57,793 nucleotides of DNA, taken from positions 1 through 57,793 of the forward strand of contig CADCIB010000017.1 in the NCBI GenBank assembly GCA_902801375.1, given 5' to 3'. Positions 1 through 57,793 of the stretch are shown piece after piece. Under the pieces are notes generated by a model. That model was not told the DNA's origin. It worked only from the letters and a program-made list of their open reading frames with translations, and did no database searches. The position numbers and the translations under genes are program-made. Positions within the stretch are counted from its first letter, which is position 1, and each line of letters begins with the position of its first letter. The stretch is from an uncultured Prevotellaceae bacterium (lineage in GTDB: Bacteria > Bacteroidota > Bacteroidia > Bacteroidales > Bacteroidaceae).

Positions 1-143
1 AATTTTTCTGCTAAGGTACTAAAAATCAGCGAGATAGGCAAATATTTGATGTTAATATAGTATAATTGTTTGATATTTCTCATCAATCCTTTCAACAGAA
101 CAGTACTGTTAACTCTGTTAACATTTGGGACTTTTTCAGTGAG

Positions 144-171
144 CTCCTACAGGAGGGGTTAGGGGAGGTCA
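144..171. repeat. 28-bp G-rich dispersed repeat, copy 1
   Basis: A 28-nt sequence starting CTCCTACAGGAGGGG and ending GGGGAGGTCA recurs identically at 37768-37795, where it forms the end of the GDP-fucose synthase gene. A related sequence lies at 48978-49014. It contains a short self-complementary CTCCTacAGGAG. Nothing else recognisable is in positions 1-230. Confidence 0.85.
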
Positions 172-230
172 TACTCCTGCGAACCCTTTCGGGTCAACTT
201 CTATGTTATTGCTCTTTTTTTTCTTCCACT

Positions 231-392
231 CAGAAAAGCCCAAATAAATTTGGCTTTTCATTCGTAACTTTGGCTTCGCCGAAGTTACTTCCGCTCAGAA
301 AAGCTCAAATAAATTTGGCTTTTCATTCGCAACTTTGGCTTCGCCGAAGTTACTTCCACTCAGAAAAGCCCAAATAAATTTGGCTTTTCATT
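231..392. repeat. 65-bp direct repeat, about 2.5 copies
   Basis: Units start with CAGAAAAGC at 231, 296 and 361, exactly 65 bp apart, and differ at few positions. Each full unit contains two short hairpins: AAAAGCC/GGCTTTT around an AT-rich loop, and AACTTtGGC/GCCgAAGTT. The third copy breaks off after TTCATTCG and gains TTTATTCG, which sets the spacing of the promoter in front of the next gene. The earlier copies hold the same boxes with only 11 nt between them. Confidence 0.85.
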
Positions 393-410
393 CGTTTATT
401 CGTAACTTTG
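379..410 (+). promoter_or_regulatory. Bacteroidetes-type promoter
   Basis: TTTGG at 379-383, 19 nt, then TAACTTTG at 403-410 match the Bacteroidetes housekeeping sigma pattern. The first ATG of the next gene is at 426, so the 5' leader would be only about ten nucleotides. An in-frame upstream TTG at 408 lies inside the -7 box and is rejected as a start. Confidence 0.7.
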
Positions 411-425
411 CACGCAAAACGAATC

Positions 426-839
426 ATGATGAAGAAGTTTTATTTTGCAGGTTCCATCCGCGGCGGACGCGTGGATGCAGAACTCTACCAACGGATGATT
501 GCACGACTCAAGGAAAGGGGAACCGTGCTCACAGAACATGTGGGACGCCCTGACCTCGTAATAACCGAGCAGGGAACCGACGAGGAGATCTACCTGCAGG
601 ATACGGCCTGGCTGCTCGAGAGCGACCTCCTCGTGGCCGAATGCACCTGCCCTTCGCTTGGCGTAGGCTACGAACTGGCCTTTGCCGAAAAGATGGGCAA
701 GCCTTGCCACGTGTTCTATAACAAGACGAAATGCCGACTCTCGGCCATGATAGCCGGCAACAGTTTCTTCCATATCCATCCCTACGAAACGGAGGAAGAG
801 CTTTTCAACTTGCTCGACCAACTGTTGACCTCCATCTGA
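426..839 (+). CDS. DNPH1/Rcl-like 2'-deoxynucleoside 5'-monophosphate N-hydrolase
   Basis: A protein of about 137 residues in the nucleoside 2-deoxyribosyltransferase superfamily. The N-terminal FAGSIRGGR, the TVLTEHVG segment and the SLGVGYELA motif closely match the animal DNPH1 (Rcl) enzyme, which cleaves the N-glycosidic bond of deoxynucleoside 5'-monophosphates; the Glu in GYELA is the expected catalytic residue. The role would be cytoplasmic nucleotide sanitation or salvage. ATG at 426 is preferred (429 is also possible) because the promoter -7 box ends at 410. The GH51 gene starts 20 bp downstream, so the two may share a transcript although their functions look unrelated. A plain deoxyribosyltransferase is the main alternative. 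Confidence 0.8.
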
Positions 840-859
840 CCTTACACCTTATTATATAT

Positions 860-2449
860 ATGAACAAGAAATTACTCCTCACTTCTATGATCGTGGCCCT
901 CGCCCTAAGTGCGACCGCCCAGCAGGCCACCATCACCATCCATGCTGACCAAGGCAAGGAGAAGATTCACAAAGAGATCTACGGACAGTTTGCCGAACAC
1001 CTCGGCACCTGCATCTACGGCGGCATCTGGGTGGGGCCCGACAGTCCCATCCCCAATACCGACGGCTACCGCAACGATGTGCTGCAGGCGCTGAAAGACC
1101 TGCATATCCCCGTGCTGCGCTGGCCCGGCGGATGCTTCGCCGACGAATACCATTGGATGGACGGCATCGGACCGCGCGACCAACGCCCCTCGATGCAGAA
1201 CAACAACTGGGGCGGCGTCATCGAGGACAACTCCTTCGGCACGCACGAATTTCTGAACCTCTGCGAACTGCTGGGCTGCGAGCCCTATATCAGCGGCAAC
1301 GTGGGCAGCGGGACGGTGGAAGAGCTGGCCAAATGGGTGGAATACATAACCAGCGACGGCGACACGCCGATGGCTCGCCTTCGCCGACAGAACGGACGCG
1401 AGAATCCTTGGCGCGTGCGCTACCTCGGCGTGGGCAACGAGAGCTGGGGATGCGGAGGCAGTATGCGACCCGAGTACTATAGCGACCTCTACCGCCGCTA
1501 CGCCACTTATTGTCGCGACTACGACGGCAACCGCCTCTACAAGATTGCCTCAGGTGCAAGCGACTACGACTACAATTGGACGCGCGTGCTGATGAACCAG
1601 GTGGGCAACCGCATGAATGGCCTTTCCCTGCACTATTATACGGTAGTGGGATGGAGCGGATCTAAAGGCTCGGCCACCAACTTCAACGCCGATGAATACT
1701 ACTGGACGTTAGGCAAGTGCTTAGAGATAGAAGACGTCATCAGAAAGCACAAGGACATCATGGACGAGAAAGACCCGAAACGGAAAATCGGACTGATGGT
1801 GGACGAATGGGGCACCTGGTGGGACAAGACACCCGGCTCGCCCAACGGATTCCTGCAACAGCAGAACACCATGCGCGACGCCATCGTGGCCGCGCTGACC
1901 TTCAACGTGTTCCACCGCCATACCGACCGCATCCGTATGTGCAACATCGCACAGATGGTGAACGTGCTTCAGGCTATGGTGCTGACCGACACCAACGACG
2001 GCGGACACATCGCGCTGACCCCCACCTATCATGTCTTCGAGATGTACCGTCCGTTCCAAGATGCCATCTATCTGCCCACAGATGTGCTATGTGGCCAGAT
2101 GACAGTCCGCCACGATCCGGCCAACGACATCGACCTCAACGTGAGCAGTTCCTATCGCACGGTACCCACCATAAGCGCTACGGCCGCCCGACTCGACGAC
2201 GGCAGCCTGGCCATCGCCATCGTGAACACGTCGCTCGACAAGGAGCAACGCGCCGAAATCTACCTGAAAGGCACAACCGCCAAGAGCCTCAAAGGCCGCA
2301 TCCTCGCCTGTCGCGATATTGCCGACCACAACGACTTCGACCATCCCCACATGGTGGAGCCCAAGGAGTTCGACAAGGCGACTCTCAAGCGAGATAAGGT
2401 CGATTTAACAATCCCCGCACATAGTATAGTAACTATTTTAGTGAAATAA
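860..2449 (+). CDS. Secreted alpha-L-arabinofuranosidase, GH51
   Basis: 529 residues with a signal peptide ending near ATAQQ (residue 20), so it is exported. GH51 enzymes release terminal arabinofuranose from arabinan and arabinoxylan by a retaining mechanism. The TIM-barrel signatures are clear: [13 protein letters not shown] near residue 92, [11 protein letters not shown] with acid/base Glu194, and MVDEWGTWW with nucleophile Glu316; a C-terminal beta domain follows. ATG at 860 is chosen because it begins the signal peptide; the longer open frame upstream overlaps the previous gene. Length fits the family. No other arabinan-degrading gene is adjacent, so it appears to be an isolated enzyme rather than part of a PUL. 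Confidence 0.93.
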
Positions 2450-2590
2450 AACTAATAGTGGTATATTTACGGTTAATTTATTTAAACAAAAGTAACAATC
2501 GAAAAAGAAATACCGTATCTTTACACCGATTTTTAGAAAGCACGTGGGCAGGAGTTCCACGCGATTATTCACTTAAACAAAAAATTTAAA

Positions 2591-3208
2591 ATGAAGAAAG
2601 TTTTTATGATGGCTTTGGCAGCTGCCGCTCTTACGTTCAGCAGCTGCGGTAACAAGACTAACGTTCCTAACGAGTCTGAGATTGTTGACTCCACGGAAGT
2701 GGCTCTCGAAGAGGCAAATACTGCCGCTGACGAGGTAATCGCACAGCTGACAGAGAAGATTGAAGCTAAGGACGTGTCTGCCCTGCAGGCTGCTCTTGAA
2801 ACCGTAAAGGCAAAGGTGAGCGAGTTCCTGGCCAATAATCCCGAAATTGCCAAGGAGTATCTGGCTAAGGTTCAGAACTTCCTGAAGGAGAACGCCGACA
2901 AGATCAAGTCCGTGATTGGCGACAACGCAGCCGTTTCTTCTCTCGTTGATGGCATCGCAGCCATCCCCAGCGAGAGTGTTGACGCGCTGACCGGTGCCGG
3001 CGATGCCCTGAAAGCTCTGGGTATTGACCTGACCGAGAAGGCTGGCGACGCTGTTGAAGGAGCCAAGGATGCCGCTGCTGACGCTGTAGAAGGTGCCAAG
3101 GACAAGGCTGAGGAGATCTCCAACGAAGTGAAGGAAAACGTTAAGGAAAAGGTTGGTGACGCTATCGACAAAGGTGCTGCTGATGCCAAAAAGAAACTGG
3201 GACTCTAA
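2591..3208 (+). CDS. Alanine-rich helical lipoprotein, unknown function
   Basis: 205 residues. The N-terminus is a lipoprotein signal (hydrophobic stretch then FSSCG, Cys at about 19). The rest is almost entirely Ala, Lys, Glu and Asp and is predicted helical. The last ~60 residues repeat an AxDAVEGAKDxA pattern typical of amphipathic, LEA-like or apolipoprotein-like helices. Such a protein could lie along a membrane surface or in the periplasm, but that is inference. TATCTTTA at 2516-2523 is a weak -7 box. A strong terminator follows at 3241, so it is monocistronic. Codon usage (AAG, GCT, CTG rich) suggests high expression. Confidence 0.75.
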   Translation: MKKVFMMALAAAALTFSSCGNKTNVPNESEIVDSTEVALEEANTAADEVIAQLTEKIEAKDVSALQAALETVKAKVSEFLANNPEIAKEYLAKVQNFLKENADKIKSVIGDNAAVSSLVDGIAAIPSESVDALTGAGDALKALGIDLTEKAGDAVEGAKDAAADAVEGAKDKAEEISNEVKENVKEKVGDAIDKGAADAKKKLGL

Positions 3209-3240
3209 GAAATCTTGATTTCTGAGTACTAAAGAAAATG

Positions 3241-3270
3241 GAGGAAGCCACACGGTTTCCTCTATTTTTT
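3241..3270 (+). terminator. Rho-independent terminator
   Basis: GAGGAAGCC pairs with GGTTTCCTC (9 bp with one G-T pair) around a four-base loop, followed by a T-rich run. It ends the lipoprotein gene. Confidence 0.8.
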
Positions 3271-3332
3271 GTAAGGTAAGACCGTCTTTGAAGTCCTTTG
3301 AATAAAAAAATCAACAAAAAGTTGCGGAAATA

Positions 3333-3364
3333 TTTGGCAGATTGAAAGAATAGTCGTATTTTTG
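3333..3364 (+). promoter_or_regulatory. Promoter of the trp leader/trpB2 unit
   Basis: TTTGG at 3333-3337, 19 nt, TATTTTTG at 3357-3364. The spacing equals that of the promoter at 379-410. Transcription would start near 3370, about 30 nt before the leader peptide ATG. Confidence 0.75.
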
Positions 3365-3398
3365 CCAACGAATTAAAACAAAAACATCAAAAACAAGT

Positions 3399-3455
3399 AT
3401 GAAACAGATAGCTAACTTCTGGTGGTGGCAGCGCTCAAGATTCGAAAAATCGTGA
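3399..3455 (+). CDS. trp-type leader peptide (18 aa, three consecutive Trp)
   Basis: A small open frame encodes MKQIANFWWWQRSRFEKS and a stop. Three consecutive Trp codons in an 18-residue peptide, in front of a terminator and a tryptophan synthase gene, are the hallmark of ribosome-mediated transcription attenuation: a ribosome stalled at Trp codons prevents the terminator from folding. A small hairpin (CTCAaGATT with AATCgTGAG, 3434-3456) covers the end and stop codon of the peptide and could be the pause structure. A clear antiterminator was not found by eye. Confidence 0.8.
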   Translation: MKQIANFWWWQRSRFEKS

Positions 3456-3497
3456 GAAGATAGCCGCGTACCTGAGAGTAAGCATTCATCATAAAGA

Positions 3498-3526
3498 GGC
3501 CTGTCGTTCTTGCGACGGGCCTTTTT
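3498..3526 (+). terminator. Attenuator terminator upstream of trpB2
   Basis: GGCCTGTCG (3498-3506) pairs with CGACGGGCC (3513-3521) around a six-base loop, followed directly by TTTTTA. It sits between the Trp-rich leader peptide and the trpB2 start, so it would end transcription when tryptophan is plentiful. Confidence 0.85.
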
Positions 3527-3576
3527 ACTTGACAAGGAACATCATTCATTATTCATTACTAAAAAACAAATCAATT

Positions 3577-4944
3577 ATGAAAGAAAGACAAAAACGGTTT
3601 ATCTTGCCAGAGAGCGAGATTCCCACACAATGGTACAACATTCAGGCCGACATGCAAAACAAACCCTTGCCGCCGCTGAACCCCGCAACGAAAGAGCCCC
3701 TGAAGGCAGAAGACCTGTTCCCTATCTTTGCTGAAGAACTGGCCCGCCAGGAAATGAATCAGACCGATGCGTGGATAGACATCCCGCAGCCCGTGCGCGA
3801 AATGTACAAATACTACCGCTCCACCCCGCTGGTGCGCGCCTACGGTCTGGAAGAAGCCATCGGCACTCCCGCCCATATCTATTTCAAGAACGAAAGCGTC
3901 AGTCCCGTGGGCAGCCATAAGCTGAACTCGGCTTTGCCACAGGCCTACTACAACAAGATGCAGGGTGTCACCAACATCACCACAGAGACGGGAGCCGGCC
4001 AATGGGGTGCAGCTCTCAGCTACGCCGCAAAGGTATTCGGGATGGAATGTGCTGTCTATCAGGTGAAAATCAGTTATCACCAGAAGCCCTACCGCCGCAG
4101 CATCATGCAGACCTTTGGGGCAACAGTCGAGGCTTCGCCTTCGATGTCAACACGTGCCGGAAAGGACATCATCACCCGCGACCCGATGAACCAAGGCTCG
4201 TTGGGAACAGCCATCAGCGAGGCTATCGAACTGGCCATGAGCACGCCCAACTGTAAGTATACACTTGGTTCGGTGCTCAATCACGTTGCCCTGCACCAGA
4301 GCGTCATCGGTCTGGAAGCGGAGAAACAGATGGCGATGGCAGGTGAATATCCCGATGTGGTGATTGCCTGCTTCGGCGGCGGATCCAACTTCGGCGGCAT
4401 CTCCTTCCCCTTCATGCGCCACAACATCCTGGAAGGGAAGAACACGCAGTTCATCGCCGCAGAACCCGCATCCTGCCCCAAGCTGACACGTGGTGTCTTC
4501 CAATACGACTTTGGTGATGAGGCCGGCTACACGCCCTTGCTTCCGATGTTCACGCTGGGCCACAACTTCATGCCCGCCAACATACACGCCGGAGGATTGC
4601 GCTATCATGGTGCAGGTGTTATCGTCAGCCAGCTGCTGAAAGACGGCCTGATGAGCGCTGTGGACATTCCTCAGTTGGAGACTTTCGAGGCTGGTATCCT
4701 CTTTGCCCGTGCCGAGGGCATCATCCCCGCCCCAGAAAGCAGCCACGCCATCGCCGCCGCCATTCGAGAGGCCAAAAAGTGCCGCGAGACAGGCGAGGAA
4801 AAGGTAATCCTGTTCAACCTCTCCGGTCACGGACTAATCGACATGAGCGCCTACGATCAGTACCTCTCTGGCGACCTCCGCAACTACGAAATCACAGAAG
4901 AGCAAGTGGCCGAAAACATCTCCAAACTGGAGAAAATCATCTAA
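3577..4944 (+). CDS. trpB: Tryptophan synthase beta chain, TrpB2-type
   Basis: 455 residues. It makes L-tryptophan from indole and serine in the cytosol using PLP. The fold-type II PLP motif GSHKLN carries the Schiff-base Lys115, and FGGGSNFGG is the phosphate-binding loop. Length and the extended N-terminus (about 60 residues before the STPLVRA segment) fit the TrpB2 group, which often occurs without TrpA. No other trp gene is adjacent, so it probably salvages free indole or backs up an operonic TrpB elsewhere. ATG at 3577 is chosen because an upstream in-frame ATG at 3529 lies just after the attenuator. Expression should be tryptophan-regulated through the leader at 3399-3526. Confidence 0.93.
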   Translation: MKERQKRFILPESEIPTQWYNIQADMQNKPLPPLNPATKEPLKAEDLFPIFAEELARQEMNQTDAWIDIPQPVREMYKYYRSTPLVRAYGLEEAIGTPAHIYFKNESVSPVGSHKLNSALPQAYYNKMQGVTNITTETGAGQWGAALSYAAKVFGMECAVYQVKISYHQKPYRRSIMQTFGATVEASPSMSTRAGKDIITRDPMNQGSLGTAISEAIELAMSTPNCKYTLGSVLNHVALHQSVIGLEAEKQMAMAGEYPDVVIACFGGGSNFGGISFPFMRHNILEGKNTQFIAAEPASCPKLTRGVFQYDFGDEAGYTPLLPMFTLGHNFMPANIHAGGLRYHGAGVIVSQLLKDGLMSAVDIPQLETFEAGILFARAEGIIPAPESSHAIAAAIREAKKCRETGEEKVILFNLSGHGLIDMSAYDQYLSGDLRNYEITEEQVAENISKLEKII

Positions 4945-4989
4945 GAAAGACTATACGCGTATGATAATTTCGTAAATTGCTTTACAGGT

Positions 4990-5772
4990 ATGAAGAAGGT
5001 GTTTTTTTCTATCGTATTGTTTATCTTTGCGATAATAGCTGCACAAGCGGATGTGCTGGGTGAGTATAGTTTTGAGGGAACATTGGGCGACAATATTCCC
5101 GTCGTACTGAAGTTTGCCGTCAATGGCGACGAGATTGCGGTTGGTGAAATCTACTATCCCAAGGCCAAGAACCCTACCCCCATCTTGGTGGTGGGTAGCC
5201 CAACGGTGAACGGTTGGTACTATCTTGAGGAGTACCAGAGCGACGGCACCATTACCGGCATCATGTCGTTTAAGATTGAAGGCGAGGATACAGCCGAAGA
5301 TGCCTACATCTCAGAAGGCACGTGGACGAACCCCAAGACTGAGAAGCAACTCCCCATGAAGCATTTTGTGACCGTTGGGAGGATTGACGATGTGACAAAG
5401 TATCTTGACTACGAAGATCCCCAGAACATCGGGCGCGAGTATGTCTATTCTCGCTGGAATCCCAACTATGGAGCGATGATGGGCGGCTACGTGAAGTTCC
5501 GTGGAGCAGGCAAGTATAAACTGCATTTCGAAGTGAGCAATGTTCCAGGCAATATTGCGGAGGGACGGAGTGAACCCGATCGCCCGGCAATATTGGGCGA
5601 AACCACCCACGACTATTTCTATTATGAGAATGTCAACGAGTGCGGCTATGGCTTCAGCGCCCATTTCTTCAAGAAGTTCGTCGTGCTGAAGACGACCACA
5701 GGACGTGAGTCGCTCGACTGCTTCGGCATGGGTGCCGCCTTCGATGGCGTCTACATCAAGGTAAAGCAATAG
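4990..5772 (+). CDS. Secreted protein of unknown function
   Basis: 260 residues with a typical signal peptide (MKKVFFSIVLFIFAIIAAQA, cleavage before DVLGEYSF). The mature part has no cysteine cluster at the N-terminus, so it is not a lipoprotein, and is rich in aromatic and beta-strand-prone segments (GWYYLEEY, YKLHFEVSN). I recognise no catalytic motif and no named domain. It starts 45 bp after trpB2 with no terminator seen between, so read-through is possible, but a functional link is not evident. Confidence 0.7.
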   Translation: MKKVFFSIVLFIFAIIAAQADVLGEYSFEGTLGDNIPVVLKFAVNGDEIAVGEIYYPKAKNPTPILVVGSPTVNGWYYLEEYQSDGTITGIMSFKIEGEDTAEDAYISEGTWTNPKTEKQLPMKHFVTVGRIDDVTKYLDYEDPQNIGREYVYSRWNPNYGAMMGGYVKFRGAGKYKLHFEVSNVPGNIAEGRSEPDRPAILGETTHDYFYYENVNECGYGFSAHFFKKFVVLKTTTGRESLDCFGMGAAFDGVYIKVKQ

Positions 5773-5898
5773 AGGCTTAAGCCTGGTCACTACAAAGTTA
5801 CTATAATCATCGCTAAACACCTAAGAAAATGTTTCAGCATCGTTTTACCACCTTTGCACTAAGATATACACATTTGTTTCCATAAAGAAAAGACGAAT

Positions 5899-8799
5899 AT
5901 GGGTATAAAGCATTTGTTCACATTTCTGGCGGTAGTCGGGTTATCGGCACATTCGCTTTCAATAGCCAGCAGAGCCGACACTTCCCGTGAAACTCATCAG
6001 CAGACAAGGAAGGCTGTTTCCAGTCAGGTGAAGGAAGGGAAGGTGACGGCGTATTCGATGGTGACGCGTGATGGCCGGCGCATGGTGAGTTACATGGGAG
6101 CCGACGGAAAAGACGTGTTCGAGCTCGTCCCAATCTCAGAACTCCCGGAAGGACTGCCGACAGTACGTCCGTGGAAGATCTACAGCATCAAGTCCTCCCA
6201 CACCGACATCGGACTCCACAACTCCCAGTACATTCAGCGTCACGGATGTGTAAAGCGAATTGGCGACGCCGCTGCAATCGTCGATGCGGGCCCTCTTGGC
6301 GACAACGCCCCCTCTGCCTATCGCTTCATTATGGAAGGTTATTGGTTCTGGCACAACTATCCGCAGGACATGGGACAAGCAGAGGCCAAACGGGTTGTGT
6401 CGAATTACTTCAAAAGGGGCAGGTTCGATGTTGGAGCAACCTGCGCCGGCAACCACACCCACGTCTATGGATATGAAGAGCTGTGCCGTTCGATCTACAC
6501 AAAGAAATACCTTGAGGATAACTGGGGCATCAAGTCGAAGACGATGATGATGATTGATAATCCGGGGATGAGCTGGTCCATAGTTGCACCTTATGCCGAA
6601 GCCGGAATCGAGAATATTGTGTTCGCGCCCAACCAATGGAACCCCTTCCCTTCGACCATTTGGCCCTGCGACACGACGATGCGCCGCTACACGCTGAATC
6701 CGGATGCTGGCGGCGGTGGGAACCGGATTGATGTGCGATTTGCTTCGCCCCTGCCTATGGTCTTTTTCTGGGAGTCAGCTGACGCATCGGCAAAGATTCT
6801 TGTATGGGCTTCTACGCAGTACGCAAGCGGAATGGACATTTTCGGCCTGAAAATTTCCGGGCCGATCAAGAGCATGGACGATGTAATACAGAAGACGGCT
6901 GTCGGTTTGAATACCCTTGAAGAGCGGTATCCCTATGACATTTGGCTGGCAGCCAACTACGATGATGACGAGCCTGCGAACAGGCAATTTGCCGACTTCT
7001 GCAAGGAATGGAACGACGTGTGGGAAACTCCTACATTCTGCACGCTTGGCTCGCTTGAGAAGCCTTTCGACTATCTTCGCGAACATTATGGGAACGACAT
7101 TCCTACGCTCCGTGGAGAAATCACCAGCGGATGGCTGCAGCATCCTGCATGCACGCCAGAACTTCTTGCTGCCAAGTATAATGCCGACCGTCTTCTGCCT
7201 GAAGCGGAAGCGCTGATGTCCATCGCTGCGGCAAAGAATCGGGAAGCATACCCGCACGACGACCTGAAAAGGGCGTGGTGGCATCTGATCATGAACGATG
7301 AGCATTCTTACGGCGTGTCAGGTTACAAGGGCAGGCGTGTGTTCGAAACATGGCTCCAGCACCGGGATTGGATTGACAAAGCACAATCCACGGCAGACAC
7401 CCTTCTGGGCAAAGCATTAGAAAAACTTGGGGCAGCCAAGCCCGAAGAGCCGGAAGTGATTTCGGCAAACGGAAAGACCGTTGAAAACCGCTTTTACAGG
7501 ATTACGGTCACCAAGGAAGGCATTATCACATCTATCTATGACAAGGAACTGAGACGTGAATTGCTCAATGGTGAGGCGAACAAGCTCCTGTACACGCAAG
7601 ACAACCACCGCACTTGGTGCGATCCTGCGTTGCTCGGGGCGGAGATTGTCCAAACAGTCAGCCTCGCCAAGAACGACAAGCTCATCTACATCGACAACGA
7701 ACTGAAACACCCAACTGACTTGTTTAACAATCACAGGTACTACCGATACGGTTATTACCAGTTTCCGTTCGCCGTCGAAAACGAGCGGTTCTTCGCCCAG
7801 CTGAACGGCCCTGTGATGGAACCGTACAAGGACCTGACCGGTCATAGCACGGACGCTTACGTCGGTGCCAGGGAATGGTCATCCGTCGAGAATGGCCAGT
7901 ATGGTGTAGCGCTCATCCAATGGGATTCCTCGCTGATGGAATTCGGCGAAATCCATCCAGACAAGACCTGCTACTCGTTTGGAAAGTTGCCCAAAGGGAA
8001 AAGCGCGCTGTATAGTTACCTGTTTACCGACTGGCTCCAGATGCACACCCCCGACTACGATGGCGTGAATCTCCGTTTCCGATACGCTATCACCTCCTAT
8101 GCCGGTACATGGCGTGACGCGCATATCCCCACTATTGCAAGGAGTGTAACCGACCCTTATTCATCCCTTCTGCAGAAGTACATCAGCACGGATGCTCCGA
8201 ACGTCCAAGTCGTGACCGTCAAGGCTGCGGAGGACGGAAGGGGGTTCATCGTAAGACTCAAGGAGAGCGAAGGAAGGAGCGTTGTTACGTCCCTCAAGTG
8301 CCATTTCCTGGAGCGCCAGAAGATGCTTCGCACAGATATCCTCGAAAATGACATCGAGATTATCCGAAACGGGAAAATCTCTATAAAGCCTTACGAATTT
8401 GCCACTATACGCATCGCCCCCGAAATGAAGGTGAAGTTCTCTGAACCAACGAGCGATGGATACGAATATACGGGACTGATTTCTCGTCCATGCGCGATAC
8501 ATGGCGGAGACGACGGCCAGCTATATCTGGAATGGGGCGCCGTCATGGATGAGGATTTCGACCATTATGAACTATACCGATCTACCGAACCGGGATTCGA
8601 ATGCTCGCAAGAGACTTTCGTAGAAAACGTTCGCAACGAGGTTTATGATGGCATCCCCTACCGCGTAGCTCGATACGAGGATACTGGACTCGATTCCCAC
8701 CGTAGATACTACTACAGGATTCGTCCCGTCAGAAAGGACGGCATGAAAGGTGAATATTCCGAAGAGTTCAGCGCCATGACAAGATTGATGATTCCATGA
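5899..8799 (+). CDS. Secreted GH38-like alpha-mannosidase family protein with C-terminal FN3 domain
   Basis: 966 residues with an N-terminal signal sequence. SSHTDIGLHNSQ near residue 100 resembles the metal-binding HxD motif of GH38 alpha-mannosidases, and MIDNPGMSW near 220 sits where the nucleophile Asp loop is expected. MNDEHSYGVSG near 470 could provide another zinc ligand. A beta-rich C-terminal region follows, ending in a fibronectin type III-like domain (LYLEWGAVMDEDFDHYELYR to the RIRPVRKDG stretch, ~870-960). Probable role: trimming mannosides or related glycans in the periplasm or outside the cell. The motifs diverge from characterised GH38, so the specificity is uncertain. It stands alone without sus genes next to it. 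Confidence 0.7.
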   Translation: MGIKHLFTFLAVVGLSAHSLSIASRADTSRETHQQTRKAVSSQVKEGKVTAYSMVTRDGRRMVSYMGADGKDVFELVPISELPEGLPTVRPWKIYSIKSSHTDIGLHNSQYIQRHGCVKRIGDAAAIVDAGPLGDNAPSAYRFIMEGYWFWHNYPQDMGQAEAKRVVSNYFKRGRFDVGATCAGNHTHVYGYEELCRSIYTKKYLEDNWGIKSKTMMMIDNPGMSWSIVAPYAEAGIENIVFAPNQWNPFPSTIWPCDTTMRRYTLNPDAGGGGNRIDVRFASPLPMVFFWESADASAKILVWASTQYASGMDIFGLKISGPIKSMDDVIQKTAVGLNTLEERYPYDIWLAANYDDDEPANRQFADFCKEWNDVWETPTFCTLGSLEKPFDYLREHYGNDIPTLRGEITSGWLQHPACTPELLAAKYNADRLLPEAEALMSIAAAKNREAYPHDDLKRAWWHLIMNDEHSYGVSGYKGRRVFETWLQHRDWIDKAQSTADTLLGKALEKLGAAKPEEPEVISANGKTVENRFYRITVTKEGIITSIYDKELRRELLNGEANKLLYTQDNHRTWCDPALLGAEIVQTVSLAKNDKLIYIDNELKHPTDLFNNHRYYRYGYYQFPFAVENERFFAQLNGPVMEPYKDLTGHSTDAYVGAREWSSVENGQYGVALIQWDSSLMEFGEIHPDKTCYSFGKLPKGKSALYSYLFTDWLQMHTPDYDGVNLRFRYAITSYAGTWRDAHIPTIARSVTDPYSSLLQKYISTDAPNVQVVTVKAAEDGRGFIVRLKESEGRSVVTSLKCHFLERQKMLRTDILENDIEIIRNGKISIKPYEFATIRIAPEMKVKFSEPTSDGYEYTGLISRPCAIHGGDDGQLYLEWGAVMDEDFDHYELYRSTEPGFECSQETFVENVRNEVYDGIPYRVARYEDTGLDSHRRYYYRIRPVRKDGMKGEYSEEFSAMTRLMIP

Positions 8800-8896
8800 A
8801 ATTCCAAACGAACTGCAAGGTTCAACATTAACTTAAAATATTTGAACTGGCTTATACTTAGGAACTTAGTAGCATTATATCCTTGCTATCAAAGCA

Positions 8897-8929
8897 AAAA
8901 GTAGCAGACTTGGTTAGTCTGCTACTTTT
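8897..8929 (-). terminator. Terminator of tRNA-Lys
   Basis: A near-perfect 14-bp hairpin (arms centred on GTAGCAGACT and AGTCTGCTAC, five-base loop) with T runs on both sides lies 10 nt past the tRNA 3' end. It could also stop transcription coming from the GH38-like gene. Confidence 0.85.
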
Positions 8930-8938
8930 CTCATGTCG

Positions 8939-9011
8939 TACACCCGCAGGGGCTCGAACCCTGGACACCCTGATTAAGAGTCAGGTGCTCTACCAACTGA
9001 GCTACGGGTGC
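8939..9011 (-). tRNA. tRNA-Lys (anticodon CTT)
   Basis: On the minus strand the cloverleaf reads: acceptor GCACCCG/CGGGTGT (G1-U72 wobble), D arm GCTC..GAGC, anticodon stem CCTGA/TCAGG with loop CTCTTAA (anticodon CTT, reads AAG), and T arm CAGGG-TTCGAGC-CCCTG. The discriminator base is A, and CCA is not encoded, as is common in Bacteroidetes. Confidence 0.95.
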
Positions 9012-9054
9012 ATCGGTTAAGGGTGCGCATCAGTATATTTCTGAATTGCGGGTG

Positions 9055-9086
9055 CAAAGGTACGTACTTTCCATGAAACCACCAAA
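9055..9086 (-). promoter_or_regulatory. Promoter of tRNA-Lys
   Basis: On the minus strand: TTTGG (9082-9086), 19 nt, TACCTTTG (9055-9062). It is a perfect match to the Bacteroidetes promoter and lies 43 nt upstream of the tRNA 5' end. Confidence 0.8.
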
Positions 9087-9171
9087 TTTTTTTGCCATTA
9101 TTTTCCAAAAAAATGCACTTGGCCTTGTTTTTTGCACTATCTTCCCCCAAATACGGGCTATTATCTTGTAG

Positions 9172-9678
9172 TTATAGGCCCAAAGCCTGCTCATCGGTCA
9201 TCACCACTACCCTCCCCTCTCGCAACGATTTTCTCACATCAATGATGCGCTGGTTGCTGCTTCCTCGGAACAAAAGGTCGGGGTCTCTCAGACTTTTGAC
9301 GAAAGGTCCGTCCACCAAAACATCAATCAGTTTAAGCAAAGGTTGTTTGTCTTCCCGTTTGATGAGCCACTCAAAGCGGTAGCCCGTATAGCACCAGATG
9401 GTCTTAAAGCAGTTCTGTCGGATGGCCTGCGCCAGCTCTGCGAAGCCTTGTGCCTGCATCATGGGGTCGCCGCCTGAGAAGGTGACATCGGCAAACTCGT
9501 CGTCCATCACCTCACGCAACAGGTCGTTGGTGCTCATCCATCGGCCGTGATGAATGTCCCACGACTGTGGGTTATGGCAGCCTTCGCAGGCATTCTCGCA
9601 TCCTGCACAATAGATGGAGGTCCGGAATCCCGGACCATCCACCATCGTATCTTTCACTATGTCGAGTACGCTGATCAT
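9172..9678 (-). CDS. nrdG: Anaerobic ribonucleotide reductase activase NrdG
   Basis: 168 residues. A radical SAM enzyme that makes the glycyl radical on NrdD. The cluster motif CENACEGCHN (CxxxCxxC) is at residues ~28-37, preceded by VDGPGFRTSIYCAGC, and FSGGDPM is the GGE-like SAM-binding loop. Length is normal for NrdG. It lies 48 bp downstream of nrdD on the same strand, the usual pairing, and no terminator is visible between them. Works only without oxygen. Confidence 0.95.
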   Translation of the reverse strand: MISVLDIVKDTMVDGPGFRTSIYCAGCENACEGCHNPQSWDIHHGRWMSTNDLLREVMDDEFADVTFSGGDPMMQAQGFAELAQAIRQNCFKTIWCYTGYRFEWLIKREDKQPLLKLIDVLVDGPFVKSLRDPDLLFRGSSNQRIIDVRKSLREGRVVVMTDEQALGL

Positions 9679-9726
9679 CGATGAGCTAAACGTTGGAAAA
9701 AGAAGAGGGTATAGGTTTCTGTTTTT

Positions 9727-11970
9727 TCAAAGTCTTTCGAAAAGCTGTAGCTGGTTTCCGCCATCCACATGGGTTACGCGGTCGTTCAGTTCGCAGAGCT
9801 TACCATGATTCCACCGGTCAGTAGTCCCCACGAGATAACCCGTGATGCGCTGCAGACGATCGATGTGATGGCTTCCACAACGGGGGCAAACGGTCATCTG
9901 CGGGTCGGCATTCTCGTAGCCGCAGTCCATACAACGGTTGCGGTTGTGGTTCACGCTGCCATAGCCCATGTCGTATTTATCCATCATGTCCACTACATTC
10001 ATGATGACCTTCGGATTGTGGGTGGCATCGCCGTCGATCTCCACATAGAAGATGTGACCGCCACGCGTCAGGTTGTGGTAGGGAGCCTCCACCTCAGCCT
10101 TGTGCTTGGCATTACACTTATAATAGACAGGCACGTGGTTTGAGTTTGTATAGTATTCGCGGTCGGTGACACCAGGGATGATGCCAAACTTCTTACGGTC
10201 TATTTTTGTGAAACGTCCAGAGAGTCCTTCAGCCGGAGTCGCCAACACACTATAGTTATGCTGATAGTGCTCGGAGAAGTCGTTGACGCGGTCGCGCATG
10301 TAGGTGATAATCTTCAATCCAAGCTGCTGAGCCTCTTCCGACTCACCATGATGCTTGCCAATGAGCGCCACCAGACACTCGGCCAGTCCGATGAAGCCAA
10401 TGCCCAAAGTTCCCTGGTTGATTACGCTGGCAATGGTGTCGTTGGGCTTCAGTTTCTCAGCATCAATCCAGAGGCTTTGCATCAGCAAGGGGAACTGCTT
10501 GGCGAAAGCCGTTTTCTGGAACTCATAACGGTCGTTCAGTTGTCGGGCGGCAACTTCGAGCATATTGTCGAGTTTTGCAAAGAACTGGGCGATCCGTTCC
10601 TCCTTATTCTCGATGCCCATGCATTCGATAGCCAGTCGTACGATGTTGATTGTGGTGAACGACAGGTTGCCACGCCCTATCGACGTGCGCGGTCCGAAGC
10701 GGTTCTCAAACACCCGCGTACGGCAGCCCATCGTGGCCACCTCGTGCATATAGCGCTTAGGGTCGTCGGCACGCCACTCGCTATCCACGTTATACGATGC
10801 GTCGAGATTGAGATAATTGGGGAAGAACCGACGTGCTGTCACCTTGCAGGCCATCTGGTAGAGATCGTAGTTGGGATCTTCTGGCAGATAGTTCACACCG
10901 CGTTTTTTCTTCCATATCTGTATGGGGAAGATGGCCGTTTCTCCATCGCCCACACCCTCGTAGGTCGATTTCAGCAGCTCACGCATGATGCAACGCCCCT
11001 CGGCAGAGGTGTCGGTGCCGTAGTTGATGCTGGAAAACACCACCTGATTTCCACCACGCGAGTGGATGGTGTTCATATTATGGATGAAGGCTTCCATCGC
11101 CTGATGCACACGACTCACAGTTCGGTTGATAGCATGCTGCACCACGCGGTCGTCGCCTTTCAGTCCTTCAAGCGGCTTTGTCTCGTAGTCTTTTATACCT
11201 ATATTATATACGTGCGCGAGACTGCGTCCTTCCAAAGATTCCAAGGATTTCAGTTCCTCGATGAAACTCTGGCGCACAAACGGAGCCAAATAGAAGTCGA
11301 AAGCAGGGATAGCTTGTCCGCCGTGCATCTCGTTTTGAGCCGTCTCCATCGAGATACAGGCCAGCACCGATGCTGTCTCGATGCGCTTGGCGGGGCGGGA
11401 ACTTCCGTGCCCAGCCATAATGCCGCGCTCAAGGATATGGTCGAGCGGGTGTTGCACGCAGGTGAGCGACTTGGTGGGATAGTAATCCTTGTCGTGAATA
11501 TGGAGGTAATTATTCTTCACGGCATCGCGCGCCTCCTGACTCAGCAGATAGTCGTCGACGAAGGGCTTTGTCGACTCGCTGGCGAACTTCATCATCATGC
11601 CTGCGGGCGTATCAGCATTCATGTTTGCGTTCTCACGCGTCACATCGTTGTTCTTGATATTGATAATCTCCAAGAACACATCGCGCGTTTTGGCTTTGCG
11701 CGCAATACTACGCTCGTGGCGGTAGGCTATGTACTTCTGCGCCACGTCTTTCCGCTCGCTCTTCATCAGCTCCAGTTCCACCAGATCCTGAATGTCCTCG
11801 ACGGTCATCTGCGGTTTTCCACCCACCGAGATATTATCCGTAATCTGCTCTATGAGTCCTTCGTCGTCGCCCTGCTCTGTGGTGAGCATCGCTTTGCGGA
11901 TAGCGGCCTTGATTTTCTGTTCGTTGAACCCAACGATGCGCCCGTCGCGCTTCACAACTGTCTGTATCAT
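9727..11970 (-). CDS. nrdD: Anaerobic ribonucleoside-triphosphate reductase NrdD
   Basis: 747 residues, normal length. It reduces ribonucleoside triphosphates to deoxyribonucleotides under anaerobiosis. The N-terminal ~90 residues form an ATP-cone allosteric domain (VVKRDGRIVGFNEQKI). The C-terminus carries a zinc-ribbon (CMDCGYENAD..CPRCGS) followed by the glycyl radical motif RITGYLVGTTDRWNHGK, where the Gly becomes the radical. Co-transcribed with nrdG. A TACCTTTG -7 box lies 45 nt upstream of the start. Confidence 0.97.
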   Translation of the reverse strand: MIQTVVKRDGRIVGFNEQKIKAAIRKAMLTTEQGDDEGLIEQITDNISVGGKPQMTVEDIQDLVELELMKSERKDVAQKYIAYRHERSIARKAKTRDVFLEIINIKNNDVTRENANMNADTPAGMMMKFASESTKPFVDDYLLSQEARDAVKNNYLHIHDKDYYPTKSLTCVQHPLDHILERGIMAGHGSSRPAKRIETASVLACISMETAQNEMHGGQAIPAFDFYLAPFVRQSFIEELKSLESLEGRSLAHVYNIGIKDYETKPLEGLKGDDRVVQHAINRTVSRVHQAMEAFIHNMNTIHSRGGNQVVFSSINYGTDTSAEGRCIMRELLKSTYEGVGDGETAIFPIQIWKKKRGVNYLPEDPNYDLYQMACKVTARRFFPNYLNLDASYNVDSEWRADDPKRYMHEVATMGCRTRVFENRFGPRTSIGRGNLSFTTINIVRLAIECMGIENKEERIAQFFAKLDNMLEVAARQLNDRYEFQKTAFAKQFPLLMQSLWIDAEKLKPNDTIASVINQGTLGIGFIGLAECLVALIGKHHGESEEAQQLGLKIITYMRDRVNDFSEHYQHNYSVLATPAEGLSGRFTKIDRKKFGIIPGVTDREYYTNSNHVPVYYKCNAKHKAEVEAPYHNLTRGGHIFYVEIDGDATHNPKVIMNVVDMMDKYDMGYGSVNHNRNRCMDCGYENADPQMTVCPRCGSHHIDRLQRITGYLVGTTDRWNHGKLCELNDRVTHVDGGNQLQLFERL

Positions 11971-12014
11971 TTTTTGAATGTCTTTTTCTGGTAAGTAATT
12001 CGATTTTGCGCATG

Positions 12015-12022
12015 CAAAGGTA
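12015..12022 (-). promoter_or_regulatory. -7 box upstream of nrdD
   Basis: TACCTTTG on the minus strand, 45 nt before the nrdD ATG. No convincing TTTGG -33 box is at the usual distance, which leaves room for an activator. Confidence 0.5.
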
Positions 12023-12205
12023 CAACAAATCCCTGAAAGTTTTCCGTTTTGGACAACAATTTACAAGTTAAATAATGTCAATTGGCTCATTATTAAATAC
12101 TTACAAAAGCCATTTGGAAAACAATTGCCAATATTACAAATACAAAAGAATCAACAGTCAAGACACATATATGTGTATAAATCTTTAATATAATAATAAT
12201 TCTGC

Positions 12206-12243
12206 CCGCTAAACTTTATGTCAATCTGAGAAAAGTTTAGCGG
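12206..12243. other. Perfect 12-bp inverted repeat in the nrdD upstream gap
   Basis: CCGCTAAACTTT (12206-12217) and AAAGTTTAGCGG (12232-12243) can form a strong hairpin, and pairing extends outward with one mismatch. There is no T run, so it is not a standard terminator. The rest of 12023-12284 is AT-rich and I see no gene in it. Confidence 0.7.
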
Positions 12244-12284
12244 ACAGCAATCATTAGAATTGATGAAAGTAAGTATGTCTGTGT

Positions 12285-12552
12285 TCTTTATTCACAATCT
12301 GACACTTGCTGTTAGATGCTTCATGAGGTCGTTGCAGATATCTTCTGAGGGCGTCGCAGATATCTTCTGAGGGCGTCGCAGATATCTTCTGAGGGCGTCG
12401 CAGATATCTTCTGAGGGCGTCGCAGATGTCTTCTGAGGGCGTCGCAGATGTCTTCTGAGGTCGTCGCAGATATCTTCTGAGGTCGTCGCAGATATCAGTA
12501 AGGATGAGAGGGCGTGACAATAGTGACAAAGGACACCCCATTTTTTTCGCGT
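12285..12552 (-). repeat. Composite repeat element, copy 1 (eight 22-bp units)
   Basis: Read on the minus strand it has three parts. An end module (12501-12552) contains GCGAAAAAAA, TGTCCTTTGTCAC, TGTCACGCCC and CATCCT. A tandem array (about 12325-12500) has 22-bp units with the core GATATCTGCGACG. A second end module (12285-12335) contains GCAACGACCTCATG and CAGCAAGTGTCAGATTGTG. The same order of parts occurs at 30620-30852 on the plus strand with five units. Because 22 is not a multiple of three, the array opens spurious reading frames that are not genes. It begins 14 bp after the stop of the S41 peptidase fusion. Confidence 0.9.
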
Positions 12553-12565
12553 AAAGAAGAAGAAG

Positions 12566-14737
12566 CTACCTTTCAAGAAGTTGGGAGATGGCACTTTCCA
12601 GTTTGTCGCCATGCAGATTTTTCAGCGCGATGTTTCCCTGACGGTCGAGCAGAAATACAAAGGGAATGGCTTGAATGCCGTAATCCTGCGTGACTGGACC
12701 GTCCCATGCTTTCAAGTCGGAAATCTGTGGCCAAGGCATATCCTCAGCTCCTAATGCCTTCAACCATGCGTCGCGGCTTTTGTCAAGCGAAATGCTGATG
12801 ATGTCAAAACCCTGTTCATGGTATTTCTGATAGAGCTCTTTCAGAAATGGAATCTCTTGTCGGCAAGGCATACACCAGGAAGCCCAAAAGTCGAGCAGCG
12901 TGACGCGTCCTGGCTGAACGAGATTGGTGAGACAGACAGGAGTACCATCAGGTGTAAAAGCTTGGATTTCACGGTAGTGATTGCCGACTTTGGTGGCTTT
13001 GACCGACTCTTGGAAATATTGCTGCTTTTTGGCTCGCGACTTCTCGCGCTCTTCGTACTGCGCAAGCAATTGGGGGTTGCAATGTGCCAACAAGAATTCT
13101 TTGTCAGCAGGAGAATAGCGGTCAAACGGATAGTTTAACGCCAATTCACTTGCGAAGGGCAGATTGATGTAGTCTCTGAGATAACCGCCATAGACGTCCA
13201 TGAAGGCACTGCTGACGGTCTCTTGAACGGTCTGTCGGAGAGCCTCCTCTTGTTCAGTAAGCGGGCGTTGAGCCTGCAGGGCATTATAATGGTCGTTGAG
13301 GGCAAACTGACGGATGCGACGCTGCCGTTCGGCTTGCAGAACACGGTCGCTGAACTGTTGGCAAAGATCGTTGCCCGACAAGGAAACACCCATAGAGTCG
13401 ACGGTGACGGTTGTAGGTAGACCTGTCAGGATCAGTTGGATGTCGAACGTCGAGGGTAGATCTGTGCCTTTCGGTTCTGTCAGCCTGAGAGTGCCCATCG
13501 TCAGGAGCAGCGAATCGGGTATTGCTGCATTCAATACGAAGCGTCCGTTGTCTATGCGTGCGCTATCAAGAAGCGTGACGGCGTTGTAGTACACGGGGTG
13601 GTGATGTTCCAGGACAATAGTACGACCATCGTAGCTGTTGTCAGGCAAAATGCCTACAATTGTCTTTGCAGCAGGTTGATGAGTCTGAGCCACATTAAGT
13701 TGAGCAGACGAAGAAGAAGGGCTCGTGGTGAGCAACCGTCGGTAGCGTTTACTGTCCTTGAGCAGAGCTACGGCTTGGGCGAGCACATCGTCTCCAGAGG
13801 GAACAAACACATCAGGGGCGATACCACCACCAGCATAGACCGTTCGATGGTTTTTCAACGTCTCGAAAGACTTCGTCATTGCTTCGGCTGGCAACACGCC
13901 ATCAGGACTGCGACGGCTTACCTCATTCCAATAATCCTCGCGAGAGCGTCCGGCGTAAGGTTTCTGGATGCTACGTCCACAGGGGGTGGTGTAGCGGGCT
14001 ACGGAGAGACGAATAGCTGAACCGTCGCTGAAAGGTAGCGTTTCCTGGATAAGCCCTTTTCCAAAGGTTCGGCTACCCATGAGAACAGCACGGTCCCAAT
14101 CCTGCAAGGCGCCAGCAAAGATTTCGGCAGCTGACATGGTCTGATCATCAATGAGCACGACAACATTGCCTTTTTCCCAGATGCCATCGACCTGAGCATT
14201 CACCTCCTGTCGGGGCTGGTGCTTTCCTTCGGTGACTACCATCAAACTACCAACGGGCAGAAACTCGTCGGCAACGGCAAGGGCGGCATCGAAGAACCCT
14301 CCGGGATTATTTCGAATATCAACCACCATACTCTTCATGCCCTTTTTTCTGAGACTATCAACCTTCATGCGGAAATCGTCGAGTGTGCTCTGAACGAACA
14401 CCCCAATGCCGATATATCCAATGCCCTTATCAATCATCTTTGCGGTAACATCGGTCTGCATAGCATTACCAATAGCCCCCTGGGCAGTCGGCCCAAGCAA
14501 GACATCTTCATTGGCGCGGGCCTGTTCTGGGGTTAGGTATTCACTATGAGGGTCGAGGCACTGCATGAGAATCATCATCTGTTGTTCCACCAACGGACTT
14601 ATGTGAACGCTGTCCACATACATATTGCGCAGAGCGTAGAACGTCATGCTCAGTTTCTCTTCAGGCTGACGCTGAGCGAAGACACTCATGCTTAGTGTAG
14701 TGAGCAGCAAGAGCGAAAAGATACGACTTTTTTTCAT
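12566..14737 (-). CDS. S41 peptidase / DUF4369-like / TlpA thioredoxin fusion
   Basis: 723 residues with a signal peptide ending SVFAQ (~22). Residues ~25-340 are an S41 C-terminal-processing peptidase core: LDPHSEYL, DIRNNPGGFF, the catalytic Ser in TMSAAEIFAG and Lys in TFGKGLIQ. The PDZ domain normally between LDPHS and the core is missing. A middle beta domain resembles DUF4369 (~355-600). The end is a TlpA-type thioredoxin fold with WASWCMPCRQ (CxxC) and a cis-Pro loop AIPFVF. It should act in the periplasm, combining proteolysis with disulfide reduction. It is the last gene of the sigma/SusCD operon, 3 bp after the preceding TlpA-like gene. Confidence 0.88.
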   Translation of the reverse strand: MKKSRIFSLLLLTTLSMSVFAQRQPEEKLSMTFYALRNMYVDSVHISPLVEQQMMILMQCLDPHSEYLTPEQARANEDVLLGPTAQGAIGNAMQTDVTAKMIDKGIGYIGIGVFVQSTLDDFRMKVDSLRKKGMKSMVVDIRNNPGGFFDAALAVADEFLPVGSLMVVTEGKHQPRQEVNAQVDGIWEKGNVVVLIDDQTMSAAEIFAGALQDWDRAVLMGSRTFGKGLIQETLPFSDGSAIRLSVARYTTPCGRSIQKPYAGRSREDYWNEVSRRSPDGVLPAEAMTKSFETLKNHRTVYAGGGIAPDVFVPSGDDVLAQAVALLKDSKRYRRLLTTSPSSSSAQLNVAQTHQPAAKTIVGILPDNSYDGRTIVLEHHHPVYYNAVTLLDSARIDNGRFVLNAAIPDSLLLTMGTLRLTEPKGTDLPSTFDIQLILTGLPTTVTVDSMGVSLSGNDLCQQFSDRVLQAERQRRIRQFALNDHYNALQAQRPLTEQEEALRQTVQETVSSAFMDVYGGYLRDYINLPFASELALNYPFDRYSPADKEFLLAHCNPQLLAQYEEREKSRAKKQQYFQESVKATKVGNHYREIQAFTPDGTPVCLTNLVQPGRVTLLDFWASWCMPCRQEIPFLKELYQKYHEQGFDIISISLDKSRDAWLKALGAEDMPWPQISDLKAWDGPVTQDYGIQAIPFVFLLDRQGNIALKNLHGDKLESAISQLLER

Positions 14738-14740
14738 GCT

Positions 14741-16759
14741 TTATTGTTCGTTTTTTAAGATTTCTACTGCGTAGGTCACTTCGTCGGCCAGACGGCTGGG
14801 GCTACCACCATAGCCTTCTTCCGTGAATCGAACGAACCCGTCTTTGACAATCATCTTACGGGGTATGGCCGTCGAGTGGTTGATGTCGTTCATCTGTGAG
14901 AACACCAAGGAGTTGTTTCCCGGCTGTGATGGGTCTTTTTTAGCATCGAAGAGCACATTGAAAGTGAAGCCCTGCTCCTTCATATAGTCGCGAGCCTTCT
15001 GCTCATAGCCGTCACCATGCTCCATGGTGTCGATGAAGAAAAACAGCACATCAGGGTCGCCCTTGAAGTGGTCGACGGCCATCTGCATGCCTGGGAAGGA
15101 TTTTTTGCAGGGATAGCACCAAGAAGCCCAGAAGTCGAGCACTACGACCTTTCCCTTCCAGTCGGCAGAATTAACTGTATTACCCTCCATGTCGGTCAGA
15201 GAGAAGGGTTTGAAAGGTTCACGGATAAGTTTCTTTCTGATTTCTTCTTTCATGGCATTCGCTTCGTCCTGTGACTTCAAGGAATTGAGAAACGCCTCGT
15301 AGCCCTCTTCACTTCCATGCTGCCGGACATAGTCCTGACGGAGCATATCCATCATAGCAGGAGTGACGGCATTGTCTTTGATGGCATGTTTCATCACTTC
15401 AGTCACCTTTTCCGACTGTCCTGACTGCTGAAGGGCCTTAATATGGGTTTCGTTCAATTCGGGTGTCAAGAAGCGGCGTTCGGGAGTAATCAAGGCAATA
15501 TAGCGAAGCGCTTCATCGGGTTTACCCATACAGAGGAGAATGTCGGCGTAGTTGCCAAGATGCTCGTCGAGCAACTTCCGGGCCAAAAAGTCCGACTGGC
15601 TGGGCGACAAGTAAATATCCTCGCAATAGGAGTGGTCGCAGACCTTCTTCATCATCTCATTAATAAGGGCGGTGGCCATAGGAAGCACAACCTCGTCGCT
15701 GACAGCCTTCTTCGTATGGAAGGCCCCAGCACTCGTGCGGTAGCACTCGGCCAACGTTTTGAAATCCATGTCGGGCATTAAGTCGATCATCTCCTGTTGC
15801 GGGTACTGACCTGAATAATAATCGGTGATGATGCTACGGTAGGCATTATAATAAACGAAAGGCTGGAATGCATCGAGCTTCATCGACTGCTGCATAGGAT
15901 ACGTCCTGAGGAAATTGATTGTGTTGCTGTGGTAGTCGTCGGCACTGCTTTTCATGAGGTCGTTGAACTTGGCACGGCGAACGGTCCATCCATCGGGGAA
16001 GTCTTTGAGTATCAACTGGTGAACACTATCTGCCTTTTGCGGTTGATTCAGGTTCATTCGATAGATGTTCTCCATAGCTATGTAGTTGCTCTCCGTGGGA
16101 TTTCCCTGATGAGAGAAAATGTCGAAAAACATCTCAGCAGCCTCTGGGAAACGGTCGCCTGTCTGCAGTTCAACAATGCGCATCATGGTGGGGAAGAACT
16201 TCGAGGCATGGTCCTGATACAGCTGTAATTCCTTCTGAAACCAGTAATATAGAGCGTCTTGTTCAATCTCTTGATAACCATTGTCGAAGTAGCCACTCAC
16301 ACCCAGGAAGGCGCTGGGCCGACGCATGATGCCCCATGCCAGGTTGCCACCCGGAAGGGGTTGACCGCTGCCGTTGTCGACAACATAGAGAAAGCCCTGA
16401 TTGTCGTTGTTGTCTTTGGTCTGTGTAAACTGGTCCCATGTGCTTTGGAACTGGAAGGCCATAAAGGCACAGTCGGTGGGTATCAGCAAGGAGCCACTCC
16501 AAGAGCCGTTCCCATTGTCGGCAAGTGCTGTGTCGGCAAGTGTCCATCGATAGTCGCGATACATGTAAACAAGGGCCACGAGATCCTTCATCCCTTCAAG
16601 TGGTCCACCTTGTGGGTGGTACTCGAAAGAAATGGTTGTTCCTGCCACAGGGGGCTTGGGAATGCCCGTCAGCCGCTGATAGGTTTCATTACTTTCTGTC
16701 TGGGAAAAGGCCATCACAGCCATTACCGCCAAAATGACGGTGGAAATCATTTTTTTCAT
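14741..16759 (-). CDS. Periplasmic TlpA-like thiol-disulfide oxidoreductase with long N-terminal domain
   Basis: 672 residues with a signal peptide (cleavage after MAFSQ). About 500 residues of unrecognised N-terminal sequence include an early beta-rich part (TISFEYHPQGGPLEGMKD) and a helical part. The C-terminal ~150 residues are a TlpA/AhpC-TSA fold with FWASWCYPCKKSFPG (CxxC) and TAIPRKMIV as the cis-Pro loop. Expected to reduce disulfides in the periplasm. It sits directly between the SusD-side lipoprotein (34 bp) and the S41/thioredoxin fusion (3 bp), so two redox domains are produced from one operon. Confidence 0.85.
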   Translation of the reverse strand: MKKMISTVILAVMAVMAFSQTESNETYQRLTGIPKPPVAGTTISFEYHPQGGPLEGMKDLVALVYMYRDYRWTLADTALADNGNGSWSGSLLIPTDCAFMAFQFQSTWDQFTQTKDNNDNQGFLYVVDNGSGQPLPGGNLAWGIMRRPSAFLGVSGYFDNGYQEIEQDALYYWFQKELQLYQDHASKFFPTMMRIVELQTGDRFPEAAEMFFDIFSHQGNPTESNYIAMENIYRMNLNQPQKADSVHQLILKDFPDGWTVRRAKFNDLMKSSADDYHSNTINFLRTYPMQQSMKLDAFQPFVYYNAYRSIITDYYSGQYPQQEMIDLMPDMDFKTLAECYRTSAGAFHTKKAVSDEVVLPMATALINEMMKKVCDHSYCEDIYLSPSQSDFLARKLLDEHLGNYADILLCMGKPDEALRYIALITPERRFLTPELNETHIKALQQSGQSEKVTEVMKHAIKDNAVTPAMMDMLRQDYVRQHGSEEGYEAFLNSLKSQDEANAMKEEIRKKLIREPFKPFSLTDMEGNTVNSADWKGKVVVLDFWASWCYPCKKSFPGMQMAVDHFKGDPDVLFFFIDTMEHGDGYEQKARDYMKEQGFTFNVLFDAKKDPSQPGNNSLVFSQMNDINHSTAIPRKMIVKDGFVRFTEEGYGGSPSRLADEVTYAVEILKNEQ

Positions 16760-16793
16760 GGGTAAATGCTTAATACTTGTCTGTTATTTTTGC

Positions 16794-17702
16794 TTATTGA
16801 ATATCTGTTTCTGCCATCTGTTCCACATCAATGCCGTATTCTTCCTTCATCCATTGCCTCACGATGGATGCCTTTTTGGCAATGCGTCCCGATGTGTCAA
16901 AAGAACTGTTCGTGAACTTTTCATTGAACTTCTCGGTGGGATAAGCAATGAGGTATTTAAGGAACAATGCAAAGTCCTGAACGGGTTTCATGGTTTTTGC
17001 CTCAATATATTCCAAGAGCCCGAAGGTGTTATAACTGCCCACGTAATTGTACCAGACGGTGCCTTGCACCTCCTCTTTAGTGAATGTTGAAGGAATTGTG
17101 ATAAGTCCTTGTTCTACAGCATATGCCAGCAAGCAAGCGTTTAGCTCGCCCTTTGCTAACTGCAGACTGTCACCGCTGAGCTGAGGTAGTCGGTTGGAAG
17201 CCAGTCCGAAGCAAAGATTGGCATAGCCATAGGAGGCTGCTGTATGCCAAAGGGTGTCCTTTTGGCTCACATTGTTGCCTGAAGCATCAAGTCCGGAATA
17301 TTCAAAAATACGTCCTAAGTCGGAAGCCAGATAAATGCGGTAGGGCAGGTATTTCCTCAATGAGTCTGGATGATAAAAGTCCAGGCAGTTATGTTTGATG
17401 AAACCCACAGCCTGTCCAACATAAGCCTCCTCGGCCTGACGACAGATATAGCCCAGCATGTCGGTCACCTGCCATCGCATCATGGCAGGATTGTAGCGGT
17501 ATAGCATCTGTGTACCATACTGGGTGTAAATGTCAACAATCTCCCGATCATAGTCATGATTTCCTTGTGGAAAGTCTATCAGGTAGTTGTTGTCCGATGG
17601 TGTGATTTCGTCATCACCACACGACACAAATAGCGTGCAAAATATAATCAGCCAGACCATCAATGGCTGTTTTGTCATGATTCTGTTCATTCTATCTGTC
17701 AT
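16794..17702 (-). CDS. SusD-associated lipoprotein, resembles import-associated zinc metallohydrolase family but lacks HExxH
   Basis: About 302 residues with a lipoprotein signal (FCTLFVSCGDDE). The order after susD and the closing pattern KASIVRQWMKEEYGIDVEQM recall the substrate-import-associated zinc metallohydrolase lipoproteins often found after SusD. No HExxH zinc motif is present anywhere; the equivalent region reads WHTAASYGYANLCF. It may therefore be a binding-only, catalytically dead member, or belong to another family. The start could be at 17702, 17690 or 17678; all keep the lipobox. Nineteen bp separate it from susD. Confidence 0.65.
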   Translation of the reverse strand: MTDRMNRIMTKQPLMVWLIIFCTLFVSCGDDEITPSDNNYLIDFPQGNHDYDREIVDIYTQYGTQMLYRYNPAMMRWQVTDMLGYICRQAEEAYVGQAVGFIKHNCLDFYHPDSLRKYLPYRIYLASDLGRIFEYSGLDASGNNVSQKDTLWHTAASYGYANLCFGLASNRLPQLSGDSLQLAKGELNACLLAYAVEQGLITIPSTFTKEEVQGTVWYNYVGSYNTFGLLEYIEAKTMKPVQDFALFLKYLIAYPTEKFNEKFTNSSFDTSGRIAKKASIVRQWMKEEYGIDVEQMAETDIQ

Positions 17703-17721
17703 TTTATGATTTCATTATTTC

Positions 17722-19206
17722 TCAAAGAGCTGTTCCTGTGCGGTGGTTGCACAGCGGATTTTGCACCAAATTCTCATTGTGGTCCAAAGCATTATCGGGG
17801 AAAGGTACACAATACATGGGGTCGCGTTCCTCAAGAACGAAACGTGTCCGGGCACCGCTCTCAGCTACAAGGACATGTTCTATGCTCGGCATACCGTAAC
17901 GCTTCAAATCGAAGAAGCGGAATCCCTCGAAACATAGTTCACGGCGCCGTTCAGCACGAAGCAACTCCTGTAGGTCGTCGATGTTCGTCAGTTCAACATT
18001 CTTATACGTACGGTAGCGGCTCTCCCGCAGCGTGTTTAGGTCGTCCAAGGCCTTCTGGGCAGCATTACCATCTCCATTGCGCCAAAGATTCAGGTAAGCC
18101 TCGGCACGATTCAGGTACAGCTCGGCAGTGCGCCAGGTAAACTCATGCTCGTCGGCACAGTTTTTGGGAATGCGGTAGGGATAGTAGTCATAGCCACTGG
18201 CCACCAGATAGATGTTCATCCTACGATCCATTGTGTCGTAAAGGTTTGCCAATTCTTTGCTTACGCCAAAGGGTGTACCTGTCAGCGAGAAGTCGCCCGA
18301 CATTGCTTTCATCCCGCAGATGAAGATTGTTTCAGGAAACCTTTTCGAGATAACGCCGTTGGTGGGCGACATGGCATTATCCAAATTGTAATTCTTTAGG
18401 CTCACCAAAGGAGGTGCTGTGGCCAGAGCCTTGTTGGCATGTTCCAACACCTTGTCCCACTGCTCCATGAAGAGATAGATACGCGAGGCTAAAAGGTGGG
18501 CCGAAGTGTAGTTGATGCGATAAATACCACGGTCGGTAGTATCGTCGCCATACAGCCTACAGGCATCCTCAATATCCTGCACAATCTGCCGGTAGACTTC
18601 CGCTACGGTGGCGCGGGGTGTTCCTACATCCATAACCTCCGACTCCGTTATCAATGGAACGCCCAGATTGGTCTCGGGCGATGTCTGTCTGTCGTTGTAG
18701 GGCAAAGCATATGTATTCACCAATCGCCAATAATAGAAAGCCCGCATCGTCTTCGCCTCTGCCATCGTAATATCCTTCTGCGACTGGGTGCCCTCACTCC
18801 CTGGCAGATTTTCTATGATAATGTTACAAGCGGCAATGGTCTTATACAAGTTGCGATAGCTGTTTTTGATATTGTCGAATATCGTCGAGCAATCGTTTTC
18901 CACCTGCCAGTAGTCGGGTTGCCACTCGAAGATCGACTGACGTGCGCTCAACGTTTCCGACCATTTCGATCCCTTGCAACCCTGAACGTCGTCGTCCATC
19001 ATATAGGTAATGGGGTCCGTCGAACTGTTGATGTAGCCCTCGCCGTTCATCAGTTCCTGAAACGAACTCGATGTTTTCGGTTCGAACTCATCCTGCGACA
19101 CTTCCTTCAGGAAATCGCCACACGAAGCAAGTGTCATGTTCAATGTTAAAAGACAAACCACACACAGCCCGCCTCTCAGCTGCCGTCTTCTTCGTATTTT
19201 CTTCAT
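17722..19206 (-). CDS. susD: SusD/RagB-like surface lipoprotein
   Basis: About 494 residues from the ATG at 19206. The lipobox TLASCGDF (Cys at ~28) and N-terminal FLKEVSQDEFEPKT are typical SusD features. The TPR-like region includes ANAIIENLPG-like helices, AEAKTMRAFYYWRLVNTYALP and the C-terminal ELLRAERRRELCFEGFRFFDLKRYG signature. It caps the SusC pore and binds substrate at the cell surface. An alternative ATG at 19254 overlaps the susC stop (ATGA) but would put 45 residues before the lipid Cys. No glycosidase accompanies it. The symbol denotes the family, not starch specificity. Confidence 0.93.
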   Translation of the reverse strand: MKKIRRRRQLRGGLCVVCLLTLNMTLASCGDFLKEVSQDEFEPKTSSSFQELMNGEGYINSSTDPITYMMDDDVQGCKGSKWSETLSARQSIFEWQPDYWQVENDCSTIFDNIKNSYRNLYKTIAACNIIIENLPGSEGTQSQKDITMAEAKTMRAFYYWRLVNTYALPYNDRQTSPETNLGVPLITESEVMDVGTPRATVAEVYRQIVQDIEDACRLYGDDTTDRGIYRINYTSAHLLASRIYLFMEQWDKVLEHANKALATAPPLVSLKNYNLDNAMSPTNGVISKRFPETIFICGMKAMSGDFSLTGTPFGVSKELANLYDTMDRRMNIYLVASGYDYYPYRIPKNCADEHEFTWRTAELYLNRAEAYLNLWRNGDGNAAQKALDDLNTLRESRYRTYKNVELTNIDDLQELLRAERRRELCFEGFRFFDLKRYGMPSIEHVLVAESGARTRFVLEERDPMYCVPFPDNALDHNENLVQNPLCNHRTGTAL

Positions 19207-19250
19207 ATCTTTGTTCTGTCTAAAGTGGTCGATGTTTATTTGCCGCATCA

Positions 19251-22200
19251 TCATAGGCTGATGTTCAGCGAGAAGGTATATGTCTGAGTAATCGGCACAG
19301 CCGTCGTTCCTGTTCCTTGTATCTCTGGGTCTTGCCCGTCAAGCTTGCTCGAGCAGAACGTCAGCGGATTGGTAACGTTCGCCGACAACGAGAGTGCATT
19401 GATCTTCCAATGCTTGATCAGTTTGAAGGGGAAGCTATAGCTCACACTCAGGTTTCGGCAACGCAAGAAGTCGCCCTTGGCAATCCGTATGTCTGAGTAG
19501 TTATACATCGAATAGCTCGAGCGAGAGGTCACTGAGGCCATACCCGTATTGCCTTGCGAATACCTGAACCACAGGTAGTAATCGGCCTGACCGGTCCGGT
19601 TGAAACCCGGGATGTCGGTCGTCAGCTCATCACCCGTTTGCTTCCAGGCATTCATCAGCTTACGGCTTAGGTTAGCATAGGGCTGCGGCATCAGGTTGTT
19701 GCCTTCAAACAGATAGTTCAGCCTCACAACGTTGCCCAACGCATAGCTCCACATCGTATTCACCGACCACTGCTTCCATCGGAAGGCAAGCGAGAAACCG
19801 CCATTCAGCTTCGGGTCTTTCTGGCCTGAATACACCAGCATCTCCTTCAGGCTCAGACCACTCTCCACCCCTTCCTGATGCTTCGACGTATGGGCAAAGG
19901 TGGCATAGCCCGTAGCAGGGTCAATGCCTGTGAACTTCCATGAGTATATCGCATTCACGGGTTTGCCCTCTTCGAAGGCATTGCCAGATAGATAGTCATC
20001 TATTGTGTATGTCTGTTTCGTCACCGATGCTACGCGGTTCGTATTTTTCGACCATACTGGTGTCACGCTCAGCTCCATGTCTTTCGTACGTAGCGGGACG
20101 AACGTCATCGACAACTCTATGCCGTAGTTCGTCAGGTCGGCACCATTTCGATAGACGCTCTCCTGGCCGTACTCCAGGGCCACGGGCAACTGAAACAGGA
20201 TGTCGGTGCCCCGCTTGTGATAGTAATCCACAGCACCGCTAATACGACCGCTTAGCAGGCTCCACTCCAAACCGATGTTCACCGTGCTAGTCTTCTCCCA
20301 TCGCAAATTGGGATACGGCAGGCGTGAGATGTTCAGCTGATACTCGCCCGACCAACGGTTCACCACACTCGACGGATAGCGCACCACCAGATTGGGTCCT
20401 ACACTCGTCGGGATGTTTCCTTGCATGCCATATGAACCACGCAAGCTCAGGTCTTCGATGATGCTGTGTGGCATCCATGGCTCGTCGCTGATGTTCCAGC
20501 GAAAGGCGGCCGACCATACTGGCAGGAACTTGTGATTAGTGAACTGCCCAAAGCGGTTCGAGGCATCAAGACGCAGGTTGGCATTCAGCGTATAGCGGTT
20601 TTTGTAGCTGTACACCAATGTACCATACTCCGATACTGTATTATTCAACGTGTTCACGATGGTCGACGTGTGCTTGTCTAAAGACGAGTGCCAGTCGGTC
20701 GATCCAGACACGGTGTTATTATACTCAAAACTAATCTTATTTCCACGGTCTGGGAAATACCCGTACTCTTGCTCCTTCAGGCCTTCATAAACGGTGGAGC
20801 GGGCCTCGAAGCCTACCATGGCTTGGACGGAATGGTCGAAACTCTTGCCGAAACTCTTGTTATAGCTCAGCTGTGCTCTTGCAGTCCACGATCGCTGTTT
20901 CTGGTTGTCGTCCAGCAGAATACCTCCTCTTGGCAGCCGCGAAGCAAGCTCGTCGGTGCTTCCTGGCAAAACGGCTCCCACCTCGTAGCCGCGTATGCCG
21001 CAGATATAGTATGACTGCTCGTCGGCCCATTGACGTCCCGTTGTGTTCGAGAGACTGTAGGCAAACATGCCATCGGCAAAAAGGCCTTTCATGAGCTGCG
21101 CGCGCAGGCTGATTTGGGCATTCGACTGCCTCACATTGGTTGTGTTCGAGGTGTGTGCCAGCTCGTTCAACACGTTATAACGAAGCATGTAGTTGTTGTT
21201 GGTGCCCTCTATGCGGGTTGCGGTCTGCGTGTAGAACTCATCGGTGCTCAGCGTCCGCGCAGCGTAAATGGCATAGTCGAAGGGGTTCACCATATAAAAG
21301 CCATCGGAGGTGCGATCGCTGAACATCAACTTCGTCGACACCTGCAAGAAATTCCACAGTCGCGTGTCCAAACTCATCGTCATATTGTAGCGGTGCATGC
21401 GGTCGCCCTTTGACGAGCCTCGCGCGTCGCTGTAGCCTAACGAGGTGTAGTAGCGAGTATGTCCGGAACCACCGCTCACGTTCACGTTGTAATCTTGATT
21501 TACGGCATTCTGAAACAGACAGTCAAACCAGTCAGTGTTTCGCATTTCCAACTCACTGACCCGACGCGCGAACTCGTCGTCGCTGATCTTCTTGCTGTAG
21601 AGGTCGAAAAGGGCACCTTCAAAGCCTGTCGAATAGGGTTGGATGTCAAATACATAACCGTTCTCCACCATGTCCTTCGATAGCTGGATGCGCTCCTGCG
21701 AGTTCATCATGTCATACTGGCTGTAGCGGGGCTTCGAAGTAAAACCCAGCGAACTGCTAAAGTTCACCTGAGCCTTGCCCTCTTGGCCCTTCTTCGTCTT
21801 CACCACAATCACGCCGTTTGCAGCTCGCGTGCCATAAATTGCGGTGGCCGACGCATCCTTCAAGAAGGTGATGCTCTCTATGTCATGGGGATTCAGACCA
21901 GTGATGGCATTGCCCAACAGCGAGAGACTGGCATTCTCGTTCACCTGGTCAAGATTCTGATTGCCACGAAGCACAGCATTCACCTCGTCGTTCGTCACAT
22001 TCACCGTCTCTTCCCAGATTACACCATCAATCACCCATACCGGTGCTGCATCGCCGTGGATGGTCGATGATCCGCGAAGGCGCATCTTCGGAGCAGAGTT
22101 CGGCGAACCCGAGGGTGTCACTACCGACAAGCCTGGCACACGGCCCTGAAGCATGTTTGACACGTTGGGCACGTTTGCCATCTGGATGTCCTTGCCCTCT

Positions 22201-22847
22201 ACCGTAAACGTCGAACTGGCTGAAAGGCGCTTGTCGATACTGTTGTAGCCATCGCTCACTACAGTCACTTCATTAAGGGTGGTGGAACTAAGCCGCAAGA
22301 ACACTTTCTTCGCCGTAGCTTCGGCAGCCTGCATTTCCATTGCATCATATCCGATGTAAGTGAAACGAAGAACGGATCGGTTCGAAGGAACGCGGATGGA
22401 AAAATGTCCCTTCGCGTCGGTCACCGTACCTTGGCCGGAATCCTTTACATAGATGCTTGCACCAATGAGCGGTCCGTCATCATCGTAGACTGTTCCCTCG
22501 GCCAAGTAGTCCTGAGTGGCAGACTTAGCTTGCTCATTCGCCCCACCCTTTTTGTCAGGAAAAACCATCACCTGTCGCTGACTCACCTTAAAACCCAGCC
22601 CTGTACCCTGCAACAATTCGGTCATCACTTCGCTGACAGGACGGTTAGTGGCCTTGATAGTCACTCGGCGCGATAGCATGTCATGCACAGCTTCGTCAAA
22701 CACAAAAACATACTGACTGTTCCGCTCTATTTGGGCGATTACCTCGCTAATTGGTTTCCCCTCAGCATTCACGGTCACATTCTGTGCCGACAGCCGGCAA
22801 ATGCCCATCAAGCAGAACAATACTGAAATCAATATTTTCTTATTCAT
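19251..22847 (-). CDS. susC: SusC/RagA-like TonB-dependent transporter with STN domain
   Basis: About 1198 residues from ATG 22847 (ATG 22862 is also possible). Domain order: signal peptide, secretin/TonB N-terminal (STN) domain (~25-80), carboxypeptidase-like repeat (YLAEGTVYDDDGPLIGASI, ~115-195), plug (NVSNMLQGRVPGLSV, SATAIYGTRAANGVIVVKTK) and a ~22-strand barrel. It imports large substrates across the outer membrane using TonB energy. The STN domain indicates signalling to a FecR-type anti-sigma factor, and sigma and fecR genes lie directly upstream. The symbol denotes the family only. Confidence 0.95.
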   Translation of the reverse strand: MNKKILISVLFCLMGICRLSAQNVTVNAEGKPISEVIAQIERNSQYVFVFDEAVHDMLSRRVTIKATNRPVSEVMTELLQGTGLGFKVSQRQVMVFPDKKGGANEQAKSATQDYLAEGTVYDDDGPLIGASIYVKDSGQGTVTDAKGHFSIRVPSNRSVLRFTYIGYDAMEMQAAEATAKKVFLRLSSTTLNEVTVVSDGYNSIDKRLSASSTFTVEGKDIQMANVPNVSNMLQGRVPGLSVVTPSGSPNSAPKMRLRGSSTIHGDAAPVWVIDGVIWEETVNVTNDEVNAVLRGNQNLDQVNENASLSLLGNAITGLNPHDIESITFLKDASATAIYGTRAANGVIVVKTKKGQEGKAQVNFSSSLGFTSKPRYSQYDMMNSQERIQLSKDMVENGYVFDIQPYSTGFEGALFDLYSKKISDDEFARRVSELEMRNTDWFDCLFQNAVNQDYNVNVSGGSGHTRYYTSLGYSDARGSSKGDRMHRYNMTMSLDTRLWNFLQVSTKLMFSDRTSDGFYMVNPFDYAIYAARTLSTDEFYTQTATRIEGTNNNYMLRYNVLNELAHTSNTTNVRQSNAQISLRAQLMKGLFADGMFAYSLSNTTGRQWADEQSYYICGIRGYEVGAVLPGSTDELASRLPRGGILLDDNQKQRSWTARAQLSYNKSFGKSFDHSVQAMVGFEARSTVYEGLKEQEYGYFPDRGNKISFEYNNTVSGSTDWHSSLDKHTSTIVNTLNNTVSEYGTLVYSYKNRYTLNANLRLDASNRFGQFTNHKFLPVWSAAFRWNISDEPWMPHSIIEDLSLRGSYGMQGNIPTSVGPNLVVRYPSSVVNRWSGEYQLNISRLPYPNLRWEKTSTVNIGLEWSLLSGRISGAVDYYHKRGTDILFQLPVALEYGQESVYRNGADLTNYGIELSMTFVPLRTKDMELSVTPVWSKNTNRVASVTKQTYTIDDYLSGNAFEEGKPVNAIYSWKFTGIDPATGYATFAHTSKHQEGVESGLSLKEMLVYSGQKDPKLNGGFSLAFRWKQWSVNTMWSYALGNVVRLNYLFEGNNLMPQPYANLSRKLMNAWKQTGDELTTDIPGFNRTGQADYYLWFRYSQGNTGMASVTSRSSYSMYNYSDIRIAKGDFLRCRNLSVSYSFPFKLIKHWKINALSLSANVTNPLTFCSSKLDGQDPEIQGTGTTAVPITQTYTFSLNISL

Positions 22848-22870
22848 ATACTTATGATTCATATATTATA

Positions 22871-22899
22871 ATGACACACAACCGTTTGTTTTATCATCA
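22871..22899 (-). promoter_or_regulatory. Candidate ECF-sigma promoter upstream of susC
   Basis: On the minus strand: TGATGATAA, 10 nt, TGTGTGTCAT, ending 9 nt before ATG 22862 and 24 nt before ATG 22847. The same two blocks with the same spacing occur at 24196-24224, at the sigma/fecR junction. GTC-containing -10 elements are common for ECF sigma factors. The assignment is inference. Confidence 0.5.
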
Positions 22900-22976
22900 T
22901 TGAAAAGGAGAAATTATGATAGAACCTATCGGTCGAATCATTTAGATAGCATTTCCTGCTTAAGAATCGTTGTTTC

Positions 22977-23070
22977 CCAACGCGGGAATGGCGCATTCCA
23001 ACGGGGGAATGATTATCAGCGAACACCCGACATGCGATAGCCGAAGGGGCGGATCAGCGTGTCCGCCCTT
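22977..23070. other. fecR-susC gap: short direct repeats and a hairpin
   Basis: The 233-bp gap has two copies of CCAACGnGGGAATG 21 bp apart (22977, 22998) and a hairpin AGGGGCGGA/TCCGCCCTT at 23045-23070, 27 nt after the fecR stop. The hairpin has no T run; it might define the transcript end of sigma-fecR or be a processing site. Confidence 0.6.
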
Positions 23071-23096
23071 CAGCCCATGCATACAATAAGGTTAGG

Positions 23097-24194
23097 CTAT
23101 TTCTTTTCTTCCACAAACACTTGATTGTTGCGTATCTGGTAACTGATAGGCTCGATGACGGTCAGTGTGTTCAGCACATCCTCAACACGCTGTTCCAATA
23201 CTAGCTTGCCATAGAGCTTCAGCTGCGAACTACCGGGAGAGCAGTTGATGTCGACGGCGTAATGCTTAGCAAGGCGATTGAGGGCTTCACCTAAAGTAGT
23301 GCCATTGAAGTAAAGCAGACCGTCTTTCCACGAAGTATAGGTATAAGTATCCACCTCCGACAGCTGGGCTCTTCCTGAGCTGATGGTGAGCATCTGGTCG
23401 GGGTTCAGCAGGTAGCGCGCCGTGTCGCCACGTTCCACCTCCACCCGCCCTTCAGCCAGTACCACCTGCGAATACTGCTGTCCGGAGTAAGAAGTCACAC
23501 CGAACTTAGTGCCTGTCACTTTCACGCAGAAGGCTTCGGTCTCAACGCGGAAGACGGCACCCACCTTATGAGCCACCTCCAAAAAAACTTCTCCGTCGAC
23601 ACGAATGCGACGTTCTGAGCCTACGAATTTCAGCGGAAACTGGATTGTGGTTCCAGAATTCACCCACACGCGGCTGCCGTCACTCAGCTCTATCTGGGTA
23701 TGCTTGCCTTCGGGAACACGAAGCTCGCACAACTCTGGGGTGCCCGATGAAGTAAGACTTCCCGTCGAAGGGGTGTATTTCAGGGTTTGGCCCAAACCCT
23801 TGATAGTGAGATAGCCCAGCTCGTTGCACGACAACTGGCCTCCTTCGTTCAGGTTCAGCGTATGACCGTCCGTGGTGGTCAGCACCATATCGAGATCGCG
23901 AGGCACCAACTGTGCCGTTTCTTGCGAGATGCGTGTCGAGTGACTACTCATCCACAGCACCGTTCCTCCGGCCACCAACAGCATGGCCACAGCTGCGGCA
24001 ATGGCCATACGATGCCAACGCCTGCGATTGTCGTAGTCGGTCATGCGCTTCAACAGGCGCTTTTGTGCGTCCTCCTTCTCTTCTTCCGTGAAGTGCAGGT
24101 CGTTCATCCTAATAGCAGCCAAGTCGTTCTCCAAACTGCTCATTGGTCCTTCGTTCAACATTTCTTCATCAAATTCCATGGGGATTCTTATCAT
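23097..24194 (-). CDS. fecR: FecR-family anti-sigma factor
   Basis: About 365 residues. A cytoplasmic N-terminus that would bind the sigma factor is followed by one transmembrane helix (RMAIAAAVAMLLVAGGTVLW, ~65-84). A periplasmic FecR beta domain comes next (LPEGKHTQIELSDGSRVWVNSGT-type segment, GEVFLEVAHK, FRVETEAFCVKVTGTKFGV), then a DUF4974-like C-terminus (TLGEALNRLAKHYAVDINC). It relays the state of the SusC STN domain to the sigma factor. ATG 24194 overlaps the sigma stop by one base (TAATG), suggesting translational coupling; ATG 24179 is an alternative. Confidence 0.93.
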   Translation of the reverse strand: MIRIPMEFDEEMLNEGPMSSLENDLAAIRMNDLHFTEEEKEDAQKRLLKRMTDYDNRRRWHRMAIAAAVAMLLVAGGTVLWMSSHSTRISQETAQLVPRDLDMVLTTTDGHTLNLNEGGQLSCNELGYLTIKGLGQTLKYTPSTGSLTSSGTPELCELRVPEGKHTQIELSDGSRVWVNSGTTIQFPLKFVGSERRIRVDGEVFLEVAHKVGAVFRVETEAFCVKVTGTKFGVTSYSGQQYSQVVLAEGRVEVERGDTARYLLNPDQMLTISSGRAQLSEVDTYTYTSWKDGLLYFNGTTLGEALNRLAKHYAVDINCSPGSSQLKLYGKLVLEQRVEDVLNTLTVIEPISYQIRNNQVFVEEKK

Positions 24195-24802
24195 TATGAC
24201 ACACAAAAGCTTATCTTATCATCAAAAAAACAAATAAAAAACAACATGATGATGTTTTTCCGCAAAACCATAAGGCCTTTCGACACCAAGTTCCTGACCG
24301 ATGGTTTGGTCATATCAAGCAGACGGGCAATGTCGTCGTAGTCCATCTCTTGTATATAGCGCAAGTAGATTGCTTCACGCTGACGAGGGGTAAGCGAGGC
24401 CATTGCCTCTTCCACCTGACGCTTCAGCCGATGACGCTCCTCCTGATCCTCTATCAGGTCGCTCACGCTTACGCTGACATCAAACCTACCTTCTGAAGGA
24501 TGGGCATCAAGGCTGTCCATGCGCTGACGGCGCGTGGTATTCAGCAGACGGTTCTTCAAAGCGGTGAACAGATACACCTTCACGTTCCTCACTTGCTGAA
24601 GCTTCGGGTCGCGCTGGTAAAGGTTGAAAAACACATCCTGCAGCGTATCCTGGATGTCCTCCCGGCCAAAGCCCAACGCTGTACCAAAGGCCAACAGGTC
24701 GTCGGCATATTCCGCATAGAGCGTCAGGAATAGCTCGTGAGTTTCAACGCGCCCACGATGATGCATAAAACCATATTTCTCGTTCCGAATAATTGACGAC
24801 AT
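24194..24802 (-). CDS. ECF (sigma-70 family) RNA polymerase sigma factor
   Basis: 202 residues. Region 2 is recognisable in LYAEYADDLLAFGTALGFGREDIQDTLQDVFFNL and region 4 in SLTPRQREAIYLRYIQEMDYDDIARLL. It would direct RNA polymerase to the susC operon when FecR releases it. The last ~20 residues (MLFFICFFDDKISFC) are oddly hydrophobic; the DNA encoding them holds the second copy of the candidate ECF promoter motif. A TACTTTTG box at 24828-24835 lies 26 nt upstream of the start. Confidence 0.93.
   Translation of the reverse strand: MSSIIRNEKYGFMHHRGRVETHELFLTLYAEYADDLLAFGTALGFGREDIQDTLQDVFFNLYQRDPKLQQVRNVKVYLFTALKNRLLNTTRRQRMDSLDAHPSEGRFDVSVSVSDLIEDQEERHRLKRQVEEAMASLTPRQREAIYLRYIQEMDYDDIARLLDMTKPSVRNLVSKGLMVLRKNIIMLFFICFFDDKISFCVS
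24196..24224 (-). promoter_or_regulatory. Second copy of the candidate ECF motif, in the 3' end of the sigma gene
   Basis: TGATGATAA, 10 nt, TGTGTGTCAT on the minus strand, overlapping the last codons of the sigma gene. If it is a promoter, fecR translation from its transcript would use ATG 24179 rather than 24194. See 22871-22899 for the other copy. Confidence 0.45.
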
Positions 24803-24993
24803 GAAGTGAAATAGATGGAAATCGTTGCAAAAGTAAGCATTAAACAGGTCATTTTGGTATTATTTTTTACCTTTTTTGAAATTATTGTCATTTTTTTTGA
24901 TGATAAATCTTCTTCCTATGTGACTTATTTATGAATCTTATATAGATCTTGAATAATCTTCATTAATAATTATAAAACAAAAACAACAGTCTT

Positions 24994-26628
24994 ATGAAAA
25001 AATTTTTCCTCTATTTCGCCCTGACAGCCTTCACAGCGTTCACAACGACCAACGCACAGGCTCAAGACAGGAAACTCGTCAACATGACGGGCTATAACTG
25101 GTACAGCAACACCTGGGGGCAACTGCCCGACGGATCTTGGGGCTACACACCCGTGAAACTCGATGAGCCCACACTCTACGACAATTACTATTATTATTAC
25201 AACAGCCAAAACCAACTGGCCATTGAAACCACCTACACACAGTTGCGATACATCTACAACGACAACGGCACAAAGGCTTCTAAAGAGACTTGGAACTTCT
25301 CTAATGGCATCTTCTGTTGCACTATGGCGGAAATCTATGAATACGACGAGGAGGGCAACATCATCCTCGCTACGACAAACTACTATAATGCCGACGGCGA
25401 AATCACTAACAGCAACCCCGTGGAGTACAGCGGCTACATCAATGGCTACTATACCATCATGAAGACGCCTTACTACGAGAACCACTTCGAATACGTTTTC
25501 AACGATGACAACCAACCCACGCAAGTCATCCAGCTCAGCGGCGACGACTTCTCCAACATCGACCAGGGTGTGTTCTACACCTATGAGAACGGTGTACTCG
25601 TCAAGGAGGTTGTGGCCACCTACTCAGCCAATGCGGAGGAAGGCCACGAATGGGACAACATCACCAGTACCACCGAATACACTTACAATGCCGACGGCAC
25701 CATTAACACACGCTATGTCACCACCGATGCCAATGGCTCGCACAACGAAATTGAATGGCGATATACTTATTCAACGCTCGATTCTTCGTTCGTACCACAG
25801 AACGTGACGGCCGACGGCACCATCGGCAACAATGAGGTCTACGTTTCATGGGATGCTGTGCCCGGGGCAGAGAAGTACATCGTTATGTGCGACAACACCA
25901 TCGCTGAGGTGGAGGGCAAGACAGACTATATCGTGCCTACACTTAAGGACGGCGAACACCAGATAGCAGTTCTGGCCGTCGTTGGCGGGGAGCGGAAGAA
26001 CATCTCTGACTTCGTCAAAGTATCCGTCAAGGATGAGGGCAACTTACCTATGGAGAACTTCAAGGTCAACGGCGCTTCCCTGATCGAGGAAGCCACCGAC
26101 TGGGGCGTCAACAAGTATTATGCACTCGACCTCAGCTGGGACATCCCTGAAGGGGCTTCCACCATTACCGATTACAAAGTCTACATCGACAACGGACAGT
26201 CGTGGCTCACAACCTCGCTCTACACAACAGGAATGCCCGCCGATGAGCGACAGGACGCATACAACGACATTAGCGAGTGGAACACAGGAACACGCATTTG
26301 GTGGACGAACTTCGAAAACACAACGCAAGATCCCGAAACCTGGGAGACCATCAGCCTTCAGTCAGGTCCCGACTGCAAAATCTGGATATGTGCCGTCTAT
26401 GTCACCGGCGAGTCGCAACCGTCTAACGTCGTCGAGGTGAATGTCTACAACCTCGCCAACGGCATTGAGGAGAATCCCACAGGCATCGACAACAGCACCC
26501 CCCTCAACAACAACTCCAACCAAGCCATCGAGTTCTTCAACCTCAACGGACAACAGGTAAGCAACTCTCATGGACAGAACGTCGTCATCATGCGACAGGG
26601 CAACCAGGTAAGGAAAATCATCAAATAA
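24994..26628 (+). CDS. Secreted YD-repeat/FN3-type protein with type IX-like C-terminal signal
   Basis: 544 residues. Signal peptide ends near NAQAQD. Residues ~60-270 contain several Tyr-Asp type turns (YEYDEEGNI, YNADGEI, YTYNADGTI), as in RHS/YD-repeat proteins. Two fibronectin III-like stretches follow (~285-360 and ~375-475, VSWDAVPGAEKYIV and LDLSWDIPEGASTITDYKVYI). The end (FFNLNGQQVSN..RKIIK) resembles the short sorting domain of Prevotella type IX secretion substrates. Probable location: cell surface or outside the cell. Substrate or partner unknown. The divergent sigma gene is 191 bp upstream; no clear promoter was seen. Confidence 0.72.
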   Translation: MKKFFLYFALTAFTAFTTTNAQAQDRKLVNMTGYNWYSNTWGQLPDGSWGYTPVKLDEPTLYDNYYYYYNSQNQLAIETTYTQLRYIYNDNGTKASKETWNFSNGIFCCTMAEIYEYDEEGNIILATTNYYNADGEITNSNPVEYSGYINGYYTIMKTPYYENHFEYVFNDDNQPTQVIQLSGDDFSNIDQGVFYTYENGVLVKEVVATYSANAEEGHEWDNITSTTEYTYNADGTINTRYVTTDANGSHNEIEWRYTYSTLDSSFVPQNVTADGTIGNNEVYVSWDAVPGAEKYIVMCDNTIAEVEGKTDYIVPTLKDGEHQIAVLAVVGGERKNISDFVKVSVKDEGNLPMENFKVNGASLIEEATDWGVNKYYALDLSWDIPEGASTITDYKVYIDNGQSWLTTSLYTTGMPADERQDAYNDISEWNTGTRIWWTNFENTTQDPETWETISLQSGPDCKIWICAVYVTGESQPSNVVEVNVYNLANGIEENPTGIDNSTPLNNNSNQAIEFFNLNGQQVSNSHGQNVVIMRQGNQVRKIIK

Positions 26629-26656
26629 GCTCTTTCCCCAACACTCTCAATACGTT

Positions 26657-26695
26657 AAATGGAGAAGCTTCCCACTTGGTCGCTTCTCCATTTTT
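26657..26695. terminator. Terminator between convergent genes
   Basis: ATGGAGAAGC and GCTTCTCCAT form a 10-bp perfect stem around a 13-base loop, followed by a T run on the plus strand. It ends the preceding secreted-protein gene and can also act, less strongly, for the convergent oxidoreductase. Confidence 0.85.
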
Positions 26696-26720
26696 CTTTC
26701 ACAACGGAACGCTGATCCCC

Positions 26721-29700
26721 CTACTTGAAGGCGTTCTCCGACAGACCCTTACCGCCAATCTTGAGGTCCTCCATGTACGAAGGCACTTCGCGGCCGAGGA
26801 ACTTGTCGACATAGAGCTTGGCCAGATACTGACCGAGCATGAAGCCGTGACCGCGCAGACCCGTGCAAAGACCCACCTCTGGGTCAACGATGTAGCGTGG
26901 TTCCGTGTAGCGCCCTGCCCATACGGCCAGGAAGCCCACCTCGCGCAGATTGGGAATCCACTCAGCAAATACCTCGCTGACGATTTCGAGGAACTCCTTG
27001 CTGTTGTACTTGATGTTCTGACGCGCCTCATAGGCATCGGTATCGGGACTGGCGCAGCCGATGATCTGCCCTGTGTGGCCCCATTGCTGGCCATAGACGG
27101 CGCTGAAACCCTTGTAGTGGCGACGGTCGATGATCATGTCGAGTGGACCGCCATTCGGCCCCATCATGGGAAGTCGGCGTGTGATGAAAGCCTGGTGCTT
27201 CACGGGGTAGAGACCTGTGTCGAGTCCAAGCTGGTCGTTGAACTTCTCGGCCCCCCACCCCATCGCATTGACAAAATGGTCGCAGGTGTACTCCACATAG
27301 TGACCCTCATGGTCGCGGACGAGGGCAACATAGTGGCCACCTACCTTCTGCACATGCAGGAGCTCACAATCTTCGAAATAGCGTCCACCCTTTTCCACAC
27401 CGATGCCGCGAATGTAGTCGATGACGCGTCCGGGTGTGGCCTGCCAGCAGTCGCGGGTGATGAGCGCGTGGCTATAGGTGTCGCGGCTGTCGTCCCAAAG
27501 CGGTGAGATTTCCTTCTTGAAGTCCTTGCGTTCTATCATATAGGCATCGCTCCACGCACGCGAAGCGTCGAGCTGCTGATAGGTGGCCTCGTCGTGAACC
27601 AGATTGACATAATGCGTCAGGTGGTAGTTGATGTTGTACTCCTGCTGCATGTTCTTGAAAATCTCATGGTTGTGGACGGCAATATCGGCAATGTCTGGAT
27701 TTGAGAAGGCCGGACGACCACCGCCGATACAGCGCCACGAGGCACCTCGGCTGTAGTTGATCATCACGGGCTTCTTGCCTGCCTCAGAGAAGTAACGGAA
27801 CAGCGCACTACCCGCAATACCGCCACCAGCGATGAACACTTCGACTTGCTCTTTCCTCACACCGTTCATCTCTGGGAAAATGAATACCTCTTTGGTGTGC
27901 GGATTGTAGAGATCGCCTAGACTCACTTGGTTCGAAAGCGGGGCACGTGGCGTAGCATCGCCCACCAGTTCTATTCCATATGAGCGGAGTATCTGACGGG
28001 CGCGAGGAATGCAACGCTTGCCGCGACAGGGTCCCATACCCAGTCGGGTGATGTGCTTCAGTTCATCGACAGAGATGGTCTTGCGATTGCCCACCACTTC
28101 CAGAATACGGTCGAGTTTGACGTCCTCGCAATGGCAGACGTAGGGTGAGGGGGAAGGAGCGGGAATCGAGGAGGAAGGAGCGGGTTGCTGGGAGGTAGGA
28201 GCGAGAGGCGTTGTCACCTCATGCACATCGTTGTAGCGGTCTTTCAGGATGAAGCCCCTCACATCGGTCAGTTCAAAAACCCTGCTGCCTTCACCTGAGG
28301 GACGCGACGAGCGGGCTCTCACCCTCGCCACGTTGGTTTTGTTCGATTTCTTGATGATCTTCTCGATGACGCCTTCGCCTATCTTTTGGCCGTCGTTGTC
28401 AACAAGATAGACCTCAGCACCTTCTTGGGCTTCGTATTCGATGGGCAGGAAACACGTGGATTTCTGCACGTCGTAGCCGAAGATGGCCAGACCCGGACAA
28501 TTCGACACGCACAGCATACACCCGATGCACTTATCATAGTCGATCGTGGGCGTACTGCCGGTGGTGGGCTTTGTGATAGCGCCTTGCGGACAGCTGAACG
28601 AGCAAGGGTTGCAGGCAAAGCCATAGAGACAGTCGGCCTGCACAAAGGCCTTCAGCTGCATGCGCTCAGGCGAAGGCAGGTTGGGCTTTTCAAGAATCCG
28701 CACAGGATGCTGTTGCGAATCGATATACTGGCGCGAGATATCCAGATAGTCGTCGTAGTTGAAGCGCACACCGATGGCCTGTGCCACCTCGTAGGCCACC
28801 TGCTTTCCACGAAGCACAGCACTCGTGCCTTCACCAATGCGAATGGCATCGCCGGCCCCATAGGTGTTCAGTCCGAACACCTCGCGCCCCTTCACCAAGA
28901 GCTGGTTGTCGGGGATGAGACCCGTACATATATTAATAATGTCGATGTCGTCGATCACCTGCTCCGTGCCAGGTATGGGCTTGAAGTTCTCGCACTTGGC
29001 AATCACAGCCCCTGTCACACCCGTATAGTCGTCGTTGGGAATGGCGCGCACCAAGGTGTAGCCCGTCATGATGGGAATGCCCAGACGGCGCACGCGATTG
29101 GCCTGCACGGGGAATCCGCCCTCGCGGGGCATTGCCTCGATGATGGCCTTGATGGTGGCACCTGCCTGCATGCCTTGATAGGAGGTGAGATAGCCGATGT
29201 TGCCGGCACCCACGGTGAGCACTTTCTTACCCAACAGCGTGTGCTCCTGGTTCATCATCTTCTGGAAAACAGCAGCGGTATAGACACCGGGCACGTCGTC
29301 GTTCTCGAACGTCGGCATGAAAGGCACGGCTCCCGTTGCCACCACCAGATGGTCAGCATCCACATAGGCCACCTCGCCGCTGACGACATTCTTGATGGCC
29401 ACGCGTCTGCCTTCCAGTAGGTCCCACACCGTTGTGTCGAGCAAGATGCCCTCATGGTTGTCGCCGGCCAGCGTCTTGGCAATGTCGAAGCCACGCATGC
29501 CGCCAAACTTCTTCTCCTTCTCAAAGAAGAAGAACTGGTGGGTCTGCATGTTGAACTGACCACCTATCTTGCTGTTGTTGTCGATGACGATGTTGTCTAT
29601 GCCGAAGGCGTTCAGCTGCTCACGGCAGGCAAGACCGGCCGGACCAGCACCAATGATAGCCACCTGAGTCTTATACACTTTCACCTCGCGCGCCGGCTGA

Positions 29701-30014
29701 GGGCGTACCTCGGGCACCTCGCACTCTCCGCTATCGATGCGGCGGACTTCCTTCACGCCGTCGACTTTGGTGATGCAGATGCGGCGCACCTGTCCGTCGA
29801 CAAGCATCTCGCAGGCCCCACACTTGCCAATGCCGCAATTCAGGCTGCGGTTGCGGCCATCCAAGCTATGGCTGTGAACGGGGTAGCCGGCTTGGTGTAA
29901 AGCAGCTGCTATGGTATAGCCTTTGCGTGCTTGAATCTTCTTTCCGTCGTAAACAAATTCCACCATCTCGCCCTGCGGGATGTCTAAGATAGGGTGTGAT
30001 TCAATCTTGTACAT
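26721..30014 (-). CDS. Multidomain FAD/Fe-S oxidoreductase (HcnA/B/C-like fusion)
   Basis: 1097 residues. Domains in order: [2Fe-2S] ferredoxin-like (Cys60, 65, 68, 80); FAD/NAD disulfide-reductase-like module (IIGAGPAG at ~120, TVGAGNIG); two Cys clusters for [4Fe-4S] (CIGCMLCVSNCPG and CLYGFACNPCSFSC); a Pro/Ser linker; a BFD-like [2Fe-2S] domain (CHCEDV..GPCRGKRC); and a C-terminal D-amino-acid-oxidase-like FAD domain (VFIAGGGIAGSA). These parts are normally separate subunits in amine, opine, hydroxyproline or hydrogen-cyanide-type dehydrogenases. It likely oxidises a small secondary amine or amino acid in the cytosol, passing electrons through the clusters. No substrate gene is adjacent. 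Confidence 0.85.
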   Translation of the reverse strand: MYKIESHPILDIPQGEMVEFVYDGKKIQARKGYTIAAALHQAGYPVHSHSLDGRNRSLNCGIGKCGACEMLVDGQVRRICITKVDGVKEVRRIDSGECEVPEVRPQPAREVKVYKTQVAIIGAGPAGLACREQLNAFGIDNIVIDNNSKIGGQFNMQTHQFFFFEKEKKFGGMRGFDIAKTLAGDNHEGILLDTTVWDLLEGRRVAIKNVVSGEVAYVDADHLVVATGAVPFMPTFENDDVPGVYTAAVFQKMMNQEHTLLGKKVLTVGAGNIGYLTSYQGMQAGATIKAIIEAMPREGGFPVQANRVRRLGIPIMTGYTLVRAIPNDDYTGVTGAVIAKCENFKPIPGTEQVIDDIDIINICTGLIPDNQLLVKGREVFGLNTYGAGDAIRIGEGTSAVLRGKQVAYEVAQAIGVRFNYDDYLDISRQYIDSQQHPVRILEKPNLPSPERMQLKAFVQADCLYGFACNPCSFSCPQGAITKPTTGSTPTIDYDKCIGCMLCVSNCPGLAIFGYDVQKSTCFLPIEYEAQEGAEVYLVDNDGQKIGEGVIEKIIKKSNKTNVARVRARSSRPSGEGSRVFELTDVRGFILKDRYNDVHEVTTPLAPTSQQPAPSSSIPAPSPSPYVCHCEDVKLDRILEVVGNRKTISVDELKHITRLGMGPCRGKRCIPRARQILRSYGIELVGDATPRAPLSNQVSLGDLYNPHTKEVFIFPEMNGVRKEQVEVFIAGGGIAGSALFRYFSEAGKKPVMINYSRGASWRCIGGGRPAFSNPDIADIAVHNHEIFKNMQQEYNINYHLTHYVNLVHDEATYQQLDASRAWSDAYMIERKDFKKEISPLWDDSRDTYSHALITRDCWQATPGRVIDYIRGIGVEKGGRYFEDCELLHVQKVGGHYVALVRDHEGHYVEYTCDHFVNAMGWGAEKFNDQLGLDTGLYPVKHQAFITRRLPMMGPNGGPLDMIIDRRHYKGFSAVYGQQWGHTGQIIGCASPDTDAYEARQNIKYNSKEFLEIVSEVFAEWIPNLREVGFLAVWAGRYTEPRYIVDPEVGLCTGLRGHGFMLGQYLAKLYVDKFLGREVPSYMEDLKIGGKGLSENAFK

Positions 30015-30083
30015 ATCGGTTTTCTCTTTATTGGTTAGTTTTCAAGGTTCTCTGTTGCATTATCATGATTGAACAAGCGAATG

Positions 30084-30115
30084 CAAAAGTAAGCATAATT
30101 TTATAATTCACAAAA
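30084..30115 (-). promoter_or_regulatory. Promoter of the multidomain oxidoreductase
   Basis: Minus strand: TTTTG (30111-30115), 19 nt, TACTTTTG (30084-30091), 70 nt upstream of the ATG. Confidence 0.6.
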
Positions 30116-30185
30116 TTTTTCGGCCTTTAAGTTTGAAATTGCACATTATTTCACCGACAAAGCAGCAAATGTATAGGATTTTGCA

Positions 30186-30229
30186 AGGGGGCGTGACAAT
30201 TGTGACAAAAGGACAACCCATTTTTTTGC
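30186..30229 (-). repeat. Solo end module of the composite repeat
   Basis: GGGGGCGTGACAATTGTGAC through AAAGGACAACCC and a T7 run matches the end module at 12501-12552 in the same orientation, and is inverted relative to 30620-30671. No 22-bp array is attached. Between here and 30397 the DNA is AT-rich with no gene seen. Confidence 0.8.
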
Positions 30230-30397
30230 ACACCTCTAACGAAAACGGCGGACTCTGCTATACAATCAAAGTAGTATATGCTCAAAGGTTTAATGATTTA
30301 GTATGATAAGGATTAATGATAATGGTATAAAGGGCATTAATGAATATGGTAAAATATAGGCAATGATATAGCAATTGACCTTCATGACCTCCCCCTA

Positions 30398-30583
30398 AGG
30401 ATGTGTCAAAATGTCAAATGCTATCCGCGTGTAGGAGGATGTGTCAAAATGCCAAATGCTATCCGCGAGTAGGGACATACTTTTATGTATGTCCGTTGGT
30501 CTGAGCATTATTGACTTTCATCGGCGTTTTTCGGACATACATAAAAGTATGTCCCTACAATCGGCGGAGTTTTGACACACCCT
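30398..30583. mobile_element. MITE-like element with inverted ends
   Basis: The ends are inverted copies of AGGRTGTGTCAAAA (30398-30411 and 30570-30583). Inside are two direct copies of a 38-bp unit (starts at 30398 and 30436) and a 27-bp perfect inverted repeat (30469-30495 and 30532-30558, containing GGGACATACTTTTATGTATG). Each 27-bp arm is itself palindromic (GGACATAC/GTATGTCC). No open frame. Its small size, terminal inverted repeats and fold-back structure suggest a non-autonomous transposable element. A target-site duplication is not obvious. Confidence 0.6.
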
Positions 30584-30619
30584 CAAATAATACCGATGGA
30601 GGGCTACGGCTGGAGTGGG

Positions 30620-30852
30620 CGCGAAAAAAACGCATTGTCCTTTGTCACAATTGTCACGCCCCCCCCATCCTCATTGTTTTCATTGTTATTCGCGAGGGAC
30701 CCAATCAATATCTGCAAGTTCCTCAACTGATATCTGCGAGAGGCCCAACTGATATCTGCGACAAGCTCAACTGATATCTGCGAGAGCCTCAACTGATATC
30801 TGCAACGACCTTAGGGGATATCTATCAGCAAGTGTCAGATTGTGAATAAAGA
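30620..30852 (+). repeat. Composite repeat element, copy 2 (five 22-bp units)
   Basis: End module (30620-30671: GCGAAAAAAACG, TGTCCTTTGTCACAATTGTC, CCCATCCT), then a diverged spacer, then five 22-bp units ending in ATATCTGC at 30715, 30737, 30759, 30781 and 30803, then the second end module (30804-30852: AACGACCT, CAGCAAGTGTCAGATTGTGA, ATAAAGA). The part order matches 12285-12552 reversed. Just after it is a GAGGATATCCTC palindrome (30854-30866 region). Confidence 0.9.
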
Positions 30853-30945
30853 GCGAGGATATCCTCACGTTCTCACTTATTCGCCTTTGACTAACGTCGA
30901 AGGTACTTACGTTCAACAATAAAAATGAAAAAAAAGGTATTTCCT

Positions 30946-30976
30946 TTTGTATTGTTCTCACTTATTCGTACCTTTG
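30946..30976 (+). promoter_or_regulatory. Promoter giving a near-leaderless kinase mRNA
   Basis: TTTGT at 30946-30950, 18 nt, TACCTTTG at 30969-30976. The ATG at 30982 is only 5 nt past the -7 box, so the transcript should be leaderless or nearly so. The 14-nt block TTCTCACTTATTCG in front of the box is also present about 85 bp upstream. Confidence 0.65.
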
Positions 30977-30981
30977 CAGGC

Positions 30982-32169
30982 ATGAACGAACTGTTTCAAG
31001 CGTATAGCACGTTTTTCGGCAAGGGTGATGCCCTCTATCGCATCTTCTCGCCCTACCGCATCTGCCCGTTGGGAGCACACGTCGACCACCAGCATGGTGT
31101 GGTCACAGGCTTTGCCTTCGACAGCGGCATAGAGTTTTTGTTTTCTGCCCAGGAGACGGGCAAGGTGGAAATGGCATCGCTCTCGTTCGAGGGTCTGATG
31201 ACGTTCAATGTGCAGCGTCCCGCTGACGAGCGCCAGCAGAATTGGGGCGACTACCTGCGTGGAGCGCTCTGGGCTCTGCAACAGGACTATCAGCTGAAGA
31301 CGGGCATCCGAGGCATCGTGAAAGGTTCGATGCCCGTAGGCGGTCTGTCGTCGTCGGCAGCCTTGTTGTGTGGGTTCATCATGGCTTTGGACAAGGTGAA
31401 CAATCTGGGACTGGACCACCAGCAGGTGATCAAGTACGCCTCGAAGGCCGAGCGCGAGTATGTGGGGCTGAACAACGGCATACTGGACCAGGCTTGCGTG
31501 GTATTGTGCGAGTCTGACAAATTGCTCTATCTCGATACTGAGACCGGCAAGCATGAGCTACTGCCCTTCGGAAACGGCAATGAGCCCCTACCCTTCCGCA
31601 TCGGCGTCTTCTTCAGCGGCGTGACACGCAAGCTGACAGGCACCGACTACAACCTGCGTGTGGCGGAATGCAAGACGGCGGCTTGGATCATGCAGGCCTA
31701 CGAGGACATCCCGCTGAAAGAGCTGCAGGACACCCGTCTCAGGGATGTGCCCGAGGAGACGTTCCTAAAGTATGAGCAGCAAATGCCCCAGCGCTTCGCC
31801 AAACGTGCCCGCCATTTCTATACGGAATGCGACCGCGTGCACGACGGGGTGGAGGCGTGGAAGGCTGGCGACATTAAACGCTTCGGGCAGTATGTGTTTG
31901 AGAGTTGCGAGAGTTCGATGAACAACTACGAGTGCGGCTCTCCTGAACTCATCGCCCTGTATAAGATTCTCCGACAGACCGACGGCGTATTCGGCGGACG
32001 TTTCAGCGGAGCAGGTTTCAAGGGAGCCTGCATCGCGCTGGTTGACCCGACGAAGGAAAATGCCATCCGCAACCGCGTGATGGAGGAATACCTCAAGGAG
32101 TTCCCGCAATACAAAGGCACGTTCGAGGCATATTTCTGCGACTTGGCCAACGGTGTGGAGTTTCTTTGA
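30982..32169 (+). CDS. GHMP sugar kinase, galactokinase/galacturonokinase type
   Basis: 395 residues. It phosphorylates the anomeric carbon of a sugar with ATP. PYRICPLGAHVDHQHG near the N-terminus replaces the bacterial galactokinase GRVNLIGEH-type motif and matches plant galacturonokinase; GGLSSSAAL is the GHMP ATP-binding loop and FSGAGFKGACIAL the C-terminal motif. Followed by a nucleotidyltransferase 41 bp later, so the pair could turn a free sugar into a nucleotide sugar, with galacturonate as best guess. ATG 30982 is chosen over an upstream ATG at 30925 because the promoter lies between them. Plain galactokinase is the main alternative. Confidence 0.82.
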   Translation: MNELFQAYSTFFGKGDALYRIFSPYRICPLGAHVDHQHGVVTGFAFDSGIEFLFSAQETGKVEMASLSFEGLMTFNVQRPADERQQNWGDYLRGALWALQQDYQLKTGIRGIVKGSMPVGGLSSSAALLCGFIMALDKVNNLGLDHQQVIKYASKAEREYVGLNNGILDQACVVLCESDKLLYLDTETGKHELLPFGNGNEPLPFRIGVFFSGVTRKLTGTDYNLRVAECKTAAWIMQAYEDIPLKELQDTRLRDVPEETFLKYEQQMPQRFAKRARHFYTECDRVHDGVEAWKAGDIKRFGQYVFESCESSMNNYECGSPELIALYKILRQTDGVFGGRFSGAGFKGACIALVDPTKENAIRNRVMEEYLKEFPQYKGTFEAYFCDLANGVEFL

Positions 32170-32210
32170 GTCTAGCGATAGGATGATAATATTCATTGAA
32201 CATTGGATAG

Positions 32211-32972
32211 ATGAAAAGCATTGTGATAGCGGCAGGATATGCCACGCGGCTATATCCGCTGACTGAGAATTTTCCCAAGCCATTGCTCCAGATAGGCCAG
32301 TCGACCATTCTCGACCGACTGCTGGACGATGTGGACACGATAGACGACGTGACGGAACACATCGTGGTGACTAACCATAAGTTTGCCCACATCTTCGAAC
32401 AGTGGGCGAAGCAACGTGTGGCAAAATGCAAGGAAGAGGGTTTGAGAAAACCTGTCAGCATCATCGACGACGGCACAACCACCAACGAAAGTAGGCTTGG
32501 CGCTGTGAGAGATTTGCTGCTGGCCATCAAGGAGGGCAACGCTGAAAAGGAAAACCTGCTGGTGATGGCAGGCGACAACCTGCTGGACTTCTCGTTGAAA
32601 GGTTTTGTCGACTACTTCAAGGAAAAGCGTACGTCGGTTATCATGTGCCACAACGAGCCATCGAAGGAAAAGCTGCAACGCACGGGCGTCATCACCGTCG
32701 ACGACGATATGCGCGTCTTGGAAATGGAAGAGAAGCCCAAAGAACCCAAGAGCCATTGGGCCGTCCCACCTTTCTATATATACGCGCGCGAGGATATGGC
32801 GCTCATCATGGACTGCATGAATCACGGTTGCGGAATGGATGCACCAGGCAGCTTGGCCCGCTACCTCGCCGGTGTGAGCACACTCCACGCGTGGCCTATG
32901 CCGGGCAAGCGACACGACATCGGTACGATGGAGAGCTATCTGGAAGTGAAGGAATCTGGAGTTAGAGATTAA
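32211..32972 (+). CDS. Sugar-1-phosphate nucleotidyltransferase
   Basis: 253 residues. The N-terminal AAGYATRLYPLTENFPKPLL is the classic nucleotidyltransferase signature, and MAGDNLLDFSL contains the metal-binding Asp. The family condenses NTP with a sugar-1-phosphate. In this setting it probably acts on the product of the preceding kinase. It is at the short end of the family, without an added acyltransferase domain. Its last residues (ESGVRD) come from a TCTGGAGTTA-type repeat also seen at the end of the next gene. Confidence 0.88.
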   Translation: MKSIVIAAGYATRLYPLTENFPKPLLQIGQSTILDRLLDDVDTIDDVTEHIVVTNHKFAHIFEQWAKQRVAKCKEEGLRKPVSIIDDGTTTNESRLGAVRDLLLAIKEGNAEKENLLVMAGDNLLDFSLKGFVDYFKEKRTSVIMCHNEPSKEKLQRTGVITVDDDMRVLEMEEKPKEPKSHWAVPPFYIYAREDMALIMDCMNHGCGMDAPGSLARYLAGVSTLHAWPMPGKRHDIGTMESYLEVKESGVRD

Positions 32973-32984
32973 GCATTTAGCATT

Positions 32985-34028
32985 ATGAAGATATTAGTGA
33001 CAGGAGCCGCAGGCTTTATCGGTTCGAAACTGACGTACATGCTCGCCCAGCGAGGCGACGAAGTGGTAGGCATCGACAACATCAACGACTACTATGACGT
33101 ACGGCTGAAATACGGCCGTATGCGTGAATGCGGATTCATGGTGGAGGGTGACGACCTGCCCTTCGGACAGGAAGTGAAAAGCACAAAGTTCGAGCATTGC
33201 CGCTTCATCCGTTTGGCCATCGACGACAAGGCGAGTGTCGACCAGCTATTCGAGCGCGAACATTTCGACAAGGTCGTGAACCTGGCCGCTCAAGCTGGCG
33301 TGCGCTATAGCATCACCAACCCATACGCCTACCTGCAGAGCAATCTGGTGGGATTCCTCAACATCCTGGAAGCCTGCAGAAACTACAAGGTGGGTCACCT
33401 CATCTACGCCTCTTCGTCGAGTGTCTACGGCCTGAACGAGAAGGTGCCCTACAGCGAAGACGACAAGGTGGACAGCCCCGTAAGTCTCTATGCCGCCTCA
33501 AAGAAGAGCAACGAGCTGATGGCACATGCCTACTCGAAGCTCTATGGCTTTGCAACGACAGGACTGAGGTTCTTCACCGTCTATGGACCGTGGGGCCGAC
33601 CGGATATGTCGCCCATGCTTTTTGCCACCGCCATCAGCAAGGGAGAGCCCATCAAGGTGTTCAATCACGGCGACATGATTCGCGACTTCACCTACATCGA
33701 CGACATTGTGGAAGGCACTATGCATGTGATTGACCGTCAGCCCAAAGCGGAAGACTGCCCGCATGGCGTACCCGCCAAGGTGTACAACATCGGCTGCTCG
33801 AATCCCGTGAAGCTGATGGACTTCATCTCTGAGCTGGAACAAGCCTACGGCCGCCCGGCAGAGAAAATATTCCTACCCATGCAGCCAGGCGATGTCTACC
33901 AGACGAATGCAGACACCCACCATCTGGAAGAGGAATGCGGATATAAGCCCCATTGGTCGCTCCACGACGGCATGCAGGAGTTCATGCGTTGGTTTAAGGA
34001 GTATCATGAGTCTGGAGTTAAGAATTAG
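32985..34028 (+). CDS. UDP-glucuronate 4-epimerase-like NAD-dependent epimerase
   Basis: 347 residues, extended SDR fold. [10 protein letters not shown] is the NAD-binding loop, SSSSVYG and YAASKKSNE give the Ser and the YxxxK catalytic pair, and [13 protein letters not shown] is typical of UDP-glucuronate epimerases. It would interconvert UDP-glucuronate and UDP-galacturonate, linking the kinase/transferase pair and the UDP-glucose dehydrogenase that follows. Only 12 bp separate it from the previous gene. The C-terminal ESGVKN is repeat-derived. Confidence 0.9.
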
Positions 34029-34063
34029 GAGTTAAAGTGTTAGAAATAAAGCATTTAGATAGC

Positions 34064-35395
34064 ATGAAAGACTATAAGATTGCAGTAGCAGGAACGGGCT
34101 ACGTAGGTCTGTCCATCGCCACGTTGCTGGCTCAACACCACCAGGTGACCGCCGTCGACGTGATACCTGAAAAGGTGGAACTCATCAACAAACGCAAGTC
34201 GCCCATCCAAGACGAATATATCGAGAAATACTTGTCAGAGAAACCATTGCGACTGACAGCCACGCTCGATGGAAAGAGGGCTTACAGCGATGCCGACTTC
34301 GTGGTGATTGCTGCACCCACGAACTACGACCCTGTGACGAACTATTTCGACACCCACCACATCGAGGACGTCGTCAACCTTGTGCTGAGCGTCAATCCCG
34401 ATGCCGTGATGGTCATCAAGTCGACCATTCCCGTGGGCTACACGCGTAGTCTGTATGTGAAATATGCCCAAGTGTTCGCCCAGAAACCTGAACTCAAGGG
34501 CAAGCATTTCAACCTGCTGTTCTCGCCGGAGTTCCTGCGCGAGAGCAAGGCTCTCTACGATAACCTCTACCCATCGCGCATCATCGTGGGCTATCCGAAA
34601 ATTATCGACGACGAGCGGTTCAACGAAGAGAATGCCGCCATCCGGCAGGTCACCGACGTGGAACGACTCAAGGAAGCCGCAAAGGATTTCGCCGCAATGC
34701 TGCAGGAAGGTGCCTTGAAACCCGACATCGACACACTCTTCATGGGCATGAAGGAAGCTGAGGCCGTGAAGCTCTTCGCAAACACTTACCTGGCCCTGCG
34801 CGTTTCCTACTTCAATGAGCTCGACACCTATGCTGAAATCAAAGGCCTTGACACACAGGCTATTATCAGCGGCATCGGCCTCGACCCCCGCATCGGCACG
34901 CACTACAACAACCCATCGTTCGGCTATGGTGGCTACTGCCTGCCCAAAGACACGAAACAGCTGCTGGCCAACTATCAGGACGTGCCGCAGAACATGATGA
35001 CGGCCATCGTGGAAAGCAACCGCACACGCAAGGACTTCATCGCCGACCAGGTGCTTCGCAAGGCTGGCTACTATCAGGCTTCTGCACAATGGGACCAAAA
35101 GCGCGAACAGGAATGCATCATCGGCGTATACCGTCTGACCATGAAGTCGAACTCCGACAACTTCCGACAGTCGGCCATCCAAGGTGTGATGAAGCGCATC
35201 AAGGCCAAAGGTGCCACCGTCATTGTCTATGAACCGACACTCGAAGACGGCGCAACCTTCTTCGGATCGCGTGTCGTGAACGACCTGGAAAGCTTTAAGC
35301 GCCAGTCGCACGCCATCATCGCCAACCGCTACGACGCCTGCCTCGACGATGTGCAGGAGAAAGTTTATACGCGCGACATCTTCCGCCGCGACTGA
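34064..35395 (+). CDS. ugd: UDP-glucose/UDP-sugar 6-dehydrogenase
   Basis: 443 residues. It oxidises UDP-glucose to UDP-glucuronate with two NAD+. [16 protein letters not shown] is the N-terminal NAD loop, STIPVGYTR and FSPEFLRES are conserved blocks, and [14 protein letters not shown] holds the catalytic Cys. Length is typical. ATG 34064 is preferred over an upstream TTG at 34037, which lies in repeat-derived spacer. It supplies the substrate of the epimerase just upstream. Confidence 0.94.
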
Positions 35396-35434
35396 TTTAC
35401 TCATAAAAACAAACAAATCTCAAATATCGCGATA

Positions 35435-36535
35435 ATGAAAAACGACAGGAAAGTTGCCTTCATCACAGGCGTTACCGGCCAAGACGGCTCATATCTTTCG
35501 GAATTCCTCTTGGAGAAAGGCTATGAAGTTCATGGAATGATACGACGCTCGTCGGTGGACTACCGCGAGCGAATCGCACACCTCGAGGGTAAACCGCACT
35601 TCCATCTGCACTATGGCCACATGGGCGACTCAATGGCTTTGATGCAGATCATCAGCCAGATACGCCCCACGGAAATCTACAACCTGGCCGCACAAAGCCA
35701 CGTACAGGTGAGTTTCGACTCGCCTGAGTTCACGGCCAATGTTGATGCCACAGGTGTGCTACGCGTGCTGGAAGCCGTGAGGCTGTGTGGATTGGCTGAC
35801 CAATGCCGCATTTATCAGGCCTCTACTTCGGAGCTTTATGGCAAGGTGGAGGAGGTACCGCAAAACGAAAACACGCCATTCCATCCATATTCTCCCTACG
35901 CTGTGGCCAAACTCTATGGCTATTGGATTGTCAAAGAGTATCGTGAGGCTTATAACATGTACTGCTGTTCGGGCATTCTGTTCAACCATGAGAGCGAGCG
36001 ACGAGGCGAAACTTTCGTGACCAGGAAAATCACGCTCGCCGCCGCACGCATCAAACAAGGAAAGCAGGAGAAACTCTATCTCGGCAACCTCGACTCGCTT
36101 CGCGACTGGGGCTATGCCAAAGACTATGTGGAGTGTATGTGGCTGATCCTCCAACAGAAGAAAGCCGAGGACTTCGTCATCGCTACGGGTGTGCAACACT
36201 CTGTGCGCGAGTTCTGCCAGTTGGCCTTCCACCATGTTGGCATCTGCCTGGAGTTCCAAGGGAAAGGGCTTGAAGAGAAAGGCATCGACAAGGCCACGGG
36301 CAAAGTGCTCGTGGAGGTGTCGCCCGACTTCTACCGTCCTACCGATGTGGTGAACCTCTGGGGCGACCCGACGAAGGCTCGCGCCAAATTGGGCTGGAAC
36401 CCGAACAAGACAAGCTTCGAGGAACTGGTCAAACTGATGGTCGACCACGATATGGAACAGGTGGCTGTAGAGCGCGCCAGCGACCAAGTGCGCACCAATC
36501 TGGCTGAATACCTTGAAAAGGGTATCGTCAAATAA
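35435..36535 (+). CDS. gmd: GDP-mannose 4,6-dehydratase
   Basis: 366 residues. First step of GDP-L-fucose synthesis. [16 protein letters not shown] is the NADP loop, ASTSELYG and [12 protein letters not shown] provide the Thr/Ser-Glu and YxxxK catalytic residues, and [17 protein letters not shown] is diagnostic of Gmd. The next gene is GDP-fucose synthase, so the pair makes GDP-L-fucose for capsule, O-antigen or protein glycosylation. Confidence 0.96.
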
Positions 36536-36549
36536 TCCTTGTTGTGTAA

Positions 36550-36569
36550 GTGGCGGGTTTCCCCGCCAC
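36550..36569. other. GC-rich intercistronic hairpin between gmd and fcl
   Basis: GTGGCGGG, four-base loop, CCCGCCAC: a perfect 8-bp stem without a T run. It may stabilise or process the mRNA, or be a dispersed hairpin repeat; it should not end transcription. Confidence 0.7.
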
Positions 36570-36604
36570 CCACAGGTTAATGTTAGTCATCCCTCATCCA
36601 AAAA

Positions 36605-37786
36605 ATGATTACCCAAGACTGTAAAATATATGTGGCAGGCCATCGCGGGCTGGTGGGGTCTGCCATTTGGAACAACCTCTTGAAACGGGGCTATACAAAT
36701 CTCGTAGGACGCACTCACCGCGAACTCGACCTGACAGACCAGCTGGCCGTGCGCCGATTCTTCGACGATGAGCAACCCGACGCCGTAGTGTTGGCGGCCG
36801 CTTTCGTGGGTGGCATCATGGCCAACTCGCTCTATCGGGCCGACTTCATCATGCAGAACATGCAGATGCAATGCAACGTCATCAGCGAGGCCTACCGCCA
36901 CCAGGTGAAGAAACTGCTCTTTCTTGGCAGCACCTGCATCTATCCGAAGAATGCGCCACAGCCCATGAAGGAGGACTGCCTGCTGACGTCGCCCCTGGAA
37001 TACACCAACGAGCCGTATGCCATCGCCAAGATTGCCGGCCTGAAAATGTGCGAATCCTACAACCTGCAATACGGCACCAACTACATCGCCGTGATGCCTA
37101 CCAACCTCTATGGCCCCAACGACAACTTCCACTTGGAGAACTCTCACGTACTGCCAGCCATGATGCGTAAAATCTACCTCGCCAAGCTCATCCATGAAGA
37201 GAGCTGGGAAGGGATTCGGAACGACCTCAACAAGCGACCCGTGGAAGGCATCAACGGCTCATCACAGCGTGAGGAGATACTGAACATACTCGAGAAGTAT
37301 GGCATCTCTGATAATAAGGTGGAGCTTTGGGGAACGGGCACTCCGCTGCGTGAGTTCCTTTGGAGCGAAGATATGGCTGATGCCAGCGTTCACATTCTGC
37401 TGAATGTTGACTTCAAGGACATCATCGGTCTCGAAAAGTATTCGTCCGTTCACTATGGGGCCGCCACCGACGGAGCCGTCGACCGCGACCACTCGGAAGG
37501 ACGTGGAGGAGCCATTCCAAAATTGGGTGAGATACGCAACTGCCACATCAACGTGGGGACAGGCAAGGAACTCACCATCCGCGAGCTCTCTACCCTGGTG
37601 GCTAAAACCCTTGGGTTCGAGGGCACCATCTGTTTCGATGCCTCCAAACCTGATGGCACCATGCGTAAACTGATTGACGTAGAAAAACTCCACAGCCTGG
37701 GATGGACCCACAAAGTGGAGATAGAAGACGGCGTCAGACAACTGATGGAGTGGTATTTACAATCCCCCTCCTACAGGAGGGGTTAG
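36605..37786 (+). CDS. fcl: GDP-L-fucose synthase
   Basis: 393 residues. It epimerises and reduces the Gmd product to GDP-L-fucose. AGHRGLVGSAIW is the NADP loop, GSTCIYPK and YAIAKIAGLK carry Ser and YxxxK, and TNLYGPNDNFHLENSHVLPA is diagnostic. It is ~70 residues longer than the E. coli enzyme because of an insertion at ~200-310, a form I associate with Bacteroidetes. The last residues (QSPSYRRG) are encoded by the 28-bp dispersed repeat at 37768-37795, so the original C-terminus was probably a little different. Confidence 0.95.
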   Translation: MITQDCKIYVAGHRGLVGSAIWNNLLKRGYTNLVGRTHRELDLTDQLAVRRFFDDEQPDAVVLAAAFVGGIMANSLYRADFIMQNMQMQCNVISEAYRHQVKKLLFLGSTCIYPKNAPQPMKEDCLLTSPLEYTNEPYAIAKIAGLKMCESYNLQYGTNYIAVMPTNLYGPNDNFHLENSHVLPAMMRKIYLAKLIHEESWEGIRNDLNKRPVEGINGSSQREEILNILEKYGISDNKVELWGTGTPLREFLWSEDMADASVHILLNVDFKDIIGLEKYSSVHYGAATDGAVDRDHSEGRGGAIPKLGEIRNCHINVGTGKELTIRELSTLVAKTLGFEGTICFDASKPDGTMRKLIDVEKLHSLGWTHKVEIEDGVRQLMEWYLQSPSYRRG

Positions 37787-37795
37787 GGGAGGTCA
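37768..37795. repeat. 28-bp G-rich dispersed repeat, copy 2
   Basis: Identical to 144-171. It overlaps the last codons and stop of the GDP-fucose synthase gene. Confidence 0.9.
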
Positions 37796-37826
37796 AAAGA
37801 GTTAATGATCAAGAAAAAAAATAAAC

Positions 37827-39266
37827 ATGATGAACCTACCAACGACAGAGCGTGTATTCAGCATCTTCAAACAGCTGAACGCAATTCCCCGGCCTTCGCA
37901 CCACGAAGAACGCGTGGCCGACTTTCTGTGCCAGTTTGCAGAAAAGCTGCACTTGTCATACCTCCGCGATGCCCACAACTGTGTGGTCATCCGGAAACCT
38001 GCCACCCCTGGTCATCAACAGGCAGAGCCTATCGTCATCCTCAACCACATGGATATGGTGTGTGTGGGAATGAACAATCCGCTCACCGCTCCCATTGAAG
38101 CCTACGTCGACAACGGATGGATGAAGGCACGTGGAACTTCGCTCGGCGCCGACAACGGTATCGGACTGTCCATGGCCTTAGCCGTTTTGGAAAACGACGA
38201 TATCGTACACGGTCCGTTGGAGGTCATCACCACTACCAACGAAGAAGACGGTATGTCGGGAGCCGCAAACCTTGCCAACGACTTCATTCGTGGACGCAAA
38301 GTCATCAACCTCGACTCTGAAGACTACGACACCATCACCATCGGAGCAGCCGGCGCCTATATGCAGGAGCACCGCCTGCCTATGCGCCTCGTTCCCGCAC
38401 CAAGGGAGGAGATGGCCTGGTATCGCATCACCTTTGCCGGAGGCCTGGGGGGACACTCTGGCGTCGACATCGACAAGGGGCGCATCAGTGCTACCGTTGC
38501 CTCATGGGCCATCCTTGCCGCCATCCTCAACGAGGTTGACGTCGAAGTGTCGTTCATCCGCGTAGGCGAGGCCAATGCCTCGATTGGTTCTTCGGCCGAA
38601 ATTGTCGTCTGTGTTCCGAAAGACGGTTCTGACAAGTTCGTCGAGCAACAGGAAAAGAGCATGAACGAATGGCTCAAGGAGAATTATGGGAAAACTGACC
38701 CCAACATGCGCTGCTCCATACGCCCCTGCGAGGCTCAGCCTACGGTGATCAACCACAAGGCCATCATCGCCCTGATGAAATGCCTGGAGCTCACACCACA
38801 AGGCGTCGTGAAGATGAGCGAGGAGATGGAGGGCACTGTAGAGACTTCTAACAATGTGGGACGCATCATCATGGAAGACCGCCATCTGCTCGTCACCACC
38901 CATACGCGCAGCTTTGTCGACCAGGACATGATTCATCTGGGTCACGAAATCGCCGAGACGTTCACGCGTCAGGGCGCTGAGACGCGACTCGTGATGGAAG
39001 CCCCAGCCTGGCAGGAGAACCCGCAATCCGACTTTCTTCGCATGACCTCCGATGTCTTCAACGATGTCTTGGGCTGGCGACCGCGCTTGGTCGCCATGCA
39101 CTTCGTCTTGGAGGCAGGCTTCTTTGTACAGAAATTCCCAGGCATCCAAATGGCCAGCATCGGACCACGCATCGTGGAGCCACATTCCACCAGCGAACGC
39201 GTGGAACTCAAAACCATCGAAGACATCTGGAAGGTTTTCCTCGAAATGCTGCGTCGACTGGCCTGA
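37827..39266 (+). CDS. pepD: Aminoacyl-histidine dipeptidase (M20 family, PepD)
   Basis: 479 residues, typical length. A cytoplasmic zinc dipeptidase with broad Xaa-His specificity. Metal ligands are visible in ILNHMDMV, SLGADNGIG, TTNEEDGMSG (catalytic Glu and ligand Glu) and NLDSEDYD, with the C-terminal IVEPHSTSER His. GGHSGVDI starts the lid domain. A second ATG three bases downstream is an equally good start. It follows the fucose genes by 40 bp but has no clear functional link with them. Confidence 0.94.
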   Translation: MMNLPTTERVFSIFKQLNAIPRPSHHEERVADFLCQFAEKLHLSYLRDAHNCVVIRKPATPGHQQAEPIVILNHMDMVCVGMNNPLTAPIEAYVDNGWMKARGTSLGADNGIGLSMALAVLENDDIVHGPLEVITTTNEEDGMSGAANLANDFIRGRKVINLDSEDYDTITIGAAGAYMQEHRLPMRLVPAPREEMAWYRITFAGGLGGHSGVDIDKGRISATVASWAILAAILNEVDVEVSFIRVGEANASIGSSAEIVVCVPKDGSDKFVEQQEKSMNEWLKENYGKTDPNMRCSIRPCEAQPTVINHKAIIALMKCLELTPQGVVKMSEEMEGTVETSNNVGRIIMEDRHLLVTTHTRSFVDQDMIHLGHEIAETFTRQGAETRLVMEAPAWQENPQSDFLRMTSDVFNDVLGWRPRLVAMHFVLEAGFFVQKFPGIQMASIGPRIVEPHSTSERVELKTIEDIWKVFLEMLRRLA

Positions 39267-39314
39267 CCAACTTGCCATTTTCGCATAAGACTAAACGACC
39301 AGGCTTTGACCCAT

Positions 39315-39860
39315 ATGCAGTTTTCGTATAAGACTGAGCATTTCTCCGTCGAAACCGACGTGAACTCCTACGTGGAGGATTACCATCGCGCCGACTATTT
39401 CCTGACGTTCTGCCAGGAATGTAAGAACTACGGGCGGCGTTATGGTTGTCCTCCTTTTGATTTCGAACCGCTCACCATCATTCGGAAATTCAACAAGATA
39501 CGCATCATCGGAGTAAGAATCACGCCCGACGACCCTACCCTGCCCCTCAGCGCGGCCAACGAACTCATGGAACCCGTGATCAGCGAACTCAACAAGCAAC
39601 TCCTCATCGACGAAAAAAAACTACAAGGATTGGCGTGCGGGTTTGTGGGCAAATGCCCATACTGCGGAGATACGCCCTGCGCCCGCATCGCAGGAAAGCC
39701 CTGTCGACATCCCGACCGGGTGCGACCTTCGCTCGAAGCACTCGGCTTCGATATCGGAAAGACCACACAACAACTGCTTGGCATCGACATCAAATGGAGT
39801 CACAACGGGCGCATTCCCGAATACCTGACGCTCGTCTGCGGACTTTTCTACAACAGCTAA
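39315..39860 (+). CDS. DUF2284-like cysteine-rich metal-binding protein
   Basis: 181 residues. Cys clusters CQECKNYGRRYGCPP near residue 37 and CGFVGKCPYCGDTPC near 110, followed by KPCRHPDRVRPSLEA, match the predicted metal-binding DUF2284 family, sometimes found near corrinoid or redox proteins. It probably binds an Fe-S cluster or zinc in the cytosol. The ATG at 39315 is preferred over an upstream TTG at 39306. It starts 48 bp after pepD. Confidence 0.8.
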   Translation: MQFSYKTEHFSVETDVNSYVEDYHRADYFLTFCQECKNYGRRYGCPPFDFEPLTIIRKFNKIRIIGVRITPDDPTLPLSAANELMEPVISELNKQLLIDEKKLQGLACGFVGKCPYCGDTPCARIAGKPCRHPDRVRPSLEALGFDIGKTTQQLLGIDIKWSHNGRIPEYLTLVCGLFYNS

Positions 39861-39911
39861 CGGGCACGACAAACTGAGCGAATCTCTACAAGACGCCCAC
39901 CTCACGCCATT

Positions 39912-40268
39912 TCATCTTTTCTTCGCCTTCTGGTATTTCGCCTTTACGATTTCAAAAGAGTTTCGTGTCAAATCCTTCAGTAAGCCATCTGCCGCCACCT
40001 TTGGATTGATGCCTATCCAATGTTTGGGAGATTCGTTGTACGGATTCCCAATACATGCATACTGAGCTTTCAAGTCCTCGATGCGTTCTGGCTGGCATTT
40101 AAGCGAGATGACAGAGAAATCATTACAGTCGAAGAATGAGAACATGTGTCCTAACACATAGAACACCAAGACGCCCTCTCCATTCTTAAACATCTGAAAT
40201 GGAAGCTTTTCCTCCACATCTTCGCTCAGCGACAAGCAATACTCGCGATAGTCTTCTATGTTCATCAT
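39912..40268 (-). CDS. MmcQ/YjbR family protein
   Basis: 118 residues. The start (MNIEDYREYCLSLSEDVEEKLPF), the short FxVxGHMFSFFD strands and the ending HWIGINP..LKDLTRNSFEIVKAKY fit the YjbR/MmcQ family, a CyaY-like fold suggested to bind DNA. Function unknown. ATG is doubled at the start (40268 or 40265). It stands alone, convergent with the DUF2284 gene. Confidence 0.85.
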   Translation of the reverse strand: MMNIEDYREYCLSLSEDVEEKLPFQMFKNGEGVLVFYVLGHMFSFFDCNDFSVISLKCQPERIEDLKAQYACIGNPYNESPKHWIGINPKVAADGLLKDLTRNSFEIVKAKYQKAKKR

Positions 40269-40328
40269 TCTTGTTATATAGGAATTTACAGGCTCTGTTG
40301 CATGATGATCGGAACCCCATATACCAAT

Positions 40329-40700
40329 CTATATTGTATCTTTGTCTTCTTCAAGGTCGTCCATCGTCGTGCGAAGATTCTTCTTAGCCTTTAAGCGGAC
40401 GGAATGATTGACGTCTTTACGTTGCTTCCTTAGACGAGAACTTTGTGATTCTGCTTCGCCAAAACGTTCCCTTAAATCAGCCACTCGATTCTTACCTTTC
40501 AATCTTTGCCTAAGACCAGACGCTTTCGTCCCTGATGGATGTCTGGAGAGGCTTTCCGATGCCTTTCCGTAGCCATTATACATCTGATTCAGGGTGGAAA
40601 GCACAGTGATGCCACTCTCGACAGATTGCATCTTCCGAGTTCGATCTATCTCCCCAATCCGTTGACTGTACTTCTTTTTCGAATGATAGCTCTTGCTCAT
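40329..40700 (-). CDS. Small basic protein of unknown function
   Basis: 123 residues, very rich in Lys, Arg and Ser (SKSYHSKKKYSQR, LRKQRKDVNHSVRLKAKK) with an acidic tail (DDLEEDKD). No signal peptide and no known motif; it may bind nucleic acid, which is only inferred from charge. ATG 40700 is chosen because a strong promoter ends at 40719, making the upstream in-frame ATG at 40721 impossible. Confidence 0.6.
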   Translation of the reverse strand: MSKSYHSKKKYSQRIGEIDRTRKMQSVESGITVLSTLNQMYNGYGKASESLSRHPSGTKASGLRQRLKGKNRVADLRERFGEAESQSSRLRKQRKDVNHSVRLKAKKNLRTTMDDLEEDKDTI

Positions 40701-40718
40701 TGTATATGTATTTTTGTG

Positions 40719-40750
40719 CAAAAATACAAATATTATATCAATCCATCAAA
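40719..40750 (-). promoter_or_regulatory. Promoter of the small basic protein
   Basis: Minus strand: TTTGA (40746-40750), 19 nt, TATTTTTG (40719-40726); the ATG is 18 nt past the box. Confidence 0.7.
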
Positions 40751-40886
40751 TCTTTAGCCAGAATTATGTCTATTCCCATATATCGAAGCTTCATATCGCC
40801 CCTATCTACCCTTGCAGTTTGAACATTCCTGTTCGTTTATTAAAATAACGCAAATTTGCAAGCGTTTAGTGAGTCGCTTTCAATGA

Positions 40887-41960
40887 TTACTTCAATGCAT
40901 CATAGGCAGCATCATCTACAGGCTCACACCATTCGTTGCTGGCTCCCTCCTGAACATCTTTGTGATAGGTAAGATGCTGGAACCATGAGTCCTTTTGGGC
41001 TCCGTGCCAATGCTTCACTTCGGCAGGGATGGCAATGACTGTGCCTGGAGTCATTTCAACTGCGGGTTTCCCCCATTCCTGATACCAGCCGCGACCAGCG
41101 ACGCAAATCAACACCTGTACCTGTTTGTGGTGAATATGCCAGTTGTTACGACAGCGAGGTTCAAAAGTCACATTCATCACGCCACCGCCCACATCGGCCA
41201 GATAGCTCTGCCCGATAAAATATTTGCCATATGGATTACGCTCGCCCTTGGGCCACTTGGTGCTCAGGGTATAGCCCTCGTCACTGAGCCAGCGGCAGAG
41301 CTCTTCAACCAACTGCTGCGAGTTGCCCATGTTCACCGCGCCCTTCTTATGGGCAGCAAGTTGGGGCGCTACACCTTCGAGACCGCTCAGTGCAGCAACG
41401 GTCACTATCTCGCGGTCGGCAGCAGAGAGCCCCTCGCCAGCAAAGATGTCGCCGAAGAGGTGCGACTTCAGGTAGTAGTCGTCCTGCGGGCAGAAGGTGT
41501 AGTCGAAGGGCTGTCCTGAGAGCTGCGTCTGATTTTTCACACCCAGTTCATAGGCCTTTTTGGCATTGTCCCACTCAGCAGGGCGGGTCCAAGGCTTACC
41601 CTCTTGCCAGTTCGCCTGTCTGTTTTCCAGCACCTTGCTCAGCACCCCCAGCGCGTTTAGGCTTCGGGGAAATCCCGTGTAGGCATAGAGCTGTGAGAAA
41701 GCCTCCTTCAATTCGTTGATAGTTACACCACCATCGAGTGCCATCTTCACAGCAGACTCCAATCGTTCCATATTACCCTGAGCCATCAGGCAGGCACACG
41801 CCGCCAATCCCTTGACTCTTTCTTCGAGCGTCACGACTTGGCCTTCCAAACAAGTTTGAGGGTTCTCGCTGTTCCGCTCGTCCTGACGCTCAGTCAGCGT
41901 CTGACCATTTGTTGTTATCATCGTCATTGTTGCGATTAAAATTGTTACAATTCTTTTCAT
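40887..41960 (-). CDS. Exported carboxymuconolactone decarboxylase-like / cupin fusion
   Basis: 357 residues with an N-terminal signal sequence (ends TTNGQ, ~20). Two carboxymuconolactone-decarboxylase-like helical repeats follow (GLAACACLMAQGN..YAYTGFPRSLNALGVL and IVTVAALSGLEGVAPQLAAHKKGA). A C-terminal cupin has metal-ligand motif HIHHKQVQVL and later AEVKHWHGA. Likely a periplasmic redox or isomerase-type enzyme; the substrate is unknown. Last gene of the five-gene operon 45840-40887, 12 bp after an aldo/keto reductase. Confidence 0.85.
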   Translation of the reverse strand: MKRIVTILIATMTMITTNGQTLTERQDERNSENPQTCLEGQVVTLEERVKGLAACACLMAQGNMERLESAVKMALDGGVTINELKEAFSQLYAYTGFPRSLNALGVLSKVLENRQANWQEGKPWTRPAEWDNAKKAYELGVKNQTQLSGQPFDYTFCPQDDYYLKSHLFGDIFAGEGLSAADREIVTVAALSGLEGVAPQLAAHKKGAVNMGNSQQLVEELCRWLSDEGYTLSTKWPKGERNPYGKYFIGQSYLADVGGGVMNVTFEPRCRNNWHIHHKQVQVLICVAGRGWYQEWGKPAVEMTPGTVIAIPAEVKHWHGAQKDSWFQHLTYHKDVQEGASNEWCEPVDDAAYDALK

Positions 41961-41972
41961 TGTATTTCTGTG

Positions 41973-43007
41973 TTACTTATTTCTTTTTGCTGCGACCCAT
42001 ACAGGTTCTTCACTCATAACAGGTTTGTTGACAGCCATCACGCCAGAGAGGTTGTGCGGAACATAGGGTTCCTCCAAATAGCGGATGTCATCCTCTGAAA
42101 GATGTATGTCGAGCGACTTCGCGGCTCCTTCGATGTGGTGCAGCTTGGTGGCTCCCACGATAGGCGACTCTACCTTCGTCAACAGCCAGGCCAGTGAAAT
42201 CTGCGTCATCTCCACGCCATAGCGGTCAGCCAGTTCCACCACGCGCGCCACGATGCGGTTGTCCTGCTCGGCGGTGGCATCATACTTGAAGTGCATAAAC
42301 GAATCTTCTTTCTGACGCTTCGAAGTTTCACCCGGACGCTTGGCCAGCTTGCCGGAGGCCAGTGCGCTATAGGGTGTCTGTGCGATGTTGTCCTCACGGC
42401 ACAAGGGCTGCATCTCGCGCTCCTCCTCGCGCATAATCAGGTTGTAGTGGTTCTGCACCGAAATGAACTTTGCCCAGCCGTGTTTCTCTGCCAGCGCATT
42501 CATCTTTGCCAGCTGGTAGGCATAGACATTGGCGATACCGATGTAGCGGGCTTTGCCTTGGCGCACGGCCTCGTTCATGCCTTCAAGAATCTCTTCGGCA
42601 GGCGTCTTGTAGTCCCAAATGTGATAAATGTAAAGGTCCACATAGTCCATTCCCAGATGCTGCAGGCTCAGGTCAATGTTGTTCAGCACATGCTGACGAC
42701 CACTGATGCCCTGCTGGATTTCCTCGTCGGTTCGTGGCAGGAATTTCGTAGCTACTACCACGTCGTCACGTTTTGCCATATCACGTAGGGCCCGTCCCAC
42801 ATACTGTTCCGATGTTCCCAACTGATAGGCGATGGCAGTATCAAAGAAATTCACGCCAAGGTCGAGTGAACGGCGTATAATCTCACGTGTCGGTTCCTCA
42901 CCAATCGTCCACGAATGCTGTCCGATGGTAGGGTCTCCGAAGCCCATACAGCCCAGGCAGATACGCGACACACGAAGGTCTGAGTTCCCAAGTTTTACGT
43001 ATTCCAT
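41973..43007 (-). CDS. Aldo/keto reductase (344 aa)
   Basis: NADPH-dependent carbonyl reductase, TIM barrel. The catalytic tetrad is visible: Asp and Tyr in FFDTAIAYQLG, Lys in VVATKF, His in DLYIYHIWD. VGATKLHHIEGAAKSLDI is the cofactor-binding C-terminal block. No signal peptide, so cytosolic, unlike both neighbours. It is one base away from the upstream cupin gene, indicating tight co-expression. Confidence 0.92.
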   Translation of the reverse strand: MEYVKLGNSDLRVSRICLGCMGFGDPTIGQHSWTIGEEPTREIIRRSLDLGVNFFDTAIAYQLGTSEQYVGRALRDMAKRDDVVVATKFLPRTDEEIQQGISGRQHVLNNIDLSLQHLGMDYVDLYIYHIWDYKTPAEEILEGMNEAVRQGKARYIGIANVYAYQLAKMNALAEKHGWAKFISVQNHYNLIMREEEREMQPLCREDNIAQTPYSALASGKLAKRPGETSKRQKEDSFMHFKYDATAEQDNRIVARVVELADRYGVEMTQISLAWLLTKVESPIVGATKLHHIEGAAKSLDIHLSEDDIRYLEEPYVPHNLSGVMAVNKPVMSEEPVWVAAKRNK

Positions 43008-43008
43008 A

Positions 43009-43791
43009 TTATCTCTGCTTTTTGAATATCAGTTTCATTGTCTCGGGGTCGAGAGACTTCATGGTGGGCAGTTTCAGGTCTTTCACCATGTGGAGCGTGC
43101 CCTGCTTGTATTTCTGAAAGTGCTCGGTCTTCAGATGGCTCTGATAGGCTTCCTCGGAGGCATAGATTTCCAGGATGCGAATCTTTGTGGAGTCCTCAGC
43201 GCTCTGCATCGGGAACAGGCAGACGACACCCGGCTCTCGTTCCACACTCAGGCGATCCACCTCGTTGGCAAATTCAAGATACTCCTTGAGGTGCTGCGGA
43301 TAGACTTCGATTTCAGCCAAGCGGACTATCATCGCCTCGTACCCTATCGGGGCCGACAATTCCTCATCTGTCACCTTCCGTAATTGTATCGCATGTTCCT
43401 CACCAGGGACGAGGTCACTGACGGTCATGCATTCGCAGTCGCTCCATGGTGTGGCACCATTCCAATGGCGCACATTGGGAGCCGTAGTCACCACGTCGCC
43501 CTTGCGGAGCAACTGCTTGGGTTTCCCCTCTTCCTGATAATAGGCTTCACCATTGAGCACCATCAGCACCTGAGTGGCATTGGGATGATAGTGCCACGAA
43601 TTATGGCTTCCACGCTCGAAGAGGAAGTTGGTGGTCATCTGATGCTCACTACGGCTCAATACAGAAATATGTACCTTGCCTGTGTTATACTCAGCAGGAG
43701 CCGTAAACTTCGCCGGGAATATCGTCTCTTGTGCTGCTGCCGTGATGGAGAGCACAAGGGCAAACAGCATTATAATATCTCTCTTCTTCAT
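43009..43791 (-). CDS. Exported cupin / ABM monooxygenase-like fusion
   Basis: 260 residues with a signal peptide (ends SITAAAQ). Residues ~30-130 form a cupin (SHNSWHYHPNATQVLMVL, APNVRHWNGA, both His-containing metal motifs). Residues ~150-245 resemble the antibiotic-biosynthesis-monooxygenase/YgiN quinol-oxygenase fold (IEVYPQHLKEYLEFANEVDRLS, LEIYASEEAYQSHLKTEHFQ). The combination suggests processing of a quinone-like or aromatic compound in the periplasm. The domain pairing is uncommon in my experience. Confidence 0.82.
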   Translation of the reverse strand: MKKRDIIMLFALVLSITAAAQETIFPAKFTAPAEYNTGKVHISVLSRSEHQMTTNFLFERGSHNSWHYHPNATQVLMVLNGEAYYQEEGKPKQLLRKGDVVTTAPNVRHWNGATPWSDCECMTVSDLVPGEEHAIQLRKVTDEELSAPIGYEAMIVRLAEIEVYPQHLKEYLEFANEVDRLSVEREPGVVCLFPMQSAEDSTKIRILEIYASEEAYQSHLKTEHFQKYKQGTLHMVKDLKLPTMKSLDPETMKLIFKKQR

Positions 43792-43870
43792 TTGTCGTTT
43801 ATTATCATGAGTATCATAGCAATGTAAGCATGGTACAAGCGAGAAACATCATTTTTTTCATCTTCATCGG

Positions 43871-44857
43871 TTATTTAAATATTTGATTGGCATTCTGGTA
43901 GAGAATCATCTCGCGAAAGGGTGCGAGGTCTCTCTCGTCACTTAAATACTGCTTCATCCTTGCAAGACTCTGCGTGAGCACTTGTGGGGCGACATAGGGA
44001 TAGTCGGAGCCGTAGAGCAGATGGTCGGGAGTGGTGATAGTGAGCAACAATCGGATAACCTCTGGCGAGTGTGCCCCAGCGAGGTCGTAATAGAGGGCTG
44101 CGAGGTTGGCTTCATAATCTATTTCACCCAGCATCTTGTTCTTTTGCATCACGGGAGTCAACGACTTCATGCGTGGAATAGCCAAGGGCAGGTACGCTCC
44201 GCAATGCGGCACCAACACCTTCACGTTTGGATAGCGAGCCAGTACATTTCGTGAAATCATGTTCGATACGGCGCGGGTAGTCTCCGAGAGGTATTCCTGC
44301 ATGGCAAGGGGCGTCTGCTGCATCACCTGGCGGTTTACAGGTTCCGGACGATGGGGATGCAGAATGATGACTGCCTTACGCTCGTTCAAGACTGAGAAGA
44401 GCGTGTCGAGCTCAGGCGCGCCAAGATATTGCCCACCAACGTTTGTGGCCAGTTTGATGCCGTCGGCTTTCAGCGTGTCGAGTGCATAGATGACTTCCCG
44501 GATAGAAGCTTTCACGTCAGGTAGGGGCAAGGCGGCACAGAACTTAAATCTGTTTGGATGCTCCTTCTTGATGCGGGCCGCCGCTTCGTTTGCCTGTCTC
44601 ACTACGTCGGCTGATGTCGGCTGTGGAGCCGCTAAGGTCAGGACCGATGTCTGCACGCCAGCTTCTTCCATCCACTTCAGATGATTGTCCACATCGTATT
44701 TTGGAAGAGGGAATCCTTCGTCCATCAACCGGCCTTCATGCTCTAAAGCAGACAAAAACTCAGGAGTGATGATGTGGCCATGCACATCTATCACACCCTG
44801 AGCCATTGTTGCTGTTGCAATCATCGTCGCTACTATAATTGTTCTTATCTTTTTCAT
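43871..44857 (-). CDS. Exported amidohydrolase of the ACMSD-like family
   Basis: 328 residues. A signal peptide (MKKIRTIIVATMIATATMAQ) precedes VIDVHGHIITPEF, the HxH metal motif of amidohydrolase_2 / aminocarboxymuconate-semialdehyde decarboxylase-like TIM barrels. Further ligands are in IILHPHRPE, VPHCGAYLP and YGSDYPYVAP (the metal-binding Asp). Could be a decarboxylase or hydrolase; the presence of a signal peptide is unusual for this group. It is in the operon with cupins and aldo/keto reductases. Confidence 0.87.
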   Translation of the reverse strand: MKKIRTIIVATMIATATMAQGVIDVHGHIITPEFLSALEHEGRLMDEGFPLPKYDVDNHLKWMEEAGVQTSVLTLAAPQPTSADVVRQANEAAARIKKEHPNRFKFCAALPLPDVKASIREVIYALDTLKADGIKLATNVGGQYLGAPELDTLFSVLNERKAVIILHPHRPEPVNRQVMQQTPLAMQEYLSETTRAVSNMISRNVLARYPNVKVLVPHCGAYLPLAIPRMKSLTPVMQKNKMLGEIDYEANLAALYYDLAGAHSPEVIRLLLTITTPDHLLYGSDYPYVAPQVLTQSLARMKQYLSDERDLAPFREMILYQNANQIFK

Positions 44858-44904
44858 CCTAATTCTATTTACTCCCCTCTATTTAGGTTGGAGTTGGACA
44901 TGGG

Positions 44905-45840
44905 CTACTCCATACTGTGTTCCCAACCACCGCGCGTATCAATGCCTGTGGCATCGGCCAACTGTTCCAGGCGGGCCATTTCCTCCTCTGTCAACTGGAT
45001 CTTTGCTGCCTCGGCAGCCTCTGTGACATGACGCTCCTTTGTGGCTCCGACGATGGGCAGTGTTCCCTTAGCAATGGCCCAGGCAATGCCAATCTGCGAG
45101 CACGAAGCGCCATACTTCTGTCCGATGGCGGTCATCGCGTTGGTCAGCGCCTCTAACTGGGGCAATACGGGGTTGTACTTCTTGCCACGGTCGCTCTCTG
45201 CAGGCAACGGGTTCTCCTTATTATATTTTCCAGAGAGTGCGCCCTGCTCCAGCACCATGTAGGCCCAAAACTCCATGCCGTTCTCCTTGCAATAGTCCAG
45301 CACACCGCCTTTCTCTGACGAACGGTATAGCAGCGAGAAGTGGTTCTGCACCGCTGAGACCCTGAAGCCCGCCGCGCCTAAGATCTCATTGGCACGCTCA
45401 ATCTCCTTGATGTTGTGGTTCGACACTCCCACGCGCTTCACCTTGCCCGACTTCAGCAGGGGAATCAGTCCCGGTGTCCAGCGATCCACGTCCATCGGGT
45501 TGTGAATCCAATAGATGTCAATGTAGTCCAGCCCCATACGCTCAAGCGAGGCATCGGCCATTTTTTCCACAGAGTTCTCATAGACCTCTGCCAGCTGAGG
45601 CGTGAACTTCGTGGAAATCTGCACTTCCTTGCGCTCTACGCTTTTGGCCAGCGAGGCGAGAATCTTCTCCGACTCTCCCATGCCATAGACGGTGGCGGTG
45701 TCCCAGAGGTTCAGGCCGGCCTTCAGCGCCGCGTCGAACACGGGTTTCAAGTTCTCAACGTTCGTATTGCTTCCAAACACGGAGTCGCCTCCAAATGCTC
45801 CTGCGCCCCAAGCCCAGGTTCCTAATGCTATTTTACTCAT
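44905..45840 (-). CDS. Aldo/keto reductase (311 aa)
   Basis: Cytosolic. Catalytic residues in LWDTATVYGMGESE (Asp, Tyr), ISTKF (Lys) and IDIYWIHNP (His); VGATKERHVTEAAEA is the cofactor block. First gene of the operon that runs to 40887 and divergent from an AraC-family regulator with 137 bp between them. A TAATTTTG -7 box (minus strand, 45868-45875) lies 27 nt upstream of the start. Confidence 0.92.
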   Translation of the reverse strand: MSKIALGTWAWGAGAFGGDSVFGSNTNVENLKPVFDAALKAGLNLWDTATVYGMGESEKILASLAKSVERKEVQISTKFTPQLAEVYENSVEKMADASLERMGLDYIDIYWIHNPMDVDRWTPGLIPLLKSGKVKRVGVSNHNIKEIERANEILGAAGFRVSAVQNHFSLLYRSSEKGGVLDYCKENGMEFWAYMVLEQGALSGKYNKENPLPAESDRGKKYNPVLPQLEALTNAMTAIGQKYGASCSQIGIAWAIAKGTLPIVGATKERHVTEAAEAAKIQLTEEEMARLEQLADATGIDTRGGWEHSME

Positions 45841-45901
45841 AATCTTAAGAATTTAAGTTTCTGGGTGCAAAATTAGTCTAAATTCGCAACATTTATGCTA
45901 A

Positions 45902-45936
45902 ACATTTTACGGATTGAATTACCACATTTACGGATT
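45902..45936. promoter_or_regulatory. Tandem operator candidate for the AraC-type regulator
   Basis: Two direct copies of ACATTTTACGGATT / ACATTTACGGATT (902-915 and 924-936), about two helical turns apart, sit in the middle of the divergent promoter region. Direct repeats at this spacing are a common AraC-family binding arrangement. Confidence 0.6.
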
Positions 45937-45951
45937 CTACAAAAAAAGTGG

Positions 45952-45959
45952 TATATTTG
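45952..45959 (+). promoter_or_regulatory. -7 box of the AraC-type gene
   Basis: TATATTTG, 18 nt before ATG 45978. The -33 region has only TTTACG, which overlaps the second direct repeat, consistent with control by a bound protein. Confidence 0.55.
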
Positions 45960-45977
45960 CACCAAAATCAGTCCATC

Positions 45978-46877
45978 ATGGAGAAAATTCTACAGGTAAA
46001 CAGCCCCAACGACTACGCCCGATATGTGGGTGCAGAGGTGTTGCACGACGATATTTGCGTGGTGCACTACGACGAGCTCAAGAACTGCCGGCATGCCCTC
46101 TGCAACTATGGCGTTTATGGCATCTTCCTGCTCGAAGAGAGTCCTTACACCATCAGCTACGGCCGGGGGCACTACCGTTTCAGTAGCGGGTCGCTGCTCT
46201 GCGTCGCACCTGGTCAGATGGGGGGCGTCAGCGACAACGGCGAGATTATCCACATCCGAGGCTGGGTGCTCATGTTCTCGCCACAAATGCTGGTGGGCAC
46301 GTCCCTGGAGAGCCGCATCGACCACTTCCATTTCTTCTCCTACTACGAAAGCGAAGCCCTGCAGATGCTACCCGACGAGCTGCACACGCTGGCCATGTGT
46401 ATGAAAATGATTCGCCACGAACTGCGAACTCACGCCGACAGCCAGCGCCTGAAGAACATCGTGGTGACATACCTCCAGCTGATCCTGGAGTACAGTGCGC
46501 GATTCTACGACCGCCAGTTCCAGACCGAGGCCCAGAGCCAGACCAACGACCTGCTCATACGCTTCGACGCCCTGCTGAAGCGCTACTACGACCAGCGACT
46601 CTACCGTCAGCACGGTCTGCCCACCGTGCGGTATTGTGCACAGCAACTGTTTCTCTCACCCAACTACTTCGGCGACCTCATCCGACAAATGACTGGCGAC
46701 AACGCCTCCTCAGCCATCCGACGGTTCGTCATGCAGCGCGCACAACAACTGCTCATCGCAGGCCACACCATCGCAGAAACAGCAGAAAGGCTGGGGGTCG
46801 ACTATCCACAGCATTTCACGCGCACCTTCAAACGCCACTTCGGACTCTCGCCCAGCGAATATCTGAAGAAACGATAG
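45978..46877 (+). CDS. AraC-family transcriptional regulator
   Basis: 299 residues. The N-terminal ~180 residues are a cupin-like sensor (LLCVAPGQMGGVSDNGEI); the C-terminal ~100 residues hold the double HTH (VRYCAQQLFLSPNYFGDLIR and IAETAERLGVDYPQHFTRTF) ending FGLSPSEYLK. ATG 45978 is chosen because the longer upstream frame would start inside the promoter. Divergent from the five-gene redox operon, which it most likely controls; it also faces the Fe-ADH gene end-on. Confidence 0.92.
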   Translation: MEKILQVNSPNDYARYVGAEVLHDDICVVHYDELKNCRHALCNYGVYGIFLLEESPYTISYGRGHYRFSSGSLLCVAPGQMGGVSDNGEIIHIRGWVLMFSPQMLVGTSLESRIDHFHFFSYYESEALQMLPDELHTLAMCMKMIRHELRTHADSQRLKNIVVTYLQLILEYSARFYDRQFQTEAQSQTNDLLIRFDALLKRYYDQRLYRQHGLPTVRYCAQQLFLSPNYFGDLIRQMTGDNASSAIRRFVMQRAQQLLIAGHTIAETAERLGVDYPQHFTRTFKRHFGLSPSEYLKKR

Positions 46878-46898
46878 GACGATGTGGCGACTGCATGC

Positions 46899-48071
46899 TT
46901 ACATGCTCTCCTTCAAAATCTCTGTCACGTCCTCTTTCGTCAGGTTCAAATAGCCGGCAGGATAGACCACGGTGGTCTCCGTCATGCCAGGAATCATGTC
47001 CTCTGTGGCGCCCAGTTCGCTGATCGTCAAAGGAAGACCCATCTCCTGCATCCAGGATTTCAGTGCCTGCAGACCGGCTTCGGCCATCTGTTCGTCGCTC
47101 TGACCCTCACCAACGATGCCCCACACGTTCTTGGCAAAACGCACAAACTTGGGCAACCCTTCTTTCATCGCCCGACGATAGTACGCCAGCGACACCGAGG
47201 CCAGCGCATAGCCGTGAGGGGCGTGGGTCCAGGCTCCCACGCTGTGACCCAGCATGTGCACCATCCAGTCTTCTTGCTTACCCAGCCCGATCAGCGTGTT
47301 CAGCGCCCAAGTGGCCGTCCACATGAGGTTCGAGCGGCTCTCGTAGTCCTGAGGATTCTTCACGGCAATGCGACTGCTATGAATCACCGAGCGCATCAAA
47401 CCCTCTGCCAGATAGTCGCTGGTGTTGTCGTCGAAGTCGGAGAAATACTGCTCCATGATGTGGTTCATGATATCATAGATGCCTGCCTTCATTTGGTTTT
47501 CGGGCACGGTCATCGTGAACTTCGGGTTGAGTATGGAAAACTTCGGCATCAGACGACTGTCGAACACATGGCCCACCTTGAACGTATGCTCGGCATCGGT
47601 TATCACCGTACCAGCGTTCATCTCAGAGCCTGTCCCTGCCATCGTCAGGATGCATGCAACGGGCAGCAGTCGCTGGTCCTCAGCGGGGTTCTCCTGCTTC
47701 AGCCAGAACTTGTCCCAATAGTCGCCCTCGAAATAGGCCGATGCCGCCACAGCCTTCGAGTAGTCGCACACGCTGCCGCCGCCGAGGGCCAGAATCAGAT
47801 CCACATCGTTCTCACGGGCTATCTTCACACCCTCGCGTAGTTTCTCCAAAGTGGGATTGGTCATCACGCCTGGGTTCTCAACGATAGTCTTGCCTGCCTC
47901 TTTCAAGATGGCAATCACCTGGTCGTAGATGCCGTTGCGCTTCACGCTGCCGCTACCGTAGTTAAGCAGCACCACGGGGCCGTAGCCCTTCAGTTCGTCC
48001 TTGAGGAAGTTCAGGGACTCATCACCAAAATACAGTTTGGTGGGGTTGTAATAAGAAAAATTACCTAACAT
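46899..48071 (-). CDS. Iron-containing alcohol dehydrogenase, YqhD/BDH type
   Basis: 390 residues. NAD(P)H-dependent reduction of aldehydes. LALGGGSVCDYSKAVA is the nucleotide-binding GGGS motif, MAGTGSEMN the conserved block, and metal ligands are in DIMNHIMEQY and MLGHSVGAWTHAPHGYAL. YqhD-like enzymes detoxify short aldehydes. Last gene of the operon starting at 51031, 16 bp after an aldo/keto reductase. Confidence 0.92.
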   Translation of the reverse strand: MLGNFSYYNPTKLYFGDESLNFLKDELKGYGPVVLLNYGSGSVKRNGIYDQVIAILKEAGKTIVENPGVMTNPTLEKLREGVKIARENDVDLILALGGGSVCDYSKAVAASAYFEGDYWDKFWLKQENPAEDQRLLPVACILTMAGTGSEMNAGTVITDAEHTFKVGHVFDSRLMPKFSILNPKFTMTVPENQMKAGIYDIMNHIMEQYFSDFDDNTSDYLAEGLMRSVIHSSRIAVKNPQDYESRSNLMWTATWALNTLIGLGKQEDWMVHMLGHSVGAWTHAPHGYALASVSLAYYRRAMKEGLPKFVRFAKNVWGIVGEGQSDEQMAEAGLQALKSWMQEMGLPLTISELGATEDMIPGMTETTVVYPAGYLNLTKEDVTEILKESM

Positions 48072-48087
48072 GGTCGTATTCTATTTT

Positions 48088-48933
48088 TTATCCGTAATTC
48101 TGTATGAGGTATTTCACAAACTGCGGGTCGCCGAAGTTGATGGTGCCCGTGTCGTGCTGGTTCATCTGGGCAATCTGGGCCATGTCGGCATCACTCAACG
48201 AGAAGTCGAAGACGTCGAAGTTCTGCGCCATACGCTCCTTATGGCTCGACTTGGGAATGGCAACAATGCCGCGCTGGGTGAGCCAACGGAGGGCGACCTG
48301 AGCAGCCGATTTATTGTACTTGGCTCCGATAGCTGCCAGTGCCTCGCTCTTCACGATACCGTCGACGCCCTGTCCGCCAAGCGGTCCCCACGCCATCATC
48401 TTCGTGCCAAACTCAGCGTGGATAGCCTCGATGCCCGTCTGCTGGATGAGTGTGTTGCACTGCAACTGGTTCACCATCGGCTTCACCTCAACATAGTGGG
48501 CAAAGTCGAAGAAGCGGCCTGCCTGGAAGTTGCTCACACCGATGGCACGCACCTTGCCAGCACGATAAGCCTTCTCCATAGCTCTCCAAGAGCCGAACAC
48601 ATCGCCGTAGGCCTGATGGATGAGCAGCAGGTCGATATACTCCGTCTGCAACTTACGCAGACTCTCGTCGATGCTCTTGGCGGCCTTTTCTTCACCAGCA
48701 TTGGATATCCATACTTTTGTCACGAGAAACAGATCTTCGCGTTTGATGCCACTCTTGCGCCAGGCATTGCCAACGCCTTCCTCATTCTGGTAGGCCTGTG
48801 CCGTGTCTATCAGCCGATAGCCTACGCTCAGCGCATCCGTCACGCATCGTTCACACTCGTCAGGGCTCACCAGAAACACGCCGTAGCCCAATGTCGGCAT
48901 CTGAACACCATTGTATAGTTTTATGTACTCCAT
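48088..48933 (-). CDS. Aldo/keto reductase, DkgA-like
   Basis: 281 residues. LYNGVQMPTLGYGVF is the N-terminal signature of the 2,5-diketogluconate-reductase group; catalytic residues in RLIDTAQAYQNEEGVG (Asp, Tyr), VTKVW (Lys) and LLLIHQAYGD (His); IPKSSHKERMAQNFDVFDF is the cofactor block. ATG 48933 gives the family start. Cytosolic. Members reduce methylglyoxal and other reactive carbonyls. Confidence 0.92.
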   Translation of the reverse strand: MEYIKLYNGVQMPTLGYGVFLVSPDECERCVTDALSVGYRLIDTAQAYQNEEGVGNAWRKSGIKREDLFLVTKVWISNAGEEKAAKSIDESLRKLQTEYIDLLLIHQAYGDVFGSWRAMEKAYRAGKVRAIGVSNFQAGRFFDFAHYVEVKPMVNQLQCNTLIQQTGIEAIHAEFGTKMMAWGPLGGQGVDGIVKSEALAAIGAKYNKSAAQVALRWLTQRGIVAIPKSSHKERMAQNFDVFDFSLSDADMAQIAQMNQHDTGTINFGDPQFVKYLIQNYG

Positions 48934-48970
48934 CTTTTTAACCATGAATTTCACTAATTAAACGAATAAT

Positions 48971-49606
48971 CTATTTACTCCCCTCGCCCTTTGGAGAGGG
49001 GTTGGGGGTGAGGCTCTTCAACCACTTTTCAACCTTTTTCTTTTCTGTGCGCACCTCGTGGCCGTAGATGCTGAAGCCCTTTGCGACATTTGCACCAGGG
49101 AAGGCAGCCTTCACGTCCTCCACGCAATTGGCTAATCCTGAACCTTCGTGAGTGGTGAAAGGTATGACGGTCTTATCCTTCAGGTCGTCAGCATGCTTCT
49201 TGAAGAAGGTGAACATTACTTGCGGATAAGTACCCCACCAGACGGGACCACCAATAAACACCGTGTCGTACTTTGACAAGTCAATGTCGCCCTCATATTC
49301 TGGAAGCTCGCCGTTCTTGGCCTCTTCCTGTGCCAACTTGATAAGCGGATTGTAAGCCATACCGTCATACTTGTGCGTAACAATCTCAAACTGCTCCGCA
49401 CCCGTCAACTCTGTGATGTAGTCGGCCACAATTTTCGTATTGCCCACTTCGATGTTACCTACTGCGTAGTTGTCTCCTGCATGTGAGAAGAACACTACCA
49501 ATGCCTTTCCGTCCTTATTCATGACTTTCTCCTCTTTTGCACCACCGCTGCATGCAGTTGATACGAGCAATGCCAGAGTGGCTGTGATGATACTTTTGAT
49601 ATTCAT
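48971..49606 (-). CDS. Flavodoxin-like lipoprotein
   Basis: 211 residues. The N-terminus is a lipoprotein signal (LALLVSTACSGG, Cys ~19), unusual for a flavodoxin. The FMN-binding fold follows: ALVVFFSHAGDNYAVG with the phosphate loop region, YDTVFIGGPVWWGTYP, PFTTHEGSGLA. It would carry electrons at the membrane, outside the cytoplasm. The last ~12 residues (LTPNPSPKGEGSK) are encoded by a dispersed G-rich repeat and are probably not functional. Operon member between SDR and aldo/keto reductase. Confidence 0.88.
   Translation of the reverse strand: MNIKSIITATLALLVSTACSGGAKEEKVMNKDGKALVVFFSHAGDNYAVGNIEVGNTKIVADYITELTGAEQFEIVTHKYDGMAYNPLIKLAQEEAKNGELPEYEGDIDLSKYDTVFIGGPVWWGTYPQVMFTFFKKHADDLKDKTVIPFTTHEGSGLANCVEDVKAAFPGANVAKGFSIYGHEVRTEKKKVEKWLKSLTPNPSPKGEGSK
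48978..49014. repeat. G-rich dispersed repeat, related to 144-171
   Basis: CTCCCCTCGCCCTTTGGAGA followed by GGGGTTGGGGGTGAGG, in the same style as the 28-bp repeat. It codes for the C-terminal tail of the flavodoxin-like lipoprotein. Confidence 0.75.
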
Positions 49607-49615
49607 AATGTTTTT

Positions 49616-50464
49616 TTATTCCCAAAGTTTGAACTCTCCTGTACGAATGCTAGCTATGACCCCACCATCAATAAGCAAGTCTGTGCCGGTAATGAATTTT
49701 GCATGTTCACCCAGCAGAAAGGCTGCTGCCTCGGCAATCTCGTCGCTCGTACCAGTACGTCTGGCAGCAGAGGCATCAATCATGGCTTGATAACCCTCGC
49801 CACTGGCACGAAACTCATCGTAGGCCAGCGGAGTAACGATGACACCTGGGCTGATGGTATTGATACGGGCACGACGTTTACGCCATGAAGTGGCAGCAGC
49901 ACGCTGTGCCTGCAGATGGTTCATGCGCTTGGCAATCATATAGGCAAAGCCTGAGTTCTGCATAGCAACCTCTTGAATGAACTTCACGTTCTTTAGTTCC
50001 TTCGTCGGAGTGTTCACCAGTTGCAGTTCGATGTCGTTGGGGATGGGGTACATATAAGCTGCCTGACTCGAAATGATGAGTCCTGCGCCACCTTCGGCCA
50101 TCACTTCGCCAAAGGCATCTACAGCATAGCCCGTACCCACCATATCGAGGTCAACGATGTGCTCCGGTTTGGCCTGATTGGGAGATGCACCAGCGGTATC
50201 TATGAAATACATCACATGCCCCAGTTCTGCAGCCTTTTGTGCAAAGGCCTCCACGCTTTCCTTCTGCAAGGCGTTCACTACAAGCGTCTCCACATCATAG
50301 CCACAACGGCGGAAGTCTTCACCGACGCGTTCCAGAGCCTTCTCGCTGATGTCACCCAGCAGGATCTTCTTGCCTGCACCAATACGGCGCACAATGGCAG
50401 TTCCCATACTACCGGCACCCAAAAGTGCCACTACTTGTTTCTTCTCATTTCTGTCGAAAATCAT
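49616..50464 (-). CDS. Short-chain dehydrogenase/reductase
   Basis: 282 residues, Rossmann fold. LLGAGSMGTAIVRRIG is the NAD(P) loop (GxGxxG in place of the usual GxxxGxG), IISSQAAYMYP holds the catalytic Ser, YMIAKRM the YxxxK, and INTISPGVIVTPL plus GTDLLIDGG are classic SDR blocks. Reduces or oxidises a small carbonyl/alcohol in the cytosol. Ten bp separate it from the flavodoxin gene. Confidence 0.9.
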   Translation of the reverse strand: MIFDRNEKKQVVALLGAGSMGTAIVRRIGAGKKILLGDISEKALERVGEDFRRCGYDVETLVVNALQKESVEAFAQKAAELGHVMYFIDTAGASPNQAKPEHIVDLDMVGTGYAVDAFGEVMAEGGAGLIISSQAAYMYPIPNDIELQLVNTPTKELKNVKFIQEVAMQNSGFAYMIAKRMNHLQAQRAAATSWRKRRARINTISPGVIVTPLAYDEFRASGEGYQAMIDASAARRTGTSDEIAEAAAFLLGEHAKFITGTDLLIDGGVIASIRTGEFKLWE

Positions 50465-50482
50465 ATTATATCCTCCTATTGT

Positions 50483-51031
50483 TTATATGTTCTTAATGAA
50501 TTTTGCAGGATTGCCACCTACTATAGCATTAGGTGCTACATCCTTGGTAACAACCGCGCCAGCAGCCACAACGGCATTCTCGCCAATGGTTACGCCTGGC
50601 AATATGATAGCACCCACGCCAATCCAAGCATTACGCCCGATGTGTACAGGCTTGCATCGTAGCACCATACGGTTTTGGAAATCGTGGTTGTCGGTGACAA
50701 TGCGTACGTTAGGGCCAATCATCACACAGTCTTCGATGGTAATGCCGCCAGCCGCCATGCACGTCAGCGAGTGATTAATAAATACACCTTTGCCAATCTT
50801 CATCTGACAACCGAAGTCTATCTGCATAGGTGGCATGATGTAACTTGTAGCATCAAGTCCGCCGTCAAACATATCATCCTCTAACGGACGAATAGTTTCC
50901 ATGTCTGGCTCGGTGGTATTTATTCGAAAACAAATCTGACTGCAGCGGCCCATCTCTTTGATAGCCTCTGCATACTCGGGCTTAGCCATATCGACATCAG
51001 CTCCTGAACTTAACTGTTTGAAAATATCCAT
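50483..51031 (-). CDS. Maa/LacA-like O-acetyltransferase (left-handed beta-helix)
   Basis: 182 residues. Hexapeptide repeats are evident from ~75 on ([72 protein letters not shown]) with the catalytic His in TDNHD. It transfers acetyl from acetyl-CoA to a sugar or similar acceptor. First gene of the 51031-46899 operon, divergent from an AraC-type regulator. ATG 51031 is used; an upstream ATG at 51055 is possible. Confidence 0.9.
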
Positions 51032-51065
51032 ATTATTATTCTCTTTAAGTTTCACGGTGCAATGA

Positions 51066-51153
51066 TGCGATTAAGCGAGAACAGAGCCAAACTCGTTTGA
51101 GCTATGTCGAGCATAAGCATCTTCGCAGTCGTTTATTTTCGACTGCAAAGGTA
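51066..51153 (-). promoter_or_regulatory. Structured leader of the acetyltransferase operon
   Basis: From the minus-strand -7 box TACCTTTG (51146-51153): hairpin GCAGTCG/CGACTGC (51125-51146), GCGAA, GCTTATGCTCGACA (51105-51118), then CTCGCTTAATCGCA (51066-51079). The same blocks in the same order occur on the plus strand at 51242-51317. Confidence 0.7.
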
Positions 51154-51241
51154 CGACGTTTTTCTGGCACTTTACTTTCACAAATTGCGTCACAATTTTC
51201 ACTTTTTACACAAATCGTTTTTTTATATATAAAATAATGTG

Positions 51242-51323
51242 TAATTTTGCGCAGTAAAACTGCGCGAACTTGCTCATGCTCGGCAAAAAGCAAGCTTTCT
51301 GCGCTCGCTTAATCGCAACTTTG
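51242..51323 (+). promoter_or_regulatory. Structured leader of the AraC-type gene
   Basis: TAATTTTG (51242-51249), hairpin GCGCAG/CTGCGC (51249-51265), GCGAA, GCTCATGCTCGGCA (51272-51285), CTCGCTTAATCGCA (51304-51317), then ACTTTG and the ATG at 51330. It mirrors the opposite leader at 51066-51153. Confidence 0.7.
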
Positions 51324-51329
51324 TCAGTC

Positions 51330-52145
51330 ATGAATTCAGATTTTCAATATTCCACAGACTTCTACGGGATGAATTCCAATGAGTTGAGCCACACCTGCAT
51401 GCATCTGCTTTGCTTGGCAGGTGAGGCAAGTTTCGTGTTTAATGAGCATTGCTACCACATTGTCAAAAACGACTTGGTGGTGATACCGATGCCTGATCGT
51501 GTCAGCAACTTGGCAGCACATGCAGACTTGCAGGTAGAATGGTTTGCTGCCGATTACAAGTTCCTGCAAAACCTGCTGCCATCGAACAACTACAGTATCG
51601 GTGGCAGTATCTCGCTAAACCAAGACCCCGTCATCAAACTGACAAATGAACAGGCACTACATCTGCTGGATGACTTCCATCGTCTTCGTGACCGCAAGGA
51701 CGACCGCCATTTGCAGTTCTATCGCGAACTGATGGGCAGTCTCTGCCTGACGATGATGTACGACATCTTCGAGGCCCATGCTCAACGAGAATCCACAGAT
51801 TCGCATACTGACCGCACAGCCTACATCGTAAAACAACTGATGGCTCTGCTTGCTACTGGCATCAGCCGAACGGAACGTGATGTGAGCTACTATGCAGAGC
51901 GACTAAACGTATCGCCAAAGTATCTCTCGGCCACCATCAAACGAATGACAGGACACAGTGTCACCTCATACATCGACCGCCATACTATACCTATACTAAA
52001 AGACTATCTGAATGATGAACGCCTGTCCCTCACCCAGATAGCCGACCTGATGAACTTCACGTCGCTCTCTTACTTCAGTCGCTACTGCACGAAGCATCTT
52101 GGCCTGTCGCCCAGCGACTACCGCCAGAGTCTTCAACCGAAATAG
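51330..52145 (+). CDS. AraC-family transcriptional regulator
   Basis: 271 residues. N-terminal cupin-like sensor (HTCMHLLCLAGEASFVFNEH shifted stretch, residues ~12-90); C-terminal double HTH (YYAERLNVSPKYLSATIKRM and LTQIADLMNFTSLSYFSRYC) ending LGLSPSDYRQS. ATG 51330 is chosen because the upstream part of the frame lies in the structured leader. It most likely regulates the divergent acetyltransferase-SDR-flavodoxin-AKR-ADH operon. Confidence 0.92.
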   Translation: MNSDFQYSTDFYGMNSNELSHTCMHLLCLAGEASFVFNEHCYHIVKNDLVVIPMPDRVSNLAAHADLQVEWFAADYKFLQNLLPSNNYSIGGSISLNQDPVIKLTNEQALHLLDDFHRLRDRKDDRHLQFYRELMGSLCLTMMYDIFEAHAQRESTDSHTDRTAYIVKQLMALLATGISRTERDVSYYAERLNVSPKYLSATIKRMTGHSVTSYIDRHTIPILKDYLNDERLSLTQIADLMNFTSLSYFSRYCTKHLGLSPSDYRQSLQPK

Positions 52146-52198
52146 AGCTAATTCTGCAGGCACAAAAAAGGCTATGATCTTGTAGATGGTGCAAACAA

Positions 52199-52374
52199 CA
52201 ACAGATGTCATATGACCTCCTCTCCGATGTCTGATTACGCGCTCTCCGATGTCTGATCAAGACCTCTCCGATGTCTGATTACGCTCTCTCCGATGTCTGA
52301 TCACGAGCTATCAGATATCTGAACAAAAACTCTCCGATATCTGCTCACATAGTCGCTACTATCTGATAATAAGA
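52199..52374. repeat. Third 22-bp tandem array
   Basis: Units start at 52221, 52243, 52265, 52287, 52309, 52331 and 52353 (exactly 22 bp), with a diverged unit before. Core is CTCCGATGTCTGATnA; one unit reads TCAGATATCTGA. Period and GATRTCTG core are shared with the arrays at 12325-12500 and 30694-30803, but the conserved end modules are not evident here. Confidence 0.85.
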
Positions 52375-52418
52375 AATGACAGACACACGTCGTGAACGAT
52401 TGGAAAGTTTTTAGGTAA

Positions 52419-52500
52419 AACACCCCAACACCTACCCATCCTCCAAGCCTTTGTTTATCAGCATTTCCGGGGCTTGGGGGTAGGTGTTAGGTGTTTTTTT
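52419..52500. other. Long imperfect hairpin with T run
   Basis: AACACC..AACACCTACCC..CCAAGCC at the left pairs with GGCTTGG..GGTAGGTG..GGTGTT at the right, then a T7 run. It can end transcription of the AraC-type gene (274 bp upstream), and the right arm provides the stop codon of the remnant frame 52487-52681. Confidence 0.7.
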
Positions 52501-52681
52501 GAAAAAACTCTGATGCCATACGGCTAATTTCATCAATGTCCATTGGTTCAAGCACGATTTCTTCTGGTTGCAAGTTCAGCAGGAACTGCATATAGCTGGG
52601 GAGAGTTAACGAATGCCCTTCCCTGCCTATATCATAATCACCTCTTAAAAAAGTTATCCCGTTTGCTATTATTTGCGATTG
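52487..52681 (-). pseudogene. Possible 3' remnant of a gene
   Basis: A 64-codon open stretch without a plausible start for its full length (stop codon just upstream; first ATG at 52591) reads FLRGDYDIGREGHSLTLPSY, MQFLLNLQPEEIVLEP, MDIDEISRMASEFF. The amino-acid composition looks protein-like, but I do not recognise the family. Possibly the tail of a gene cut by repeat insertion. Confidence 0.3.
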
Positions 52682-52727
52682 TTACACGAAATAGCAGCTA
52701 TTTTTATAGGCTTATTATAGCAAAAAG

Positions 52728-52766
52728 TAAGGAGTTAAAGTATTTTAGAATCACTTTAACTCCTTA
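52728..52766 (-). terminator. Terminator of the macro-like gene
   Basis: TAAGGAGTTAAAGT and ACTTTAACTCCTTA form a 14-bp perfect stem with an 11-base loop; on the minus strand it is followed by CTTTTTG. It lies 33 bp past the stop of the gene at 52799-53323. Confidence 0.85.
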
Positions 52767-52798
52767 TAATCAACTAACTGTTTTCAGTATATTAAATA

Positions 52799-53323
52799 TC
52801 ATTCCTCGACAACTGCATGGTAAATATCTACCTCTGCCGAATCTTTCAGTATGTCCACGAAGGACTTTGGCAGACAAATATTGGCCAGTTCCACAGCATT
52901 CCTGAACAAATGAGCAACGTCACTATCCTTGAAGCCCGCTATGCCACAGCCAATACGCGTAACATAGAAGAACAATTCGGCATGCTCTTTGGCAAAGCCG
53001 ATAAACTGGTCAACATACGGCTTGATGGTTTCGACGCCACCCTGCATGGTGGGAATAGCATAGCTTTGACCTTGCAAGCCTACACCTTGTCCCCATATAG
53101 CTCCAAACAGCAATCTGGCAGCCCTGGCAGCTCCGCCGCCATGATGACCTTGAAGATTACTTCCAAAGACAAACACTTCGTCTGCCTTTAGGGAGGAAAT
53201 GGCATCAGGAGTATAATCGGGACGAACCACGCTATTATATATCCGTACTCCAGCGTTATTGTACGAATCGTTAGTGCCTTGTGATGGTACGGATCTCTCT
53301 AAATCAAAATGGTCTGCATTCAT
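52799..53323 (-). CDS. Macro-domain-like protein (A1S_2505/phage-associated type)
   Basis: 174 residues. VFVFGSNLQGHHGGGAARAA and GLQGQSYAIPTMQGGVETI resemble a macro-like family found in phages and bacterial accessory DNA, in which the GGGAA loop would contact ADP-ribose or a nucleotide. FFYVTRIGCGIAGF is the following conserved strand. Cytosolic. Possible role in ADP-ribose metabolism or phage conflict, which is inference. The start could be slightly internal. Confidence 0.72.
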   Translation of the reverse strand: MNADHFDLERSVPSQGTNDSYNNAGVRIYNSVVRPDYTPDAISSLKADEVFVFGSNLQGHHGGGAARAARLLFGAIWGQGVGLQGQSYAIPTMQGGVETIKPYVDQFIGFAKEHAELFFYVTRIGCGIAGFKDSDVAHLFRNAVELANICLPKSFVDILKDSAEVDIYHAVVEE

Positions 53324-53340
53324 ATTATATTCTCACTTTG

Positions 53341-55278
53341 TCACCAGATATGCGTGCGCTCCTCTGGCTTAAGGTAGAGATTGTCGCCTGGTATTACGTC
53401 GAATAGGTCGTACCAGGCATCTGTGTTCATCGCCACACCATTGATACGCTCGCGTTCCAAGCTGTGTTCATCCTTGCCCGCACCATATTCATTTCTTCCC
53501 ACGGTTCGCTCCTTTGCATAAAGTGCGCTGTATTTTGACTTCCACAGATGGGCGAAGGCCAGATAGAAACGTTGCTGCTGCAGTCGCAGCTGTTCGCCTT
53601 CGAAGCCCTGTCGCTTCAAGCGGTTGGTGTAAGCCTCGAATGCTATTTCCACACCGCCCAGGTCAGCGATGTTCTCACCCAACGTGGTTTTGCCGTCGTT
53701 GAAGACGCCTGGCAGCAGGTCGGGCATCACCTCCAATGAGCTGTAGCAGTCGTCCAGTTGCTGGGAGATTTGCTTGAATCTATCCAGGTCTTCCTGGCCT
53801 ACGAAGATGGGATTCTGTTCACCGTCCTTGTCATACATAGCTCCCTTACTGTCGAAACCGTGGGTCATCTCGTGGCCGATAGCAGCTGCGGTGGCATAGA
53901 TGATGGCTTCGTTGGTATCGTAAGGCATCAAAGGGGGCATAATCATGGTAGGCATAATCATCATTGAGTTGCATACTGGCATATAGGCAGAGTTTATATC
54001 ATATAGATTCATGTTCTTATTAAAGAGCAGGTAATTGAAGTTATGGCCCTTGTTGGGCTTTCCTATTAGCCATGCCTCAAAGTAGGCCCTGCTTTTAGCC
54101 ATCAGCAGCAGGTCTTCCATCAGGTTCTTGCTCGCAGAAAGGTCGGGCATTGCCTCTTCTAACCATAAATCAGGTTGGCCGATATAGAACTCCATGGCTT
54201 GGAGTTTCTCCAAAGCACTGGCTTTCGATGGTTCGCTGAGCCATGTGCAACGGCTGAGTCGGTCGGCGAAGGTCTGCTTCAGTTCCTCGCACATCGTCTT
54301 GGCGCGCTCTGTCATGGCGGGTGTCACGTAGCGCTCGGCAAAGATGCGGTTCTTCTCGTATGTGCAGTAAGTGTTGTAAATATCTTCGGCAATCTTGCCG
54401 GCAATGCTTTCCATCTCTTTGACCGTCATTCTGAGGAAGATGTCGCAGGCTGCCTGCTTGTAGGATTCCAGGTCCATCGCCTGCAAAGCCAGCAGGTCGT
54501 CGTCCCACTGCTGTATATGTGGTTTTATCACAACTTCCGGGGTCGTCTCCATAACCTGAGTCTTCCATGTCATCACGTGTTCAGGATTTATGCCTGAGCC
54601 CTCGCACCATGCCACCAACATAGGCCATTGCTGACTCTCGACTCCACGTGTCGTGGGACTTCCAACCAGAGGCATCAGCATGTTTGGAAAGCCGGGACTG
54701 TTGATGCGTTCGTTGAAAACATTTATGTCAGGCAACGGGAGATTCATCTCTCTGGGAAACATGATGGACGTGAGGACGGTGTGATAATTCATGATGACAT
54801 GATTGAAGTTGAATAGCAGTCCTTCGGCAACAAGCTGTCCGGTGGTGCGCCAGGCCTCTTCCAGCGTGGATGCCTCTTTCAGGGGCTGCAGCTTTTGTGT
54901 CACATAAGCCTCCATTTCCTCTTTCGTGGGCCTTGGCTGTGCCTCGTGGCTCTTGAGAACTTCCAGTGAGGGCAGGGAAAGGTCGGCAAGCTTATTCCTT
55001 AAGTCATTGAGAACGTCGGTTCTCAGGAACGATACAATCATCACCGTGTCCTCACGCACGGTTGTCGATTTCCAATAGCCGCCGTTGCAGTACATAAAGA
55101 AGTCGTCACCAGGTCTCACGGACGGGTCCATGTCGTCTGCGCTGATGGTCCAAGGCTTGTCATCCGTCACCACCAGTGCATCGTCACCTTCGCTGCACGA
55201 TGTCAGTATCATGGCCCCGCAGATGGTCATGATGGTGGCAAGTATCACAAACGGTTTCATATTCTGTTTCATATTCAT
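53341..55278 (-). CDS. M13-family zinc metallopeptidase (neprilysin-like) lipoprotein
   Basis: About 645 residues, standard for M13. Lipoprotein signal (MILTSCSEGDD, Cys ~28). Zinc site GHEMTHGFDSKGAMYDKDG and third ligand Glu in GENIADLGGVEIAF; VNAFY-like block NSAYMPVCNSMMIMP. Cleaves oligopeptides at the cell envelope. ATG 55278 is used; nearby ATGs at 55272 and 55260 would also keep the lipobox. Preceded by a strong promoter at 55434. Confidence 0.93.
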   Translation of the reverse strand: MNMKQNMKPFVILATIMTICGAMILTSCSEGDDALVVTDDKPWTISADDMDPSVRPGDDFFMYCNGGYWKSTTVREDTVMIVSFLRTDVLNDLRNKLADLSLPSLEVLKSHEAQPRPTKEEMEAYVTQKLQPLKEASTLEEAWRTTGQLVAEGLLFNFNHVIMNYHTVLTSIMFPREMNLPLPDINVFNERINSPGFPNMLMPLVGSPTTRGVESQQWPMLVAWCEGSGINPEHVMTWKTQVMETTPEVVIKPHIQQWDDDLLALQAMDLESYKQAACDIFLRMTVKEMESIAGKIAEDIYNTYCTYEKNRIFAERYVTPAMTERAKTMCEELKQTFADRLSRCTWLSEPSKASALEKLQAMEFYIGQPDLWLEEAMPDLSASKNLMEDLLLMAKSRAYFEAWLIGKPNKGHNFNYLLFNKNMNLYDINSAYMPVCNSMMIMPTMIMPPLMPYDTNEAIIYATAAAIGHEMTHGFDSKGAMYDKDGEQNPIFVGQEDLDRFKQISQQLDDCYSSLEVMPDLLPGVFNDGKTTLGENIADLGGVEIAFEAYTNRLKRQGFEGEQLRLQQQRFYLAFAHLWKSKYSALYAKERTVGRNEYGAGKDEHSLERERINGVAMNTDAWYDLFDVIPGDNLYLKPEERTHIW

Positions 55279-55433
55279 ATAATTTATTAGTAATTGAGCC
55301 AATTAGTTGATAAACAATATCTTTTCCAATTATCCGGATAGTGACAGAGAGGAATGGATTCTATAGATGAATCGGTGAGCTATCCTCACTTCATTACAAT
55401 GCAGAAAGATCCCTTTGAACTGAATTATCGATG

Positions 55434-55464
55434 CAAAGGTAAAAAAAAATACTTAATTACCAAA
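55434..55464 (-). promoter_or_regulatory. Promoter of the M13 peptidase
   Basis: Minus strand: TTTGG (55460-55464), 18 nt, TACCTTTG (55434-55441). The leader would be about 150 nt; I see no structure or small gene in it. Confidence 0.7.
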
Positions 55465-55540
55465 GAAAACATGAAATAAAGCATATTATGCGATGTTTTT
55501 GGGTCAATAAAATTTCAGGAACTCTCGTCTGAACAAATAA

Positions 55541-55648
55541 GGGACCTGCAAAAAACAGGTCCCTTTACTAAATAAGCCAGAGTTAAACTTACTCCTCAAC
55601 AGCTGCCTGGGCGGCGGCCAACCAGTGCTGATTATCAACAACTTACAA
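55541..55648 (-). repeat. ~108-bp direct repeat, copy A (islet left end)
   Basis: On the minus strand it reads GATAATCAGCACTGG..GCCGCCGCCCAGGCAGCTGT..GAGGAGTAA, encoding DNQHWLAAAQAAVEE and a stop, then a GGGACCTG/CAGGTCCC hairpin. The same arrangement occurs at 57622-57731. A TAA lies a few codons upstream of the tail in both copies, so neither belongs to a complete gene inside this window. Confidence 0.8.
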
Positions 55649-55727
55649 AGTTATTGTAAACTACTGGCGACACTTTTACGACACATTCTGCGCGTTTTTA
55701 CACGCTCATAACAACGATAATCGTGTT

Positions 55728-56123
55728 TTACAGTAGTGTTAAATCTCCATCTACAAAACCGACTGCCAATCCTTGCCGTTCTTTTAATGCCTTTCCATAT
55801 TTACCTTTTTCCAAATAGTCTTTTATCATTTTTACAGTCACAGTCTGGACATCTTGCCATTCTTTATTATCATTCCAAGTAAGAGGTTTGTCTCTGGTAG
55901 TAAACACTTCATCGCATGCCCAGTCACTATCAGTTGGATCAAATGAACTAGCTCCTATCAATTCGAGAGTCCAACTTTTATTGACATCCTCATACAAGTT
56001 GAAACAGAAAGCCACGACATCATCGGGAATAGTCATTCGCATAACTTCATTCAGCCATGTTTCTAATTCACTATATGTCAAACCAGACTCACTCTTCTTC
56101 TTGAAAATACCAAATAAATTCAT
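55728..56123 (-). CDS. Small acidic protein of unknown function
   Basis: 131 residues, no signal peptide. Starts MNLFGIFKKKSES; then LETWLNEVMRMTIPDDVVAF, WTLELIGASSFDPTDSDWAC and DYLEKGKYGKALKERQGLAV. Size, acidity and position next to a Fic gene would fit an immunity-type protein, but I recognise no family. It starts 36 bp after the fic stop on the same strand. Confidence 0.6.
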   Translation of the reverse strand: MNLFGIFKKKSESGLTYSELETWLNEVMRMTIPDDVVAFCFNLYEDVNKSWTLELIGASSFDPTDSDWACDEVFTTRDKPLTWNDNKEWQDVQTVTVKMIKDYLEKGKYGKALKERQGLAVGFVDGDLTLL

Positions 56124-56159
56124 ATCTAAATTCCAATTATAAGTAAATTCATTTTTTTG

Positions 56160-57455
56160 CTATTCCCTATTACTTGCAACGATATACGAGCAATATTTAC
56201 TGAGCAGATTGGACAATGGTAAATCGCCTTTCTGATATCTATCTGCATCAAGTTTCAGAACTCTTTCACAAATTGTTTTCTTTCCTTTGAACTTTGCTTT
56301 GAGATATGGAATGCCATTTTCTTCAGTAATGCTTACCTCTGTGAAGAATTGCGTCAAGTCCTCTGCATCATAAACAATGGAGTAACTGGGGCGCTTGGCT
56401 CCCGGAATGTCCTCTTTCAGTATATTCTTATCTACAAGGTCCTGTATATCACGTATGGCTGTATCTTTCGAGCACTTTGCCAATGTTGCCCAGGTCTTTG
56501 ATGTTATCTTTGCCTCGTAGCCGTCAAGGAAGAGGTTGAGCAGCTGCGTCTGACGCTCTGTCATTGGCACAGACGATGCCTTCTGCCAGAAGAAGCTCTT
56601 ATTCAAGATGGTAGTGACGATAGTGTCTGCCTCGTCGAGGGCATCAACCAATTTCTGCATATACCATACCAACCACTCCGTTATATTGCCATCTCCATGC
56701 TGCATACGTTCAAGAATATCGTAGTAGTGGTTCTTGTCCTTATTTATCTGTGATGAGACATTGTAGAAGCGGAACTCACTCTTTTCGCCACGTGCCAGAA
56801 GCATGTCTGAAAGAATACGAGCTAAGCGTCCATTGCCATCCTCGAAAGGATGAATGCTCACAAACCAGAAATGAGCAACGGCAGAACGAATGACGCTGCT
56901 TACTGGCTCATCCTTGTCGAACCATGTGAGGAACTTTTGCATTTCCTCTTCAACACGGTCAGGCGATGGAGCGATATAGTGGATCTTCTCACGTCCGAAC
57001 ATTCCACTAACAATATGCTCCTCGTTTGTACGGTACTGTCCAATTTCTATCTGGCCACCTTCGTTATAGCCAGTTGGAAAGAACGCGGATTGCCAGGCGC
57101 ATAACTTTTCTTTGCTAAGAGGCTGATTATAATTTTGTACAGCTTCCAGCATAACACCCACAACAGAATCAATATAGTGTGAAGGAGCACTATATTTCAC
57201 GTTATCAATGCCCAGCCTTCTGGCAATGGAAGAACGCACCTGTTCCACGTTCAGTCGTATGCCCTCTATCTCCGAAGAATATACCACGTCGTAAGTCAGG
57301 TTCTCTGCCATTGCACGCAGTTTGCTGTCAAAGCCCAACGAACTCAACCTTCCGTAAAGCAACCCTTGCTTACGAAATACTTTTTCCTGAAGGAGTGAAA
57401 CCTTAGAAGTATCCCAACGGAAGTTTGTCCAATTATCTCTTTCGTATATATACAT
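56160..57455 (-). CDS. Fic-family protein with DUF4172-like N-terminus and winged helix
   Basis: 431 residues from ATG 57455. Fic enzymes transfer AMP or other nucleotide moieties onto proteins. The active-site motif IHPFEDGNGR is at 201-210 (catalytic His202). The N-terminal helix has SSEIEG (Ser60-Gly65), matching the [S/T]xxxE[G/N] inhibitory motif of self-inhibited class II Fic proteins. The first ~50 residues (YERDNWTNFRWD) resemble DUF4172; the C-terminal third holds a winged HTH (TQLLNLFLDGYEAKITSKTW). The ATG at 57455 fits the promoter at 57512; the longer frame from 57683 crosses promoter and operators. Probably autoregulated. Confidence 0.92.
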   Translation of the reverse strand: MYIYERDNWTNFRWDTSKVSLLQEKVFRKQGLLYGRLSSLGFDSKLRAMAENLTYDVVYSSEIEGIRLNVEQVRSSIARRLGIDNVKYSAPSHYIDSVVGVMLEAVQNYNQPLSKEKLCAWQSAFFPTGYNEGGQIEIGQYRTNEEHIVSGMFGREKIHYIAPSPDRVEEEMQKFLTWFDKDEPVSSVIRSAVAHFWFVSIHPFEDGNGRLARILSDMLLARGEKSEFRFYNVSSQINKDKNHYYDILERMQHGDGNITEWLVWYMQKLVDALDEADTIVTTILNKSFFWQKASSVPMTERQTQLLNLFLDGYEAKITSKTWATLAKCSKDTAIRDIQDLVDKNILKEDIPGAKRPSYSIVYDAEDLTQFFTEVSITEENGIPYLKAKFKGKKTICERVLKLDADRYQKGDLPLSNLLSKYCSYIVASNRE

Positions 57456-57495
57456 TACGCATTCGCACTTTATGCAACGAAACATATTGCCTAAC

Positions 57496-57512
57496 GTCGC
57501 AAATTTTGCGAC
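57496..57512. promoter_or_regulatory. Palindromic operator 1 of fic
   Basis: GTCGCAAATTTTGCGAC, a 17-nt perfect palindrome around a central base, just downstream of the -7 box at the expected transcription start. Confidence 0.75.
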
Positions 57513-57543
57513 AAATATACTAAAATAATGCTGAACCACCAAA
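57512..57543 (-). promoter_or_regulatory. Promoter of fic
   Basis: Minus strand: TTTGG (57539-57543), 19 nt, TATATTTG (57512-57519). It is a perfect match and lies between two palindromes. Confidence 0.8.
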
Positions 57544-57549
57544 TAAAAA

Positions 57550-57572
57550 CGCAAAATATCGTATATTTTGCG
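57550..57572. promoter_or_regulatory. Palindromic operator 2 of fic
   Basis: CGCAAAATAT, three bases, ATATTTTGCG: a perfect 10-bp inverted repeat just upstream of the -33 box. It shares the CGCAAA / TTTGCG half-sites with the palindrome at 57496-57512. Confidence 0.75.
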
Positions 57573-57621
57573 ACGTTTTTGCCTATAAATCGTCAATTGT
57601 CCTCTTGTGGACACAAAAAAA

Positions 57622-57731
57622 GGGACCTGCCCAAGCGGACAGATCCCTTTACTTATTATATCAGAGTGATACTTACTCTTCAACAGCTGCCTGCGCGGCG
57701 GCTAACAGATGCTGATTATCAGTACATTACA
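57622..57731 (-). repeat. ~110-bp direct repeat, copy B (islet right end)
   Basis: The minus strand encodes DNQHLLAAAQAAVEE and a stop, followed by a GGGATCTG/CAGGTCCC hairpin and T7, a good terminator. It corresponds to 55541-55648 in the same orientation. The window ends 62 bp later, so its upstream context is incomplete. Confidence 0.8.
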
Positions 57732-57793
57732 GAAATCTGGGAAACATTTGGGAAACATTATGAGCATGAACTGCACATTCTGCACCCGATTTT

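Follow-up and report, generated by a model that had tools for sequence, protein, structure and literature searches.

A trp-operon-type leader lies upstream of a stand-alone trpB2 gene in an uncultured Prevotellaceae bacterium

The stretch of DNA considered here (the window) comprises 57,793 nucleotides from the genome of an uncultured Prevotellaceae bacterium (assembly GCA_902801375.1, contig CADCIB010000017.1), and the leader and trpB2 features described below lie on its forward (+) strand. At positions 3577–4944 it carries trpB2, a stand-alone gene whose tryptophan synthase beta-like product scores above the curated cut-offs of both NF009057 (704 bits, cut-off 366) and TIGR01415 (596 bits, cut-off 518.85). 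Among the matches listed, the nearest relatives of this protein are Bacteroidota records, and the nearest solved chains by sequence are 6hul_B (named as a beta chain 1) followed by 4qys_B and 6hte_B (beta chain 2). Judged from sequence, TrpB2 probably converts indole and serine to tryptophan; the conversion of free indole to tryptophan has a precedent in the TrpB paralogues of Thermococcus kodakarensis, as cited in PMC11085991. Further upstream, at 2591–3208, lies a gene for a lipoprotein with an Ala/Lys/Glu-rich tail and a resemblance, below the cut-off, to the PG1828 family.

The interval between these two genes had been described in an initial annotation as a promoter, a Trp-rich leader peptide, a possible pause hairpin and a terminator, and re-reading of the sequence found both the parts and their coordinates to be correct. 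The promoter (3333–3364) reads TTTG-N20-TATTTTTG, with TTTG at 3333–3336 and TATTTTTG at 3357–3364, and matches the consensus for Bacteroidota promoters, TTTG / TAnnTTTG. Under a lenient pattern, a −7-like box is present in 87 of 88 copies of the element for which 80 or more upstream bases are available (one of the 89 copies described below was dropped, its upstream DNA being too short). A generic promoter scan returned one sigma-70-like promoter at 3334–3362, which is not above chance given a mean of 0.6 in shuffled sequence. The leader peptide ORF (3399–3455) encodes the 18 residues MKQIANFWWWQRSRFEKS and ends in a TGA stop codon at 3453–3455. Three tandem TGG codons at 3420–3428 form the candidate tryptophan sensor. 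Two short ORFs with three consecutive Trp codons are found in the window, against a mean of 0.07 and a maximum of one in dinucleotide shuffles (n = 60), and because the second of these (5123–5209) lies out of frame within the gene at 4990–5772, such a run says little by itself and weight is placed on conservation instead. Likewise, the 9-mer TGGTGGTGG was rejected as a stand-alone signal: it occurs at 149 places in the genome, compared with 112 for its reversed control, and so carries little meaning alone.

Four structures can be drawn on the leader. Helix P1 (3421–3472) pairs GGUGGUGGC (3421–3429), most of which is made up of the Trp codons, with GCCGCGUACC (3463–3472). Helix P2 (3434–3456), the 1:2 or pause hairpin, pairs CUCAAGAU (3434–3441) with AUCGUGAG (3449–3456) and contains the UGA stop codon. 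Segment 2, UCGUGAGAAGAUAGCC (3450–3465), is the 5′ arm of an antiterminator and can form 16 pairs with GGCCUGUCGUUCUUGCGA (3498–3515), a sequence that overlaps the 5′ arm, the loop and part of the 3′ arm of the terminator. The intrinsic terminator itself (3493–3526) has the core GGCCUGUCG/CGACGGGCC followed by the U run UUUUUACUU, the whole region ending at about 3530. The 206-nt leader folds with an energy of −55 kcal/mol (z −4.3), and none of 200 shuffled sequences was equally stable. A generic terminator scan with a tail rule found no terminator-like site at the leader because, on our reading, the U run is partly paired in a long A–U stem.

To describe how widely the element occurs, the leader in the window and seven orthologous ones were combined into a covariance model (R1), which these eight match by construction. 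The seven come from the 80 loci that carry the nearest relatives of TrpB2 among the matches listed (L003, L004, L005, L009, L012, L013 and L058); R1 gave no comparable match before trpB2 in the other 73. Weak hits close to trpB2 in two further loci (L179 and L182) were set aside because they lie 3′ of it. The seven leaders conserve the Trp codons, CTCAnGrT, TCGTGAGA and GCyGyGTA, and keep segment 2, while the stretch that links segment 2 to the terminator is mostly not conserved. The expectation that the orthologues would share the Trp-rich leader was thus borne out for these seven but not for most of the trpB2 genes examined.

Beyond the orthologues, R1 matches 147 of 200 genomes of the same genus (58 of the 86 good ones), with one match only in the window's own genome. 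A non-random set of 89 copies was inspected, consisting of the eight training sequences, 29 other best genus loci, further genus hits picked because of a double hit, a lower score or a lack of TrpD, and copies from the genomes of the orthologues. Immediately downstream lies TrpB1 in 63 of them (one being a 43-residue remnant), trpB2 in 16, TrpD in six and TrpF in two; the remaining two run off their contigs with no readable gene. Across the 200 genomes, element and TrpD occur together in 136, the element only in 11, TrpD only in 10 and neither in 43. Behind the leader, the genes of the genus (named by their best NCBIfam matches, with TrpE and TrpF under their curated cut-offs) run in the order trpB-E-G-D-C-F-A or trpD-C-F-A-B-E-G, the second order being seen, for example, at L146:3182–9916 with the same leader ahead of trpD. 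A leader peptide could be read in 88 of the 89 copies, with a median length of 18 residues (range 14–35) and three Trp codons in a row in 80 of the 88; the residues that follow (xxSRF) are often conserved. Promoter type, WWWxxSRF leader, P1, P2, antiterminator and terminator are all shared with the window, and the difference lies in the target, which is the operon in the one case and a trpB2 gene outside any trp operon in the other. By these sequence comparisons, the element is the usual leader of trp operons in this genus, and the window copy is the same leader placed on trpB2. Among 157 same-genus genomes that encode TrpB2, at least eight carry the leader at that gene (G000, G047, G070, G116, G135, G165, G172 and G173); direct scanning of 49 same-genus trpB2 surroundings gave an upstream match in G070 and G165 only, both of which were already counted. 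Two of the trpB2-linked leaders (L162:8701–8831 and L239:2728–2859) read WCW, their middle Trp codon now encoding Cys.

The proposed structures were examined in a sequence-only alignment (A3) of 87 copies, two truncated copies (L126 and L153) being left out. The columns of the tandem Trp codons are invariant or at least 90% conserved. The 16 pairs of the antiterminator are formed in 90.2% of cells, with eight pairs doubly changed; none of 500 shuffles reaches any of the five measures used and slid controls give 29–51%, figures that are not probabilities, since the structures were drawn on the window (itself one of the 87) and shuffling ignores relatedness. P2 is paired in 98.2% of cells (double changes in four of seven pairs) and the terminator in 96.8% (10 of 14 pairs), in agreement with the hairpin at the peptide stop and the terminator originally described. 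P1 is paired in 92.6% of cells with eight of its nine pairs varying on one side only; because the UGG codons are fixed, it shows little covariation of its own. Taken together, P1, P2 and the terminator are 95.9% paired with 15 doubly changed pairs. The alternative structures are mutually exclusive: the antiterminator, with its covariation over the 87 copies, excludes both P2 and the terminator, as a check suggested alongside the annotation had anticipated.

The effect of a translating ribosome was mimicked by removing the bases that it would cover (assumed to extend 13 nt from the start of the A-site codon), and the probability of the antiterminator was taken once its 3′ side was complete but before the 3′ arm of the terminator was. 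With the ribosome at the third Trp codon the antiterminator probability exceeds 0.5 in 83 of the 87 sequences and at the first Trp codon in 71, compared with 10 without a ribosome and one with the ribosome at the stop codon. For the window, the corresponding probabilities are 0.96, 0.96, 0.01 and 0.00. Among the 16 trpB2-linked copies the counts are 16, 11, two and one. The five that do not favour the antiterminator at the first Trp codon count against the switch, as do L009 and L013, which favour it without a ribosome, and L237, which does so with the ribosome at the stop codon. Equilibrium folding with the full terminator prefers the terminator in every ribosome state (86–87 of 87), so that the switch is invisible there; because equilibrium always favours the terminator, the switch would have to be kinetic, with an advantage to the structure made earlier. 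Attenuators usually rely on a kinetic advantage of this kind.

Sequence, homology to the trp-operon leader of the genus, covarying alternative structures and gene content, together with a predicted fold that responds to ribosome position, make it very probable that trpB2 is controlled by a ribosome-mediated transcription attenuator of the trp-leader type, the layout initially recognised. In the predicted order of folding, a ribosome supplied with charged tRNA-Trp would pass the UGG-UGG-UGG run, reach UGA and cover segment 2, allowing the terminator to form and transcription to end before trpB2. When tRNA-Trp is uncharged, the ribosome would stall at the Trp codons, P1 and P2 would melt and the freed segment 2 would pair with the emerging terminator arm and loop, letting polymerase enter trpB2. 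In the absence of translation, P1 and P2 would trap segment 2 and termination would follow by default. Read-through would then depend on tRNA-Trp, and TrpB2 may serve in indole salvage.

A piece of trp-operon leader might instead have come to lie before trpB2 and act now merely as a constant leaky terminator, or as a promoter. Leader debris does occur: at L155:2708–3012 (genome G150), an attenuator and the first 43 codons of trpB1 lie downstream of two tRNAs, with no further operon gene within the 10 kb of that locus and the trp operon of G150 located elsewhere, which suggests that pieces of the leader get copied to other places. The Trp codons are reduced in four of the 16 trpB2 leaders compared with four of 72 others (Fisher p 0.03, post hoc), and P1 pairs are kept less well in the trpB2 copies (124/144) than in the others (598/636), both of which count against the attenuator reading. 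However, the window has lost none of the 46 pairs that make up the four structures, the seven orthologous leaders from other genomes retain both Trp codons and segment 2, and the 16 trpB2 copies hold the antiterminator nearly as well as the rest (helix A 130/144 and helix B 94/112 pairs, compared with 597/639 and 434/497 in the 71 others). The same 16 copies contain 28 double-change cells, 11 in helix B, one in helix A and 16 in the terminator, with none in P1 or P2. A decayed leader is accordingly improbable.

Very improbable, in our view, is an additional role in trans for the leader RNA or its peptide once transcription has terminated, with any effect on trpB2 being secondary. Such action has a precedent in peTrpL of Sinorhizobium (PMC7298713), and the frequent conservation of residues beyond WWW would fit it, but the xxSRF codons also form the 5′ arm of P2, and this second use can account for their conservation. 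That a T-box or a metabolite-binding riboswitch regulates trpB2, as a structured 5′ leader ahead of a Trp gene might suggest, can be all but dismissed, since neither was found at gathering scores in the whole window or, among the nine matches listed, at relaxed E-values in 3330–3560, and the conserved core surrounds a translated ORF.

At gathering scores, Rfam finds only a tRNA in the window. The attenuator is nevertheless a homologue, though not filed as a member, of Bacteroid-trp (RF01692), against which it scores 40.9 bits (cut-off 49) with a match (3376–3505) that ends inside the 5′ arm of the terminator. At E-values up to 1 this is the sole match in the window's genome; because weak matches also occur in three of 14 control genomes (one of them over the cut-off), the score alone is modest evidence. 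Several same-genus trp leaders pass the cut-off (L146, 59.1 bits; L247, 56.5; L246, 56.4; L155, 49.3), amounting to four of 24 loci tested (14 operon-type and 10 trpB2-linked) and none of the 10 trpB2-linked ones. What the family shares with the window is a Bacteroidota leader peptide that is rich in Trp and precedes a tryptophan gene. Table 1 of Weinberg et al. 2010 (PMC2864571) marks Bacteroid-trp as cis-regulatory and not as a switch, and a Flavobacterium paper places it before the trp operon.

The enterobacterial trpL leader has Trp codons in a 1:2 stem, a 2:3 antiterminator and a 3:4 terminator. The window element follows the same logic and is likened to it by architecture, not by homology; trpL has two Trp codons, whereas the window leader has three and controls one enzyme. 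In many trp-operon copies of the genus (L118:1501–1638, for example) the Trp codons continue as TGGTGGCGC, a run of nine bases also present in E. coli trpL, a likeness that perhaps arose by convergence via the P1 stem.

The element is attached to a single TrpB2 gene, as initially described, and the window's genome (a 3.48 Mb draft, 96.28% complete) is likely to lack a trp operon, though a compact one could lie in sequence that the draft does not cover. TrpD was not found there, nor were TrpB1, TrpA or TrpC, the only answer being a cross-match to TrpB2; the one weak match to TrpE is named isochorismate synthase by NCBIfam, and operon DNA is limited to the attenuator plus nine scattered matches of 30–50 bases. 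Going by the sequence of this genome, the trp-operon attenuator survives only on a putative indole-to-tryptophan enzyme. The same genome encodes a tryptophanase, TnaA (L272:1492–3030), which scores 922 bits with NF053783 (cut-off 750) and 519 with the older TIGR02617 (cut-off 825.8); inspection by eye of 480 bases around its start revealed no WWW leader. The cell therefore probably makes indole from tryptophan (TnaA) and remakes tryptophan from indole and serine (TrpB2). In a genome lacking the operon, the attenuator would make conversion of indole to tryptophan dependent on tryptophan starvation, and gating of this sort would stop TnaA and TrpB2 from working against each other. Among the genomes of the orthologues, that of L005 (G202) similarly shows no operon, with no TrpC, TrpA or TrpB1 and a single element, on trpB2. 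A general link between operon loss and attenuated trpB2 is unsupported: of the seven ortholog genomes that carry the element, six keep the operon (G200, G201 and G203–G206), and G208 and G214 have neither operon nor element.

In a TrpB2 tree (136 rows, quick search) the 16 attenuated genes require 10 changes, at least six of them on well-supported branches, and in a tree of the element itself (87 rows, bootstrap unsettled) the trpB2 copies require six changes, of which at least three are forced. A single origin of all 16 trpB2-linked elements is modestly disfavoured (p-AU 0.033 over 85 rows, after removal of the long rows L234 and L236), and the nine copies in the clade of the window are compatible with a single origin (p 0.56). 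The best reading is that the leader moved from the operon to trpB2 at least twice, the change counts not separating gains from losses. Because trpB2 surroundings vary, the route of transfer is not readable from synteny: searches for four neighbours of the window's trpB2 in 24 trpB2 loci gave a single partial match (32%, to the upstream gene at 731–2449, in L005), with trpB2 itself recovered in all 24 as a control, and when longer flanks were compared against 14 loci, none of the listed pairs involved the window. We offer as a tentative proposal, somewhat short of even confidence, that the trp leader is a portable cassette that has been copied to trpB2 at least twice within a genus-level group, can outlive the operon in lineages turned tryptophan auxotrophs and may there be converted from a feedback switch for synthesis into one that opens indole scavenging on starvation, opposite the cell's own tryptophanase.

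A related arrangement is found in Corynebacterium, where one genome has candidate attenuators before both trpB1EDGC and trpB2A (PMC1262725); there, in another phylum, trpB2 sits with trpA in a biosynthetic operon, whereas in the window it stands alone. Among the top-ranked matches in the openly licensed literature, we found no report of a Bacteroid-trp-type element on a stand-alone trpB2. The class of RNA is known; what is apparently new is the trpB2 target, the repeated transfer to trpB2 and the retention of the leader without its operon. The window offers a clean case of an attenuator that switches its target gene and survives loss of its original pathway, and the 87-sequence alignment gives the full terminator and antiterminator anatomy. 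Prevotella-like bacteria of gut and rumen live among indole producers. Were TrpB2 gated by tRNA-Trp, indole would be taken back only under tryptophan starvation, which would bear on indole levels in the community.

Two other loci in the collection are unusual. At L147:2939–4770, in a genome (G137) that is 99% complete, TrpF-like and TrpG-like genes come after the attenuator; no TrpB1, TrpD or TrpE homologues were seen at the locus and TrpD was not found in the genome, so that this is perhaps a decaying operon. A single genome record, G207, contains four trpB1 genes with four attenuators (loci L207, L214, L223 and L226; locus L002 belongs to this genome too), which possibly reflects a mixed assembly.
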